Origin: a virus
DNA: 42,269 nucleotides
Direction: 5' to 3' (one strand)
Virus record (IMG/VR): IMGVR_UViG_3300025324_000019
Coordinates: 1 to 42,269 of that record
Under the pieces are notes generated by a model. It made no database searches, was not told the DNA's origin, and worked only from the letters and a program-made list of their open reading frames with translations. The position numbers and the translations under genes are program-made. Shown here piece after piece: positions 1-42,269 of this stretch. Numbering within the stretch: position 1 is the stretch's first letter; each line of letters starts with the position of its first letter.

Positions 1-32
1 TGGGCAGATCGGTACGTTGAATTGAGGTACAC
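1..32 (+). other. Window edge, tail of an unseen upstream gene
   Basis: These bases precede the tail fibre start. Read in frame 1 they stay open until a TGA that overlaps the fibre ATG (ATGA), the coupling style used throughout this genome. Read in frame 2 they would complete the partial gene at the right edge of the window, with a TGA at 23-25. The sequence alone cannot decide between these. The GAGG at 24-27 is a plausible ribosome binding site for the fibre gene. Confidence 0.4.
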
Positions 33-1529
33 ATGAAAAAATTACTTCTGATCTTATTTCTTGCCCTTGCGTCGGTCTCGACGGTTCCCAATGAAACCTT
101 CGCGACGATGCCAGCGGATGACGCCCTGGATTCCTACACTGGCGATGCCTCGACGACTGCGTTCACGTACAATTGGAAACTCCTCGACCAGGCTCATATC
201 AAGGTGCTCGTTGACGGCGTGACAAAAACGCTCGGCACGCACTATACGATCAGCGGTGTCGGGAATAGCACTGGGGGCACAGTAACTTTTCTTACGGCTC
301 CGGCTGACGCCACCAAGGTCGTACTCTTGCGCAATGGCCCGCTCGCTCAGAGCACAAACTACGCCGCGAACTCGGCATATAGCGCCACCGCGGTCATGGC
401 GAACCTCGATCGTCTCACGGCGCTTGCCCAGCAGCTCCAGGAGCAAATCACCAGAGCCTATAAGATGGTGGAGGGCTACAGCCTGACGGCATTGCCCAAC
501 GAATGTGAAGCAACAGAAAAGATGATCGGATTCGATGTTACGGGCGCGATTTCCTGCGGTACGGACTTGAATACGGCAGCGGCTACCGCAAATCAATGGG
601 ATCAAATCACAGCACCGGCGGGGAACGCATCATTGGCCATGGGCGCCAACCGTTCGACCTTTAGCTGGAGCGCGAATACCGGCGCGAACCCAGCTTTCCG
701 GCTATCCAGCGCGGCGGGCAACACGGGAACCGGCCCTTTGCTTCAGCTCGATACTGCGGCGGGCTCAAATATCAATCCGCTTAGGGTCACTGCGCAAGGC
801 ACAAGCGATGGCGTGCAGGTGTCCAATTTCGGCCACCTAGGCGTGGTAGGTGCTGGCGATATCGAGGCTACATCATTGAACATTCCCGGAGCCAGCGTAG
901 TAGCCACGTTCAACGCCCTGGACCCACTGACTACCAAGGGCGATATCCTGACCCATGACGGAACAAATTCGATACGGCTTCCGGTATGCGCCGATGGTGT
1001 CAGCCTGGTTGCCGATTCGGCTCAGGCGAGTGGGTGGGACTGCGGCACACCGGATGTTGCCCAGACTGTCCTTGTGGTCAAAACCGCAGATGAAACTGTC
1101 AATACCTCAGCCGCACTTCAGGACGACGATGAGTTGCTTTGCGCGGTCGTGGCCAACAAGCGATATTTAGTCGAGGTTATTGCTGCCGTGAGCGCGGAAA
1201 ATACCACATCGCGCTTCAAGGTAGGGTGGACCGTGCCTGCCGCGACGACGATGGTATGGGGGCCGCAGGCGACTATGACCGGGACTACTAATACGGCCAG
1301 ATATTTTGGACCATCGGCTGCCGGATCATCCCCTACCGCTCTATTGACGGCTGGTGGAACCTATGCGTTTGGGTCCGCCGCTGTCACTGGGGGCGTAACG
1401 CTTTGGGGATTAGCTTCGACCGATGCCGCCGCGGGCGATATTCAACTCCAATGGGCGCAGAACGCGGCTAACGCGAGTGATAACAAGTTTCTCGCAGGTT
1501 CCGTACTGCGATGCACTTTGCTGAACTGA
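33..1529 (+). CDS. Tail fibre protein with T7-type N-terminal domain and a signal peptide
   Basis: A 498-residue receptor-binding fibre. Residues about 30-140 match the T7 gp17 N-terminal fibre domain: a YTGDASTTAF start, an LVDGVTKTLGTHYTI strand, a GGTVTF...APADATKVVLLRN segment and a Leu-rich helix ending near EQITRAYKM. This domain attaches fibres to the tail in T7-like phages. The C-terminal third (about 345-498) is a beta-rich domain often found at the tip of uncultured-phage tail proteins. Residues 1-25 are unusual: positively charged, then hydrophobic (MKKLLLILFLALASVS), with a possible signal-peptidase site near ETFA/T. It is the first of six collinear genes; the next begins one base after its stop. 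Confidence 0.85.
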   Translation: MKKLLLILFLALASVSTVPNETFATMPADDALDSYTGDASTTAFTYNWKLLDQAHIKVLVDGVTKTLGTHYTISGVGNSTGGTVTFLTAPADATKVVLLRNGPLAQSTNYAANSAYSATAVMANLDRLTALAQQLQEQITRAYKMVEGYSLTALPNECEATEKMIGFDVTGAISCGTDLNTAAATANQWDQITAPAGNASLAMGANRSTFSWSANTGANPAFRLSSAAGNTGTGPLLQLDTAAGSNINPLRVTAQGTSDGVQVSNFGHLGVVGAGDIEATSLNIPGASVVATFNALDPLTTKGDILTHDGTNSIRLPVCADGVSLVADSAQASGWDCGTPDVAQTVLVVKTADETVNTSAALQDDDELLCAVVANKRYLVEVIAAVSAENTTSRFKVGWTVPAATTMVWGPQATMTGTTNTARYFGPSAAGSSPTALLTAGGTYAFGSAAVTGGVTLWGLASTDAAAGDIQLQWAQNAANASDNKFLAGSVLRCTLLN

Positions 1530-1530
1530 A

Positions 1531-2886
1531 ATGGCACAACTTTTAAGAATAGCCCCACAGGTTCCCCAGGTCGACACCAGCGCACCGCGCGTCGGGCCGA
1601 ACGCCTTGCAGTATGCGGGTCAGGCGGTACGGGATTTCGGGAAAACGCTTTGGAAGCTGGAGGATGGTGCGGACGAGGCGGATTCTGTAAAGATCGCGAG
1701 CGATATCAAGGCGTCCTGGGATGCCAAACTCTCCGAGTTGAACGATACCGTTACGGACCCTAAAGAATTCGAGGCACAGAGCAAGCAGGCACAGCAGGAA
1801 ATCTTCGACGCCAAGTACGATACCGCGCGCAGCGACGTCTCCAAGACTAGAATCAAGAATAGACTTTCGAACGTGGCGATCGCCCTGACCGGCAAGATCG
1901 AACATCTGGGACGAGTCAAGACCAAAGACAGGGCAATTGACGACTACAAGGCGGCAACGGATCAACTTATCACCGCCGCGACGATCGCTGACAGTAATGA
2001 AAACCAGGCGGGCGTTGCCAGAATGTTTGGGGATCTCACCGGCACTATGGCTGCAAGAGGATTTCTCAAAGACCCGCAAGGCGAACTGAGAAACTTTGAC
2101 AAAAAGGTTCTTACGAACCGCGCTGATACCATGATTTTAACCAATGCACCGGGCTTTTTGAATGCTGCCGATGCGGGAGATTTTAAGGGCCTTGGTGCCG
2201 AGGAACTTTTGAAACGGCGTGAAACCGCACGAAAAAAGATGGAGGATGACGAAAAGGCACAAGACAGAGTAAGGGATCAAGTTAAGAAAATTGTGCTAAG
2301 AATTGCGGGCGGACAGGCGAACAACGGAAAATTATCTGAGGCATGGTTACAGGCGGCCCTCAGTGACGAGATTCCAGGAATTACGCCGGCTGAAGCGAGG
2401 GCATTGAAAACCGTCAACGACAATCCGCCGAGCGGCGCGGGCGGCGATAGCGTCCAGGCGATCATGAGTGAATACTACCTTGGAGAGCGCAATTTGCCGC
2501 GAATCAGAGCAACGCGCGCGAAGCTCCAACATCTACAGGGTCAAAGCGACCGGGCAAATCCGCTTATCAGCAAGGCGGCGAACGAATTGCAGAGCGATCA
2601 GACTGCGATGGAGAATCAAGGCATTTCGCGAGATGCAAATGCGATTGCCAAGGAGAACCGCGCCATTTCTCAGTTGAAAACTACCTACGAGGCATATGTT
2701 GATGAAAACCCATTTCTCAAAAAGAGATTCGGCAGTATGCAGCAGCGCGACAAGGCGCGCATTGAGGATACTTATCGTAAAGAAGGGCCGGAGGCGGCGA
2801 AGGCGTTGCTCGACACGCTGATAAAACAGACAGATCCAAAACTTAAAGCTATCGAGCAAAAGCACGGTGCAGCCCTAAGTTATTAA
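1531..2886 (+). CDS. Internal virion / ejection-type protein
   Basis: A 451-residue, highly charged, mostly helical protein with no signal peptide or membrane segment. It sits between the fibre and the 1078-residue ejection protein and has almost no intergenic space on either side. Size, composition and position match the middle internal virion protein (gp15-like) of T7-like phages, which forms part of the DNA-ejection channel. No catalytic motif is visible. There is no good Shine-Dalgarno, so translation is probably coupled to the fibre gene. The role comes from context rather than sequence similarity. Confidence 0.6.
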   Translation: MAQLLRIAPQVPQVDTSAPRVGPNALQYAGQAVRDFGKTLWKLEDGADEADSVKIASDIKASWDAKLSELNDTVTDPKEFEAQSKQAQQEIFDAKYDTARSDVSKTRIKNRLSNVAIALTGKIEHLGRVKTKDRAIDDYKAATDQLITAATIADSNENQAGVARMFGDLTGTMAARGFLKDPQGELRNFDKKVLTNRADTMILTNAPGFLNAADAGDFKGLGAEELLKRRETARKKMEDDEKAQDRVRDQVKKIVLRIAGGQANNGKLSEAWLQAALSDEIPGITPAEARALKTVNDNPPSGAGGDSVQAIMSEYYLGERNLPRIRATRAKLQHLQGQSDRANPLISKAANELQSDQTAMENQGISRDANAIAKENRAISQLKTTYEAYVDENPFLKKRFGSMQQRDKARIEDTYRKEGPEAAKALLDTLIKQTDPKLKAIEQKHGAALSY

Positions 2887-2887
2887 C

Positions 2888-5800
2888 ATGCCTCAACTGC
2901 AAAAAAAAGAACGTCCGACCCCTGAGCAGCTCAACGCGGCTTACCGGGATGGGTACATGACTGCGGCAGAGCGCAACGAGAAGATGCGCAGGCTTGCCCA
3001 TGACAATCTTGACGACCTTGTAGCTGATGGGCAGATATTCAACGCCTACTGGAAACAAACATTGAAGCACGTCCAGGAGAATTGGGATGATTTTGTAAAG
3101 ATTGCACAGACCCACGATCCAACGGAATCTTCATGGGGCAACATAAAGACAATCGGGCAGGCCATGTGGGATCAGGTCGGGATATTGACTGCGCCGTTGG
3201 TGGCGTTCAGCGAAGTGAACGGAGCGGTGGCGTTGCGCGTAGCCTTGCATAACGGAGCATCGCCAGGGCTCGCGGCTGTAATCGCAACGGCGGTTGAGAC
3301 CGGGAGCAACTTTGTCCCGATAGGCAAGACCGCGCAGTTATTCGCCAAGGCGATTCAAGAGAATGTGCCGGAATTAGCGACGGGAGTAAGCAAATTCAAA
3401 GGTGCGTTTAGCGATCCGGCGGCGGGTGTAACTGGGGCGAAGTCGATAGCTGGCGTCGAAGGCGGGTGGGCGCCGAGTGCTAAAGTGGCATCTGAAAAGA
3501 TTGTGGATGATGCGATTGAGCAGGGGTTGAAAAATGACGGGGTAAAAATTCCTTTGATAGCAGCCGAAGGCGAGGCGCCGCAAATTATTCAGCGACTCAC
3601 TCCCCAAGACGAATTCTTCAAATCTCTTCGCGCCTTCCAAAACCAGATGGCCAAGATGAGCGAGCGTAAGGCCCATGCCGCAACGCAAGCCGAGGCCGAC
3701 AAACTCGGCATCTTGCTTGACGATCTAAAACAACTCGGCGGAAAAGCGGGATTGAACGAGTCGCAAATTCTCGCCTACTTGAAAACGATGGAAGGCCCAC
3801 TGGATGAATGGGCCGGACTTGCAAAACAAGTCGTTGATGGTGTACCCGATGCAATTCCCTTATTTAACAAAAAGTCACAGGAGATTTTCGGTTATCTGCC
3901 GAACTTTCGCCAACAGGAAAAGACCGCAGGCCGTACCGTGGAAATCCTCAAAGAATCGCCGGCCGCAAAATCCGTGTCGTCTATGCTCGAAGGCTGGGAC
4001 CCCGAGAGTATGGCGAAACTAGATTTTAACGCGGCGACCATGACAATGGCCGAGGATGTTTTGCAGGCGCAAAAGGACGGCAAGCTTAAAGCCCTAATAG
4101 TCGCAGCGGATCAAGCGGATCAAGCAGGATTGAAAGGTGCAGGCTGGTGGGCGCAAACGAAAGAAGTTTTTCGCAACCTCTTACTTGCCACGCCTATTAC
4201 CTGGGCGCGAGTGTTTAACGGCAACCTCCTGGCTTCGGCGACGGATGTTGCTGAGCGTGGATTGGCAGGAAGGTTTTCAATTGACGATATCAACGGCGTA
4301 AAAAAAGGCGAAGCAATGGCCAATTTTTACGGCAAGATGGGGGCAATCGGAGAATCGCTTAAGGCGTTCGCGGATGGTTTCGCCAATCAGCCCGTAGGGC
4401 GATTCGACGAGCAGATCCATCGCGCCATCCCTGGTGTTATCGGCAGGATCGTGAATATCCCTACGGGGTTCGTAGCTGGCATCGATAATCTTTGGAAAAC
4501 TCTCGCAACCCGCGGCGACTATCGCGCGCTTGCATTCAGAAAGGGCGTAGAGCGAGCAGACAAAATGGTTGAAGCCGGAACACTCGCCGAAGGTAAACCC
4601 TATTGGCATTTCGTTGCTGATTACGCAGAGCGGCGGGCGAACCTGCCCACCGAGGACATGAGAGCACACGCCGTTACTGTTGCCCTTAACGATTCGTTTC
4701 AATCCGAACTAGGCAAGTGGGGAAAATCTGCACAACAGTTCATACAGCAAGGACCGTTGTATTTCTTTTTTCCATTCGTAAAAAGCGGAATGAACCTGGT
4801 TAAATGGACGGCAAAAAGGACCCCGGGAGTAAATCTTTTAGGAAAATCGCTCTACGATGACATCCTAGCGGGCGGCGAACGCGCCGATATGGCCGTAGCG
4901 CGCCTCACAATGGGCGGACTGGCCGCACAGTTCCTATATGGGCTGCACCAAGCGGGACTCTCGACTGCGGGAGGGCCTACCGACACGACGCTACGAAGAT
5001 CATGGAATAAGCCCTCGTATTCTATCATGTCCGGTAAAGGCGAATGGATACCGTTAAAGAACGTAGCTGATCCGGTTTCTCTAGTCTTCGAGGCAATCAA
5101 CGACTTTGCCGAGATTCACAATCAGCTTGACGACCCAACGGCGGAGCAGGGTTTAACGACCTTGGGCTTAGTGGCTTCGCGCGTCTTACTTGACAATACT
5201 TGGTGGCGCACCTTTGGTCAGATTGCGGACGTAGTGGGAACGATAAAAAGCCAGGAAAGCATCAGTGATAAGGCTGCGAAGCTTGCTATGGGGCCGATTA
5301 CTGCCGTCGCTACAGGCGGGCCGTTAGGAAGCCGTATTGTGCGGAGCATGGACCCCGTTCAACGCGAAGCAAAAACTTGGGTCGATCAGGCAAGAAACGG
5401 CGCGTTTGGCCCGGTGTTTGGGTACTCAGATAAAATGCCGTACATGCGCGATGGTTACGGCGATCCTGTTTTAATCCCACAAGCGATAGGGGCAGACTGG
5501 CTCAACAGGAACATAGGCACCTGGGCCGGCGCGGCACTCAATTTGGTGAGTCCGATTACCGAAGTGAAACAGCAGCCAGACAGAATTAAAGATGAAGGCG
5601 CGCGACTTCAGGTTAAACTGCCACGATTTCCTTGGTCTCTTGGTGGCAAGGTTCAAGACTCTTTCGATGTAAGTACGGCGTTGCCCGGCGATAAGTTGCC
5701 GGTAGAATTGACTCCGCAGCAGCGCGACCGCTGGCAAGTGATTTACCGTAGTAACCTGCGGCACCCCGACAATGGCATTGAGGCTCAGTTACTTAATACG

Positions 5801-6124
5801 CCGGAGTGGAAAGGCGAAACAGAAGCGGCGCAGCGCGAGTTGTTCCAGGGCGCATTAGCGCGGGCACGAGAGGACGCCAAAAACCAGTTATTGGCTGAAG
5901 ATACCGACTTAGCCAAGAAAGCTCTCAAAGCGGATGCCAGTCAAGTCTTGCCAATGCTCAAAGAAGCCGATCGACAAAAAGCGCAAGGACAAGTCGGACT
6001 GGCGCTCGATTTATTAGACTCTATGGCACCAGAAGCGCGAGACAATCTCATGCGCTGGCAAGCACCCGATGACTCGGGCGCGCAGAGAGACAACCAGGTG
6101 ATTCAAGGACTAGATCAATATTGA
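2888..6124 (+). CDS. Large internal virion (ejection) protein
   Basis: A 1078-residue protein, the largest in the window. The central region contains an Arg/Pro-rich segment (PFVKSGMNLVKWTAKRTPG, then a LysArg-Gly-Gly stretch). This pattern is familiar from large gp16-like or polyvalent ejection proteins of podoviruses and prophages. Hydrophobic stretches around residues 75-105 and 430-450 could contact membrane during DNA entry. I see no lytic transglycosylase motif at the N-terminus, unlike T7 gp16. The protein is probably packaged in the capsid and injected with the genome. The C-terminal 150 residues are helical and charged. Confidence 0.7.
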   Translation: MPQLQKKERPTPEQLNAAYRDGYMTAAERNEKMRRLAHDNLDDLVADGQIFNAYWKQTLKHVQENWDDFVKIAQTHDPTESSWGNIKTIGQAMWDQVGILTAPLVAFSEVNGAVALRVALHNGASPGLAAVIATAVETGSNFVPIGKTAQLFAKAIQENVPELATGVSKFKGAFSDPAAGVTGAKSIAGVEGGWAPSAKVASEKIVDDAIEQGLKNDGVKIPLIAAEGEAPQIIQRLTPQDEFFKSLRAFQNQMAKMSERKAHAATQAEADKLGILLDDLKQLGGKAGLNESQILAYLKTMEGPLDEWAGLAKQVVDGVPDAIPLFNKKSQEIFGYLPNFRQQEKTAGRTVEILKESPAAKSVSSMLEGWDPESMAKLDFNAATMTMAEDVLQAQKDGKLKALIVAADQADQAGLKGAGWWAQTKEVFRNLLLATPITWARVFNGNLLASATDVAERGLAGRFSIDDINGVKKGEAMANFYGKMGAIGESLKAFADGFANQPVGRFDEQIHRAIPGVIGRIVNIPTGFVAGIDNLWKTLATRGDYRALAFRKGVERADKMVEAGTLAEGKPYWHFVADYAERRANLPTEDMRAHAVTVALNDSFQSELGKWGKSAQQFIQQGPLYFFFPFVKSGMNLVKWTAKRTPGVNLLGKSLYDDILAGGERADMAVARLTMGGLAAQFLYGLHQAGLSTAGGPTDTTLRRSWNKPSYSIMSGKGEWIPLKNVADPVSLVFEAINDFAEIHNQLDDPTAEQGLTTLGLVASRVLLDNTWWRTFGQIADVVGTIKSQESISDKAAKLAMGPITAVATGGPLGSRIVRSMDPVQREAKTWVDQARNGAFGPVFGYSDKMPYMRDGYGDPVLIPQAIGADWLNRNIGTWAGAALNLVSPITEVKQQPDRIKDEGARLQVKLPRFPWSLGGKVQDSFDVSTALPGDKLPVELTPQQRDRWQVIYRSNLRHPDNGIEAQLLNTPEWKGETEAAQRELFQGALARAREDAKNQLLAEDTDLAKKALKADASQVLPMLKEADRQKAQGQVGLALDLLDSMAPEARDNLMRWQAPDDSGAQRDNQVIQGLDQY

Positions 6125-6133
6125 GGCTACCCC

Positions 6134-8839
6134 ATGACAAAACTCTTATCTATCCTTTTTGCAATCCTGCTCTGGGCTACGAGTGCTCAGGCGGGATTTA
6201 TTACTCAGCCCAGTAGCACCACTGGCGGCGGCTTCTTCGACCCCCTCATCATCCCCAACAAAGCCACAGCCTCACTTCCCACCGCTGCCGGCTCAGTGGC
6301 GCGGGTTACGGATGGGGGGGCTATCGGCGCTATCACAATAGGGGATGGGACGGATGCGCAATGTCCTGATTATCTCGCTACGGGTGTCATCAACTGGAAA
6401 TGCCCTCCATTCAACGCCAAAGGCGATAACCTGACCGACGACACTGCCGCGATTCAAGCGGCGCTCAATCGATTTACTGACGGCGTGACCGCGACGGGTT
6501 CGGGCAAATTGTTTTGTCCAGTTGGCACGTACAGGATTACATCACCACTGATCTATGGCGGAAACACAGCTAACGGAATTCATATCGAAGGCGCAGTCGG
6601 TGGGACTTTCGGTCCGAGCGGCTGTCGCATCGATTGGTACGGTAGTGCGTTCAACGGCGCGATGCTCATCATGGCTGGTGCTAACGGCAGCAGTATCGAC
6701 AACGTTGAATTCAACTCTCGTAGCTTGACCAAATATGGAATCCACTTAACCGCTATACAGAGCAGTTTTCTGTCCGGGACGCTGGGCACTACCGTGACAG
6801 CCGGCTCATCGCAGGTCGTGACACCCAGCAGCATGGGGCAAATAACTGTCGGCACGGTCGTAAACGTGGACACCGGCAGCGATCTTGAATACGTCTACGT
6901 CACTGCCGCGGACGCCACGACATTCACGGCATATTTCGTTAAAGCTCACAATAGTACTGCGGTTATCGGCGACACCACTGGCAGCTCTAACAATACTTTA
7001 AATCGAGTCACCGTGATGGGAATCGCGGGCACAGATTCAGCCGCAATTGCTCTAGGTAACGCAACGGCGGGTGGTACGCCGCAGGTGTCTGAAGTCAATA
7101 TGACCAACATGGTCATCCGCGGCGAGGCTACCGCCGTCTCTGGGATTCTAACCCTATCCGAAGGCAACACTAAAAATTTCACGTTCACCGGAGGAACGAT
7201 CAACGGGTTTGATCGTGCAATCAATTGGGCATCTGGGTCCGGGACTTTTACCGTGACAGGGGCGATAATTGGCAATTCAAGAGTTGCCGATTTTACAGCC
7301 GGCACTGGAAACCTTGTAATAACAGGTGGCGAGTCAGAATGTGTCGGCTGCAAATTTCTGACTGGCACTACCGGATCGAATCCAGGGTCGGTCGTGTCAA
7401 ACGGTTTCACCTGGCAGGGAAGCGCGGGCGCAACCGACGTAATCATCGACTACACGGGTAATATCTCTCTAGACGGCAACACGTTTTTCAATGATCGCAC
7501 CGGAGCGACCTTTCCTCGTATCAATGTTGCACCGGATTTTTACTTTAACGACGCAAATACACTATTTTCACACGGCAACTTCTATAAGCGAGCACCTGCC
7601 GGCTACATTCCGCTATACAGTGCCGCCGGTGCTTTATATTGGACAACCTACCCGAACATGGCGTTCAACGTCACAAGCCTTGGTGATCTCGGCGGTGTCG
7701 GTGGGGCAATGGTCAAGCTCAAGAATTACGTGCCTGCAAGCAAGATCGTCTCTACTGCTTCAAGTGTCGCCGGTACTGGTATCCTCAATGTCGGCAGCGC
7801 TGAAACAGCCGTCGCATTCCGCAACAACGCTGATGATGGCGACGTGCCGGGACTCGTTAAGGGCACTGATGATGTTGTGACCGTGGGCGGCACGGCGGGG
7901 ATGAAATCATCCACCATCAACGCCACGACGGGCTTCACGATCAACAGCGTAGCCCTGGCCTCCACCGACCTCAGCGACACGACGACGATCACCCGCAACG
8001 CAGCAGCGCTCACGAGCACGGCCTTTACCACGGGCGGCGGTACTACGGCACTACAGACCCCCTCTGCTACCTCTACCCTGGACGCCTCTGGCAATGCGAT
8101 TTTTGCCGGGACGGTTGGGGCAGACGGCTTTTCCAGTGGCGGCGTGACGGGCGGGTGCACGGCGGGCACAGCGGGCTGCGACGAATGGACACAGGGTACT
8201 GCCCAGTCAGCGACCCTAGCCGCGAACACGATTAGAGCCTATGCCCCTACAGGCGTAACGTCATATAAACGAGTCAGGCCCGGGGCCGCTGCGACGGGAA
8301 CATACTATTGGACAAGCGATGGAGGATCACCACCGATTGTCACGGAAAGCATCGTCGCCCCGTCGGCCTATGTCCCGCTTACCGAGCGTGGAGCCGCCAC
8401 GATTGCGCTTGAAGCGATCGTGACAGACATGGAAAAGGAATATTGGGCCACGGTAACGACCGCGACTACTGATGCACTAGATTTTAGTTTGCCGGTAGTG
8501 GCCTCAATGATTGGCATCACGACAATGACTGTGCGCCTCGTCGGTGTCAGCAAGAATGCTGCACCGGCAAATCACTTCGACTTTACCTGTTCAATCAAAG
8601 CATATCGGCCGGGCACGGACACTTACACCGCGCATGATGTCACGGGAGAAGTCGCTGTCGTCTTGACGCCGGCAGTCCAATACCGCCCGGTCGCGGCTAC
8701 CAGCGCGCCCATCACGATTAACGGCACGATTGCAGCCGGGGGGGAGATAAAGGCATCGTGCGAAATGGATGGTGCGACGACTGGCGGCGCGCAGATCGCA
8801 GATTTTCGCGTCAAGGCGGCGGCTTATCTAACGTGGTAA
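6134..8839 (+). CDS. Tailspike with pectate-lyase-like beta-helix and a signal peptide
   Basis: A 901-residue protein. Residues about 95-115 (FNAKGDNLTDDTAAIQAAL) are the start motif of the Pectate_lyase_3 / right-handed beta-helix fold used by phage tailspikes and depolymerases. Short Gly/Thr/Asn-rich rungs follow to about residue 430. The remainder is beta-rich and could trimerise or bind glycan. The first 20 residues form a convincing Sec signal (KLLSILFAILLWATSAQA/G), which is unusual for a virion protein. A GAGG ribosome binding site precedes the start. The likely substrate is a host surface polysaccharide; this is inferred from the family, because active-site residues cannot be assigned by eye. 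Confidence 0.75.
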   Translation: MTKLLSILFAILLWATSAQAGFITQPSSTTGGGFFDPLIIPNKATASLPTAAGSVARVTDGGAIGAITIGDGTDAQCPDYLATGVINWKCPPFNAKGDNLTDDTAAIQAALNRFTDGVTATGSGKLFCPVGTYRITSPLIYGGNTANGIHIEGAVGGTFGPSGCRIDWYGSAFNGAMLIMAGANGSSIDNVEFNSRSLTKYGIHLTAIQSSFLSGTLGTTVTAGSSQVVTPSSMGQITVGTVVNVDTGSDLEYVYVTAADATTFTAYFVKAHNSTAVIGDTTGSSNNTLNRVTVMGIAGTDSAAIALGNATAGGTPQVSEVNMTNMVIRGEATAVSGILTLSEGNTKNFTFTGGTINGFDRAINWASGSGTFTVTGAIIGNSRVADFTAGTGNLVITGGESECVGCKFLTGTTGSNPGSVVSNGFTWQGSAGATDVIIDYTGNISLDGNTFFNDRTGATFPRINVAPDFYFNDANTLFSHGNFYKRAPAGYIPLYSAAGALYWTTYPNMAFNVTSLGDLGGVGGAMVKLKNYVPASKIVSTASSVAGTGILNVGSAETAVAFRNNADDGDVPGLVKGTDDVVTVGGTAGMKSSTINATTGFTINSVALASTDLSDTTTITRNAAALTSTAFTTGGGTTALQTPSATSTLDASGNAIFAGTVGADGFSSGGVTGGCTAGTAGCDEWTQGTAQSATLAANTIRAYAPTGVTSYKRVRPGAAATGTYYWTSDGGSPPIVTESIVAPSAYVPLTERGAATIALEAIVTDMEKEYWATVTTATTDALDFSLPVVASMIGITTMTVRLVGVSKNAAPANHFDFTCSIKAYRPGTDTYTAHDVTGEVAVVLTPAVQYRPVAATSAPITINGTIAAGGEIKASCEMDGATTGGAQIADFRVKAAAYLTW

Positions 8840-8841
8840 AC

Positions 8842-9573
8842 ATGAAACGCATTCTATCCCTCACGCTGTTTGCGCTTTTCGCTCTAGCGTATCCTGCCTT
8901 CGCGGATATTGTTTGGTACTCCGACCTGAATCAGAACACAGGCACGACGGTCGCGCCGAATGTCGGTGCGACTACCTGCTCCTTCGTTAACTCGCCGACA
9001 TGGACGACTGGAAAGTTCGGTTACGGTATCGACTTCGATGCGGGTACGGTAGACTACTTGGGTTGTGGAACGAGCCATATCGTTTCTACAACAGATTGGG
9101 CCTTTGCTGCTTGGATAAAACTCGAAGGTTCGGCAGCGTACAGACCTATTGTTACTAATGGCGATGACGACGCCCCCGCCAAGAGCGGCATGCAGATGTA
9201 CGTCACGAACACGGACAAGCTCCAATGTCAGGCCATTGTTGGCACAGACTCCGGCGAAACGGCGACGAGCACTGCCAGCGTCGATGAAACGGGCAACGTG
9301 TGGACGCATGTCGGGTGCAAAAAAGTAGGCACTGCACTCACGACGTGGATCAACGGTGCGCAGGATGGCTCCGCCACCTTGTCGAGCGCGACGATGGACT
9401 ATACCGGAGATACCGTAGTTTTTAGATTTGGCAGTTGGGCAGTCGATGCGACGAATCTCTTCCTCGGCCAAATGGACGAGCTGCGGGTATTTAACAGCGA
9501 CGTAGACATGGCAGCGATTTATGCTGCTAGTCCGCGAAGTCGTGTGTCCGCAACGATCTTTTTCCAACCATGA
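8842..9573 (+). CDS. LamG/concanavalin-like protein with a signal peptide
   Basis: A 243-residue protein. After a signal-like N-terminus (KRILSLTLFALFALAYPAFA/D) it consists of one LamG/concanavalin-A-like beta sandwich. Typical elements are a GKFGYGIDFD strand, a WAFAAWIKLEG strand, WTHVGCKK, a WINGAQDG turn and an FLGQMDELRVFN terminal strand. Such domains bind carbohydrates and occur in phage adhesins. I chose the ATG at 8842, three bases after the tailspike stop, because it gives the signal peptide. The stop overlaps the next start by ATGA. Confidence 0.7.
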   Translation: MKRILSLTLFALFALAYPAFADIVWYSDLNQNTGTTVAPNVGATTCSFVNSPTWTTGKFGYGIDFDAGTVDYLGCGTSHIVSTTDWAFAAWIKLEGSAAYRPIVTNGDDDAPAKSGMQMYVTNTDKLQCQAIVGTDSGETATSTASVDETGNVWTHVGCKKVGTALTTWINGAQDGSATLSSATMDYTGDTVVFRFGSWAVDATNLFLGQMDELRVFNSDVDMAAIYAASPRSRVSATIFFQP

Positions 9574-11771
9574 AAAAACTCCTTTTCACTTTAGTCTTTT
9601 TCGCCTGGGCGTCATCGGTCGACGCTACGACGTATTACGTGGGTAAAAACGTCGGCGGAGCTTCGGACGCCCACGGATGCACGAACGACACTACCGATAT
9701 TTGTCTGACCATCGCAAGGGGGTTTGCTGTTATCGGGACCACGAATGGTGCCGGTGCAGGACATACGGTGAAGATTTATGCAGGCACTTACGCCGAGTCG
9801 ATCAGCTATTTACAAATTCCTACTGGAACATCCAGCGCACAGTTTACGGTTACTATTAATGGTAGCGACAGCGTGGTAATCATGCCTGCGACTGGCAGAC
9901 CTGCGACCTTAAACCAGGGATTCAATAAAGGCTACATCACGATCGACGGTCTGATTTTCGACGGCACAAATATAGGCCCAACCGAAGCGTACGGCGTGGT
10001 TTATGTCCAGAGCGGGGCAGGGATCAAATTCACAAATTTCGAGGTTCGCAACGTCGCGAGGATGAACGGGATACTGATTGCAAAGGGGCAACCAATCCTA
10101 TTCCAAAATTTTTCCGTCCACGATGGCGCGTTTGCCAATGTTGGCACTGGCGGCAACCCTTATACGTATCCGATCTACAATCGCGGTAGCAATCACACTT
10201 TCGAGAACGGTGAAATTTACAACGCACCTAGCTATGGAGTGCATAACTATGACACTACGGCGCCTCTTCCCGCTGGAAATACTTATCGCTCTCTTTACAT
10301 TCATGACACATGCACAGATGCGGCCACGTGCGCTACCTGGGCTGGCGCCGGGATTCTGCTGGGGTCTGGTGGTTCAAACCAACTTTACAATTCGATCATT
10401 GCAAACAATGGCTACGATGGGGTCTCAGTTTGTTGCGGCGCTGGCACGAACGACAACAATTTGATTTATGGAAACACGATTACTGGAAACGACAGATACG
10501 GCATCGTAATCTATTCGGGTTATAGTATCGACGGCACACAGATCAAGAATACCATTCTCTACAACAACACAACCGGAACAATCCTAAACGGCGGAACGGG
10601 TACAGTTGAGGCCACCAACTTCACGACTGATCCAACCTTCGTCGGTGGTACTGACTACCACCTGCAAGTAACCTCGACGGCAAAGACGGGCGGAACCACT
10701 CTCGGAGCGCCGTTTAATGTTGACAAAGACGGCGTGGCGCGGCCTCAAGGGGCTACGTATGCGATTGGTGCTTACGAATATATTGCGGCGGCAGCAACAT
10801 GGGAACTAGTCGTTAATTCGATAAACCCGGCCAGTGGGGCCGCAATAACTGTCTCGCCGAATTCTAACGATGGCGACTGCTCAGGTAACACACCTATCTC
10901 ATCACCCAATTGTACCTTCAACGATGGAACGTTCGTCACGTTGACAGCAGCAGCAACGGCGGGAGGAAATGATTTTACAAGTTGGACGGGCACCTGCAAT
11001 AGCGGACCGGGGCCTAATGTTTGCGTCTTCACGATGGCCAGCGATAAGACTCAAACGGCCAACTACTCGACCCCGACCGGTAACGTGCTGACACTCACGT
11101 CGGGTGAGGGGAGCGGGACTAATCTAAACGATACTTCGCCCGGTGGCACGCATGATGGCACGCTCACCGCTGGAACGACCTGGGGCACATACAAAGGCGT
11201 CAATACGCCCGTCTATGACACTACCCATACAGGCTCCGTAGCAGCGTCGGCGGGCTTGAGTGTTCATCTCACAAACGCATTTACCTTACGTGCTTGGGCG
11301 CTTCCTGCTACGACAACCGGCTGGCAGGCTATTATCGTCAGTAATTATATCTTTTGGCTGTACTCAAGCACCGGCACAGCGGCAACGTCGGGTTGCGACG
11401 GTAGAGTACAGGCAGGATTTACTTCCGCGAGCAGTACGATCTACTGGCGCGTTTGTGGCCCAATTTTGAGTACCACGGTAGCGACTCGATTAGGCGTAAC
11501 CTATAACGGCGATGCTCTTATACTGTATGTTAATGGACGGGAATACGCTCGAATCACGTCCGGGGCACAAATTGACGACTCCACAAGTTCGGGTGTTTCA
11601 ATCGGGAGATCGACAGCTTGGGCCGATCCTGAATTTTGCGATGGTTGTAAAATTTGGGACCTGCGACTAGATGACCGTGCGCTGACCGCCACCGAGATGG
11701 CCGCCGACGCTCCGTCATCATCGAGTCGTGGTGGCATGATGGCGATGGGCGGAACGAGAGCAGGTAGATAA
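9570..11771 (+). CDS. Beta-helix plus LamG surface protein with a signal peptide
   Basis: A 733-residue protein. Residues 1-20 (KKLLFTLVFFAWASSVDAT) look like a signal peptide. Residues about 20-400 form a parallel beta-helix with Asn/Gly-rich rungs (for example NNGYDGVSVCCGAGTNDNNLIYGNTITGN). Residues about 405-500 resemble a divergent InlB-type B repeat (FTSWTGTCNSG, then TMASDKTQTANYS). The last 200 residues are a LamG-like domain with LYVNGREYARI and an LDDRALTATEM end. The combination suggests a second glycan-binding or degrading adhesin. Its stop overlaps the next start (TAATG). Whether it is in the virion or secreted is not known. Confidence 0.65.
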   Translation: MKKLLFTLVFFAWASSVDATTYYVGKNVGGASDAHGCTNDTTDICLTIARGFAVIGTTNGAGAGHTVKIYAGTYAESISYLQIPTGTSSAQFTVTINGSDSVVIMPATGRPATLNQGFNKGYITIDGLIFDGTNIGPTEAYGVVYVQSGAGIKFTNFEVRNVARMNGILIAKGQPILFQNFSVHDGAFANVGTGGNPYTYPIYNRGSNHTFENGEIYNAPSYGVHNYDTTAPLPAGNTYRSLYIHDTCTDAATCATWAGAGILLGSGGSNQLYNSIIANNGYDGVSVCCGAGTNDNNLIYGNTITGNDRYGIVIYSGYSIDGTQIKNTILYNNTTGTILNGGTGTVEATNFTTDPTFVGGTDYHLQVTSTAKTGGTTLGAPFNVDKDGVARPQGATYAIGAYEYIAAAATWELVVNSINPASGAAITVSPNSNDGDCSGNTPISSPNCTFNDGTFVTLTAAATAGGNDFTSWTGTCNSGPGPNVCVFTMASDKTQTANYSTPTGNVLTLTSGEGSGTNLNDTSPGGTHDGTLTAGTTWGTYKGVNTPVYDTTHTGSVAASAGLSVHLTNAFTLRAWALPATTTGWQAIIVSNYIFWLYSSTGTAATSGCDGRVQAGFTSASSTIYWRVCGPILSTTVATRLGVTYNGDALILYVNGREYARITSGAQIDDSTSSGVSIGRSTAWADPEFCDGCKIWDLRLDDRALTATEMAADAPSSSSRGGMMAMGGTRAGR

Positions 11772-12013
11772 TGGACACCGCATACGCACTACTCATCATT
11801 CAGGGTTTGACTGGCATCATTGTAGTCCTCGTTGGCTGGGTCGTAAAGGAAATCAGAAACGATGGCAAGGAAACTTTAAACCGAGTAAGAGAAATCAATG
11901 GCCGCCTGGGGAAAGTCGAAGAATGGAAGGAAATTCACATCAGAGAAGACAATCGCGCACATGAAAACATCGACAAGCTCTGGGATGCCGTTGAGAGATT
12001 GAAGGATCGATAG
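11771..12013 (+). CDS. Small holin-like protein with one TM segment and a coiled coil
   Basis: An 80-residue protein with one N-terminal membrane segment (about residues 5-26, ALLIIQGLTGIIVVLVGWVV) followed by a charged, probably coiled-coil tail ending in AVERLKDR. Position at the head of the lysis cassette suggests holin or pinholin function, or a holin regulator. Membrane topology alone does not prove it. Confidence 0.55.
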   Translation: MDTAYALLIIQGLTGIIVVLVGWVVKEIRNDGKETLNRVREINGRLGKVEEWKEIHIREDNRAHENIDKLWDAVERLKDR

Positions 12014-12021
12014 GAGGTTTT

Positions 12022-12192
12022 ATGCTCGAAAACCTGCGTGGTAGCGTCCGCCCAATCTTGACTTTTCTCTTCGCCGGTGGCTTTTTATATCTGACGATCA
12101 TCAAAGTGGTCTCGGCGGAGGCGTTCATCGGATTGGCAACTTTGATCATCAAATCATGGTTTGATAGCCGGGAAACGGAGAAGAAACCATGA
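12022..12192 (+). CDS. Holin-like protein, two TM segments
   Basis: A 56-residue protein preceded by a strong AGGAGG. Two hydrophobic stretches (PILTFLFAGGFLYLTIIKVV and AFIGLATLII) are followed by KSWFDSRETEKKP. A short charged tail after an SWF or FWF motif is common in small phage holins. The stop overlaps the next start (ATGA). With the preceding gene it forms a two-protein membrane pair, perhaps holin plus antiholin. Confidence 0.6.
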   Translation: MLENLRGSVRPILTFLFAGGFLYLTIIKVVSAEAFIGLATLIIKSWFDSRETEKKP

Positions 12193-12377
12193 AAAAGATA
12201 GCTGCACTTTTGCTGCTAGTCGGTTGCGCTGTCCCTGGCAATAACAGCCCGCCGCGTATTGACGTATCGTGCCTCATTGAACCGCAAACGTCGGGGGTAG
12301 CGGTCATCTCTTGCGCCGATCCGCAGACCTGGATAGAATTCTATCAAAAGAAGATGGAGCAAGGAGTGACGCCATGA
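12189..12377 (+). CDS. Small lipoprotein in the lysis cassette
   Basis: A 62-residue protein with a short signal and lipobox (LLLLVGC, Cys near residue 13), so the mature protein would have about 50 residues. It lies in the lysis cassette and is coupled by ATGA on both sides. It could be an outer-membrane spanin subunit (Rz1-like), but it lacks the usual Pro-rich composition, so the role is open. Confidence 0.55.
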   Translation: MKKIAALLLLVGCAVPGNNSPPRIDVSCLIEPQTSGVAVISCADPQTWIEFYQKKMEQGVTP

Positions 12378-12754
12378 CAACGTGCACATTCCGATATTTA
12401 TCGAGCCTCTGGGGATGGCTCGCCATCGCTCTGGCGCTGTTGCTGTCACTGAACGGGTGTGCAACAAGAAAAGCAACAGATACGATAACAACCGACGATA
12501 TCGCCGTCATGGATAACAGCACGGGCGTAGCTATACGTTCTATCCCGATGCCATTGAGAGAATCGGCTGTCACAAACCCCGACATTGGCTCGACAGGAAC
12601 GCTTAGGTACTCTTATTTTGGAGAGCACGCCTGTACATTAAGCATGGCAGTGTTCGATCCGTCGGATGAAAGGAGTCGTTTATGCAATATGAACGCAAAT
12701 CGCGCAGCGGTTGGCTTGCCACCATTGGATCGGTTGCCGCCTTACTCGCGGTGA
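12374..12754 (+). CDS. Lipoprotein of unknown function
   Basis: A 126-residue protein. I chose the ATG at 12374 because it overlaps the previous stop by ATGA and gives an N-terminal hydrophobic stretch followed by LLSLNGC, a lipobox with Cys near residue 31. The mature part has no recognised domain. The last 73 bases overlap the next gene in another frame, a long overlap for this genome. Overlapping lipoprotein genes are typical of spanin loci, but no inner-membrane spanin with a coiled coil is obvious here. Confidence 0.5.
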   Translation: MTTCTFRYLSSLWGWLAIALALLLSLNGCATRKATDTITTDDIAVMDNSTGVAIRSIPMPLRESAVTNPDIGSTGTLRYSYFGEHACTLSMAVFDPSDERSRLCNMNANRAAVGLPPLDRLPPYSR

Positions 12755-13053
12755 CTGGCTGTAGCTTTTTCGGCCCGGTGCTTAAGGACGACCTCAACGC
12801 TTTCTTGGCGAATGCGAAAACCTACGGCACAGCCAATGACCAAGCCTGCGCGCAAACCCTGGCCGGCAACTGGTCAAAGCTGGAAGCGCTGACGGCTGAC
12901 GATTCGGGCGGATTGGTGGCTTTTGCCTACCGGGCAATCGTATCCAACCGGATAACCCAAACCCTCAAGCAGCAGGCCCTCCAAGACTGCGGCGGGTTGG
13001 CGGCTGAAATTCTAGTCCAGATCGGCAAGTTGGCGATGAAGTTTAGGCCATAG
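12682..13053 (+). CDS. Lipoprotein with helical C-terminus
   Basis: A 123-residue protein with a good AAAGGAG ribosome binding site. The N-terminus has Lys/Arg residues, a hydrophobic core and the lipobox LLAVTGC (Cys near residue 26), so it is probably a lipid-anchored periplasmic or outer-membrane protein. The mature part is helical, with two Cys (DQACAQTL and QDCGGL). This is the third lipobox protein in a row. Lysis (spanin-like) and superinfection exclusion are both possible. Confidence 0.55.
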   Translation: MQYERKSRSGWLATIGSVAALLAVTGCSFFGPVLKDDLNAFLANAKTYGTANDQACAQTLAGNWSKLEALTADDSGGLVAFAYRAIVSNRITQTLKQQALQDCGGLAAEILVQIGKLAMKFRP

Positions 13054-13124
13054 GAGGACACGTTTGAATCCGTTGGAGCGGGATGAGTAGGTATTATTAA
13101 CTCCTGAAAAGCAAAGGAGGCTTT

Positions 13125-13460
13125 ATGTCAGAACAAGAAACGATGGATGGTAGTCCGGCCTTAGTCGAAGTGAATGGCTCAAATAAATTCGCAGACCATC
13201 CGCAAGACCCAGGACAGACTTATATCCGAATCAAGTTTCAAGCGGGTCCGCTCCCCGAAGGCGTCAACGGTTGTTCGATTGAGGACGTGATCGACGTTCT
13301 TGTTGCCCGTCTCGAAGGATTCCAGAAGGGGAATTTTCGCTGTTGCGAGAACGCATGGGCAATTAGGAAGCTCGAAGACGCGAAACTGTGGTTGCTTGAG
13401 CGTACCAGAAAGCGCCAGACCCAAGGTATTGAGGGCACAATGCAGGAGCACAGGAGTTGA
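13125..13460 (+). CDS. tad1: Tad1-like anti-Thoeris protein (signal-nucleotide sponge)
   Basis: A 111-residue protein. Residues about 30-106 follow the Tad1/Acb2-type pattern: a strand (IRIKFQAGPLPE), then VNGCSIEDVIDVLVARLEGFQ, then the signature CENAWAIRKLEDAKLWLLERTRKR and the ending QGIEGT. Tad1 proteins are known to bind and sequester the glycocyclic ADP-ribose signal made by Thoeris TIR enzymes. Here CCENA replaces the CRENA I expect from family members, so a binding-site change is possible. A CTCCT at 13101-13105 can pair with the AGGAG ribosome binding site at 13115-13119, which suggests limited translation. The gene lies inside the lysis cassette, between a lipoprotein and Cys-rich genes. 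Confidence 0.72.
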   Translation: MSEQETMDGSPALVEVNGSNKFADHPQDPGQTYIRIKFQAGPLPEGVNGCSIEDVIDVLVARLEGFQKGNFRCCENAWAIRKLEDAKLWLLERTRKRQTQGIEGTMQEHRS

Positions 13461-13467
13461 GGAGTTG

Positions 13468-13500
13468 ATGCCTCTAACGGAGCAGAAGGGGATGCCGTGA
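13468..13500 (+). CDS. 10-codon micro-ORF bridging to the next gene
   Basis: It begins with ATG after a strong GAGGAG and encodes MPLTEQKGMP. The stop is inside a GTGA that also holds the GTG start of the next gene. It probably acts as a translational bridge rather than making a functional peptide. Confidence 0.35.
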   Translation: MPLTEQKGMP

Positions 13501-13682
13501 CCGATGCACTGAAAGCCTCTTATGGCCACGACCGCCATGTAATCCCCCTCAACGACCTACGTGAGCATCGGGCGGATCTGATTTGCTGGTGTCGTCCGCA
13601 ACGCGACGAAGATGAACCGTGCGTAATTGTTCATAACAGTTTGGATCGGCGAGAAGTATTTGAAAAGGTGCCGGTGCACTGA
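13497..13682 (+). CDS. Small conserved phage protein (HVIPLNDLREH type)
   Basis: A 61-residue protein with a GTG start coupled to the preceding micro-ORF. The motifs HVIPLNDLREH, a CWCRP pair of Cys, and VHNSLDRRE recur in many small phage proteins of unknown function. The CWC and His residues could bind metal. Confidence 0.6.
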   Translation: MTDALKASYGHDRHVIPLNDLREHRADLICWCRPQRDEDEPCVIVHNSLDRREVFEKVPVH

Positions 13683-13683
13683 C

Positions 13684-13908
13684 ATGCCAATTGAATACGA
13701 TTTACTCAAAGATTATCCGATGAGTCTTGAAATATGCCCGAAGTGCGGTGCTGACCCGTTTCGTCAATTTCTGCGTGGTCAGATTCAACGTTGCAAACGT
13801 AAGTGGTTAATCGGCTCGAAGCAGGACTACTGTGCGGTGATTTGCTGGGGGTGCAAGGCGATTGTAGGATATGAAAGCCCATTAATGGAGATGGAGAGGG
13901 CGAAGTGA
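13684..13908 (+). CDS. Cys-rich small protein
   Basis: A 74-residue protein starting at ATG 13684, one base after the previous stop. CPKCG near residue 18 and CWGCK near residue 55 form a likely treble-clef or zinc-ribbon site. It ends in a charged tail and overlaps the lysozyme GTG start. Function unknown. Confidence 0.55.
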   Translation: MPIEYDLLKDYPMSLEICPKCGADPFRQFLRGQIQRCKRKWLIGSKQDYCAVICWGCKAIVGYESPLMEMERAK

Positions 13909-14333
13909 CCCCCGAAGGCCAAGCGAAGCTGATAGAGCATGAGGACGAGGTGCTCCACGCTTACCAGGACAGTCTCGGTTGGTGGACGATCGGAGTCGGA
14001 CATCTGATCGACAAGCGCAAGGGCGGCTCTATCCCTCAGCGGATCTCTCGCCTGCTGCTGGTCGACGACATCGCCGTCAAAACCGCCGAGTGTCGGGCCG
14101 CGTTCGATTGGTTCGACGATCTCGACGAGACCCGCAAAGATGCCATTGTAAATCTTGCTTTCAACTTGGGTACTGAGGGTTTAAAGGGGTTTCCCCTGTT
14201 TATTGCCGCTATGGTCGCCCAGGACTGGAAGAAGGCGGCCTTCGAGCTATGGAATTCCCAATGGGCTAGACAAGTGCAAAAAACACGGGTAGACGATATC
14301 ACGGGCGCGATTGAGTACGGGGTCTGGGATTAG
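13905..14333 (+). CDS. Endolysin, GH24 (T4-lysozyme-like) muramidase
   Basis: A 142-residue lysozyme that cleaves the MurNAc-GlcNAc bond of peptidoglycan. Aligned with T4 lysozyme, the catalytic triad Glu11-Asp20-Thr26 corresponds to Glu13, Asp22 and Thr28 in LIEHEDEVLHAYQDSLGWWTIGVGH. The ARKDAIVNLAFNLGTEGLKGF-like helix region (about residues 75-100) is also typical. There is no N-terminal signal or SAR segment, so release should need a holin, consistent with the membrane proteins upstream. The start is GTG, overlapping the previous stop. It is the last plus-strand gene before the convergent minus-strand cluster. Confidence 0.9.
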   Translation: MTPEGQAKLIEHEDEVLHAYQDSLGWWTIGVGHLIDKRKGGSIPQRISRLLLVDDIAVKTAECRAAFDWFDDLDETRKDAIVNLAFNLGTEGLKGFPLFIAAMVAQDWKKAAFELWNSQWARQVQKTRVDDITGAIEYGVWD

Positions 14334-14423
14334 CTCGCCAAGATGAAGGCGATTCAGGACTCACCGCTCACTTAACATATCCTCGTCGTACTCATCCAAT
14401 TCGCGACACCTATTTTATCCGTT

Positions 14424-14573
14424 TCACGGCCTGATCCCAATTCCTATAAGAGCAGCAGCAATAGCCCATAGGGTGATTGTAGCAACCTCTGGGCCTGGGT
14501 TTCCTGTGCCAACTGCGTTGATAATACTGCCCAAGAGGAACCCCGCCGCTAAACTTAGAAATAGAAGTTTCAC
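14424..14573 (-). CDS. Small membrane protein, two TM segments
   Basis: A 49-residue protein with a GTG start that overlaps the previous stop (GTGA). Two hydrophobic segments (KLLFLSLAAGFLLGSIINAV and ATITLWAIAAALIGIGI) span most of it. It is the last gene of the minus-strand cluster. No family recognised; a late membrane role cannot be excluded. Confidence 0.5.
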   Translation of the reverse strand: MKLLFLSLAAGFLLGSIINAVGTGNPGPEVATITLWAIAAALIGIGIRP

Positions 14574-14707
14574 GGTTTGGCCTCCAGCGCAGCAAGGATA
14601 TAGCACAGAACCGCCAATTGCGCCAGTTGTACATCGAACAACAGGAGCCCAGCGATATTGAAACAGAGACCGGCTGCGGATGCCAATATTGGAATTGATT
14701 TCTTCAT
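14570..14707 (-). CDS. Small membrane protein
   Basis: A 45-residue protein beginning MKKSIPILASAAGLCF, with two short hydrophobic segments and an EAKP end. The ATG overlaps the stop of the gene before it (ATGA). An upstream ATG would only add residues coded in another gene's region. Confidence 0.5.
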   Translation of the reverse strand: MKKSIPILASAAGLCFNIAGLLLFDVQLAQLAVLCYILAALEAKP

Positions 14708-14841
14708 GCCTTTACTTTCCACCATTTCACCCCCGTTCCCGTCAGACTCCACTGACACCCCCGCGTCGGACAATACTGGCCGTCTGCATCCCGCTTGAGT
14801 ATCGCGCCGCAGAATTTGCACCGGAATGGCTTCGTTTTCAC
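14704..14841 (-). CDS. Zinc-ribbon microprotein
   Basis: A 45-residue protein from a GTG that overlaps the previous stop (GTGA). CKFCG near residue 9 and CPTRGC near residue 25 form a small zinc ribbon. It ends in a basic, Trp-rich tail. Coupled on both sides to neighbours. Confidence 0.5.
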   Translation of the reverse strand: MKTKPFRCKFCGAILKRDADGQYCPTRGCQWSLTGTGVKWWKVKA

Positions 14842-15236
14842 GGCTTAACCTTCTTCTCCGCTTCAGCGCGGAAGATGCATTGCAGCCAATGAGCAGCGTT
14901 TGGCGATAAGTTTTTGGGTATTAGCTCAATCGCCTTCTCCCACGTCTCCCGCCTCGCGTTGGCCTTAGCGTCGAATATCTCCGCACAGACCACGCAAACA
15001 TCGGCGTTCGCATCGTCCGGTTGCAGGTTCGCGCCATAGTGACCGCATTCCATCGGCTGCTGTAATTCGTCGATTTCTCGTTGTTTGGCAGCATCGAGGT
15101 CGCGCAGGCCGGCGGCATGTACCGCGCGAAATCTAGCTGGACACCATGATTCGTGCATCCCATCGCCTTCATAAAAGTCAAACCCGCACAAGCAGCCGAA
15201 TATTGTTTTTGCCTTCTCGTCAAATCGATCCATCAT
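14838..15236 (-). CDS. Cys-rich hypothetical protein
   Basis: A 132-residue protein. CLCGFDFYEGDGMHESWC and CGHYGANL...CVVCAE carry paired Cys/His that suggest two metal sites. The C-terminal 45 residues are helical. Tandem ATG ATG start overlapping the previous stop. Function unknown. Confidence 0.55.
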   Translation of the reverse strand: MMDRFDEKAKTIFGCLCGFDFYEGDGMHESWCPARFRAVHAAGLRDLDAAKQREIDELQQPMECGHYGANLQPDDANADVCVVCAEIFDAKANARRETWEKAIELIPKNLSPNAAHWLQCIFRAEAEKKVKP

Positions 15237-15592
15237 TTCACCTCAGTCGTGGCCTCGGCGCGGTTGATTTCGTGACGTTTCTCTGGTGTCAATTCTGCCC
15301 ACAACTTCTGGCTTACAACTACCTGGGCGGCAAGCTGCCGCTCAAGGTCAGCGACCTTTTCCGCGTGAAACCGATTTGCCTCTAGGGCGTCCTGGAGCTT
15401 GCCGTGAGCCGGGAAATCGTGGCAGATACACTGGCATCCTTTAACCCGTCGTAGCCGCTCATTGTCGTTGTGCTCTTTATTCGCCTCTTCCATCCAATGA
15501 TTTGCGGCTTTCGTTTGCTCGGCAAGCTGGGCGCGGAGTGACGCCCTTTCTTCTGATAGTAGCCAGCTTCTCAGTTCCTCGAGTTTGCTCAT
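15233..15592 (-). CDS. Coiled-coil hypothetical protein
   Basis: A 119-residue protein; the ATG at 15592 overlaps the previous stop (ATGA). Residues 1-50 and 75-105 are charged heptad-like helices separated by a CQCICHDFPAHG segment that could bind metal. Function unknown. Confidence 0.5.
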   Translation of the reverse strand: MSKLEELRSWLLSEERASLRAQLAEQTKAANHWMEEANKEHNDNERLRRVKGCQCICHDFPAHGKLQDALEANRFHAEKVADLERQLAAQVVVSQKLWAELTPEKRHEINRAEATTEVK

Positions 15593-15954
15593 GGCTTTCC
15601 CATGGCCTTCAGCGCAGCCAAGCAGATAGCAAGAGGCGCGGTGTTGGCCGTAGCTTCGAGTTTTGGATGTACGGCCGCCATACCGCCAAACGTAAAACTC
15701 GCGCGCCATTCTTCCCTAACGCCGGCAACTTGCCAAAGATGCAACCACCAATGACCACCTGGCCAGTTGCGTAGTTTCTCCACCACTTCCCAAGCTGCTG
15801 CAATGGAGGTGGAATACTCAGGCACAGTATGCCCAAAAACATTTGCTTCTCTGGCCATTCCCGGCGGATAAAGCGGTTGGCCACTGAGCATTACAGCACG
15901 TCTCCACCCCATCACCTCCTCGGCGATTCTGGCGTCCAGTTCCGGGCCGATCAT
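15589..15954 (-). CDS. Phage ABA-sandwich-type protein
   Basis: A 121-residue protein with the pattern ELDARIAEEVMGW, EYSTSIAAAWEVVEKL and a C-terminal TAPLAICLAALKA helix. This order of motifs is the small phage ABA sandwich domain seen in many phages, function unknown. I chose ATG 15954 because family members start just before the ELDA.. helix and because it overlaps the stop of an upstream micro-ORF. ATG 15987 would add 11 Cys-rich residues and is the alternative. Confidence 0.55.
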   Translation of the reverse strand: MIGPELDARIAEEVMGWRRAVMLSGQPLYPPGMAREANVFGHTVPEYSTSIAAAWEVVEKLRNWPGGHWWLHLWQVAGVREEWRASFTFGGMAAVHPKLEATANTAPLAICLAALKAMGKP

Positions 15955-16027
15955 AGCGCATTCATCGCGACAGTCATCGCAACGCATCCCGCCGCCGCCG
16001 GCCGTCGTTTCTTATAGTGGGTTTCAT
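15951..16027 (-). other. Two chained micro-ORFs (17 and 8 codons)
   Basis: From ATG 16027 a 17-codon ORF ends at 15974, where ATGA provides the next ATG. An 8-codon ORF then ends at 15951, where ATGA again provides the start of the ABA-sandwich gene. The first ATG overlaps the stop of the gene before it. No Shine-Dalgarno is close to the second or third start, so re-initiation is the simplest way to use them. Confidence 0.3.
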
Positions 16028-16263
16028 TTTCCTACCTCCAAGTCTCTCAGCAGCCGATCCGCTTCCGCGCGCCGATCAGCGGTAGCACAATGGCACCCGT
16101 CACCAGCATGTTTATTGTTTCGATGCCAATCCGCCTCCAACGCCTTTGCCCACGCATCTACTAGCGCGTCGCAGAGGGCAGCGATGATCGGCCCATATTT
16201 AATTGGGAACGTCCGCAACTCCACATAAAGCCGCCGGGTTTCTATGGGGATGGGGTTGGTCAT
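16024..16263 (-). CDS. Hypothetical protein
   Basis: A 79-residue helical protein. ATG 16263 overlaps the previous stop. A CHCATADRR segment near residue 58 holds the only Cys residues. Nothing else recognised. Confidence 0.45.
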   Translation of the reverse strand: MTNPIPIETRRLYVELRTFPIKYGPIIAALCDALVDAWAKALEADWHRNNKHAGDGCHCATADRRAEADRLLRDLEVGK

Positions 16264-16469
16264 GGCTTCAGTTCCATTTTCCATTCCCAACGAAAAATGC
16301 CAAAGTCGTCCAACGCGGTTTCTTCAGTTACCTTACTTCGCGCTGCTCGTTCCTCGACGATTTTGTGAATCAAGCGACGATAATCGTATCGAATATACTT
16401 GTGGTCACTCGTCCATAACTCATCGGTATTAACACGCCGTAGCATCTCACCGACTTCTTTGTCTTCCAT
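16260..16469 (-). CDS. Hypothetical protein
   Basis: A 69-residue charged protein, rich in Glu and Arg, with an aromatic C-terminus (GIFRWEWKMELKP). The start is supported by an AAAGGAAA ribosome binding site. The 104 bases between it and the HNH gene hold no gene I can support. Confidence 0.45.
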   Translation of the reverse strand: MEDKEVGEMLRRVNTDELWTSDHKYIRYDYRRLIHKIVEERAARSKVTEETALDDFGIFRWEWKMELKP

Positions 16470-16573
16470 ATCTTTTTCCTTTCTTGCGAAAGAGGCATGG
16501 CCGATTGTTGCACCGAGGCTCACGTGATCTGCCTCTATCAAGTGTTATCTTACGACCATGCCCCCTCGGGCGG

Positions 16574-17089
16574 TTATCCGATCCTACGTCTTCGCTCCGT
16601 TCGCTCCTCGTGGTCGTCCTTACAGATCTTGCTATGCCGATACTTTCGACAACTGATCGCGCTACACCTTTTGCAGCGTCGCCAAGTTCGTATCTTTCCA
16701 CGGATAAAAGCCGTGCTCAAATATGCATCAGCGAGTGAATGACCTTGTTTGCATATTTTTAGATTGCGTTGTTTTTCGGCCAGAGTTTCCGGGCCAATCC
16801 CTCGCATGATATTAGTTCTGCGATCAACAGCCTCAAGATGTTGAGGATTGCAACACGATCGAATTCGACAAAGATGATCTATTTCCAATCCTTCAGGTAT
16901 GTTGCCCTTAAATGTCAAATAAGAAAATCGGTGTGCGTAACCATGGTGTGCAGCGCCGAATGAAAGCAAGCCGTAGCCTGCGGTAGATATTCCGCCAAGC
17001 CAAATCCAACAGCCGGTATTCGGTTCGGGAATGTAGCCTTTCTCAAATCGCTCAATCGCTGGTATTCGTGGATAGATTCCTGTTGGCAT
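16574..17089 (-). CDS. HNH homing-type endonuclease
   Basis: A 171-residue nuclease. PNTGCWIWLGGISTAGYG is followed by AHRFSYLTFKGNIPEG, then LEIDHLCRIRSCCNPQHLEAV, with His, Asn and His residues placed as in HNH homing endonucleases. A second Cys cluster (ICKQGH and CKRCS) follows. Free-standing HNH genes of this type nick or cut DNA and spread between phages. The start has an AAAAGGAG ribosome binding site. It follows a second HNH gene and overlaps it by 38 bases. Confidence 0.8.
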   Translation of the reverse strand: MPTGIYPRIPAIERFEKGYIPEPNTGCWIWLGGISTAGYGLLSFGAAHHGYAHRFSYLTFKGNIPEGLEIDHLCRIRSCCNPQHLEAVDRRTNIMRGIGPETLAEKQRNLKICKQGHSLADAYLSTAFIRGKIRTWRRCKRCSAISCRKYRHSKICKDDHEERTERRRRIG

Positions 17090-17378
17090 CGGTCTCCTTT
17101 TTATGGCATTCCTTGCAAAGCGTTTCCAAAAATCGCGGGTCAACTAAAAGATGATTGTGAATATATTGGATCATCAACTCCCAATTCAAGGTTCCCTCAA
17201 CATGGTGAACTTGGACTTTGAATTCTTTTCCTTTTGCGACGCTTTGCTTCCGATGGCACGAAATGCAGCTATAACCGTCGCGTTTCAGCGCAGCGCGTCG
17301 CTCACGAGAATGAAGCCAGAGGAGGCGCAAGGCGTGAACGATGACGGATTTTGTGGTTATCTCCGGTTGCCGCTTCAT
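17052..17378 (-). CDS. HNH nuclease, second type
   Basis: A 108-residue protein. DGYSCISCHRKQS, then VQVHHVE, then LCKECHKKE give the CxxC-HH-CxxC(H) layout of McrA-like HNH nucleases, with the catalytic His pair in the middle. ATG 17378 overlaps the stop of the membrane protein before it. Two adjacent, unrelated HNH genes suggest a hot spot for selfish nuclease insertion. Confidence 0.7.
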   Translation of the reverse strand: MKRQPEITTKSVIVHALRLLWLHSRERRAALKRDGYSCISCHRKQSVAKGKEFKVQVHHVEGTLNWELMIQYIHNHLLVDPRFLETLCKECHKKETDANRNLSTNTSD

Positions 17379-17521
17379 TTCCACTCCTTTATCTCCCTCG
17401 CGATAACCCAGATATCGATACCGAGGTAGAGGATCGCCACGACGAGGAGAATCATTGCGACCGCGAACCACCAGGGCACAACTTCCGGCTCGGGCTCCGG
17501 TTCAAACCGTCTGTTTTGCAT
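17375..17521 (-). CDS. Single-pass membrane microprotein
   Basis: A 48-residue protein: an acidic Glu-Pro repeat (EPEPEPEVV), one strong membrane segment (WWFAVAMILLVVAILYLGIDIWV) and a short charged tail. Its leader AGGAGGCGCAAGATG is identical to that of the pentapeptide gene upstream. Function unknown. Confidence 0.55.
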   Translation of the reverse strand: MQNRRFEPEPEPEVVPWWFAVAMILLVVAILYLGIDIWVIAREIKEWK

Positions 17522-17539
17522 CTTGCGCCTCCTCCTTTT

Positions 17540-18202
17540 TCACTTTAGCAAGCCGATTTCTTTCAAATCTTTTTCTCCGACTTTACGGCAATGCTTGACC
17601 CGGAATTTCCCATCTGTAGCTGTAGGCACGCAAAGATTGCCTTTCGGTTCATTGGCGAAAAACTCCATAATCAGAATCCGAGAGTTCGGTTTCCACTCCT
17701 TCATGCACCAATCCAGCGAGGCCAAGTTGATACCTGCGCCGCATTGCTTATTTTCGTCCTCATCAATCGTTTGCACGCTGAATTCTTCGGCCTCAAAATA
17801 ATTGATCGCCGCATAACCGTTAGTGACTGCATATGGACCTTCGCCTCGTTCGTTGACGAGCTTGTAGGCTCGAATAGGGCCAGGTTGATCATAGAGAATC
17901 CGTAGCGGTGTCGTTAAATGCTTATTAAAATTTTTGGCCCCGCTCAAGTCGGACCCGCTCAAGTTGGCCTTGCTCAAGTCGGCCCCGCTCAAGTCGGACC
18001 CGCTCAAGTCGGCCCCGCTCAAGTCGGACCCGCTCAAGTTGGCCTTGCTCAAGTCGGACCCGCTCAAGTCGGCCCAGCTCAAGTAGGCCCCGCTCAAGTC
18101 GGACCCGGATTTAATCGCCACCTCAACGCACAGCTTCAAGCTGTCAGTTTCGAGACTAAAAATCACAAAGCCGGAATATTGATTTTTGATTTCGAATTTC
18201 AT
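17540..18202 (-). CDS. Pentapeptide-repeat protein with C-terminal DUF5758-like domain
   Basis: A 220-residue protein. Residues about 40-95 are eleven pentapeptides of A/S-D/N-L-S-G type, which fold as a quadrilateral beta helix. Some members mimic DNA and bind gyrase. The C-terminal region (YKLVN, then GPYAVTNGY, CGAGINLASLDWCM, and TATDGKFRVKHCRKVGE) resembles the DUF5758 domain that often follows such repeats in phages. The 15-base DNA units at about 17939-18106 are nearly identical, indicating recent expansion. I chose ATG 18202, which has AGGAGG; it lies inside the end of the upstream gene. Confidence 0.75.
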   Translation of the reverse strand: MKFEIKNQYSGFVIFSLETDSLKLCVEVAIKSGSDLSGAYLSWADLSGSDLSKANLSGSDLSGADLSGSDLSGADLSKANLSGSDLSGAKNFNKHLTTPLRILYDQPGPIRAYKLVNERGEGPYAVTNGYAAINYFEAEEFSVQTIDEDENKQCGAGINLASLDWCMKEWKPNSRILIMEFFANEPKGNLCVPTATDGKFRVKHCRKVGEKDLKEIGLLK

Positions 18203-18374
18203 CTTGCGCCTCCTGTACCGCCAACTCGGCGCGCCGCCGTGTGAGAAATCCATTTTTGGGCCAGTCCCAATTCATCACCGGCAGTTTGTCGCCGTGATAC
18301 TCACCGGAATTACACCGCGCGTTGAGATAGACTTGCTGCCAGTAGGTTGAAGTTTCAATCTCTATTTGTTTCAT
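18156..18374 (-). CDS. Hypothetical protein
   Basis: A 72-residue protein, aromatic in its first half and charged-helical in its second. It overlaps the start of the pentapeptide gene by 47 bases and the end of the preceding gene by 20. No family recognised. Confidence 0.45.
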   Translation of the reverse strand: MKQIEIETSTYWQQVYLNARCNSGEYHGDKLPVMNWDWPKNGFLTRRRAELAVQEAQDEIRNQKSIFRLCDF

Positions 18375-18606
18375 GAGGTTTCCCTTCTGCCGGCGTCGCC
18401 GGCTTCTTCGCGTTCACCTTGCGGGGTTTGGCATCGATACCGGCCAACGGGTCCACCGTGTTGAGGATGTCGATTCCGCGGCTTCTTGCTTGGCCGATAG
18501 CATTCGCGATGTCCTTCAAGAGTACCTCATCAGTCGAGCTTACGCGCAACGACCATGATCGCCTGTCTCGATTAAGTTCCACCAGCGCACTTTTCTTTCT
18601 TGCCAT
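18355..18606 (-). CDS. Basic hypothetical protein
   Basis: An 83-residue protein. ATG 18606 has an AAAGGGGA ribosome binding site. A basic start (ARKKSALVELNRDRRSW), a helix (LKDIANAIGQARSRGID) and a Lys/Pro-rich tail suggest nucleic-acid contact, but no motif is diagnostic. Confidence 0.5.
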   Translation of the reverse strand: MARKKSALVELNRDRRSWSLRVSSTDEVLLKDIANAIGQARSRGIDILNTVDPLAGIDAKPRKVNAKKPATPAEGKPHETNRD

Positions 18607-18649
18607 CTTATTTCCCCTTTCTCCTTTACTGACCTGAGTTTTCGTAATC

Positions 18650-19348
18650 CTAGACATCCTTCCAGGTTACTTTCACGCCGGGCCATTTGGTTTCGAGGGC
18701 TTCCTTGTAATCACCCGCCTGGGATCTTAGAAATTGCCCATTCGGTTCCCAGGCTTCATCGGGTATCGCACCCGAAACGAGACCGGCTAAAAAGGCTTTG
18801 CGGTCGATTACGTCGGCGTTGTAGATTCGCCGGCTACTGAACCCCGCAATTTTCGGGGTCGCCCTGGGCAGCACGGTTGCCGGAGGTTGGATAGGCTCAT
18901 TGAGGACTTCGGCGGCTGCATCCGTTGCGCCGCCAGCTTCTAGCGTTGCCGCTAATTCGAGGGCGTCATCCTTAGCCTTTTTCCTGGCTATCGCATCGAG
19001 TCGGGCTTGTTCGAGTTGGCGCTTGCGTTCCTGCTCTTGGGTCCACTGGATCATTTTTTGTTTGACTGCGGCGGACCCGTTCTTGTAGGGATTGCATGAC
19101 GCATCCCGATTCTTGACGAGCTTGCCGTGAAACGAGTGCGCCTCTTCGCACGGCGGATTTAGCAAGGCCCACAGAACCTTATAGCGGTCGGAGCCCGCGT
19201 CCCGGATGGCCGCCGCGTTCAGCAGATCGTCGTTGCTTGTGATGGTGACGGCATTCGCCGCGGCAAGATACACTTGCGCCGCTTTTTGGATTTCCGCTGT
19301 GACCGGAAGTTTCAGGGATTGAGATTCAACTACGAGTTCGGTTTCCAT
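18650..19348 (-). CDS. Coiled-coil protein of the recombination cluster
   Basis: A 232-residue protein. Residues 85-145 are a long charged helix (QEQERKRQLEQARLDAIARKK), followed by an Ala/Pro-rich linker and a compact C-terminal domain ending EALETKWPGVKVTWKDV. It lies two genes after the exonuclease and RecT, so a role linked to phage recombination is possible. Similar helical proteins are common beside RecT genes, but I cannot name the family. Confidence 0.55.
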   Translation of the reverse strand: METELVVESQSLKLPVTAEIQKAAQVYLAAANAVTITSNDDLLNAAAIRDAGSDRYKVLWALLNPPCEEAHSFHGKLVKNRDASCNPYKNGSAAVKQKMIQWTQEQERKRQLEQARLDAIARKKAKDDALELAATLEAGGATDAAAEVLNEPIQPPATVLPRATPKIAGFSSRRIYNADVIDRKAFLAGLVSGAIPDEAWEPNGQFLRSQAGDYKEALETKWPGVKVTWKDV

Positions 19349-19494
19349 TACAAATTCCTTTCTAATTCTTTAATTTCCTCAAGCGCGTCATCCAGTCTAT
19401 TTTGCAGCTCTTCGCGCTTCTCGATAATCGCACAAGCTGGGCATTTGCGAGTTTCATAACATACCTGATCGTGGCCATCATCGCATAGATCCAT
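19348..19494 (-). CDS. Cys-containing coiled-coil microprotein
   Basis: A 48-residue protein with an AAGGAGG ribosome binding site. CYETRKCPACAII is followed by a 25-residue Glu/Lys helix. Its stop overlaps the next ATG (TAATG). Too short for routine ORF cut-offs. Confidence 0.5.
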   Translation of the reverse strand: MDLCDDGHDQVCYETRKCPACAIIEKREELQNRLDDALEEIKELERNL

Positions 19495-19505
19495 TTCGTT
19501 CCTCC

Positions 19506-19592
19506 TTACCCGAAAATCTTATCGACGACCTGCACCAGATAGGCATCGTCGATCTTCTTTCTAAGCACGCTCTTTATGGTTTTCTCTTGCAT
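19506..19592 (-). CDS. Possible 28-residue ORF
   Basis: It overlaps the last 32 bases of the exonuclease gene and encodes a basic helix ending VVDKIFG. The ribosome binding site is weak. It fills the only gap between the exonuclease and the next gene, so it may be real. Confidence 0.3.
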   Translation of the reverse strand: MQEKTIKSVLRKKIDDAYLVQVVDKIFG

Positions 19593-20175
19593 TATCCCAT
19601 CCTAATAAATCAAACACCCTTCGGCACGCTAAAAAGTCGGCAAAGTCCGTCCGTTGATCGACAACCGAATACCAGACTAGATTCGGCTCTCCGCCGTGTT
19701 CGTCGAGCTCCACCGCTACCCGCTTCCACTTCCCGCCCCATTTTTTTTGCACCGGATCGAGATAGGCGGCAAGCTGGAGTCTGCCCGTCTTACCCGCCTT
19801 TCCGGTTTTAAAATCAAGAAGTACATCGCCGAGCGTACTTTTGCCGATGGCGTCGAAAGTATATCCGTACAGATAGTCGGGATGGAAGCTGGGGCTCTCC
19901 AAAACAACTGGTTTAAATTTGAGTGCTTCATAAAATTTCACTCCGCTCAGAACCCAGCCCATGATTCGCTGATCCACCGTGGCAAAATCTAGGTTGTCGG
20001 CACCGAAAAGCGCGAGCGCATGGTGAGCGAGCTTTCCTTCCTGCGTCCGGCCCGGATTCTGTTTCACAAATGGAGATATCAATCCCACCCCATCGAGTAT
20101 ACGAGTCACGCCCGGCATCTCGCATGCGCCGAGGAAATACTGGTGCGATTCGTCGAGGTAGCGGAATTTCTCCAC
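19561..20175 (-). CDS. PD-(D/E)XK exonuclease, partner of RecT
   Basis: A 204-residue nuclease of the Cas4/RecB-like phage exonuclease group. Visible motif residues are Glu93 (VVLESP), Asp108 (YGYTFDAIG), Asp121 and Lys123 (LLDFKTGKAG) and Gln134 in RLQLAAYL. The order matches phage recombination exonucleases that resect double-strand ends for a RecT annealing protein. The GTG start overlaps the RecT stop (TAGTG), so the two are translationally coupled, as in other two-component recombination systems. Confidence 0.8.
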   Translation of the reverse strand: MEKFRYLDESHQYFLGACEMPGVTRILDGVGLISPFVKQNPGRTQEGKLAHHALALFGADNLDFATVDQRIMGWVLSGVKFYEALKFKPVVLESPSFHPDYLYGYTFDAIGKSTLGDVLLDFKTGKAGKTGRLQLAAYLDPVQKKWGGKWKRVAVELDEHGGEPNLVWYSVVDQRTDFADFLACRRVFDLLGWDNARENHKERA

Positions 20176-21134
20176 TACAATCCCAATTCCTTTCGTCGGT
20201 CGTTGAAAGCCTGGCAGATCCGCGCCTGCACCTTCCCGCTCTGGCCCTTGAGGTATTTGTTTAGGTCTTTCGCGTTCGGAAATGTGTCCTTGCTGTACCC
20301 TGCGATCTCGGCGAGCGCGATTTCTTCGATGCTCTTTTTTTGCGGTGGATTATCCTGTTTTTCTCCCGCCTCGTCTCCGCTATCAGCGCTTTGCGCTCCT
20401 GCGTCAGTTGATTGATCTTCCTGTTGATCTTGCTCAGATGCCATTTCATGAGCAGCATCCAGTCCCGTTTTTTGTGGCTCATCTTTTACCTCTCGTAGCG
20501 GCTGTGGAATCTTGAGTGGTTCGGGCGTAACGTCGCGGGGTTCCATGTCTTCGACTTCTTCGCGTATAGAGATACCTCGTAAGGCTTCTGGAATTGCATC
20601 CCGCATCGCCCAGGCTCGCGCTCTCATCTGCAACATGCGACCAGGGTATTTGCTCCACGGCTCAAGTTTTGCTTTTGCCGCGTCCGTGGATTTTCCGCCC
20701 CACAAGCCCGCAACTTCCGCTTCCTCTTTCGTGAAGCGGCGCATTATAGGTACATCGTCGTCTCGACGTTTGACGGTGCATTCGCCGTATCCGGCTTTGA
20801 GCGCTTCGTCTGGACGGAGTTCTCGGACGTATTCGCATAGCGGATTTGCTCGCACGACCGCCAACGCGCCATCGCCCCATAGGGACGGGCGCCCGTTAAT
20901 TACGGCGATGCTCTGTAGCGCCGCCATTGGCGCTAGACCGACCTCCTGGCCGAACTGCCAGCAGGCCAGTACGGCGCCCGGCTTGCCGCGTAAATCATTC
21001 GGCACGAAGTCCGTTTGTGCAATCTCCTTAGCGTATGCGTAAAGCTCCTCCCACGTCTTAGGAAGAAACGCGAAACCAGCTTGCGCCAACTGTCTCGGTT
21101 CTCGTCTTACTGCCACTTCTTTTTCTTCTGCCAT
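20175..21134 (-). CDS. recT: RecT-family single-strand annealing protein
   Basis: A 319-residue protein. Residues about 25-190 carry the RecT core: WEELYAYAKEIAQTDFVP, GKPGAVLACWQFGQEVGLAP, ALQSIAVINGRPSLWGD, ECTVKRR, and PGRMLQMRARAWAMRDAIPEAL. RecT binds single strands and anneals them, repairing ends or recombining phage genomes without RecA. The C-terminal 110 residues are an acidic, Gln/Asp-rich linker and a short basic tail, as is common in the family. The start has AGGAGG. The exonuclease gene follows directly. Confidence 0.85.
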   Translation of the reverse strand: MAEEKEVAVRREPRQLAQAGFAFLPKTWEELYAYAKEIAQTDFVPNDLRGKPGAVLACWQFGQEVGLAPMAALQSIAVINGRPSLWGDGALAVVRANPLCEYVRELRPDEALKAGYGECTVKRRDDDVPIMRRFTKEEAEVAGLWGGKSTDAAKAKLEPWSKYPGRMLQMRARAWAMRDAIPEALRGISIREEVEDMEPRDVTPEPLKIPQPLREVKDEPQKTGLDAAHEMASEQDQQEDQSTDAGAQSADSGDEAGEKQDNPPQKKSIEEIALAEIAGYSKDTFPNAKDLNKYLKGQSGKVQARICQAFNDRRKELGL

Positions 21135-21157
21135 CTGTAAATCCTCCTATTCCCGAG

Positions 21158-21367
21158 TTAATCTTTCCGTTTCAATTCCTCTTCCCGCCGCGCCTCCATG
21201 CCGAGATAAACGTTGATCACCCGGCAGCAAGTCGGACAGAAGTCTCGAAATCGCAACGGCTCATCCGGTGTTGGAATAAACCGGCTATCGCAGCCGATGC
21301 AATGGCGGTATCCTACGCTCTGCGCGTAAGCGCGACTGATGTCAGTAGCGATTTTGAAATAGTCCAC
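21158..21367 (-). CDS. Zinc-binding microprotein
   Basis: A 69-residue protein with a GTG start. CIGCDSRF and CPTCCR form a likely zinc site; the C-terminal helix is charged (EARREEELKRKD). Function unknown. Confidence 0.5.
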   Translation of the reverse strand: MDYFKIATDISRAYAQSVGYRHCIGCDSRFIPTPDEPLRFRDFCPTCCRVINVYLGMEARREEELKRKD

Positions 21368-21368
21368 G

Positions 21369-21563
21369 TTATTTTTTCCCCGCTTTCTTGACTAAACGCA
21401 GTTCGATGCTTTCAGTCTCAGCCGATACGCCAGAGCGGTCCCTACCTATCAGTCGCGCGACTAACTCGACAACCGTTTCACTTTCTATCAACTCGTAGGC
21501 CACGCGCACATCTGCCGCATGATCACCACGAAAATCCCCCGTATTTAAAATAATAGAAATCAT
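21369..21563 (-). CDS. Hypothetical protein
   Basis: A 64-residue protein. ATG 21563 has a GAGGT ribosome binding site, and the longer reading frame would overlap the upstream gene heavily. A mixed alpha/beta sequence ends in KKAGKK. No family recognised. Confidence 0.45.
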   Translation of the reverse strand: MISIILNTGDFRGDHAADVRVAYELIESETVVELVARLIGRDRSGVSAETESIELRLVKKAGKK

Positions 21564-21565
21564 TT

Positions 21566-21760
21566 CTACCTCGCACAATTCCAGCAGGTCTTTGTTGTCT
21601 CGTACTCCGCTAATGGATGCCCGCAACCTTGGCATGTTCGTTCTTCGCAACGTGGGCAGCCCTCATGATTGCTGTCGTCGTGCTCCCCCCGCTCATGTTC
21701 CTCGCAAAGCCGATCCGTCGTGGCCTCCGCGCTTCCAGGCGACGGGCGTAGCCAGGTCAT
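21566..21760 (-). CDS. Double zinc-ribbon microprotein
   Basis: A 64-residue protein. ATG 21760 overlaps the previous stop. Cys/His pairs occur in LCEEHE, GCPRCEERTCQGCGH and CWNC, enough for two zinc sites. Function unknown. Confidence 0.5.
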   Translation of the reverse strand: MTWLRPSPGSAEATTDRLCEEHERGEHDDSNHEGCPRCEERTCQGCGHPLAEYETTKTCWNCAR

Positions 21761-22017
21761 TTTCTGGCTTCCCATACTTCTACCAAGGTGTCGGGCCACT
21801 CTTGGCCATTTTGTTTATGGATCGGATCGAGAACATTTGGGCCTGCGCCTAGGCGTTTCTCCAAAGCGCAACATTGGTCCAGGGTTACATGGATTAGTTG
21901 GCCTTCAGACCACGTTAAGCGTCGTTGACGCCCAGATATTTTTAGCAACGTCACCGCACGCCGCAATGCGCCGAGTATTTTTCTGACTTCTTTTTTTGTT
22001 GGTTCATCTAGGCTCAT
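21757..22017 (-). CDS. Helical hypothetical protein
   Basis: An 86-residue protein. ATG 22017 overlaps the previous stop (ATGA). The sequence is mainly charged helix with a C-terminal EWPDTLVEVWEARK. No family recognised. Confidence 0.5.
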   Translation of the reverse strand: MSLDEPTKKEVRKILGALRRAVTLLKISGRQRRLTWSEGQLIHVTLDQCCALEKRLGAGPNVLDPIHKQNGQEWPDTLVEVWEARK

Positions 22018-22274
22018 CTCTTTTTCTTCTCCATATTCCGCCTTAGCGCGCGGACTTCCTTGGTCAGAGATTCGAGCGATTGTTCCTGTGGTGCGTTGGA
22101 AACACGGCAAGGAGTAGTTCCCTCAATCAAGCAAGAATTGGGAACTTGAACTAACCATATCCCGCGTTTATTTTTGTCGCCTCGGTACAGGTCGGTGTAT
22201 TCCTTCTCTGGATACACGTAATTTGCCGTGTTGTAAGCGATCGCCTGCCCGTTCGGAAATCGTACCGTGATCAT
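22014..22274 (-). CDS. Hypothetical protein with basic tail
   Basis: An 86-residue protein. The N-terminal half is beta-rich (ITVRFPNGQAIAYNTANYVY); the second half is a helix ending in MEKKKR. Function unknown. Only 37 bases separate its AGGAGGGG ribosome binding site region from the gene before it. Confidence 0.5.
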   Translation of the reverse strand: MITVRFPNGQAIAYNTANYVYPEKEYTDLYRGDKNKRGIWLVQVPNSCLIEGTTPCRVSNAPQEQSLESLTKEVRALRRNMEKKKR

Positions 22275-22311
22275 AACCCCTCCTTTTCGTGCATCACTTT
22301 GAGTCGAGCTT

Positions 22312-22581
22312 TCACGCCACCCTCATTCCTTTCTCGATCAGCGCCTTCCATATTTCAATTCGGAGTGGCCGCTCGACAAACCGCAACGCGTTTTTAAGCG
22401 CGATCTTTCTACCAATGATCTTGTTGTACTGATCGCGTGGATGTACCCGGCTTGCGCCGCCGTATGTCGCGCCGTGGCGCTTCACTATAGCCCTTGTTCG
22501 CTTCACAAGAACGCCCGCGCGGTCATTGAAATGCTGAAATTCAACTTCGATCTCTTCGCCGGTGGACAGCTTGAATTTCAT
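22312..22581 (-). CDS. Basic hypothetical protein
   Basis: An 89-residue protein. ATG 22581 has an AAGGAG ribosome binding site and overlaps the stop of the microprotein before it. It is Lys/Arg-rich and begins KFKLSTGEEIEVEF. Function unknown. Confidence 0.5.
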   Translation of the reverse strand: MKFKLSTGEEIEVEFQHFNDRAGVLVKRTRAIVKRHGATYGGASRVHPRDQYNKIIGRKIALKNALRFVERPLRIEIWKALIEKGMRVA

Positions 22582-22715
22582 TTGTCGTTCTCCTTCGGCA
22601 TGAGCGGAAAAAATGCCTGGCACTTGGGGTTGGGACACTTTATCGGATTGACGACTCGCCGCTTCCAGACCCATCCACATTCTCGACAACGGGCCTTCTT
22701 GTGTTTTGTTTTCAT
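22578..22715 (-). CDS. Zinc-ribbon microprotein
   Basis: A 45-residue protein: basic start, CRECGWVWKRR, then CPNPKCQAFF. The four Cys make a rubredoxin-like zinc ribbon. ATGA coupling to the next gene. Confidence 0.5.
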   Translation of the reverse strand: MKTKHKKARCRECGWVWKRRVVNPIKCPNPKCQAFFPLMPKENDK

Positions 22716-22729
22716 GGAAACTACTATTA

Positions 22730-22969
22730 CTACAACGCCGAATCGTTTGCAAGCCCTATTTTGATTATTTCAATATGAAACTCTCCCGGCACCCCACGCT
22801 TGCTGTGCAGCATCTGCGCGCGCGCGTCATTAGCGCAATCTAGGCACGCCCTCTGTTTAAGCGTGCTGCCGTCAGCAAGCGTCGAGCATACATACGCGAT
22901 AACCCGGCCATCGCGCGGTTTGCCTTCGCGGTCGTAGCCGTAGCAGCGTTTACAGATTGGCTCATTCAT
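22730..22969 (-). CDS. Zinc-binding hypothetical protein
   Basis: A 79-residue protein. CKRCYGYDREG and CLDCAND give a four-Cys site around a beta-rich centre (RVIAYVCSTLADGS). Function unknown. Two strong hairpins lie just upstream of its start. Confidence 0.5.
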   Translation of the reverse strand: MNEPICKRCYGYDREGKPRDGRVIAYVCSTLADGSTLKQRACLDCANDARAQMLHSKRGVPGEFHIEIIKIGLANDSAL

Positions 22970-22984
22970 AATTTGCAGTGCCCC

Positions 22985-23041
22985 TCTTCACGCAAGGGGC
23001 TTGAGCTCGCAGCGACTCCCGGGGAGAAGGAGACCCGGGAA
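22985..23041 (-). promoter_or_regulatory. Two hairpins in the leader of the 22969 gene
   Basis: On the minus strand a stem TCCCGGG/CCCGGGA with a 10-base loop is followed by a second stem GCCCCT/AGGGGC. They lie between the stop of the upstream gene and this start. They could protect or process the polycistronic RNA. Neither is followed by a U-run. Confidence 0.4.
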
Positions 23042-23051
23042 TGGGGTAAAA

Positions 23052-23363
23052 TTATTCCGTCTTGAACCATTCAATCTGACCCCGTTTAAAGTCCCGACCG
23101 GGTAGCGGATTCGCCTCGCACCACTCCGGCGTTGATAGGCACTGATACCACCCGCCATGCCCTCGGCAGATGTCGCAGCGCACGTTGTCTTCGGGATCAG
23201 GGCAGCAGCAGGTATCATCGCCGCAGTCATGGCTGCTGTAGCCCTCATTGCAGTTATAGCACTCCTCCCAGGCGGCAGATGACCCGCATCTGGCGCACCG
23301 GTATTCCCTACGCCCATCTGGGCATGTTGGGCGAACTAACGGAGCGGTTTGTTTGATCATCAT
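23052..23363 (-). CDS. Cys-rich, multi-zinc-finger-like protein
   Basis: A 103-residue protein with about 14 Cys: CARCGSSAAWEECYNCNEGY, HDCGDDTCCCPDPEDNVRCDICRGHGGWYQC. The spacing suggests two or three zinc sites. Function unknown. Confidence 0.55.
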   Translation of the reverse strand: MMIKQTAPLVRPTCPDGRREYRCARCGSSAAWEECYNCNEGYSSHDCGDDTCCCPDPEDNVRCDICRGHGGWYQCLSTPEWCEANPLPGRDFKRGQIEWFKTE

Positions 23364-23386
23364 GGCACCAACCTCTTTTTCCTCTG

Positions 23387-23626
23387 TTATTTGAGCACAG
23401 GAGCCATGGCACGGGCTTTTAAGCGCGCGGCAAGGGTCTGGCCTGCCTTTACCCTTGCTGGTGACTTCCCCCTTGCCATCTTTGCTCGCTTTTTGACCGT
23501 CCAGGCGGCATGACCGGCAGCGTCAAACGATCGTAGCGGCTTTGATAAGACCCAGCATGCGTCACATATGCCCGAATGGTTCGAGGTTCTACGCCCACAG
23601 TGCCAACGGCAGAGTCTTTCTTTCAT
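23387..23626 (-). CDS. Basic zinc-binding microprotein
   Basis: A 79-residue protein: CRWHCGRR and CDACW at the N-terminus, then a Lys/Arg/Ala-rich tail that could bind nucleic acid. Function unknown. Confidence 0.5.
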   Translation of the reverse strand: MKERLCRWHCGRRTSNHSGICDACWVLSKPLRSFDAAGHAAWTVKKRAKMARGKSPARVKAGQTLAARLKARAMAPVLK

Positions 23627-23630
23627 TTGA

Positions 23631-23918
23631 CTAGCCCTCGCCGGCGTTCACCTTCACGGTTATCGGTTGAGTGCCGGGATCAGCCGACGTGCCCAACACG
23701 GCGAGCTTGACGGCCTCAAGCGCCAATTCCCAAGTCAACTCGCGGCCCGCTCGGCAGATATCGTCTTTATCGAATACGTGGATCTTGACCCGTAGCTCTC
23801 TAGTGCCCGTCGAATGATTCCACAGCTCCACGTCGATGCACGACGCCCGATGACTCAGCCCTAAATCGAGCTTGAGCTTCTTGACGGCCTCTTCGGCCGC
23901 AACCAAATCAATGAGCAT
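23631..23918 (-). CDS. Hypothetical protein
   Basis: A 95-residue mixed alpha/beta protein with a central strand pair (CIDVELWNHSTGTRELRVKIHVFD). Nothing diagnostic. Confidence 0.5.
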   Translation of the reverse strand: MLIDLVAAEEAVKKLKLDLGLSHRASCIDVELWNHSTGTRELRVKIHVFDKDDICRAGRELTWELALEAVKLAVLGTSADPGTQPITVKVNAGEG

Positions 23919-23948
23919 TTATCCCTCCCCTCATTATTCGGCTTTCGC

Positions 23949-24152
23949 CTACGGCTTTTTGTTCTTCCCGCACGTTCCCCGAAAACAGTTCGACTTGAAA
24001 TACGCCTTGTCCGTCAACTCCCGTCCGCACCGCGGGCAGAGCCGCGTCACCTTGTCGTAGCTTCGCCTGTCGCTTGGCGGAGGGGTCAGGGCGAAGGGGA
24101 TCTCGGTCTCGAAGAGCGTTGGTTCGGGCTTAGAACGGCACGATATCGCCAT
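23949..24152 (-). CDS. Zinc-ribbon protein
   Basis: A 67-residue protein. CPRCGRELTDKAYFKSNCFRGTCGK in the second half is a four-Cys zinc ribbon. A GGGAGG ribosome binding site is present. The gene follows a short leader holding a conserved hairpin motif (24187-24228). Confidence 0.5.
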   Translation of the reverse strand: MAISCRSKPEPTLFETEIPFALTPPPSDRRSYDKVTRLCPRCGRELTDKAYFKSNCFRGTCGKNKKP

Positions 24153-24186
24153 TTGTCGCCTCCCGCCTCTTGATTTCCTCTTCCGA

Positions 24187-24228
24187 GCGATAGGCCAAAG
24201 TAAATCGAATGATTTACGACGCCGTGAG
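24187..24228 (-). ncRNA. Structured RNA-like motif, copy 1
   Basis: On the minus strand CTCACGGCGTCG is followed by a hairpin (TAAATC, loop ATTC, GATTTA) and then CTTTGGCCTATCGC. A second copy on the plus strand at 31373-31413 keeps both flanks exactly and has a different stem that still pairs. It sits between a stop codon and the ribosome binding site of the 24152 gene, as a cis-acting leader would. I do not recognise the family. Confidence 0.45.
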
Positions 24229-24408
24229 TTAGTCTTCTTTATCCCCTGCCTCTATCCCATGATCCATGCAAGCGGCGATAACCCAGTCTCGTAGCTTGCG
24301 TCGCGTGATAGGCCCACAGATGCGCCTATCTTTAAGATGCTCGATCACTTCGCGCGCCGCCCGAGCTGTCACGTCAAGAACGAATTGAATCTGGTCTTCC
24401 TGGCTCAT
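24229..24408 (-). CDS. Hypothetical helical protein
   Basis: A 59-residue protein (starts SQEDQIQFVLDVTARAAREV) whose ATG overlaps the previous stop by ATGA. Mainly helical; it could be a small DNA-binding protein, but no motif proves it. Confidence 0.5.
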   Translation of the reverse strand: MSQEDQIQFVLDVTARAAREVIEHLKDRRICGPITRRKLRDWVIAACMDHGIEAGDKED

Positions 24409-24767
24409 GGCTTCTCCTTCAGGGCGGCGCGGGCTATGGTTGGAGCGTTGCGATTTTCGGGGCGCATATCTCCAATACGCCGTAGCGCCTCTTCCAACAC
24501 CTTCACCCGCTCCTTCAAATAGAGTTGCCCCTTGATATGCTTCTTGACGCTTTCTTCCAGCACCTTCACCCGCTCCAAGAGGGTCGGCGCGGATGTAATC
24601 GCTGCGACATTTGCGCGGTGTTCATCCGTCCATCTGTGTTCAACGCCGCCGTATACCACGGCGATGCACATCCCGTTTGCCCAAATGGGCTGCGTGTATC
24701 GAGTCTCATTCGAGATTACTGTACCAGCAGTCCAGGGCCCAGGTGTCGGTGTGTGTTTGTTTTTCAT
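24405..24767 (-). CDS. Phage HTPGPW-type protein
   Basis: A 120-residue protein beginning KHTPTPGPWTAGTV. This N-terminal signature, with ANVAAITSAPTLLERVKVLEE, marks a very common phage family of unknown function. The C-terminal half is a repeated coiled coil (ERVKVLEE occurs twice). Good AAGGAG ribosome binding site. Confidence 0.6.
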   Translation of the reverse strand: MKNKHTPTPGPWTAGTVISNETRYTQPIWANGMCIAVVYGGVEHRWTDEHRANVAAITSAPTLLERVKVLEESVKKHIKGQLYLKERVKVLEEALRRIGDMRPENRNAPTIARAALKEKP

Positions 24768-24776
24768 GGCTTCTCC

Positions 24777-25028
24777 TTACTTTTCCAGGTCCACGGTGTC
24801 CATTATCACGCCGTTCTCGAAAATGTACGCGGTTTTGTTTTCTCCCTTGTCGTTTAGCTCGTAGATTTGGCGTAACTCGACGCTTTGAGTTTCTTCCTGG
24901 TCCCACTTGTTACCGAAGACTTCTTGACTGTCCTCGTCGTACAGTTTTTGCGCGTGCTCAACGCTATCCGCCTCTATCGTTGCGGAATACGTGTCAATAC
25001 GCTCCTCGATGATTATGAATTTAGCCAT
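24777..25028 (-). CDS. Hypothetical protein
   Basis: An 83-residue acidic alpha/beta protein beginning AKFIIIEERIDTYSATIEADSVEHAQKLY. ATG 25028 has AAGGAGG and overlaps the previous gene by 8 bases. Function unknown. Confidence 0.5.
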   Translation of the reverse strand: MAKFIIIEERIDTYSATIEADSVEHAQKLYDEDSQEVFGNKWDQEETQSVELRQIYELNDKGENKTAYIFENGVIMDTVDLEK

Positions 25029-25407
25029 CGGAGTCCTCCTTCTTTTGTTCCGCCTCAAATCTCGCTCTGAGTTCTAGGTACGGCCCCCATCCCTGTTGCC
25101 ATTCTTCCTCCGTGCCGCCGTTTATAAAGTCCTTCGTCAGCTCAAGATGGAATTCCAACGCGGCGCCTAGGCTTGCATGTGTCTCAATCACAAGCCAGCC
25201 GGAATGTCTGCCCTGGTGTTTCGCATCTGACTCCATAATGTCCCGGCAATTCCTTTCATGGCAGTTCGCCACATCTAGGGCGTGCCAAATGTGAAGCGCG
25301 TCCACGAATTCGATTGCCGTCTCCTTGGTAGCGGAGTTGAACAGCGTGGAGACTAAAATCACCGGCTTCAAAAAAGACGGTGGAGCGTATGGGGTTATTA
25401 GGTGCAT
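25021..25407 (-). CDS. Hypothetical protein
   Basis: A 128-residue protein with an AAGGAGG ribosome binding site. It has a hydrophobic N-terminal part and an acidic helical C-terminus; His and Cys are concentrated around residues 35-70 (DALHIWHALDVANCHERNC). No family recognised. Confidence 0.5.
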   Translation of the reverse strand: MHLITPYAPPSFLKPVILVSTLFNSATKETAIEFVDALHIWHALDVANCHERNCRDIMESDAKHQGRHSGWLVIETHASLGAALEFHLELTKDFINGGTEEEWQQGWGPYLELRARFEAEQKKEDSDG

Positions 25408-25419
25408 GTCAGTCCTCCT

Positions 25420-25608
25420 TCAGTTCAATATCGTCACGACCACTCGCCGGCCCACGGCCCGATCCACAGTCTCAAGCGCCACCAAGTAACACGCCACCCA
25501 CTCGCCGGGTTCCTTCGGGCTGTGCCGCTCTACCATCTGGCGCACTGCGCTGTCAAGTAGAGGCTCTGCACCGTTGATGACTACGCCGTTTACTACTGCG
25601 AGGAGCAT
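25420..25608 (-). CDS. Hypothetical protein
   Basis: A 62-residue protein overlapping the end of the previous gene by 16 bases. One helix-rich centre (EWVACYLVALETVDRAV). Function unknown. Confidence 0.4.
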   Translation of the reverse strand: MLLAVVNGVVINGAEPLLDSAVRQMVERHSPKEPGEWVACYLVALETVDRAVGRRVVVTILN

Positions 25609-25880
25609 GGAGTCGCCTTGTTCAGTCTTCGCGCCACTTCGACGGCGCCCTTTTTGTATAGAGTGATGCAGACTAGCTCTCCTGCCGCATCATGGACACG
25701 GTACGTCGACCGCCAGCCGCAGGGTTCGATGGTGTAGGGGCCGGTAGCTGGGATAGGCGCGGGAACATGGTCAATCATCTCCCGCTCGATCTCGTCCAGG
25801 TAGCGGGTGTGATATCCGTCCTGCTCGAAGAGCGCTCGGGCAATGCCGAGCGCTTTGTGATGACTGCCGTTGAGTTTCAT
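25593..25880 (-). CDS. Hypothetical protein
   Basis: A 95-residue protein with a good AAGGAG ribosome binding site. A helix (KALGIARALFEQDGY) precedes a beta-rich half (YTIEPCGWRSTYRVHDAAGEL). It follows a 92-bp repeat unit and an inverted-repeat arm. Function unknown. Confidence 0.5.
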   Translation of the reverse strand: MKLNGSHHKALGIARALFEQDGYHTRYLDEIEREMIDHVPAPIPATGPYTIEPCGWRSTYRVHDAAGELVCITLYKKGAVEVARRLNKATPCSSQ

Positions 25881-25912
25881 GTCCGTTCTCCTTGCCTCGA
25901 TCTCTCACCCAG

Positions 25913-25931
25913 GCCTGCCTGTCGGCAGACA
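25913..25931. repeat. 19-bp inverted repeat, left arm
   Basis: The sequence GCCTGCCTGTCGGCAGACA occurs here and, in the opposite orientation, at 29943-29961. It contains a smaller palindrome CTGTC/GACAG. The two arms bracket the 4-kb block that holds ArdC, the DUF2958-like gene and the cassette-like small genes. Confidence 0.6.
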
Positions 25932-25933
25932 GT

Positions 25934-26025
25934 TTGCGCACGCCTAGTTATGCCGGTCTTGACGGAACCGGCGTGAAGGTGGTTAGCCTACCGTTTCCCG
26001 CCGCGTAGGATACGCGGGGAAAATC
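25934..26025 (-). repeat. 92-bp two-hairpin repeat, copy A
   Basis: This copy differs from copy B (28616-28707) at two positions. Read on the minus strand it begins next to the stop of the DUF2958-like gene. It forms a stem TTTCCC+CGCGTA/TACGCG+GGGAAA (26001-26017 core) and a second stem GCCGGT/ACCGGC (25952-25972), and ends in the 14-bp boundary motif. One of the two differences falls in a bulge and the other outside both stems, so pairing is kept. It may be a 3' RNA element or a site for gene exchange. Confidence 0.7.
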
Positions 26026-26029
26026 GAAC

Positions 26030-26482
26030 TCATTGCCCATAAGCAGCTTCTTGCCGCGCCGTCCGTTTCGCTTTGATTTCCGCCAATGGCGTGGGTCGGA
26101 AGTACAGGTCAAGCTCCACGCCCGCCGCGACTAGCTCCACGATGGAAATATAGCCAAGCTCCCCACCGTAGCCAAGATCAGCAAGGCCGAAAGCTTGATG
26201 CTGTCCAAGTCGGTCCTGGGTTTCCGCGTCTTTCTCGTAAATCCACCAGTCCTGATTACCTCGAAAGTAATGGAGATAAACGATAGCCTCGTCGCCCTTG
26301 CCGTCTTGCTCGTAGGTCTTGGGCATATCACTTATTCGCTTGGCCAACTCAATAAACTTGTCGGCGAAGTGTCCAGCCTCTTTGCCCTTCAAGAAACCTC
26401 TCATCATTCGATACTCGGTCGCCGGCATGAACTCGTGGCAAACATTCATTGCCTCGTAGAGTTCTGTTGGTAAAGTTTTCAT
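26030..26482 (-). CDS. DUF2958-like protein
   Basis: A 150-residue protein. Residues about 70-140 (AIVYLHYFRGNQDWWIYEKD, then AFGLADLGYGGELGYISIVEL, then VELDLYFRPTPLAEI) follow the DUF2958 pattern seen on plasmids and conjugative elements, often near ArdC-type genes. The function of the family is not known. ATG 26482 has an AAAGGA ribosome binding site. It is followed by the same 92-bp repeat that follows ArdC. Confidence 0.65.
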   Translation of the reverse strand: MKTLPTELYEAMNVCHEFMPATEYRMMRGFLKGKEAGHFADKFIELAKRISDMPKTYEQDGKGDEAIVYLHYFRGNQDWWIYEKDAETQDRLGQHQAFGLADLGYGGELGYISIVELVAAGVELDLYFRPTPLAEIKAKRTARQEAAYGQ

Positions 26483-26551
26483 GGTCCTTTGTCTCTTTCT
26501 CCCACCAACCACGGCGGGGTTTGTTAGTTGCCTCGTAACGGCGGATATGGG

Positions 26552-26893
26552 TTAGACCGCGAAACTTGGCCGCTTGCCGGATACGACGGCGAAGTCACGC
26601 TTTGTCTTGGTATCAAAATACTCTATCCGCAATACGGTTGCCGGCTCATCGAGGGCCGCAATGCCGGCTCTTGCCCATTGGATGCCCGGCTGTTCGTTGT
26701 TGGCGCCAATGACCTTGAAGATCTTCCATTTGCGCGGTTCCATTTTCGCCGTGTCCTTGCGGATTTCAACGGGTTCCGCTCGGCTGTAGCTCGGCACATG
26801 CATTGCGCAGTATAGCCATGATTCTACTTGGTATTGCGGCACGCTAGTGCAACGCCGGCATTGTGCAAATGGTTCAACGGTTTTCATATTCAT
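26552..26893 (-). CDS. Hypothetical protein with an N-terminal Cys/His site
   Basis: A 113-residue protein. CRRCTSVPQYQVESWLYCAMH near the start could bind zinc; the rest is alpha/beta. The start has GGAGGGGGG. Flanked by the boundary motif on its 5' side. Function unknown. Confidence 0.5.
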   Translation of the reverse strand: MNMKTVEPFAQCRRCTSVPQYQVESWLYCAMHVPSYSRAEPVEIRKDTAKMEPRKWKIFKVIGANNEQPGIQWARAGIAALDEPATVLRIEYFDTKTKRDFAVVSGKRPSFAV

Positions 26894-26923
26894 TCCCCCC
26901 TCCTGGTTGCCCACGCCTAGTTT

Positions 26924-27133
26924 TCACTCCCAGTTATAATCCGAGAGCTCTTCGTCTTGTTCTTCCCGTTCGGCGGCAGTCGCTGGCGGTATTTTGGTGA
27001 TAATACCATCGGTCAGCAGGTAATTCAGCCGGGCCTTGCGTAGCCGTTTGGGTAAACATGGCCGGCAATCACCGGGCCTATCGTGCCGGTGGTTACAACT
27101 CAGCCCCGCGTACATGACTTCATATTTTGCCAT
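26924..27133 (-). CDS. Hypothetical protein
   Basis: A 69-residue protein: Cys/His-rich centre (CNHRHDRPGDCRPC), basic helix and acidic C-terminus (EREEQDEELSDYNWE). Bounded by the 14-bp motif on both sides. Confidence 0.5.
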   Translation of the reverse strand: MAKYEVMYAGLSCNHRHDRPGDCRPCLPKRLRKARLNYLLTDGIITKIPPATAAEREEQDEELSDYNWE

Positions 27134-27160
27134 TTTCGTTCCCTTCTTCGTTGCGCACGC

Positions 27161-27385
27161 CTAGCCCACATTAAGACCAGCCTCGAAGCTGCAATACTGT
27201 GCCTCGGCATTGACCAGTGCTTGCACGGCGTTGTAGTACGCAGCGTCAGTCTTCGCATTGCAGTGGTGGTCCTGCATTCGCAACTCCGCATCATGGGTCT
27301 CGCGTCTACGACGGTCACATAGACGACCCAAGCGATGCAACTCAGCCTGTTCGTCAACTGTCCATTGTCGTGTTGCCATTTTCAT
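27161..27385 (-). CDS. Hypothetical helical protein
   Basis: A 74-residue charged protein of two likely helices. AAGGGGG ribosome binding site; its TAG stop is part of the boundary motif. Function unknown. Confidence 0.5.
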   Translation of the reverse strand: MKMATRQWTVDEQAELHRLGRLCDRRRRETHDAELRMQDHHCNAKTDAAYYNAVQALVNAEAQYCSFEAGLNVG

Positions 27386-27405
27386 TCCCCCTTGTTGCGC
27401 CCAGC

Positions 27406-27564
27406 CTAGCCCTTGTCCGCCGTCTCGCCCTCGATAATCCCGCGCAGCATGCGGACTATCTGCGCGTTCGTGGATCTATCGCCCAGCTCGGCCAGCGCTT
27501 CTATGGCGTCGAGGATTTCCGCTGGCATTCGGATCGTTACGGTTCTGAGTGGTCGTGTTGTCAT
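27406..27564 (-). CDS. Ribbon-helix-helix-type DNA-binding protein
   Basis: A 52-residue protein. The strand TRPLRTVTIRMP is followed by helices AEILDAIEALAEL and TNAQIVRMLRGIIEG, the Arc/CopG arrangement in which the strand contacts DNA as a dimer. It could be a local transcriptional regulator, for example of the surrounding boundary motifs. ATG 27564 overlaps the previous stop; the TAG stop comes from the boundary motif. Confidence 0.6.
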   Translation of the reverse strand: MTTRPLRTVTIRMPAEILDAIEALAELGDRSTNAQIVRMLRGIIEGETADKG

Positions 27565-27866
27565 GGTTGCACCTCGCTTTCCAAACGCCAGCCATCCCGC
27601 AACATTTTGACCTTCCATGCCTCAATGGCCTTACCTGCCGTTTGAAAATATCGCGTAGTCTTGCCGCATTCAACGCATTGCACAGCCCAGGTATTTTTCT
27701 TGCCCGGGCTAAAATCCTTGAGCAGTCTGGGTTGATGGTGGCAAGTCATGGGTTCGAGGAGCATGGAGTCGCCTCGTTCAGCCGCCTCGTAATCGGCCGG
27801 AAGGGGCATCACCGTGCCCCGGAGAGCCAGCGCGTTGTGTTCGCGGAGTAGAGCGGTGAGGGTCAT
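27561..27866 (-). CDS. Hypothetical protein with CxxC
   Basis: A 101-residue protein. The second half has the small-phage-protein pattern C-H-H...WAVQCVECGKTTRYF..AGKAIEAW, possibly a zinc site with Cys and His from residue 42 onward. The boundary motif precedes it. Confidence 0.5.
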   Translation of the reverse strand: MTLTALLREHNALALRGTVMPLPADYEAAERGDSMLLEPMTCHHQPRLLKDFSPGKKNTWAVQCVECGKTTRYFQTAGKAIEAWKVKMLRDGWRLESEVQP

Positions 27867-27890
27867 GTCAGTGCTGCTGATTGCGCAAGT

Positions 27891-28055
27891 CTAGTCGTCT
27901 ATCTCCCTATCCTGCTCTTGGTCTGCCGCGCGTTGGGCTTCGTTACGAGGTAAGATAAACCCACGTCCTCCGCATTCACGGCAGGCATCCTCTGCGCATT
28001 GCGGGTTTAGTCCAGTGCCTGCGCAAAATTTACAGATCGGCCATGCCATTTTCAT
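27891..28055 (-). CDS. DnaJ-type zinc-finger microprotein
   Basis: A 54-residue protein. CKFCAGTGLNPQC and CRECGGRGFILP are two CxxCxGxG-like knuckles as in the DnaJ zinc domain. ATG 28055 has CGGAGGG. The stop is supplied by the boundary motif. Confidence 0.55.
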   Translation of the reverse strand: MKMAWPICKFCAGTGLNPQCAEDACRECGGRGFILPRNEAQRAADQEQDREIDD

Positions 28056-28074
28056 CCCTCCGGTTGCGCACGCC

Positions 28075-28344
28075 TTAGAATGTCCACGTTCTATCAAAGC
28101 CAATAACTTGTTGATCTCGGTGGCTACAGGTAAACGGCAATAACGCGACTGCTTTTTTTTCCTTATTACTAAATGTGATTTCAAAAGCTCCGAGTTTCGA
28201 CGCGAGTTCTCGGACACCTTCGCGCCATGTGAATCGTGGGCGATATTGAGTTAGGACATACGGACCTTGTTCGCCAAGTTTTGGCCTATCGCAAAAACAA
28301 CCCGATCGATACTCAGCAAAGATTTTAATTTGTTCCATTTCCAT
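28075..28344 (-). CDS. Hypothetical protein
   Basis: An 89-residue protein, beta-rich, with His, Cys and aromatic residues. Its TAA stop lies in a variant boundary motif. The opposite strand at 28260-28292 weakly matches the RNA-like motif found at 24187 and 31373. Confidence 0.5.
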   Translation of the reverse strand: MEMEQIKIFAEYRSGCFCDRPKLGEQGPYVLTQYRPRFTWREGVRELASKLGAFEITFSNKEKKAVALLPFTCSHRDQQVIGFDRTWTF

Positions 28345-28374
28345 TCCCTTCGCCCTCCCTTTGGTTGTGCACGC

Positions 28375-28581
28375 CTACACCGCCTCGCTTTTCCACAACC
28401 GCACCAAAAAATTTCGGTGGGGTCGGATTACATCGCCGCCTTCACGTTGCGCTGACCGTTCGGCTTGAGTCCGGTTCGAATATGTCAACGCGCAGACTTC
28501 CCCTTTGTAGAGCTTGCCGAGTACCACGACGCCGCTGGGTAGCGTTACCTCGTATCGTTCATATTCGATGGTTGGTTCCAT
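28375..28581 (-). CDS. Hypothetical protein
   Basis: A 68-residue protein beginning EPTIEYERYEVTLPSG. ATG 28581 has GAGGAGGGG. A GCCCCG/CGGGGC hairpin lies between the upstream boundary motif and this start. Function unknown. Confidence 0.5.
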   Translation of the reverse strand: MEPTIEYERYEVTLPSGVVVLGKLYKGEVCALTYSNRTQAERSAQREGGDVIRPHRNFLVRLWKSEAV

Positions 28582-28615
28582 TTCCCCTCCTCGCCCCGTG
28601 TCATCGGGGCTTTGG

Positions 28616-28707
28616 TTGCGCACGCCTAGTTATGCCGGTCTTGACGGAACCGGCGCGAAGGTGGTTAGCCTACCGTTTCCCTCCGCGTAGGATACGCGGG
28701 GAAAATC
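28616..28707 (-). repeat. 92-bp two-hairpin repeat, copy B
   Basis: It matches copy A (25934-26025) except at two positions. On the minus strand it overlaps the stop codon of ardC by two bases and ends in the boundary motif. See copy A for the structure. Confidence 0.7.
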
Positions 28708-29593
28708 ACGCCGCTTTTTTAAACTCCGCTTGCTGTATGCCTCGGATACAATCTGCTGCTTTTTGCGCCTGTCCTGCTGCCCAGGTGATCCACTTCTTGT
28801 TAGCCTTGTCCTTGAGTACAGTCAGCCAGGAATTGAGATAGCTCGCCGAGTTTTCAATTGTTCTGTTTTCAATCCCTGCAATCCCACACAAGTAAGAGGC
28901 TGTAAACTCTGCGACTAGCTCTTCTTTACTGTAGGTATGATCTCCGAACGAAGAACCGAATTCACGAGCAAGTCGCGAGCTATGTCCAGTCGAATGCCCT
29001 AGTTCATGGAACATGGTTGAGTAAAACATTTCTGCCTGGGAAAATTGCGACATTTCGGGAACCGTTACCGCGTCTTGCGACGGAGAATAAAAAGCGCGGT
29101 TCGATGCTCGGATATTTACTGCGGGCCTGTTCGGCATGGCATCGACAATGGCTTGCGCCTGCGGGATAATCTCATGTTTGAAACTGTCCGCCGGTGATAG
29201 ATCCGGCACTTTCAGCCCGTCACATTGATCGGTATTCCACACCGGAGTGTAACGCAATACCGAGTAGCTCTCGCTCTCGGTATCGCCATTCTCATCTACA
29301 GTCTCTTTCTTCATGGGCTTGTAGAAAACCGAAAATGCCGGTGACTTTTCGCCAGCCTTGACATGCCCGCCAAGGTCCTTGGCTTGCTTGAAACTGACCC
29401 AAAACGGTGACTGATAGCCAAGAGCAATGCTAGTCATCGACAACATGAAAGTATTGATTCCGCGATATGGCTTAGTCGAAGCGAAGTTTCGCGGCATGCC
29501 ATATTCGCCCTTCTTCCATGGACATTGCCAAGGAACCGTGCCGTTTTCCAATGCGCCGATAATACGCTGATTGATGACTTCATAAACGTCCAT
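28706..29593 (-). CDS. ardC: ArdC-like antirestriction protein
   Basis: A 295-residue protein. The N-terminal domain (PWQCPWKKG, then PRNFASTKPYRGINTFML, PFWVSFKQAKDLGGHVKAGEK) is the ArdC single-strand DNA-binding domain. The C-terminal domain has the zincin motif HELGHSTGH (residues 196-204) and a distal Glu in KEELVAEF. Such proteins coat or protect entering DNA from restriction enzymes and are known from conjugative plasmids and some phages. It is the first gene of the long minus-strand cluster and has a TAAGGAG ribosome binding site, which fits early expression. Confidence 0.85.
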   Translation of the reverse strand: MDVYEVINQRIIGALENGTVPWQCPWKKGEYGMPRNFASTKPYRGINTFMLSMTSIALGYQSPFWVSFKQAKDLGGHVKAGEKSPAFSVFYKPMKKETVDENGDTESESYSVLRYTPVWNTDQCDGLKVPDLSPADSFKHEIIPQAQAIVDAMPNRPAVNIRASNRAFYSPSQDAVTVPEMSQFSQAEMFYSTMFHELGHSTGHSSRLAREFGSSFGDHTYSKEELVAEFTASYLCGIAGIENRTIENSASYLNSWLTVLKDKANKKWITWAAGQAQKAADCIRGIQQAEFKKAA

Positions 29594-29942
29594 GCTGTCT
29601 CCTTACTTCCCGACCAAGGGAAGCTTTGTCACTGTGGTTGCTACCTCTTCAATCCCCTCATGTTATCGTTTTCGCAAAATATCAACTTTTTTGCCTCTGA
29701 AAAAAAAATGCTTCTACCCCTATGTACAAGAGAAATTCGTGCCATGAAAAACCTACAGGACCGACTGAAGAAACATACGATTGAAATGAATTCGGGAGCT
29801 TGCAAGCAAAAACTATTTTCACCATGAGAAAAAAATACAACTAAAGTCCAATGAAGAAAAAACCCTGCAAGTCGTAGAAGGAAAAAGCAGTCGGTCGAAG
29901 AAAATCGGATGCTTGCGCGACACGCGATCGAGACTCAGGGCT

Positions 29943-29961
29943 TGTCTGCCGACAGGCAGGC
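29943..29961. repeat. 19-bp inverted repeat, right arm
   Basis: Reverse complement of the arm at 25913-25931. It lies five bases from a parS-like palindrome and just upstream of terS. Confidence 0.6.
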
Positions 29962-29965
29962 TTGC

Positions 29966-29979
29966 GTTTCACGTGAAAC
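29966..29979. promoter_or_regulatory. parS-like palindrome
   Basis: GTTTCACGTGAAAC is a perfect 14-base palindrome and matches the core of the bacterial chromosomal parS consensus bound by ParB. With the flanking bases, only the first base of the 16-base site differs. No parA or parB gene is visible in the window. The site lies directly before the terS ribosome binding site. Confidence 0.55.
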
Positions 29980-29996
29980 AGGAGTAAGGCAGAACC

Positions 29997-30494
29997 ATGG
30001 CATTTGGATACAGAGAAGCCACGGCGCAAGAGATTACCGATCAATCCGCGCTTATCGTCCCATCTGAAGCTCTGCTACCGGACCAACGAGCATTCTTAAA
30101 TGGCTACATCCAGGCCGGAACTATCCGTGGTGCTCAAAGGCTGAGTAAGATCCACCACTTATATCATTATCAATGGCTTGAAGACTACGCCAACTATCAG
30201 GCTGCTTTTGTACGGATAGTAGCTATCATAGAGGCTGGAAACGCCGAGGGCATAAAAACGCGCGCGGTGAAAGGCTGGTTGGAGCCACTATCCTACAAGG
30301 GCATGAAAACAGGCCAGGCGATTCGACGCTACGACAGTGCGCTATCAGCATTGTACCTCAAGGGCGTTGATCCGAAGTTCCGCGACGGGGCGCAAATCGC
30401 AGTCGGGCCGGCGAAGATCGAGATTTCCATCGTGCAAACGGCTCCGGCGGGCGATGCTAACACAATCGAGATCAACCCGGGTTCTAAAGAGTAG
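29997..30494 (+). CDS. terS: Terminase small subunit-like protein
   Basis: A 165-residue protein. The N-terminal part (LPDQRAFLNGYIQAGTIRGAQRL, then YQWLEDYANYQAAFVRIV) fits an HTH-like DNA-binding region. The middle (TRAVKGWLEPLSYKGMKTGQAIRRYDSALSALYLKGVDPKFRDG) matches the pattern of phage small terminases with a phBC6A51-type homeodomain, which recognise packaging sites and load the large subunit. It is separated from the large subunit by about 6 kb of replication and methylase genes, which is unusual. Start chosen for the GGAGTAAGG region. Confidence 0.65.
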   Translation: MAFGYREATAQEITDQSALIVPSEALLPDQRAFLNGYIQAGTIRGAQRLSKIHHLYHYQWLEDYANYQAAFVRIVAIIEAGNAEGIKTRAVKGWLEPLSYKGMKTGQAIRRYDSALSALYLKGVDPKFRDGAQIAVGPAKIEISIVQTAPAGDANTIEINPGSKE

Positions 30495-30900
30495 CACAGA
30501 CCGAAGATCAACTACTTACAAGGCTTGAGGTTACATAATACTTCTTCTGGGACGTTCCTACCGCTGATTTCATTGCGTTATTTAGTTTCGAGCAGATTAT
30601 CAGAGGCAGCCTAAAACAATTAGGTGCCAGCAGTCGCGTCGTTTCAAGCCGCGTTAGCACACCGGTTTGCCAGCTAATACGCAAATGCTGCTAGTCCAGG
30701 TGCGTCAGTAAGCTGTCGCGTCGATCGTCTCATGAGGGGCCGCGCGTCGGCTTGCTTCGCGCGCACTGTGTCCGTGATAGGTAAGCCCTATGAGGGTAAG
30801 ATACGCGCGCCTGGTATAGCACGCGCGAGGGGGTGGGGGGGTACTTTGCTTCTCGCCCGTAACCTACGTAGTCCTGCCTACGGAAAGTTTCACGTACAAA
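30495..30900. other. Non-coding stretch between convergent genes
   Basis: About 406 bases between the convergent ends of terS and the 31014 gene. I see no gene with a ribosome binding site. Features are Arg-codon-like CGCGCG clusters near 30740-30830, a G-rich run near 30829-30841, and a half-site GTTTCACGT near 30889 that resembles half of the parS-like palindrome. A packaging site or an RNA gene is possible but not shown. Confidence 0.4.
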
Positions 30901-31014
30901 TCAAACTCCCTGGTTGTATCTTCGCTTGAACCACCTACTCATGAGCCATGCGAGCCCAGCGGCGAAGGCGGCAACCCCGGCAATGAAAGCAATGAAATCG
31001 AGCCAGGTTTCCAT
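30901..31014 (-). CDS. Single-TM microprotein
   Basis: A 37-residue protein (ETWLDFIAFIAGVAAFAAGLAWL, then SRWFKRRYNQGV): one membrane helix and a basic tail. GAGAGGA ribosome binding site. It could be a small holin-like or accessory membrane protein. Confidence 0.5.
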   Translation of the reverse strand: METWLDFIAFIAGVAAFAAGLAWLMSRWFKRRYNQGV

Positions 31015-31034
31015 AATTTCCTCTCAGTCGAAAA

Positions 31035-31271
31035 TCAAACCTGGGTCTTCGTCTCTGCGATTTCCTTCAGCAATTCCTTTGCAAACTCACGGGCGAAATT
31101 GTTGACTTCTACCCGTCCCTTCAAGTATTTTATTTCACACTCAAGTTGACTGATCATCAGTTGACTGTTATCCAAGGCATGCTGCATCCAGGGCGCAGCA
31201 ACCTGTTTCGCTTGACAGGAATCGTGTCGATGGGGGTCCAGCCAGTTTGCAATTTTATTTCGCAGTGTCAT
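31035..31271 (-). CDS. Coiled-coil hypothetical protein
   Basis: A 78-residue protein with a GGAGGAAG ribosome binding site. A His/Cys segment (PHRHDSCQ) is followed by about 55 residues of helix. Function unknown. The 20 bases to the next gene hold only its ribosome binding site. Confidence 0.5.
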   Translation of the reverse strand: MTLRNKIANWLDPHRHDSCQAKQVAAPWMQHALDNSQLMISQLECEIKYLKGRVEVNNFAREFAKELLKEIAETKTQV

Positions 31272-31790
31272 TTTACTTCCTCCAGTGACGCTTCTACAGC
31301 TCGCATATAATTTTTCTCACTACGGTTTCAAACCTCGGGTAGACAGTGGTTCACTGACACGTCTCAAGTGAGCTCACGGCGTCGCATGTCAAGGACATGC
31401 TTTGGCCTATCGCATAAGGAAGTCGGAATTTTCCGAGACTTTGGGTGCAGTTTCCCCAACCCCGTTACTCCGAGGAGAGCGCACATTCCAGCATATGTGT
31501 GGCCGGGCTAGAATCAAGACTCGCGGTATTTCGGGCTGCCGGCATGCAGCATGCGTTCTTTTCGCTTTCTACTAGACTGAGCCGTTTGGCTTCCAGTGCC
31601 CCTGCCCCGTACGCGATCCGGGCTTGGTCTGATCATACCCGCGCTACTCGTTCTCACCACTTCCAGAAAGAAGGCTGAGCCTTAAAGCATGCGCGCGGTG
31701 TTCCCGGAAGGGCTTTTCAGGGGGGCGCCTCACCGTGAGCCTAAGTCAAAGGGTTAGTAAATCTCCTTTCGATCTTATCGAACCATCTTA
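31272..31790. other. Non-coding stretch with an RNA-like motif
   Basis: 519 bases between two minus-strand genes. Visible elements are a CAGTG/CACTG hairpin near 31345, the RNA-like motif at 31373-31413, a TCGGAA/TTCCGA hairpin near 31423, a TTCGAT/ATCGAA hairpin near 31770 and a CTCAC-C-GTGAG palindrome near 31730. No gene with a good ribosome binding site is seen on either strand. The region could encode a larger structured RNA. Confidence 0.45.
31373..31413 (+). ncRNA. Structured RNA-like motif, copy 2
   Basis: CTCACGGCGTCG, a hairpin (CATGTC, loop AAG, GACATG) and CTTTGGCCTATCGC on the plus strand. Flanks are identical to copy 1 on the minus strand at 24187-24228. The stem differs at three pairs and keeps pairing in each. 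No plus-strand gene follows for 2 kb, so this copy may be a free RNA or a site used as DNA. Confidence 0.4.
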
Positions 31791-32246
31791 TCATTCCCAA
31801 AGCGTGAATCGCCAGTCCTTGACTTTCTGCAATGCGTCATCCCGCCCATTGGCTTTATCTCGCAACCAGACGGCGTGCTTAACCCATTTATCCACTACGG
31901 TCTCAACATCGGCCGCCGTGGCGGGATCGATAATAGTCGGCGAACCCAGGCCATTATATATTTCCAAACGGCGCACCTGGGCGGCCGTTTTTCCCCAGAG
32001 CGCCAACACAGTCGCACTCGGATGATTCAGAAGTCGCCTTAGTGCTAATCGTTGACCTATTGGAACCTTTTTGCCTTCAGCCTTTGTTTCAAAAAATAAG
32101 TATAATCCACCTATTTCAACGTATGCGTCGATGTCCATAGGACGAATTGGAGGCGGGAGCCGGCGAACGATATATTCCCAAACAAACTGTCCGTCGTAGC
32201 CCGCCGGCGGATACATCTCAAACTTTTCTTTATTATAGAGACCCAT
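31791..32246 (-). CDS. PD-(D/E)XK-like protein
   Basis: A 151-residue protein. DIDAYVEIGGLYLFFETKAEGKKVPIGQRLALRRL has the Asp, Glu-x-Lys and Gln spacing of a small VRR-NUC / Holliday-junction-type nuclease core. The C-terminus is helical. It overlaps the methyltransferase stop by one base (TGATG). A nuclease beside a methyltransferase is suggestive but not proof of a restriction pair. Confidence 0.55.
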   Translation of the reverse strand: MGLYNKEKFEMYPPAGYDGQFVWEYIVRRLPPPIRPMDIDAYVEIGGLYLFFETKAEGKKVPIGQRLALRRLLNHPSATVLALWGKTAAQVRRLEIYNGLGSPTIIDPATAADVETVVDKWVKHAVWLRDKANGRDDALQKVKDWRFTLWE

Positions 32247-33118
32247 CAGCGGATAAATCCAAAGTCTTTAAAAATTGCCTTAAACTGATCCGTCTTTTTG
32301 CCATAGTAAAAAAAAGCTTGGCCCTGAGTCGGCATTTTCTCCCCCTGGACGGCATCGACAAACTTTACCCGGCCGCGGGTGAAGCAAATGAGGGCAGCCA
32401 TGGACTCGGCATTATGGAACCACGCCGTATCTGTAGCGGCGTTGGTTAATAAAATGGCATCGGTGACCTTTCCGCTCGCTACATGACGGACCAGCGCGTC
32501 CACAAAATTGGTCATAAAGGGTTGCGAATAGGGCGGATTGAGCCAAACTCTGCCGTGCCATTCTTTACTTAGGGCATTGTCTCTTTTTGTAAAATAGGAA
32601 GCTGCTTTTATTGTAGCTTGCGCAGTCTCGCAACTGGCTGGATCGAGATCTATTCCATCCATCACTAAGCGGGCTGCTTCGATATATTTGGCCGGGGTAA
32701 ACATCTCGTCGTTTTCATTTTCATGATCGCCGTAAAATGCCTTATCGACCAATAATGCCGCCCTATATTCGGCGCCCAGTAGGCGCGCGCGATACGTCGT
32801 CACTTCTTTGAGGTATTTCTTCCACCGGTGGACGCGGACTTTCCAGGTATCAACGTCCTCATCTGAAAAAGGTTGCAGTTCTGTAACCTTTTTATTCCCA
32901 CGTCCTGCCCCATGCTCCGGTGTTACTTTCCCCTCCCACCACTTGCAAAACTCGCCCTGCTCCTCGATCTTCACGTCCACCGCGTTTTCGAGAAGCGGCC
33001 AATCTTGAATTGCTTTGGCAAAGCCCGCTAGAGCGTCGAGCTTCGCCACCTTGATTCCAGTTTTAGCTGGGTTGAATTTATCGAGCGCGCTCGATGATCT
33101 CAATGCAATAGTTTTCAT
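32246..33118 (-). CDS. dam: Phage DNA N6-adenine methyltransferase
   Basis: A 290-residue protein. The C-terminal half is a phage-type Dam domain: MFTPAKYIEAARLVMDGIDLDPASCETA (AdoMet region, about 140-166), WLNPPYSQPF with catalytic NPPY (194-197), then LLTNAATDTAWFH and a final QGQAFFYYGK. It transfers a methyl group to adenine N6, probably protecting phage DNA from restriction. The N-terminal 130 residues are a helical extension of unknown role. The gene lies behind a leader with hairpins and a terminator, so expression may be attenuated. Confidence 0.85.
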   Translation of the reverse strand: MKTIALRSSSALDKFNPAKTGIKVAKLDALAGFAKAIQDWPLLENAVDVKIEEQGEFCKWWEGKVTPEHGAGRGNKKVTELQPFSDEDVDTWKVRVHRWKKYLKEVTTYRARLLGAEYRAALLVDKAFYGDHENENDEMFTPAKYIEAARLVMDGIDLDPASCETAQATIKAASYFTKRDNALSKEWHGRVWLNPPYSQPFMTNFVDALVRHVASGKVTDAILLTNAATDTAWFHNAESMAALICFTRGRVKFVDAVQGEKMPTQGQAFFYYGKKTDQFKAIFKDFGFIR

Positions 33119-33149
33119 CCCGCGCCTTTCAGTTGTTTAGGGCAAACGC

Positions 33150-33182
33150 AAAAAGCCCCGCGGCCTAGATGGCCGAAGGGCT
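33150..33182 (-). terminator. Intrinsic terminator in the dam leader
   Basis: On the minus strand AGCCC and GGCC arms pair with GGCC and GGGCT, followed by TTTTT. It lies between the minus promoter and the dam start (33118), so it would act as an attenuator. Confidence 0.6.
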
Positions 33183-33241
33183 CCGTGGTTTGCAGTTGAC
33201 CGCCTGGAATTCTAGTTTTGAGTGAAAGAAAAGACATTTCG

Positions 33242-33292
33242 TTCCCCTATCACGGGAATGGAGGTGGGGGCGGTGATAGCGCCCCCGACCTC
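33242..33292 (-). promoter_or_regulatory. Two hairpins with complementary loops
   Basis: Stem TTCCC/GGGAA (33242-33258) has loop CTATCAC. Stem GAGGT+GGGGGCG/CGCCCCC+ACCTC (33261-33292) has loop GTGATAG. The loops are perfect 7-base complements, so a kissing complex is possible. The dam transcript would contain both hairpins before the terminator. Confidence 0.55.
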
Positions 33293-33330
33293 AGCTTTGC
33301 AAGTCGGCACCTGACCAAGCATCAATTCAC

Positions 33331-33359
33331 TTCCTACTCTTTTTCCGAATTGCTGTCAA
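33331..33359 (-). promoter_or_regulatory. Promoter candidate for dam
   Basis: Minus strand TTGACA (33359-33354), a 17-base spacer and TAGGAA (33336-33331). The same pair and spacing appear before the replication gene at 34437. The -35 is consensus; the -10 is weak. Confidence 0.45.
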
Positions 33360-33374
33360 GCGCAAATATTTTCC

Positions 33375-33404
33375 TTGACACCTTCTCTGCGTCTCTGATA
33401 TGTT
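33375..33404 (+). promoter_or_regulatory. Sigma70-like promoter candidate
   Basis: TTGACA (33375-33380), an 18-base spacer and TATGTT (33399-33404), upstream of the ATG at 33434. It is divergent to the dam promoter. Confidence 0.5.
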
Positions 33405-33433
33405 TCGGCCATCTCGTTGCTGGGAGACAATCA

Positions 33434-33718
33434 ATGAACGATAGTGAGATCTCCGATTCCGCCTTGAAGCGGATCGGTAAGTCGACTCTACTCGACGAAA
33501 TTTGGCAGGCTCGCTGTAGGGTGATTGCCAATTCCAATCCACCGCGCGAATCGCTGCGTCTTTTGATTCACCATGATTCCTTTCGTGAACTCCTACGGGA
33601 TCCGCGCTACGTCGAGCAGATACAGCGGCGATCCTGGCGAATGCCGCCAATGTTCGCCGACATGCTGCTCATTGTAACAGAATGGGTCGAGGGTTTTGAA
33701 ATCGTGATCCGGGAGTAA
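33434..33718 (+). CDS. Hypothetical protein
   Basis: A 94-residue helical protein. I chose ATG 33434 because it has GGGAG and lies after the promoter candidate; the longer frame runs through the hairpin region. Basic and Trp-containing. First gene of the rightward replication operon. Function unknown. Confidence 0.55.
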   Translation: MNDSEISDSALKRIGKSTLLDEIWQARCRVIANSNPPRESLRLLIHHDSFRELLRDPRYVEQIQRRSWRMPPMFADMLLIVTEWVEGFEIVIRE

Positions 33719-33721
33719 CCC

Positions 33722-34066
33722 ATGAACGTTAACGGCATTCTCATCGACAAAATTCTGGCCGCGGCAGTCCCGGAGATCGCCTACGAGCATCGCCAAGCAA
33801 ATCGCGCAACGGTGGGGCATCTCACCGGAGAGGACCGGCTGATGCTCCGAGTGCTCGAAGATGCCGTCGACGTCATTCACGGTGCAGTCACCGCAGGAAC
33901 CTATTCCTACAAGCACAAGGAAGAGCCTCGGTTGGAGGCCATCGAGTGGTTCGAATCGGACGATGAGGACTGGATATTTTCTTTTGTGTCGATCTGTGAG
34001 CGGTTCGGGCTCGACCCCCAGGCGGTGCGCGCGGCCGTGCTGGGGAAGAAGAAGCGCGCAGCTTGA
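33722..34066 (+). CDS. Hypothetical protein
   Basis: A 114-residue protein (starts NVNGILIDKILAAAVPEIAYEH) with an acidic centre and a basic end (GKKKRAA). GGGAG ribosome binding site. It belongs to the same operon as the previous gene. Function unknown. Confidence 0.55.
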   Translation: MNVNGILIDKILAAAVPEIAYEHRQANRATVGHLTGEDRLMLRVLEDAVDVIHGAVTAGTYSYKHKEEPRLEAIEWFESDDEDWIFSFVSICERFGLDPQAVRAAVLGKKKRAA

Positions 34067-34067
34067 C

Positions 34068-34304
34068 ATGACAAGACCATATTTAATAACAAATCTTGCG
34101 TTTACTCGCGCTTCGGATGACGAATCGTATCACGAGCGATTTTCCGGTACGCCGAAATTGACAGCGAGAAATCTGGTCGGCGGGATAGGTTCCATGAGTT
34201 GCGTGCGCTGTCATGTGGCAATCTCGTTTTCCATTGACAAGACGCTGAATCGCGAACCGATCGAATGTCCATTTTGTTTTCGAACACTGAGGGACGCGGT
34301 ATAA
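34068..34304 (+). CDS. Zinc-ribbon hypothetical protein
   Basis: A 78-residue protein whose ATG is one base after the previous stop. SCVRCHVAIS and ECPFCFRTL form a four-Cys site in the C-terminal half. Function unknown. A terminator follows. Confidence 0.5.
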   Translation: MTRPYLITNLAFTRASDDESYHERFSGTPKLTARNLVGGIGSMSCVRCHVAISFSIDKTLNREPIECPFCFRTLRDAV

Positions 34305-34358
34305 AGTAGCCACGCTGAATCCATGCTGGAGATCCTGAAATCAACAGAGTTCAGAAAT

Positions 34359-34415
34359 GGGCCGGCAAGCGGTTCTCCCCGAATCGCGGTGCCCAGCACA
34401 CCTGCCGGCCCTTTT
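34359..34415 (+). terminator. Intrinsic terminator
   Basis: A nine-base stem GGGCCGGCA (34359-34367) with TGCCGGCCC (34403-34411), then TTTT. The loop of about 35 bases contains a second small stem. It would end the transcript of the 33434-34304 genes. Confidence 0.6.
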
Positions 34416-34436
34416 GTGGGCTCTTGAAGATACCCC

Positions 34437-34465
34437 TTGACATCGGTTTCGGGATAGTTTAGGAA
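34437..34465 (+). promoter_or_regulatory. Promoter candidate for the replication genes
   Basis: TTGACA (34437-34442), a 17-base spacer and TAGGAA (34460-34465). Between it and the next gene is a strong GC hairpin (about 34508-34542). The same -35/-10 pair lies in front of dam. Confidence 0.5.
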
Positions 34466-34563
34466 TTGCTTCATGTTCTCGACTCAGGTTGATCACCGTG
34501 AGTCTTTCCTTCCGGGGGCGGGGTGGCTTCACACACTCCGCCCCCCAGCTCGTGAAGGAGCTT

Positions 34564-35238
34564 ATGGCCAAATATCGGCGCTTCCATCCAATTAGCCACG
34601 ATTTTAATCGTGATCCTGAGATAATTGCCCTTCGCAGAGATTTCGGCGATTGGGCTGCTCTTGCTTGGCAAGAATGCCTCTCGATCGCTGATCGAAATGA
34701 TGGGATTGTGCCTGGAAGTCTGGATCAAATTGCCTCGATCTTGGCTCCAGTTTCCCTTCAGATGTATCACAGACGCGCCCAGAACGCAGCTAGAACGATG
34801 CTAGAACGCTTCACAGATAACTCATGGATAACAGTGCGTCCTGACTGCATTGAGATAGTCAAGTATTGGGAATATCACAGAAGACGGGATGCCAAACAGG
34901 CACCCTCCGAACCTAACCTAACCAAACCTAACCTAATTAAGATAAGAGAAGATAAGATTAAGAGCGCGCGCAAATGCGCGCTTCCAACCGAGTTTCAACC
35001 TTCGGAAGCGATTATGTCTTGGGCCTCAGAGAAGAACCTACCCGATCCGGCCACCGAGTTTGATGCCTTCAGGGATTATCATGCAAGCAGGGGTTCCCAG
35101 TTCATTGACTGGGATGCTGCGTTCCGTACTTGGCTCCGCAATGCTAAGAAGTTCAATCGCAACGGTGATAGACCTGGACGACAACGCGAAGGTGAACTTA
35201 GTGAACGAACACAACGAATGCTACGGAGGGGATTATGA
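34564..35238 (+). CDS. Replication initiator-like protein (O/replisome-organizer type)
   Basis: A 224-residue protein. Residues about 1-115 (KYRRFHPISHDF, then DPEIIALRRDFGDWAALAWQECLSIADRNDG, and ITVRPDCIEIVKYWEYHRR) resemble the N-terminal winged-helix domain of phage replication initiators. A Lys/Asn linker (residues about 117-135) is coded by the repeat region. The C-terminal half (TEFQPSEAIMSWASEKN, then FRDYHASRGSQFIDWDAAFRTWLRNAKKF) matches the C-terminal pattern of O-like proteins. It probably binds iterons and recruits the helicase loader coded downstream. ATG 34564 has AAGGAG. Confidence 0.7.
   Translation: MAKYRRFHPISHDFNRDPEIIALRRDFGDWAALAWQECLSIADRNDGIVPGSLDQIASILAPVSLQMYHRRAQNAARTMLERFTDNSWITVRPDCIEIVKYWEYHRRRDAKQAPSEPNLTKPNLIKIREDKIKSARKCALPTEFQPSEAIMSWASEKNLPDPATEFDAFRDYHASRGSQFIDWDAAFRTWLRNAKKFNRNGDRPGRQREGELSERTQRMLRRGL
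34911..34982 (+). other. Replication origin candidate inside the initiator gene
   Basis: Direct repeats of CCTAACCTAA separated by CCAAA (34912-34936) are followed by an AT-rich segment (34937-34962) and a perfect 7-base hairpin AGCGCGC/GCGCGCT (34963-34982). Iterons next to AT-rich DNA inside an initiator gene match the layout of lambda O and similar genes. Confidence 0.5.
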
Positions 35239-35588
35239 ATCGAGAATTTTTCAACCAACAGTATACGGCGATGGTCAACGCCTACACTATAGCGCAGAAG
35301 CTATCCGATGAAGCCCAGGACGTTTATTGGGAAATGCTAAAAGGTATTCCCGACGACAAATTCGCGGCCGGTGTTCGTCATTGTTTAGGGAGTTGTAAAT
35401 TCTTTCCCACGATCGCTGAGCTTGGCGAAGCGAGCCTTCCGATGCAATCAGAGAGTTATCCCTACAATCCCCACATTTATCGAGAACCCAGAAAAGTCAC
35501 ATGGCAAGAACAGGTCGCTATAATCTCAAAGCCCCGAACGGCCATTCCCGCAAACGTAAAGGAGTTACTATATGGAATCGGAAAATAA
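35235..35588 (+). CDS. Helicase-loader-like protein
   Basis: A 117-residue protein. Residues 1-65 (QYTAMVNAYTIAQKLSDEAQDVYWEML, then IPDDKFAAGVRHCLGSCKFFPTIAELG) match the N-terminal pattern of G39P-type or ReplP-type helicase loaders, with the FPTIAEL end. It follows the initiator in lambda-like O-P order and overlaps it by ATGA. Probably loads the host DnaB helicase. Confidence 0.55.
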   Translation: MNREFFNQQYTAMVNAYTIAQKLSDEAQDVYWEMLKGIPDDKFAAGVRHCLGSCKFFPTIAELGEASLPMQSESYPYNPHIYREPRKVTWQEQVAIISKPRTAIPANVKELLYGIGK

Positions 35589-35799
35589 ATCAAAGATCGA
35601 TCAGGTGATGGCGGATATCGAAGATCCTCATCATGCCACGCGATTTCCAGATGGCACAACTCAACAATGTCGAGATTATCTGACTACGATTTGGCGAATG
35701 CAGGACGCTAACGGTTTCAGAACGATCAATAATCCCAACTGGTATAAACCGGCGCCACTCAAGGCCAAGGCCGACCTCTTGAGAAAGCAGGGAGTATGA
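35572..35799 (+). CDS. Hypothetical protein
   Basis: A 75-residue protein overlapping the loader gene by 17 bases, with AAAGGAG in the overlap. Charged, with RDYLTTIWRMQD. Function unknown. Confidence 0.5.
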   Translation: MESENKSKIDQVMADIEDPHHATRFPDGTTQQCRDYLTTIWRMQDANGFRTINNPNWYKPAPLKAKADLLRKQGV

Positions 35800-36011
35800 G
35801 CAAGCTAGACGAAATCGAGGCCGAACTGGTCAAATGCAGGGCAGACCGGATGAGATTCACAGGACCAATGCTCGTTGAGGACATGGCCGCTGCGTGCCGG
35901 TACGTGCGGGCGGCGGAAGCGGCCCTGGCATATTGCGAGGGGGTCTTAGGCGATACGCCTGAGCATCGTCTTTTATCTGCTGCCCGTCGCGCGCTTGGGA
36001 TCGAGTCATGA
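35796..36011 (+). CDS. Hypothetical helical protein
   Basis: A 71-residue helical protein, ATGA-coupled to both neighbours. No family recognised. Confidence 0.5.
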   Translation: MSKLDEIEAELVKCRADRMRFTGPMLVEDMAAACRYVRAAEAALAYCEGVLGDTPEHRLLSAARRALGIES

Positions 36012-36271
36012 GCGGCTGGCGCGCCGGCTACGAAGGCCACGAGAAGATCTCTACGCGGATCCTGAAGAGGGGTTGGCCGAAGGGGAGGCCGCGGCGAAAG
36101 GGTAAGAAGGCTACGAAGGCGCAGTATCGCTTCGTTGGCGGCGCCGGCCGCGCGCGTTACTGCATGCCGTGCGATCTGTCCTTTCCGGGGATGGCCGAGC
36201 TCGAAGCGCACCAAGCCGACAAGCATGGAGTTAGATTTGTGAGGCCCGATTTGCATCGAACCAGCGTTTAA
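36008..36271 (+). CDS. C2H2-type zinc-finger protein
   Basis: An 87-residue protein. A basic N-terminal region (WPKGRPRRKGKKATK) precedes YCMPCDLSFPGMAELEAHQADKHG, which has the C-x2-C-x12-H-x5-H spacing of a C2H2 finger. Rare in phages. It lies just before the large terminase and may bind DNA. Confidence 0.55.
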   Translation: MSGWRAGYEGHEKISTRILKRGWPKGRPRRKGKKATKAQYRFVGGAGRARYCMPCDLSFPGMAELEAHQADKHGVRFVRPDLHRTSV

Positions 36272-36285
36272 ACTAATCTCTGTTC

Positions 36286-37836
36286 ATGGCCGGCCGCTCG
36301 ATACTCACCCCCCAGAGTAAACCCTCAAGCACGTTAAAATTAAGTTTAGGCCCGGTAGGCGGAGCGTTTGTCCGTGCCGTGCAGGACGGCTTGGCCTCGG
36401 AGTACGCGATCTGTGGCCCGAGAGGGGAGGCAAAAACCCAAGACACGCTGATCGCCATTGCTCTCCATGGTTCACGTCACGCCGAGTTGGGATTTGCCAC
36501 TCCCGCCAGGTGGATGTACGTTGCCGATACTTTTCGTACACACATTACCAAAACTCACGTCTCGATGTTGTACCCATTTTGGGGTAACGCTTGGCGCTTG
36601 CACGACGAGGGCCATCTCGGAGTCTTCTTGAGCCAGACAGGGGCTCCGCTTGTAGTCCTGGAAATGTTCGGCGTTGAAGATCAGGGTGCTCGTGACAGAT
36701 TAAAAGCCGAGTGCGTTGGCTTGGCGTTCGAAGAAGCGGCGCCCTCCCAGGAGCTCGGCTCCAATGGAATTGATGAGCAAAGCTGGGAGACCGGGCTTAC
36801 TTCTCGGCGCATTCCGTCGTATTCGAACCCCGGACTTCTCAACATGAACCCGCCCGATGAGGATTACTGGGTCGTACAGCGCTGGAAGTTTGGCCCACAG
36901 GCTGCGCCCTTTTACGGATATCATCCCGACTATGCGAAGATGGTTGAGTGGGAAGGAAAGCAGATCGATGTCAGGAGAATGTGGTTTCGAGCGCCGGTCG
37001 GTGATAACCCGCACGTCAGCATGGAGATCCGCAAGCGCAACGAACTCGCAATAACCGATGAACAGGTAAAAGCTCGACTGGCTCATGGAGAATTCGGTTC
37101 CGTCCAGCTCGGCGAGTCGGTGGCTCAGGACTTTCGACGCGACGAAATGGTTGCCAAGGAGCGTCTATACCCGATGGAGTCTGCTGGGCCGATGTTCTTC
37201 GGCTGGGACGGCTGGCATCATCCGTACTGTGTGATCGGGCAAGAACTCAAGGGCCAGGTACGAGTCTATGCAGTGCTGGGCTTCGGGCAACGGTCGGGCG
37301 GGATCTATGATTTGATCTCGGAGCAGGTCAAGCCCTGGCTCGCCAAGTATGCGTCATGGTGCTTTCAGGCGGCGACATGCCGACTCCATGGATTCGATCC
37401 ATCGATGGAAACCGGAGATCAATCCAACCCGGATACGAATTCGGTTGTCGCCATCGAAGGCGGGATAGGCGGTTTCGTCGAACCGATACCGACGAAATGG
37501 CCTCCCCGCGTGGCGCCCATGACAAGTCTGCTCAAGCGTCACAATGCTCTGCTCATCGACCCGATCGACGGCGATCCGCTCATCAAGGCCATGGGCGGCC
37601 GGTGGTTCTACCCCAAAGATCGTTTTGGGAAAGTCTCGCGAGATCTCCCCAAGAAGCCCAATCATCCCTGGGAAGACATCGGCGATGCCTTTCTTGCTCT
37701 ACTGTCTCGTATCGCGCCCGGGGCAGAGAAAATAGCCGCCGGGCCTTCGAAAACGGTTACAAAATTTGACGCGAGATTTGTTGATGACCCACGGTTTTCA
37801 GATCGAGAAGACAGTTTCGACCCCAGACTTGCTTGA
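36286..37836 (+). CDS. terL: Terminase large subunit
   Basis: A 516-residue packaging motor. Walker A is GPRGEAKT (residues 44-51), with Glu-Ala in place of the usual Gly-Ser. Walker B and the catalytic Glu are in VGLAFEEA (144-151). A nuclease domain begins near FFGWDGWHHPYCVIGQELKG and continues to HPWEDIGDAFLALL. It cuts concatemers and pumps DNA into the capsid together with the portal. Start ATG 36286. The portal follows after five or six small genes. Confidence 0.85.
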   Translation: MAGRSILTPQSKPSSTLKLSLGPVGGAFVRAVQDGLASEYAICGPRGEAKTQDTLIAIALHGSRHAELGFATPARWMYVADTFRTHITKTHVSMLYPFWGNAWRLHDEGHLGVFLSQTGAPLVVLEMFGVEDQGARDRLKAECVGLAFEEAAPSQELGSNGIDEQSWETGLTSRRIPSYSNPGLLNMNPPDEDYWVVQRWKFGPQAAPFYGYHPDYAKMVEWEGKQIDVRRMWFRAPVGDNPHVSMEIRKRNELAITDEQVKARLAHGEFGSVQLGESVAQDFRRDEMVAKERLYPMESAGPMFFGWDGWHHPYCVIGQELKGQVRVYAVLGFGQRSGGIYDLISEQVKPWLAKYASWCFQAATCRLHGFDPSMETGDQSNPDTNSVVAIEGGIGGFVEPIPTKWPPRVAPMTSLLKRHNALLIDPIDGDPLIKAMGGRWFYPKDRFGKVSRDLPKKPNHPWEDIGDAFLALLSRIAPGAEKIAAGPSKTVTKFDARFVDDPRFSDREDSFDPRLA

Positions 37837-37883
37837 TTTCTCTGAGTTATGAGAGTAGTAGGTTAAAACATAAGCCACCTACA

Positions 37884-37979
37884 ATGAATCCAAACCGCGC
37901 CGTTCGCGTTCTTCGACAAAAACTACAATCGGCAGTCCTGTCTGCCAGAGCACAGGCAGTCGCCGACAAACGGAGGTAA
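37884..37979 (+). CDS. Possible 31-residue ORF
   Basis: It encodes NPNRAVRVLRQKLQSAVLSA and a basic end, with the next gene's GGAGG inside its last codons. The ribosome binding site is weak and the coding value uncertain. The other bases of 37837-37981 show only a short stop-rich spacer. Confidence 0.25.
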   Translation: MNPNRAVRVLRQKLQSAVLSARAQAVADKRR

Positions 37980-37981
37980 TT

Positions 37982-38173
37982 ATGGCGAGTTTTTTTTCAA
38001 GCCCCGACACCCCCGATGCTATATCGCGCCCCAAGGACACCGCTGGCACCAAGGCTCAGGCTGCTGACTTGAAACGTCGTGAGGCCGGCGGACTAACGAA
38101 ACAGACCGATCTCGCAGGCTTCAGGCAGATGATGTCGAGCTATCAAGACCTAAAACCCACGCTGGGAGCGTGA
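37982..38173 (+). CDS. Hypothetical protein
   Basis: A 63-residue protein with a CGGAGG ribosome binding site. The N-terminus is SFFSSPDTPDAI; a helical C-terminal half ends SSYQDLKPTLGA. Between terminase and portal; perhaps a small virion or assembly factor. Confidence 0.5.
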   Translation: MASFFSSPDTPDAISRPKDTAGTKAQAADLKRREAGGLTKQTDLAGFRQMMSSYQDLKPTLGA

Positions 38174-38178
38174 AGCCT

Positions 38179-38373
38179 ATGCAGACTCACGAATTCACTC
38201 ATGAGATAATTCCTGCCCGTCGCAATCCAAGAGGCGTTAGATATTTACTCTCCGCGCGGTTTGCGAACGGCAGGGATTTCGTCGCGTGGTTTGAGGACCG
38301 GCCTGAGCCGGATGATATTATTTTCTGTTTAGAGAAGGCGCGTCGAGCCGTTGAAACAGGAGCGCATGTTTGA
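38179..38373 (+). CDS. Hypothetical protein
   Basis: A 64-residue protein. ATG 38179 has GGGAG at proper distance; a GTG at 38170 overlaps the previous stop and is the alternative. It ends in a helix, AVETGAHV. Function unknown. Confidence 0.45.
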   Translation: MQTHEFTHEIIPARRNPRGVRYLLSARFANGRDFVAWFEDRPEPDDIIFCLEKARRAVETGAHV

Positions 38374-38669
38374 TGGATGCTACTTATCTTTTAAAATTGA
38401 TTCAGCGCGAAGGGTTTTATAATCTTGCCGGTTCCGACGGATGTCTCTGTGCTCATGTCTTACTGCACGGCGTAATGATTGACGTTACCTGCCAGAAATC
38501 TAGTTGCAAAGTTTGCCCGCATGGTGTGTGCATTCATATCTCGGGCGGGCCGGAGATAACACGGAGCGAGGCAAGCCTGTTGGCTGAACAGATCAAATCC
38601 GAGATTGAACCCATGATTGAGGAATTAGATGTTCATGTTGTCTACGAATCGGGCACTGACGCAGAGTGA
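38373..38669 (+). CDS. Cys-rich hypothetical protein
   Basis: A 98-residue protein. CLCAHVLLHG and CQKSSCKVCPHGVC form a likely metal-binding cluster; the C-terminus is an acidic helix and strand. Its start overlaps the previous stop (TGATG). Confidence 0.5.
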   Translation: MDATYLLKLIQREGFYNLAGSDGCLCAHVLLHGVMIDVTCQKSSCKVCPHGVCIHISGGPEITRSEASLLAEQIKSEIEPMIEELDVHVVYESGTDAE

Positions 38670-38688
38670 GCGCCGAAGGAGTCTAGCT

Positions 38689-38892
38689 ATGGGCAAGTCG
38701 AGAGTCCTCAGTAAAAATGGCGAACTATACGGGCAGGGTTTGGGGAGCAGCTTCTGGACACGGGCTTATCACGAGCGCAAGAGAAAGTTAATAATGAGTC
38801 GGCCCTACGGCCGCGGGCTCGGTGAAATAGCTCTTAAGGAGTGTCTCGCACTCAAAGAGGAGTTAGGCAGGAATGCGGCAACGCGATTCTGA
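38689..38892 (+). CDS. Small ORF carrying a duplicated piece of the portal gene
   Basis: A 67-residue protein with an AAGGAG ribosome binding site. Residues about 39-49 (PYGRGLGEIAL) are coded by 35 bases identical to the portal gene at 39710-39744, in the same frame. The N-terminal part has its own weak GELYGQGLGS resemblance. Its end overlaps the portal start by 20 bases. It may be a hybrid formed by copying a portal segment; function unknown. Confidence 0.45.
   Translation: MGKSRVLSKNGELYGQGLGSSFWTRAYHERKRKLIMSRPYGRGLGEIALKECLALKEELGRNAATRF
38803..38837 (+). repeat. 35-bp perfect repeat of a portal segment
   Basis: Identical to 39710-39744 inside the portal gene, in direct orientation, about 907 bases apart. 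It codes for the conserved PYGRG region of T7-like connectors. Confidence 0.8.
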
Positions 38893-40615
38893 AGAACTGA
38901 AAACCATAGGCGCGCGAGTCGTTGCCCGCTACGATGAGGGCGTGAAATACGCGGCGAATTTCCGCCAGCGGATCGACTTGCTCGCTCCCTATATCGAACC
39001 TACGCGCTCCAACGTCCAAAGCCGTCAGGCTCCCGGCGAAGCTCTCATGTCGCGCATGTACGACAGCGAGGGAATCAGCGCGGCCGATCTCGCAGTTCGC
39101 CAGATGGGATCATATCTCCACGGTCCGGGCACACTCTGGCACGGTCTCGAAGACGAGAATGATATGGTAAATCGAGACGACGATGCCCGCGAATGGTACG
39201 AGGAGTGCCGCAACATCGGATTGAAGCAGTTCACCTACGGCGGATTCTATCCCGAATCCTACGAGTCTGACATGGACTGGATCGCGTTTGGAACCGGGCT
39301 TATGCGCGCCGAGCAGAATCCGCAGCTCGTTGGCCGTGAAAAGTTCGGGTTTCGCGGGATGCGGTACACTCACCACAAGGCCGGCCGATTTGTCGTCTTC
39401 GAGAATGGGCTCAACCAGGTCGACGAAACCTACCTGGAACTTCGAAAGACAGCCAAGGCTGCGGCGGACCTCTGGGGTTTGAACAATCTTCCCGAAGACA
39501 TGAGGACCGCTTATGAAAACGGTAGAGCCGACGAATTCAGATTCGTTCACGGCGTCTACCCGCGCAAACAAGGAGAGAAGCTCTACGGCAATAAAGCGTT
39601 GCCGTGGGCCTCCTGCTACGTTCATTACGATCAGAAAAAGGTTGTCGCCGAAAGCGGCTACGAGGAGTTTCCAGATTGTGTGCCGCGGTGGACGCGATGC
39701 CACGGCGAACCCTACGGCCGCGGGCTCGGTGAAATAGCTCTTAATACTTTGATCACTCTCAATGCGGCGACGAAGGCCGATCTTGAAGCGATGACGCTGA
39801 GAATCAAGCCAGCATTGGTGCAAAGACACGAGTCCGTGATAGGCAACAGGGATTTGACTCCATGGGGGAAGACGATCGTGAGAACCGCGCCCGGCGAACC
39901 TGTAGGCAACGTGATCGCGCCCATCACCGGCCAGGTTGGCAATTATTCTTTCTCCCAGATCGACGCCGAAAAGATGCAAGCGATGATTCGCCGGATCTTT
40001 TACGCTGACATGCTTCAGCAGTTGATGGCGCTCGAAGGACAGCAGGAGATGCGGGTTTACGTCTTCCAGCAAAAGCAGAACATCGTACAGAAAATGCTTG
40101 GCCCAACTTACGGCCGGTGGGAATTCGAATTCGGCATTCCGATCATTGCTCGCAACCATAATACTTTGTACCGCGCCGGAATGTTTCCGCCCCCGCCCGA
40201 TATTATTCTCCAACAGGGCGGACAGCCGAAAGTTAGGTTTGAATCTCCGCTCGCACGCGCTCAGCGCATGGAAGAGATCGACGCCATGAATCAGGCCATG
40301 CAGGACTTGATGCCGATCATTCAGATGCAACTCAATCAGTGGAAGATGACAGGAGCGCAGCCGAACCAGTGGATTCTTGACGGCTACGACTTCGACAAGT
40401 ACCGCGACACGATCAATCGCAATCGCGGTGTGCCGGCGATCGCCACGCTCGGGCAGAAACAGATTGACGCTATTCGCGGCTCACGCGCCGAAGCAGCCAG
40501 ACAGGCTCAGAAGACTCAAGACTTGTCCGCGTTGGCCGAGGGTGGCGGAAAAATCGCCCCTCTCGTGAAGGCAATGATGCCGCAAGGGGAAGGGCAGATG
40601 GGGGCGGTTGCCTAA
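38873..40615 (+). CDS. Head-tail connector (portal) protein
   Basis: A 580-residue protein of the T7/BPP-1 connector family: ARYDEGVKYAANFRQRIDLLAPYIEPTRS, then YDSEGISAADLAVRQMGSYLHGPGTLWHGL, PYGRGLGEIALNTLITLNAATKADLEAM and a Gln-rich C-terminus. The ring forms the DNA channel of the capsid and attaches the tail. The start has AGGCAGGA. The TAA stop overlaps the next ATG. Confidence 0.88.
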   Translation: MRQRDSEELKTIGARVVARYDEGVKYAANFRQRIDLLAPYIEPTRSNVQSRQAPGEALMSRMYDSEGISAADLAVRQMGSYLHGPGTLWHGLEDENDMVNRDDDAREWYEECRNIGLKQFTYGGFYPESYESDMDWIAFGTGLMRAEQNPQLVGREKFGFRGMRYTHHKAGRFVVFENGLNQVDETYLELRKTAKAAADLWGLNNLPEDMRTAYENGRADEFRFVHGVYPRKQGEKLYGNKALPWASCYVHYDQKKVVAESGYEEFPDCVPRWTRCHGEPYGRGLGEIALNTLITLNAATKADLEAMTLRIKPALVQRHESVIGNRDLTPWGKTIVRTAPGEPVGNVIAPITGQVGNYSFSQIDAEKMQAMIRRIFYADMLQQLMALEGQQEMRVYVFQQKQNIVQKMLGPTYGRWEFEFGIPIIARNHNTLYRAGMFPPPPDIILQQGGQPKVRFESPLARAQRMEEIDAMNQAMQDLMPIIQMQLNQWKMTGAQPNQWILDGYDFDKYRDTINRNRGVPAIATLGQKQIDAIRGSRAEAARQAQKTQDLSALAEGGGKIAPLVKAMMPQGEGQMGAVA

Positions 40616-41067
40616 TGAGAAAAGCAATTTGTGACGGCTGTGGCAAAGAAAAGATTGCCCATCAAGACTTCAGGATGGACATTAAAATTGCGAATCTTTT
40701 TATTGCCGCTATTGGCGGCGAACCCGAATTTTGTTGCGAAAAATGTTTTTACACATGGGTGGCGAACCCAAAACACAACCCGATTTTGCGGGACCGAATT
40801 GCTACAGGCTCAACTGGAGACACGCAGGTCGTAGCCGTTGATATGGACGGGATGAGTATCGAAGATGAAATCCGCGAGGAAGTCAGCAAGTGGATGTACT
40901 CGGACCACTACCATTGCAAGGATTGCGGCGCTATCGTGAAGTTTCTGAAACGTCTCGATTGGGAATCCAAGACTGGGGTAACGGCGGTCGGCTCTTGTGA
41001 TCGTTGCGGGCTTTTCTTGAATGAGAATGAAAAGACTCCGAGAATTAGCTGGACTAATATGGCATGA
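40615..41067 (+). CDS. Zinc-ribbon hypothetical protein
   Basis: A 150-residue protein. Four Cys pairs (ICDGCGKEK, FCCEKCFYTW, HCKDCGAIV, SCDRCGLF) suggest two or more zinc ribbons. It follows the portal directly, where a scaffold or capsid gene is normal. Role unknown. Confidence 0.5.
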   Translation: MRKAICDGCGKEKIAHQDFRMDIKIANLFIAAIGGEPEFCCEKCFYTWVANPKHNPILRDRIATGSTGDTQVVAVDMDGMSIEDEIREEVSKWMYSDHYHCKDCGAIVKFLKRLDWESKTGVTAVGSCDRCGLFLNENEKTPRISWTNMA

Positions 41068-41114
41068 CTGCCGTCCTCTCGCAGATAAAAAACTGGAAAC
41101 GGAACGCGGCATGA
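41064..41114 (+). CDS. 16-residue micro-ORF bridging two genes
   Basis: Its ATG overlaps the previous stop (ATGA) and its own stop overlaps the next ATG (ATGA). It encodes TAVLSQIKNWKRNAA after the Met. There is no Shine-Dalgarno of its own. Confidence 0.35.
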   Translation: MTAVLSQIKNWKRNAA

Positions 41115-41398
41115 GCGATTGCAGCATTCGACTTACAATTACTGTTTTACCCCATCCCGACGCGACCGACGATTTTCGGGAATGGTTTTTAAATAACAGA
41201 ACCGAATTCAATGCCGGAATGTTAGAACGAGTATATCCGGTAGTTGAAAAGTTGACAAAGATGGAGTTGCGAAAATTGGGACTGTGCGAAGCCTTTCCGA
41301 TATCAGAATATATATTCAAGAAGCTAGGGGTTTCTACGGAAGGCGTGGCCGTTCGCTTAAATACCGATGGGATAGTCCAGGTGGATATTGAAAAATGA
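41111..41398 (+). CDS. Hypothetical protein
   Basis: A 95-residue alpha/beta protein (starts SDCSIRLTITVLPHPDATDDFREWFL). I chose ATG 41111 because it is coupled to the micro-ORF; an ATG at 41021 would overlap the previous gene. Function unknown. Confidence 0.5.
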   Translation: MSDCSIRLTITVLPHPDATDDFREWFLNNRTEFNAGMLERVYPVVEKLTKMELRKLGLCEAFPISEYIFKKLGVSTEGVAVRLNTDGIVQVDIEK

Positions 41399-41883
41399 AT
41401 TCTCTTCTCTCCCAACTCAAATCTTGGCTGTTTGATACCGTATCTCGCGCGGAATACCGGGAGTTGGCGCACAGATACGAGGATCTAGCCAAAAAAATGA
41501 GAGACGCGCACGAATCTAACTTCCGATTGCAAATGCAACTGGCAGAAGTCGATAAGCTCAAAAAAATAATTCCTATTCAATTGAAGGTGTGGCGCGAAAG
41601 ATGGAAGCCAACCATAGCCGAAGTAGATTGTGAAGAAGTTCTGGCTCGTAGTTTTGCAGTAGCGTTTACCACACAGTCGGGGAAAGACGTGCTCGATTAT
41701 CTGATTGAAAATTACTTTAAGCCGGTGGAGTTCATTGGGATGCCGAGCCAAATTCCCCTTGCTGAGCGCAACGGTCAGATGAAACTGATGGTCGATATTC
41801 TAACTCGTGTCGATATCGGCATGCACCCAATGGCGCGCCAGGAATCACCTTCGACCGAGAAACCAATGGATGTGAGGCTATGA
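41395..41883 (+). CDS. Bbp19-like virion-associated protein
   Basis: A 162-residue protein. Residues about 80-140 (VAFTTQSGKDVLDYLIENYF, then AERNGQMKLMVDILTRV) resemble the Bbp19 domain of podoviruses related to BPP-1, coded near head-tail genes. The N-terminus is a coiled coil. Exact role unknown. Confidence 0.5.
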   Translation: MNSLLSQLKSWLFDTVSRAEYRELAHRYEDLAKKMRDAHESNFRLQMQLAEVDKLKKIIPIQLKVWRERWKPTIAEVDCEEVLARSFAVAFTTQSGKDVLDYLIENYFKPVEFIGMPSQIPLAERNGQMKLMVDILTRVDIGMHPMARQESPSTEKPMDVRL

Positions 41884-42131
41884 ACTGTAAAAAGTGCGGA
41901 CTCTCTATAGCGGAACGGCCATATGAGATCTTACCAACATTGCCGGACTCTCCGATGGGAGCACCGATTCACGCGAAGATAGTCTGCAAATGTGGCGAAG
42001 TACGCCAACTTCTAACCGGATTGCCGATGATCAAAATAACACACAGGACTGATAGCATTCCCGTATGCTGGGAACAATATCCACGGCAAAGTATCGACGA
42101 ATCGATTCAAGAGGTGCTACGCGATGCCTGA
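41880..42131 (+). CDS. Zinc-ribbon hypothetical protein
   Basis: An 83-residue protein: CKKCGLS at the start, then CKCGE near residue 37. Its ATG overlaps the previous stop. Function unknown. Confidence 0.5.
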   Translation: MNCKKCGLSIAERPYEILPTLPDSPMGAPIHAKIVCKCGEVRQLLTGLPMIKITHRTDSIPVCWEQYPRQSIDESIQEVLRDA

Positions 42132-42269
42132 AGAATTCAAAAACTGGAAAGAATTCCTGTTCAGTTCTGCTCTGCTCAAAGATTTGTCCATCGAGCAGAT
42201 GTTGGTCATCATGCAAGATGACAAAATGCCACTTTTTGCTCACAGCGCGTTTGCCAATGATCTTCTGAG
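42124..42269 (+). CDS. Partial gene at the right window edge
   Basis: 48 codons plus two bases are visible: PEEFKNWKEFLFSSALLKDL and an acidic continuation to the edge. It overlaps the previous gene by 8 bases. If the window were joined to its own start the ORF would stop after eight more codons, at 23-25, but capsid genes would then be absent. Confidence 0.45.
   Translation, partial: MPEEFKNWKEFLFSSALLKDLSIEQMLVIMQDDKMPLFAHSAFANDLL

Follow-up and report, generated by a model that had tools for sequence, protein, structure and literature searches.

A start-associated leader repeated in a phage array of small genes, with an upstream extension that is probably a structured RNA

The window analysed here is the whole 42,269-nucleotide stretch of the IMG/VR virus record IMGVR_UViG_3300025324_000019. 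On its minus strand, a short sequence, referred to below as the tag, is repeated between small genes, and the question raised by this locus is whether the tag is a binding site on DNA, a site on RNA, or a seam at which genes are exchanged. A preliminary description of the sequence had offered two readings, namely cassettes exchanged by recombination at shared boundaries and regulator-binding sites of the stoperator type.

Tag copies and gene boundaries

All eight same-orientation copies that had been described between gene pairs in 2.7 kb were located on the minus strand of 25934-28629 as CTAGGCGTGCGCAA or a close variant, one of them with an inserted base (Table 1). The tag follows the stop codon of one gene and precedes the Shine-Dalgarno sequence and start codon of the next, and in five of the eight copies it supplies the upstream stop codon itself (four TAG and one TAA), as had been claimed. 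The TAG of the tag is also retained at 28629, 26920, and 25947, where it is not used as a gene stop. The statement that the tag marks successive gene boundaries stood for these eight gene pairs but not throughout the array, in which two boundaries, 27561/27564 (overlapping ATGA) and 26552 to 26482, are untagged. At six of the eight tagged boundaries the 14-bp tag occurs alone in a gap of ~22-34 nt, and fold prediction gave the short leaders no stable fold of their own. Downstream of copy 1 there is a hairpin (GCCCCG..CGGGGC), followed by GAGGAGG and the start of the 28375-28581 gene. Copy 5 was identified by eye and is missed by ungapped searches.

Table 1. Tag copies, extended elements, and selected genes of the window (positions are those of the window)
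Feature	Position	Strand	Description
ArdC-type anti-restriction protein	28706-29593	minus	upstream of first extended element
Extended element copy A	28616-28707	minus	H1, H2, H3 (loop UCCGUCAAG) and tag; starts at the ArdC gene stop codon
Tag copy 1	28616-28629	minus	CTAGGCGTGCGCAA, exact; 3' end of extended element copy A
Tag copy 2	28365-28378	minus	GTAGGCGTGCACAA, 2 mismatches; TAG (at 28378) is the stop of the 28375-28581 gene
Tag copy 3	28064-28077	minus	TAAGGCGTGCGCAA, 2 mismatches; TAA (at 28077) is the stop of the 28075-28344 gene
Tag copy 4	27881-27894	minus	CTAGACTTGCGCAA, degenerate, 2 mismatches; TAG (at 27894) is the stop of the 27891 gene; no clear Shine-Dalgarno sequence after it
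Lar-like protein	27561-27866	minus	small, weakly similar to Lar restriction-alleviation proteins; within the array
Arc-like ribbon-helix-helix protein	27406-27564	minus	candidate regulator; Pfam Arc, 21.5 bits, above cut-off
Tag copy 5	27394-27409	minus	CTAGGCTGGGCGCAAC, one inserted base plus changes, degenerate; TAG (at 27409) is the stop of the ribbon-helix-helix gene
Tag copy 6	27151-27164	minus	CTAGGCGTGCGCAA, exact; TAG (at 27164) is the stop of the 27161-27379 gene
Tag copy 7	26907-26920	minus	CTAGGCGTGGGCAA, 1 mismatch; TGA of the upstream gene just before the tag
DUF2958-like protein	26030-26482	minus	PHROG 5203; last array gene
Extended element copy B	25934-26025	minus	a few bases after the stop of the 26030-26482 gene
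Tag copy 8	25934-25947	minus	CTAGGCGTGCGCAA, exact; 3' end of extended element copy B
Diverged extended element	22960-23046	minus	no tag; H1 and H3, stem GCCCCU/AGGGGC, loop UGCGUGAAG

The genes of the array are small and of accessory type, and they include a small CXXCXGXG protein and proteins without an assigned family; the small ribbon-helix-helix protein previously noted among them was recognised by Pfam. The portal protein of the window phage is related to those of Pelagibacter and Vibrio podoviruses, and the phage encodes a RecT-like annealing protein together with an exonuclease.

The tag is confined to this array. An ungapped search of the window at up to 2 mismatches recovered seven array copies and none elsewhere, in agreement with the preliminary description. 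The window forms part of a longer contig (G001; 61,556 bases), to which it is >99.8% identical in the shared part. Since G001 has an 86-base repeat at its ends, it is probably a complete circular genome of ~61.47 kb. The same seven copies were found in it, plus one 3-mismatch match on the other strand, and no further copy. When the whole genome was compared with dinucleotide shuffles, the core TAGGCGTGCGCAAC occurred 6 times at up to 2 mismatches against a mean of 0.45 (maximum 2), with all six matches on one strand within 2.7 kb, so that a random origin of the tag, which had been named as a possible refutation, does not apply. Searches of larger collections were negative. The exact tag followed by GGAG and ATG gave 10 matches in 257 Gb of bacterial and archaeal genomes, against a rough chance estimate of ~13, and none was convincing as a leader; none of 50,697 phage records yielded a tag copy in a similarity search; and BLAST of the 92-nt element (see below) and of the consensus leader against phage and plasmid records gave no real match.

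Since the copies share one orientation and lie just upstream of genes, each might be a promoter for a phage-encoded polymerase. However, no T7-type RNA polymerase was found in the complete genome or in the other carrier contigs G4-G6 described below, with T7 itself as positive control, and it would be unusual for polymerase promoters to recur every ~200-300 bp and to leave hardly any untranslated leader, which makes the promoter reading highly improbable. Predicted sigma-70 promoters and terminators in the region were likewise not above shuffles.

Two further candidates were set aside. The dyad TGCGCA was considered as a ribbon-helix-helix site and is unsupported because single changes in the copies break the symmetry and are uncompensated. 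The string GCGCAACC is identical to what we take to be a universal 16S rRNA stretch; the chance of such an identity was estimated at ~1 in 3-4, and it was given no weight.

The extended element upstream of the tag

In copies 1 and 8 the tag forms the 3' end of a 92-bp element, absent from the preliminary description, whose two copies are 98% identical (two differences). A covariance model with three hairpins (H1, H2, and H3) was built from these two copies. It matched contig G4 at 4784-4919 (E 0.0015 with the tag; 16.9 bits without the tag), locus L079, which is related through its terminase (34% identity), at 375-464 (E ~0.03), and the window itself at 22960-23046 (E 0.055, or E 0.0074 when the window alone was searched). 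In the window match, the flanking codons are the TAA that ends the upstream gene and the ATG at 22969. Elsewhere, matches that score about as well arise by chance, and the three diverged elements stand out by their position: each abuts a stop codon on one side and a start codon on the other, a placement that is open, as a rough figure from naive co-directional gene calls, to ~0.6% of strand positions. In L079 a shortened tag, AACTAGCG, is kept after the third hairpin.

The third hairpin carries the conserved 9-nt loop UNCGUNAAG. Its individual loops, UCCGUCAAG, UCCGUUAAG, UGCGUGAAG, and UACGUCAAG, are borne on the stems GCCGGU/ACCGGC, GGGCG/CGCC(U), GCCCCU/AGGGGC, and GUCUGG/CCAGAC, respectively; both partners are changed in 6 of 6 pairs, and pairing is 100%. 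Over the five aligned rows, 93.9% of cells are paired and 17 of 24 pairs are changed on both sides, with no shuffle as high, although these counts lean towards structure because the alignment was fitted to the model and its rows were chosen by the model, and they represent about four independent sequences. Free of this bias are the positions of the elements and an alignment of the G4 and window elements by sequence only (p 0.007). Hairpins with a loop of the form T.CGT.AAG were found four times in 1.33 Mb, all in stop-start gaps, whereas permuted loops gave a mean of 0.57. Because the copies in stop-start gaps have different but complementary stems and a conserved loop, the extended element is probably a structured RNA.

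Rfam gave no match at the gathering score and no credible one at a relaxed threshold. With model R3, no further member was found in 72 loci or 26 virus records, nor in 200 genomes from a single bacterial phylum, although this last scan scored few candidates and is uninformative. An alternative fold of the 92-nt element, in which CRCGCC pairs with the GGCGUG of the tag, was predicted to be 4.4-4.8 kcal/mol better than the H3 fold. Such a fold would hide the tag, and a switch between the two is possible; a similar alternative pairing is only predicted in G4 and is not evident in L079.

A structured RNA with a conserved loop, placed after stop codons in long one-way gene runs, might also act at the level of transcription, as an antitermination or RNA-processing signal (put- or nut-like) of which the tag would be the 3' part or a cleavage site. 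The hairpins are, however, absent from most tag copies, the region is not enriched in terminators, and the Rfam searches gave nothing credible, so that we regard a transcription-level signal as quite unlikely.

Other carrier phages and exchange of genes between leaders

A search of other phages for the tag, with comparison of gene content, had been proposed, and IMG/VR scans in which each match was read yielded four more carriers in addition to near-identical contigs of the same phage: G4 (39 kb, two tag copies), G5 (59 kb, four to five), G6 (41 kb, one), and G7 (5.6 kb, one). Two additional IMG/VR motif scans returned the known carriers plus coding or chance matches only. G6 and G7 are relatives of the window phage, the terminase of G7 being 78% identical to that of the window, whereas G4 and G5 have few proteins in common with it. 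In all four the tag shows the same arrangement, with the upstream stop codon, the motif, a Shine-Dalgarno sequence, and ATG, and the downstream genes are different. The tag and the extended element were both absent from the 10-kb flank of another terminase relative (L200, 76% identical), and they are therefore not essential to this phage group.

Each of the 17 aligned tag copies, taken from five phages, precedes a start codon, and their orientation is the same throughout. Most positions of TAGGCGTGCGCAAC carry 1.1-1.9 bits of information, which is high from the T to the C of this core and falls sharply on both sides, to mostly <0.6 bits outside the core with the exception of the purine-rich Shine-Dalgarno sequence. 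The conservation of the core is partly ascertained, since copies outside the window were retrieved with near-exact core patterns; this does not apply to the drop in conservation beyond the core, nor to G5b, G5d, and G5e, three copies that were not exact-match finds.

Leaders and genes have been recombined relative to each other. The 46-bp leader of G4, from TAG to start codon, is 91% identical to the leader at 28629 of the window, and in G4 it joins a related ribbon-helix-helix gene to an unrelated gene, while the window homologue of the former lies 1.1 kb away from the 28629 leader. Different leaders thus follow the ribbon-helix-helix gene in the two phages. In addition, GAGCAGGAGCAGG occurs just before the tag in unrelated upstream genes of G4 and G6. 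No tyrosine or serine recombinase, the two families tested, was found in the four largest carriers (G1, G4, G5, and G6), and ordinary or annealing-type homologous recombination is therefore enough to account for the exchange.

These observations could be explained if the leader were nothing other than a short common homology for RecT-type annealing exchange, with no regulation beyond its ribosome-binding site. The flanking genes of the shared leader differ or are reordered, the window phage has its own RecT-like protein and exonuclease, and relaxed recombination by Rad52-like phage recombinases is established (PMC3945230). On the other hand, the core is kept across distant phages while the neighbouring leader sequence is not, so the tag is not merely a recombination scar; TAG is retained where it is not a stop; and the stems of the extended element stay paired despite changed letters, unlike a mere homology scar. 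As the whole explanation, exchange by homology is doubtful. The cassette reading is partly supported, by the shared boundaries and by the recombination of the G4 leader relative to the genes.

The stoperator reading would have a phage repressor, perhaps the Arc-like protein, bind the asymmetric 14-mer as duplex DNA and block elongation. Like the L5 repressor sites (PMC9283540), the tags are asymmetric, lie in short gaps, and all point one way, in line with transcription; the array also contains an Arc-like gene whose G4 homologue ends in a tag copy. Against this, the copies are confined to one 2.7-kb array and are not dispersed genome-wide; G5, G6, and G7 carry the tag, but no ribbon-helix-helix gene was noticed beside it there; no obvious stoperator-type repressor was identified; and there is no sign of lysogeny, in that no integrase of the two tested families was found. 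The precise placement of the tag between stop codon and Shine-Dalgarno sequence and the behaviour of the upstream extension as a structured RNA fit a start-associated element at the RNA level better, and a stoperator is unlikely, although the orientation and the short gaps that had suggested it stand.

Proposed function and comparison with known systems

Because the tag is tied to the stop codon and the Shine-Dalgarno sequence, keeps one orientation, and has an RNA-like extension, a start-linked mRNA element is the simplest reading, and we infer that it acts as RNA, at translation, through a bound factor. We give a probability of roughly one half to the reading that the array is a set of small accessory genes with a common start-associated leader, which would serve as an RNA site setting translation initiation or reinitiation and also as an exchange seam. 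The basic unit would be the upstream stop codon, TAGGCGTGCGCAAC, a Shine-Dalgarno sequence, and ATG; in two places a folded RNA with three hairpins, the last of which has the conserved 9-nt loop, would lengthen it upstream. In the polycistronic mRNA, the leader would be recognised by a phage or host RNA-binding protein or by the ribosome, recognition would set (re)initiation at the downstream gene, and host-takeover genes could thereby be controlled together. Since each leader has the stop codon at one end and the start codon at the other, crossovers between leaders exchange complete, intact genes; gene swapping would then be a consequence and not the primary function. A more specific proposal, which is tentative and may well not hold, is that the leader with three hairpins and loop UNCGUNAAG, together with the 14-nt tag at its 3' end, represents a previously undescribed family of cis-acting phage RNAs, through which one factor controls the translation of an interchangeable set of anti-defence genes. 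The leader also offers a way to locate accessory anti-restriction genes that are preceded by it.

Several known systems are similar in part. In integron attC arrays, too, the small genes run one way and each is followed by a repeated element, but attC sites are imperfect inverted repeats of 57-141 nt, and no such long repeats are present at most boundaries here; nor was a tyrosine recombinase, as which IntI acts in integrons, found. The stoperators of L5 and the other cluster A phages resemble the tag in being asymmetric, 13-14 bp long, aligned with transcription, and located in short intergenic gaps (PMC9283540), but they are distributed genome-wide and bound by a two-domain repressor, whereas the tag occurs in one array of a phage with no obvious repressor of this kind.

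The closest known system is the SAS and ESAS of cluster K and EF actinophages. As with the tag, the SAS of cluster K mycobacteriophages is an asymmetric 13-14-bp repeat, mostly in one orientation and just upstream of starts, which sometimes contains the upstream stop codon and precedes genes of different families, and a subset has a longer element immediately upstream (PMC3203893). The cluster K consensus, GGGATAGGAGCCC, is nevertheless unrelated in sequence to the tag TAGGCGTGCGCAAC, and it overlaps the ribosome-binding site, whereas the tag lies 5' of a separate Shine-Dalgarno sequence. In cluster K the ESAS is an inverted repeat of 17 bp, for which formation of a hairpin in the mRNA has little support, in contrast to the three hairpins with changed but paired stems found here, and the clustering of the tag copies in one array, in a phage with a Pelagibacter/Vibrio podovirus-type portal, is also unlike cluster K. 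In Microbacterium cluster EF, the SAS is accompanied by a weakly conserved upstream extension, and some extensions lack the tag (PMC7302621), as does the element at 22960-23046. That extension is centred on GTAGAG and is unrelated in sequence and structure to the present element, and complementarity of the cluster EF tag to 16S rRNA has been shown (PMC7302621). Experimental verification of SAS and ESAS function was still called for in a 2025 survey (PMC12699233). The element described here belongs to neither the cluster K nor the cluster EF set, because the layout is alike but the sequence and the form of the inverted repeat are not common to them. It stands apart from them, occurring in uncultured phages whose portal is of another type and having an extension that bears a structural signature of changed but paired stems and a fixed loop. 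For the start-associated repeats, on record in actinophages since 2011 with no function assigned, it gives a concrete and testable RNA hypothesis.

Gene starts

The ribbon-helix-helix genes of the window and of G004, a 39-kb phage contig with the 14-letter motif, both start at an overlapping junction with the preceding gene. Two genes of locus L111 on the 41-kb phage contig G006 (at ~2600 and ~3200) are each preceded by a common leader, GCGAACGCTGGGCCACTAACTAAACTGGAA..GGA.CGAACATG, which is a second start-associated repeat, different from and unrelated to the 14-letter motif.

Coordinates of listed features
Feature	Location	Positions
Free-standing HNH-like protein with IPEPNTGCWIWLGG	Window	16574-17143
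Inverted pair, 25 nt each, containing palindrome-like TGTCTGCCGACAGGCAGGC	Window	25907-25931 and 29943-29967
GGTGCAACCATGAC junction, ribbon-helix-helix gene	Window	27555-27570
GGTGCAACCATGAC junction, ribbon-helix-helix gene	L084 (G004)	5182-5360

Coding sequences

The pentapeptide-repeat gene at 17540-18253 contains 11 repeats of 15 bp (17906-18130), and the near-identical contig G001 apparently has ~7 fewer units; the repeat number therefore appears to be either truly variable or misassembled. G001 also encodes a second, similar HNH-like protein (58409-58873), in a portion of the genome absent from the window. A 27-bp stretch common to two different genes at 96% identity (25599-25625 and 27755-27781) suggests past recombination within coding sequence.

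Repeat beside motif copy 8

Motif copy 8 is directly followed by one member of the inverted pair, which looks like a palindromic repeat of the dispersed type.
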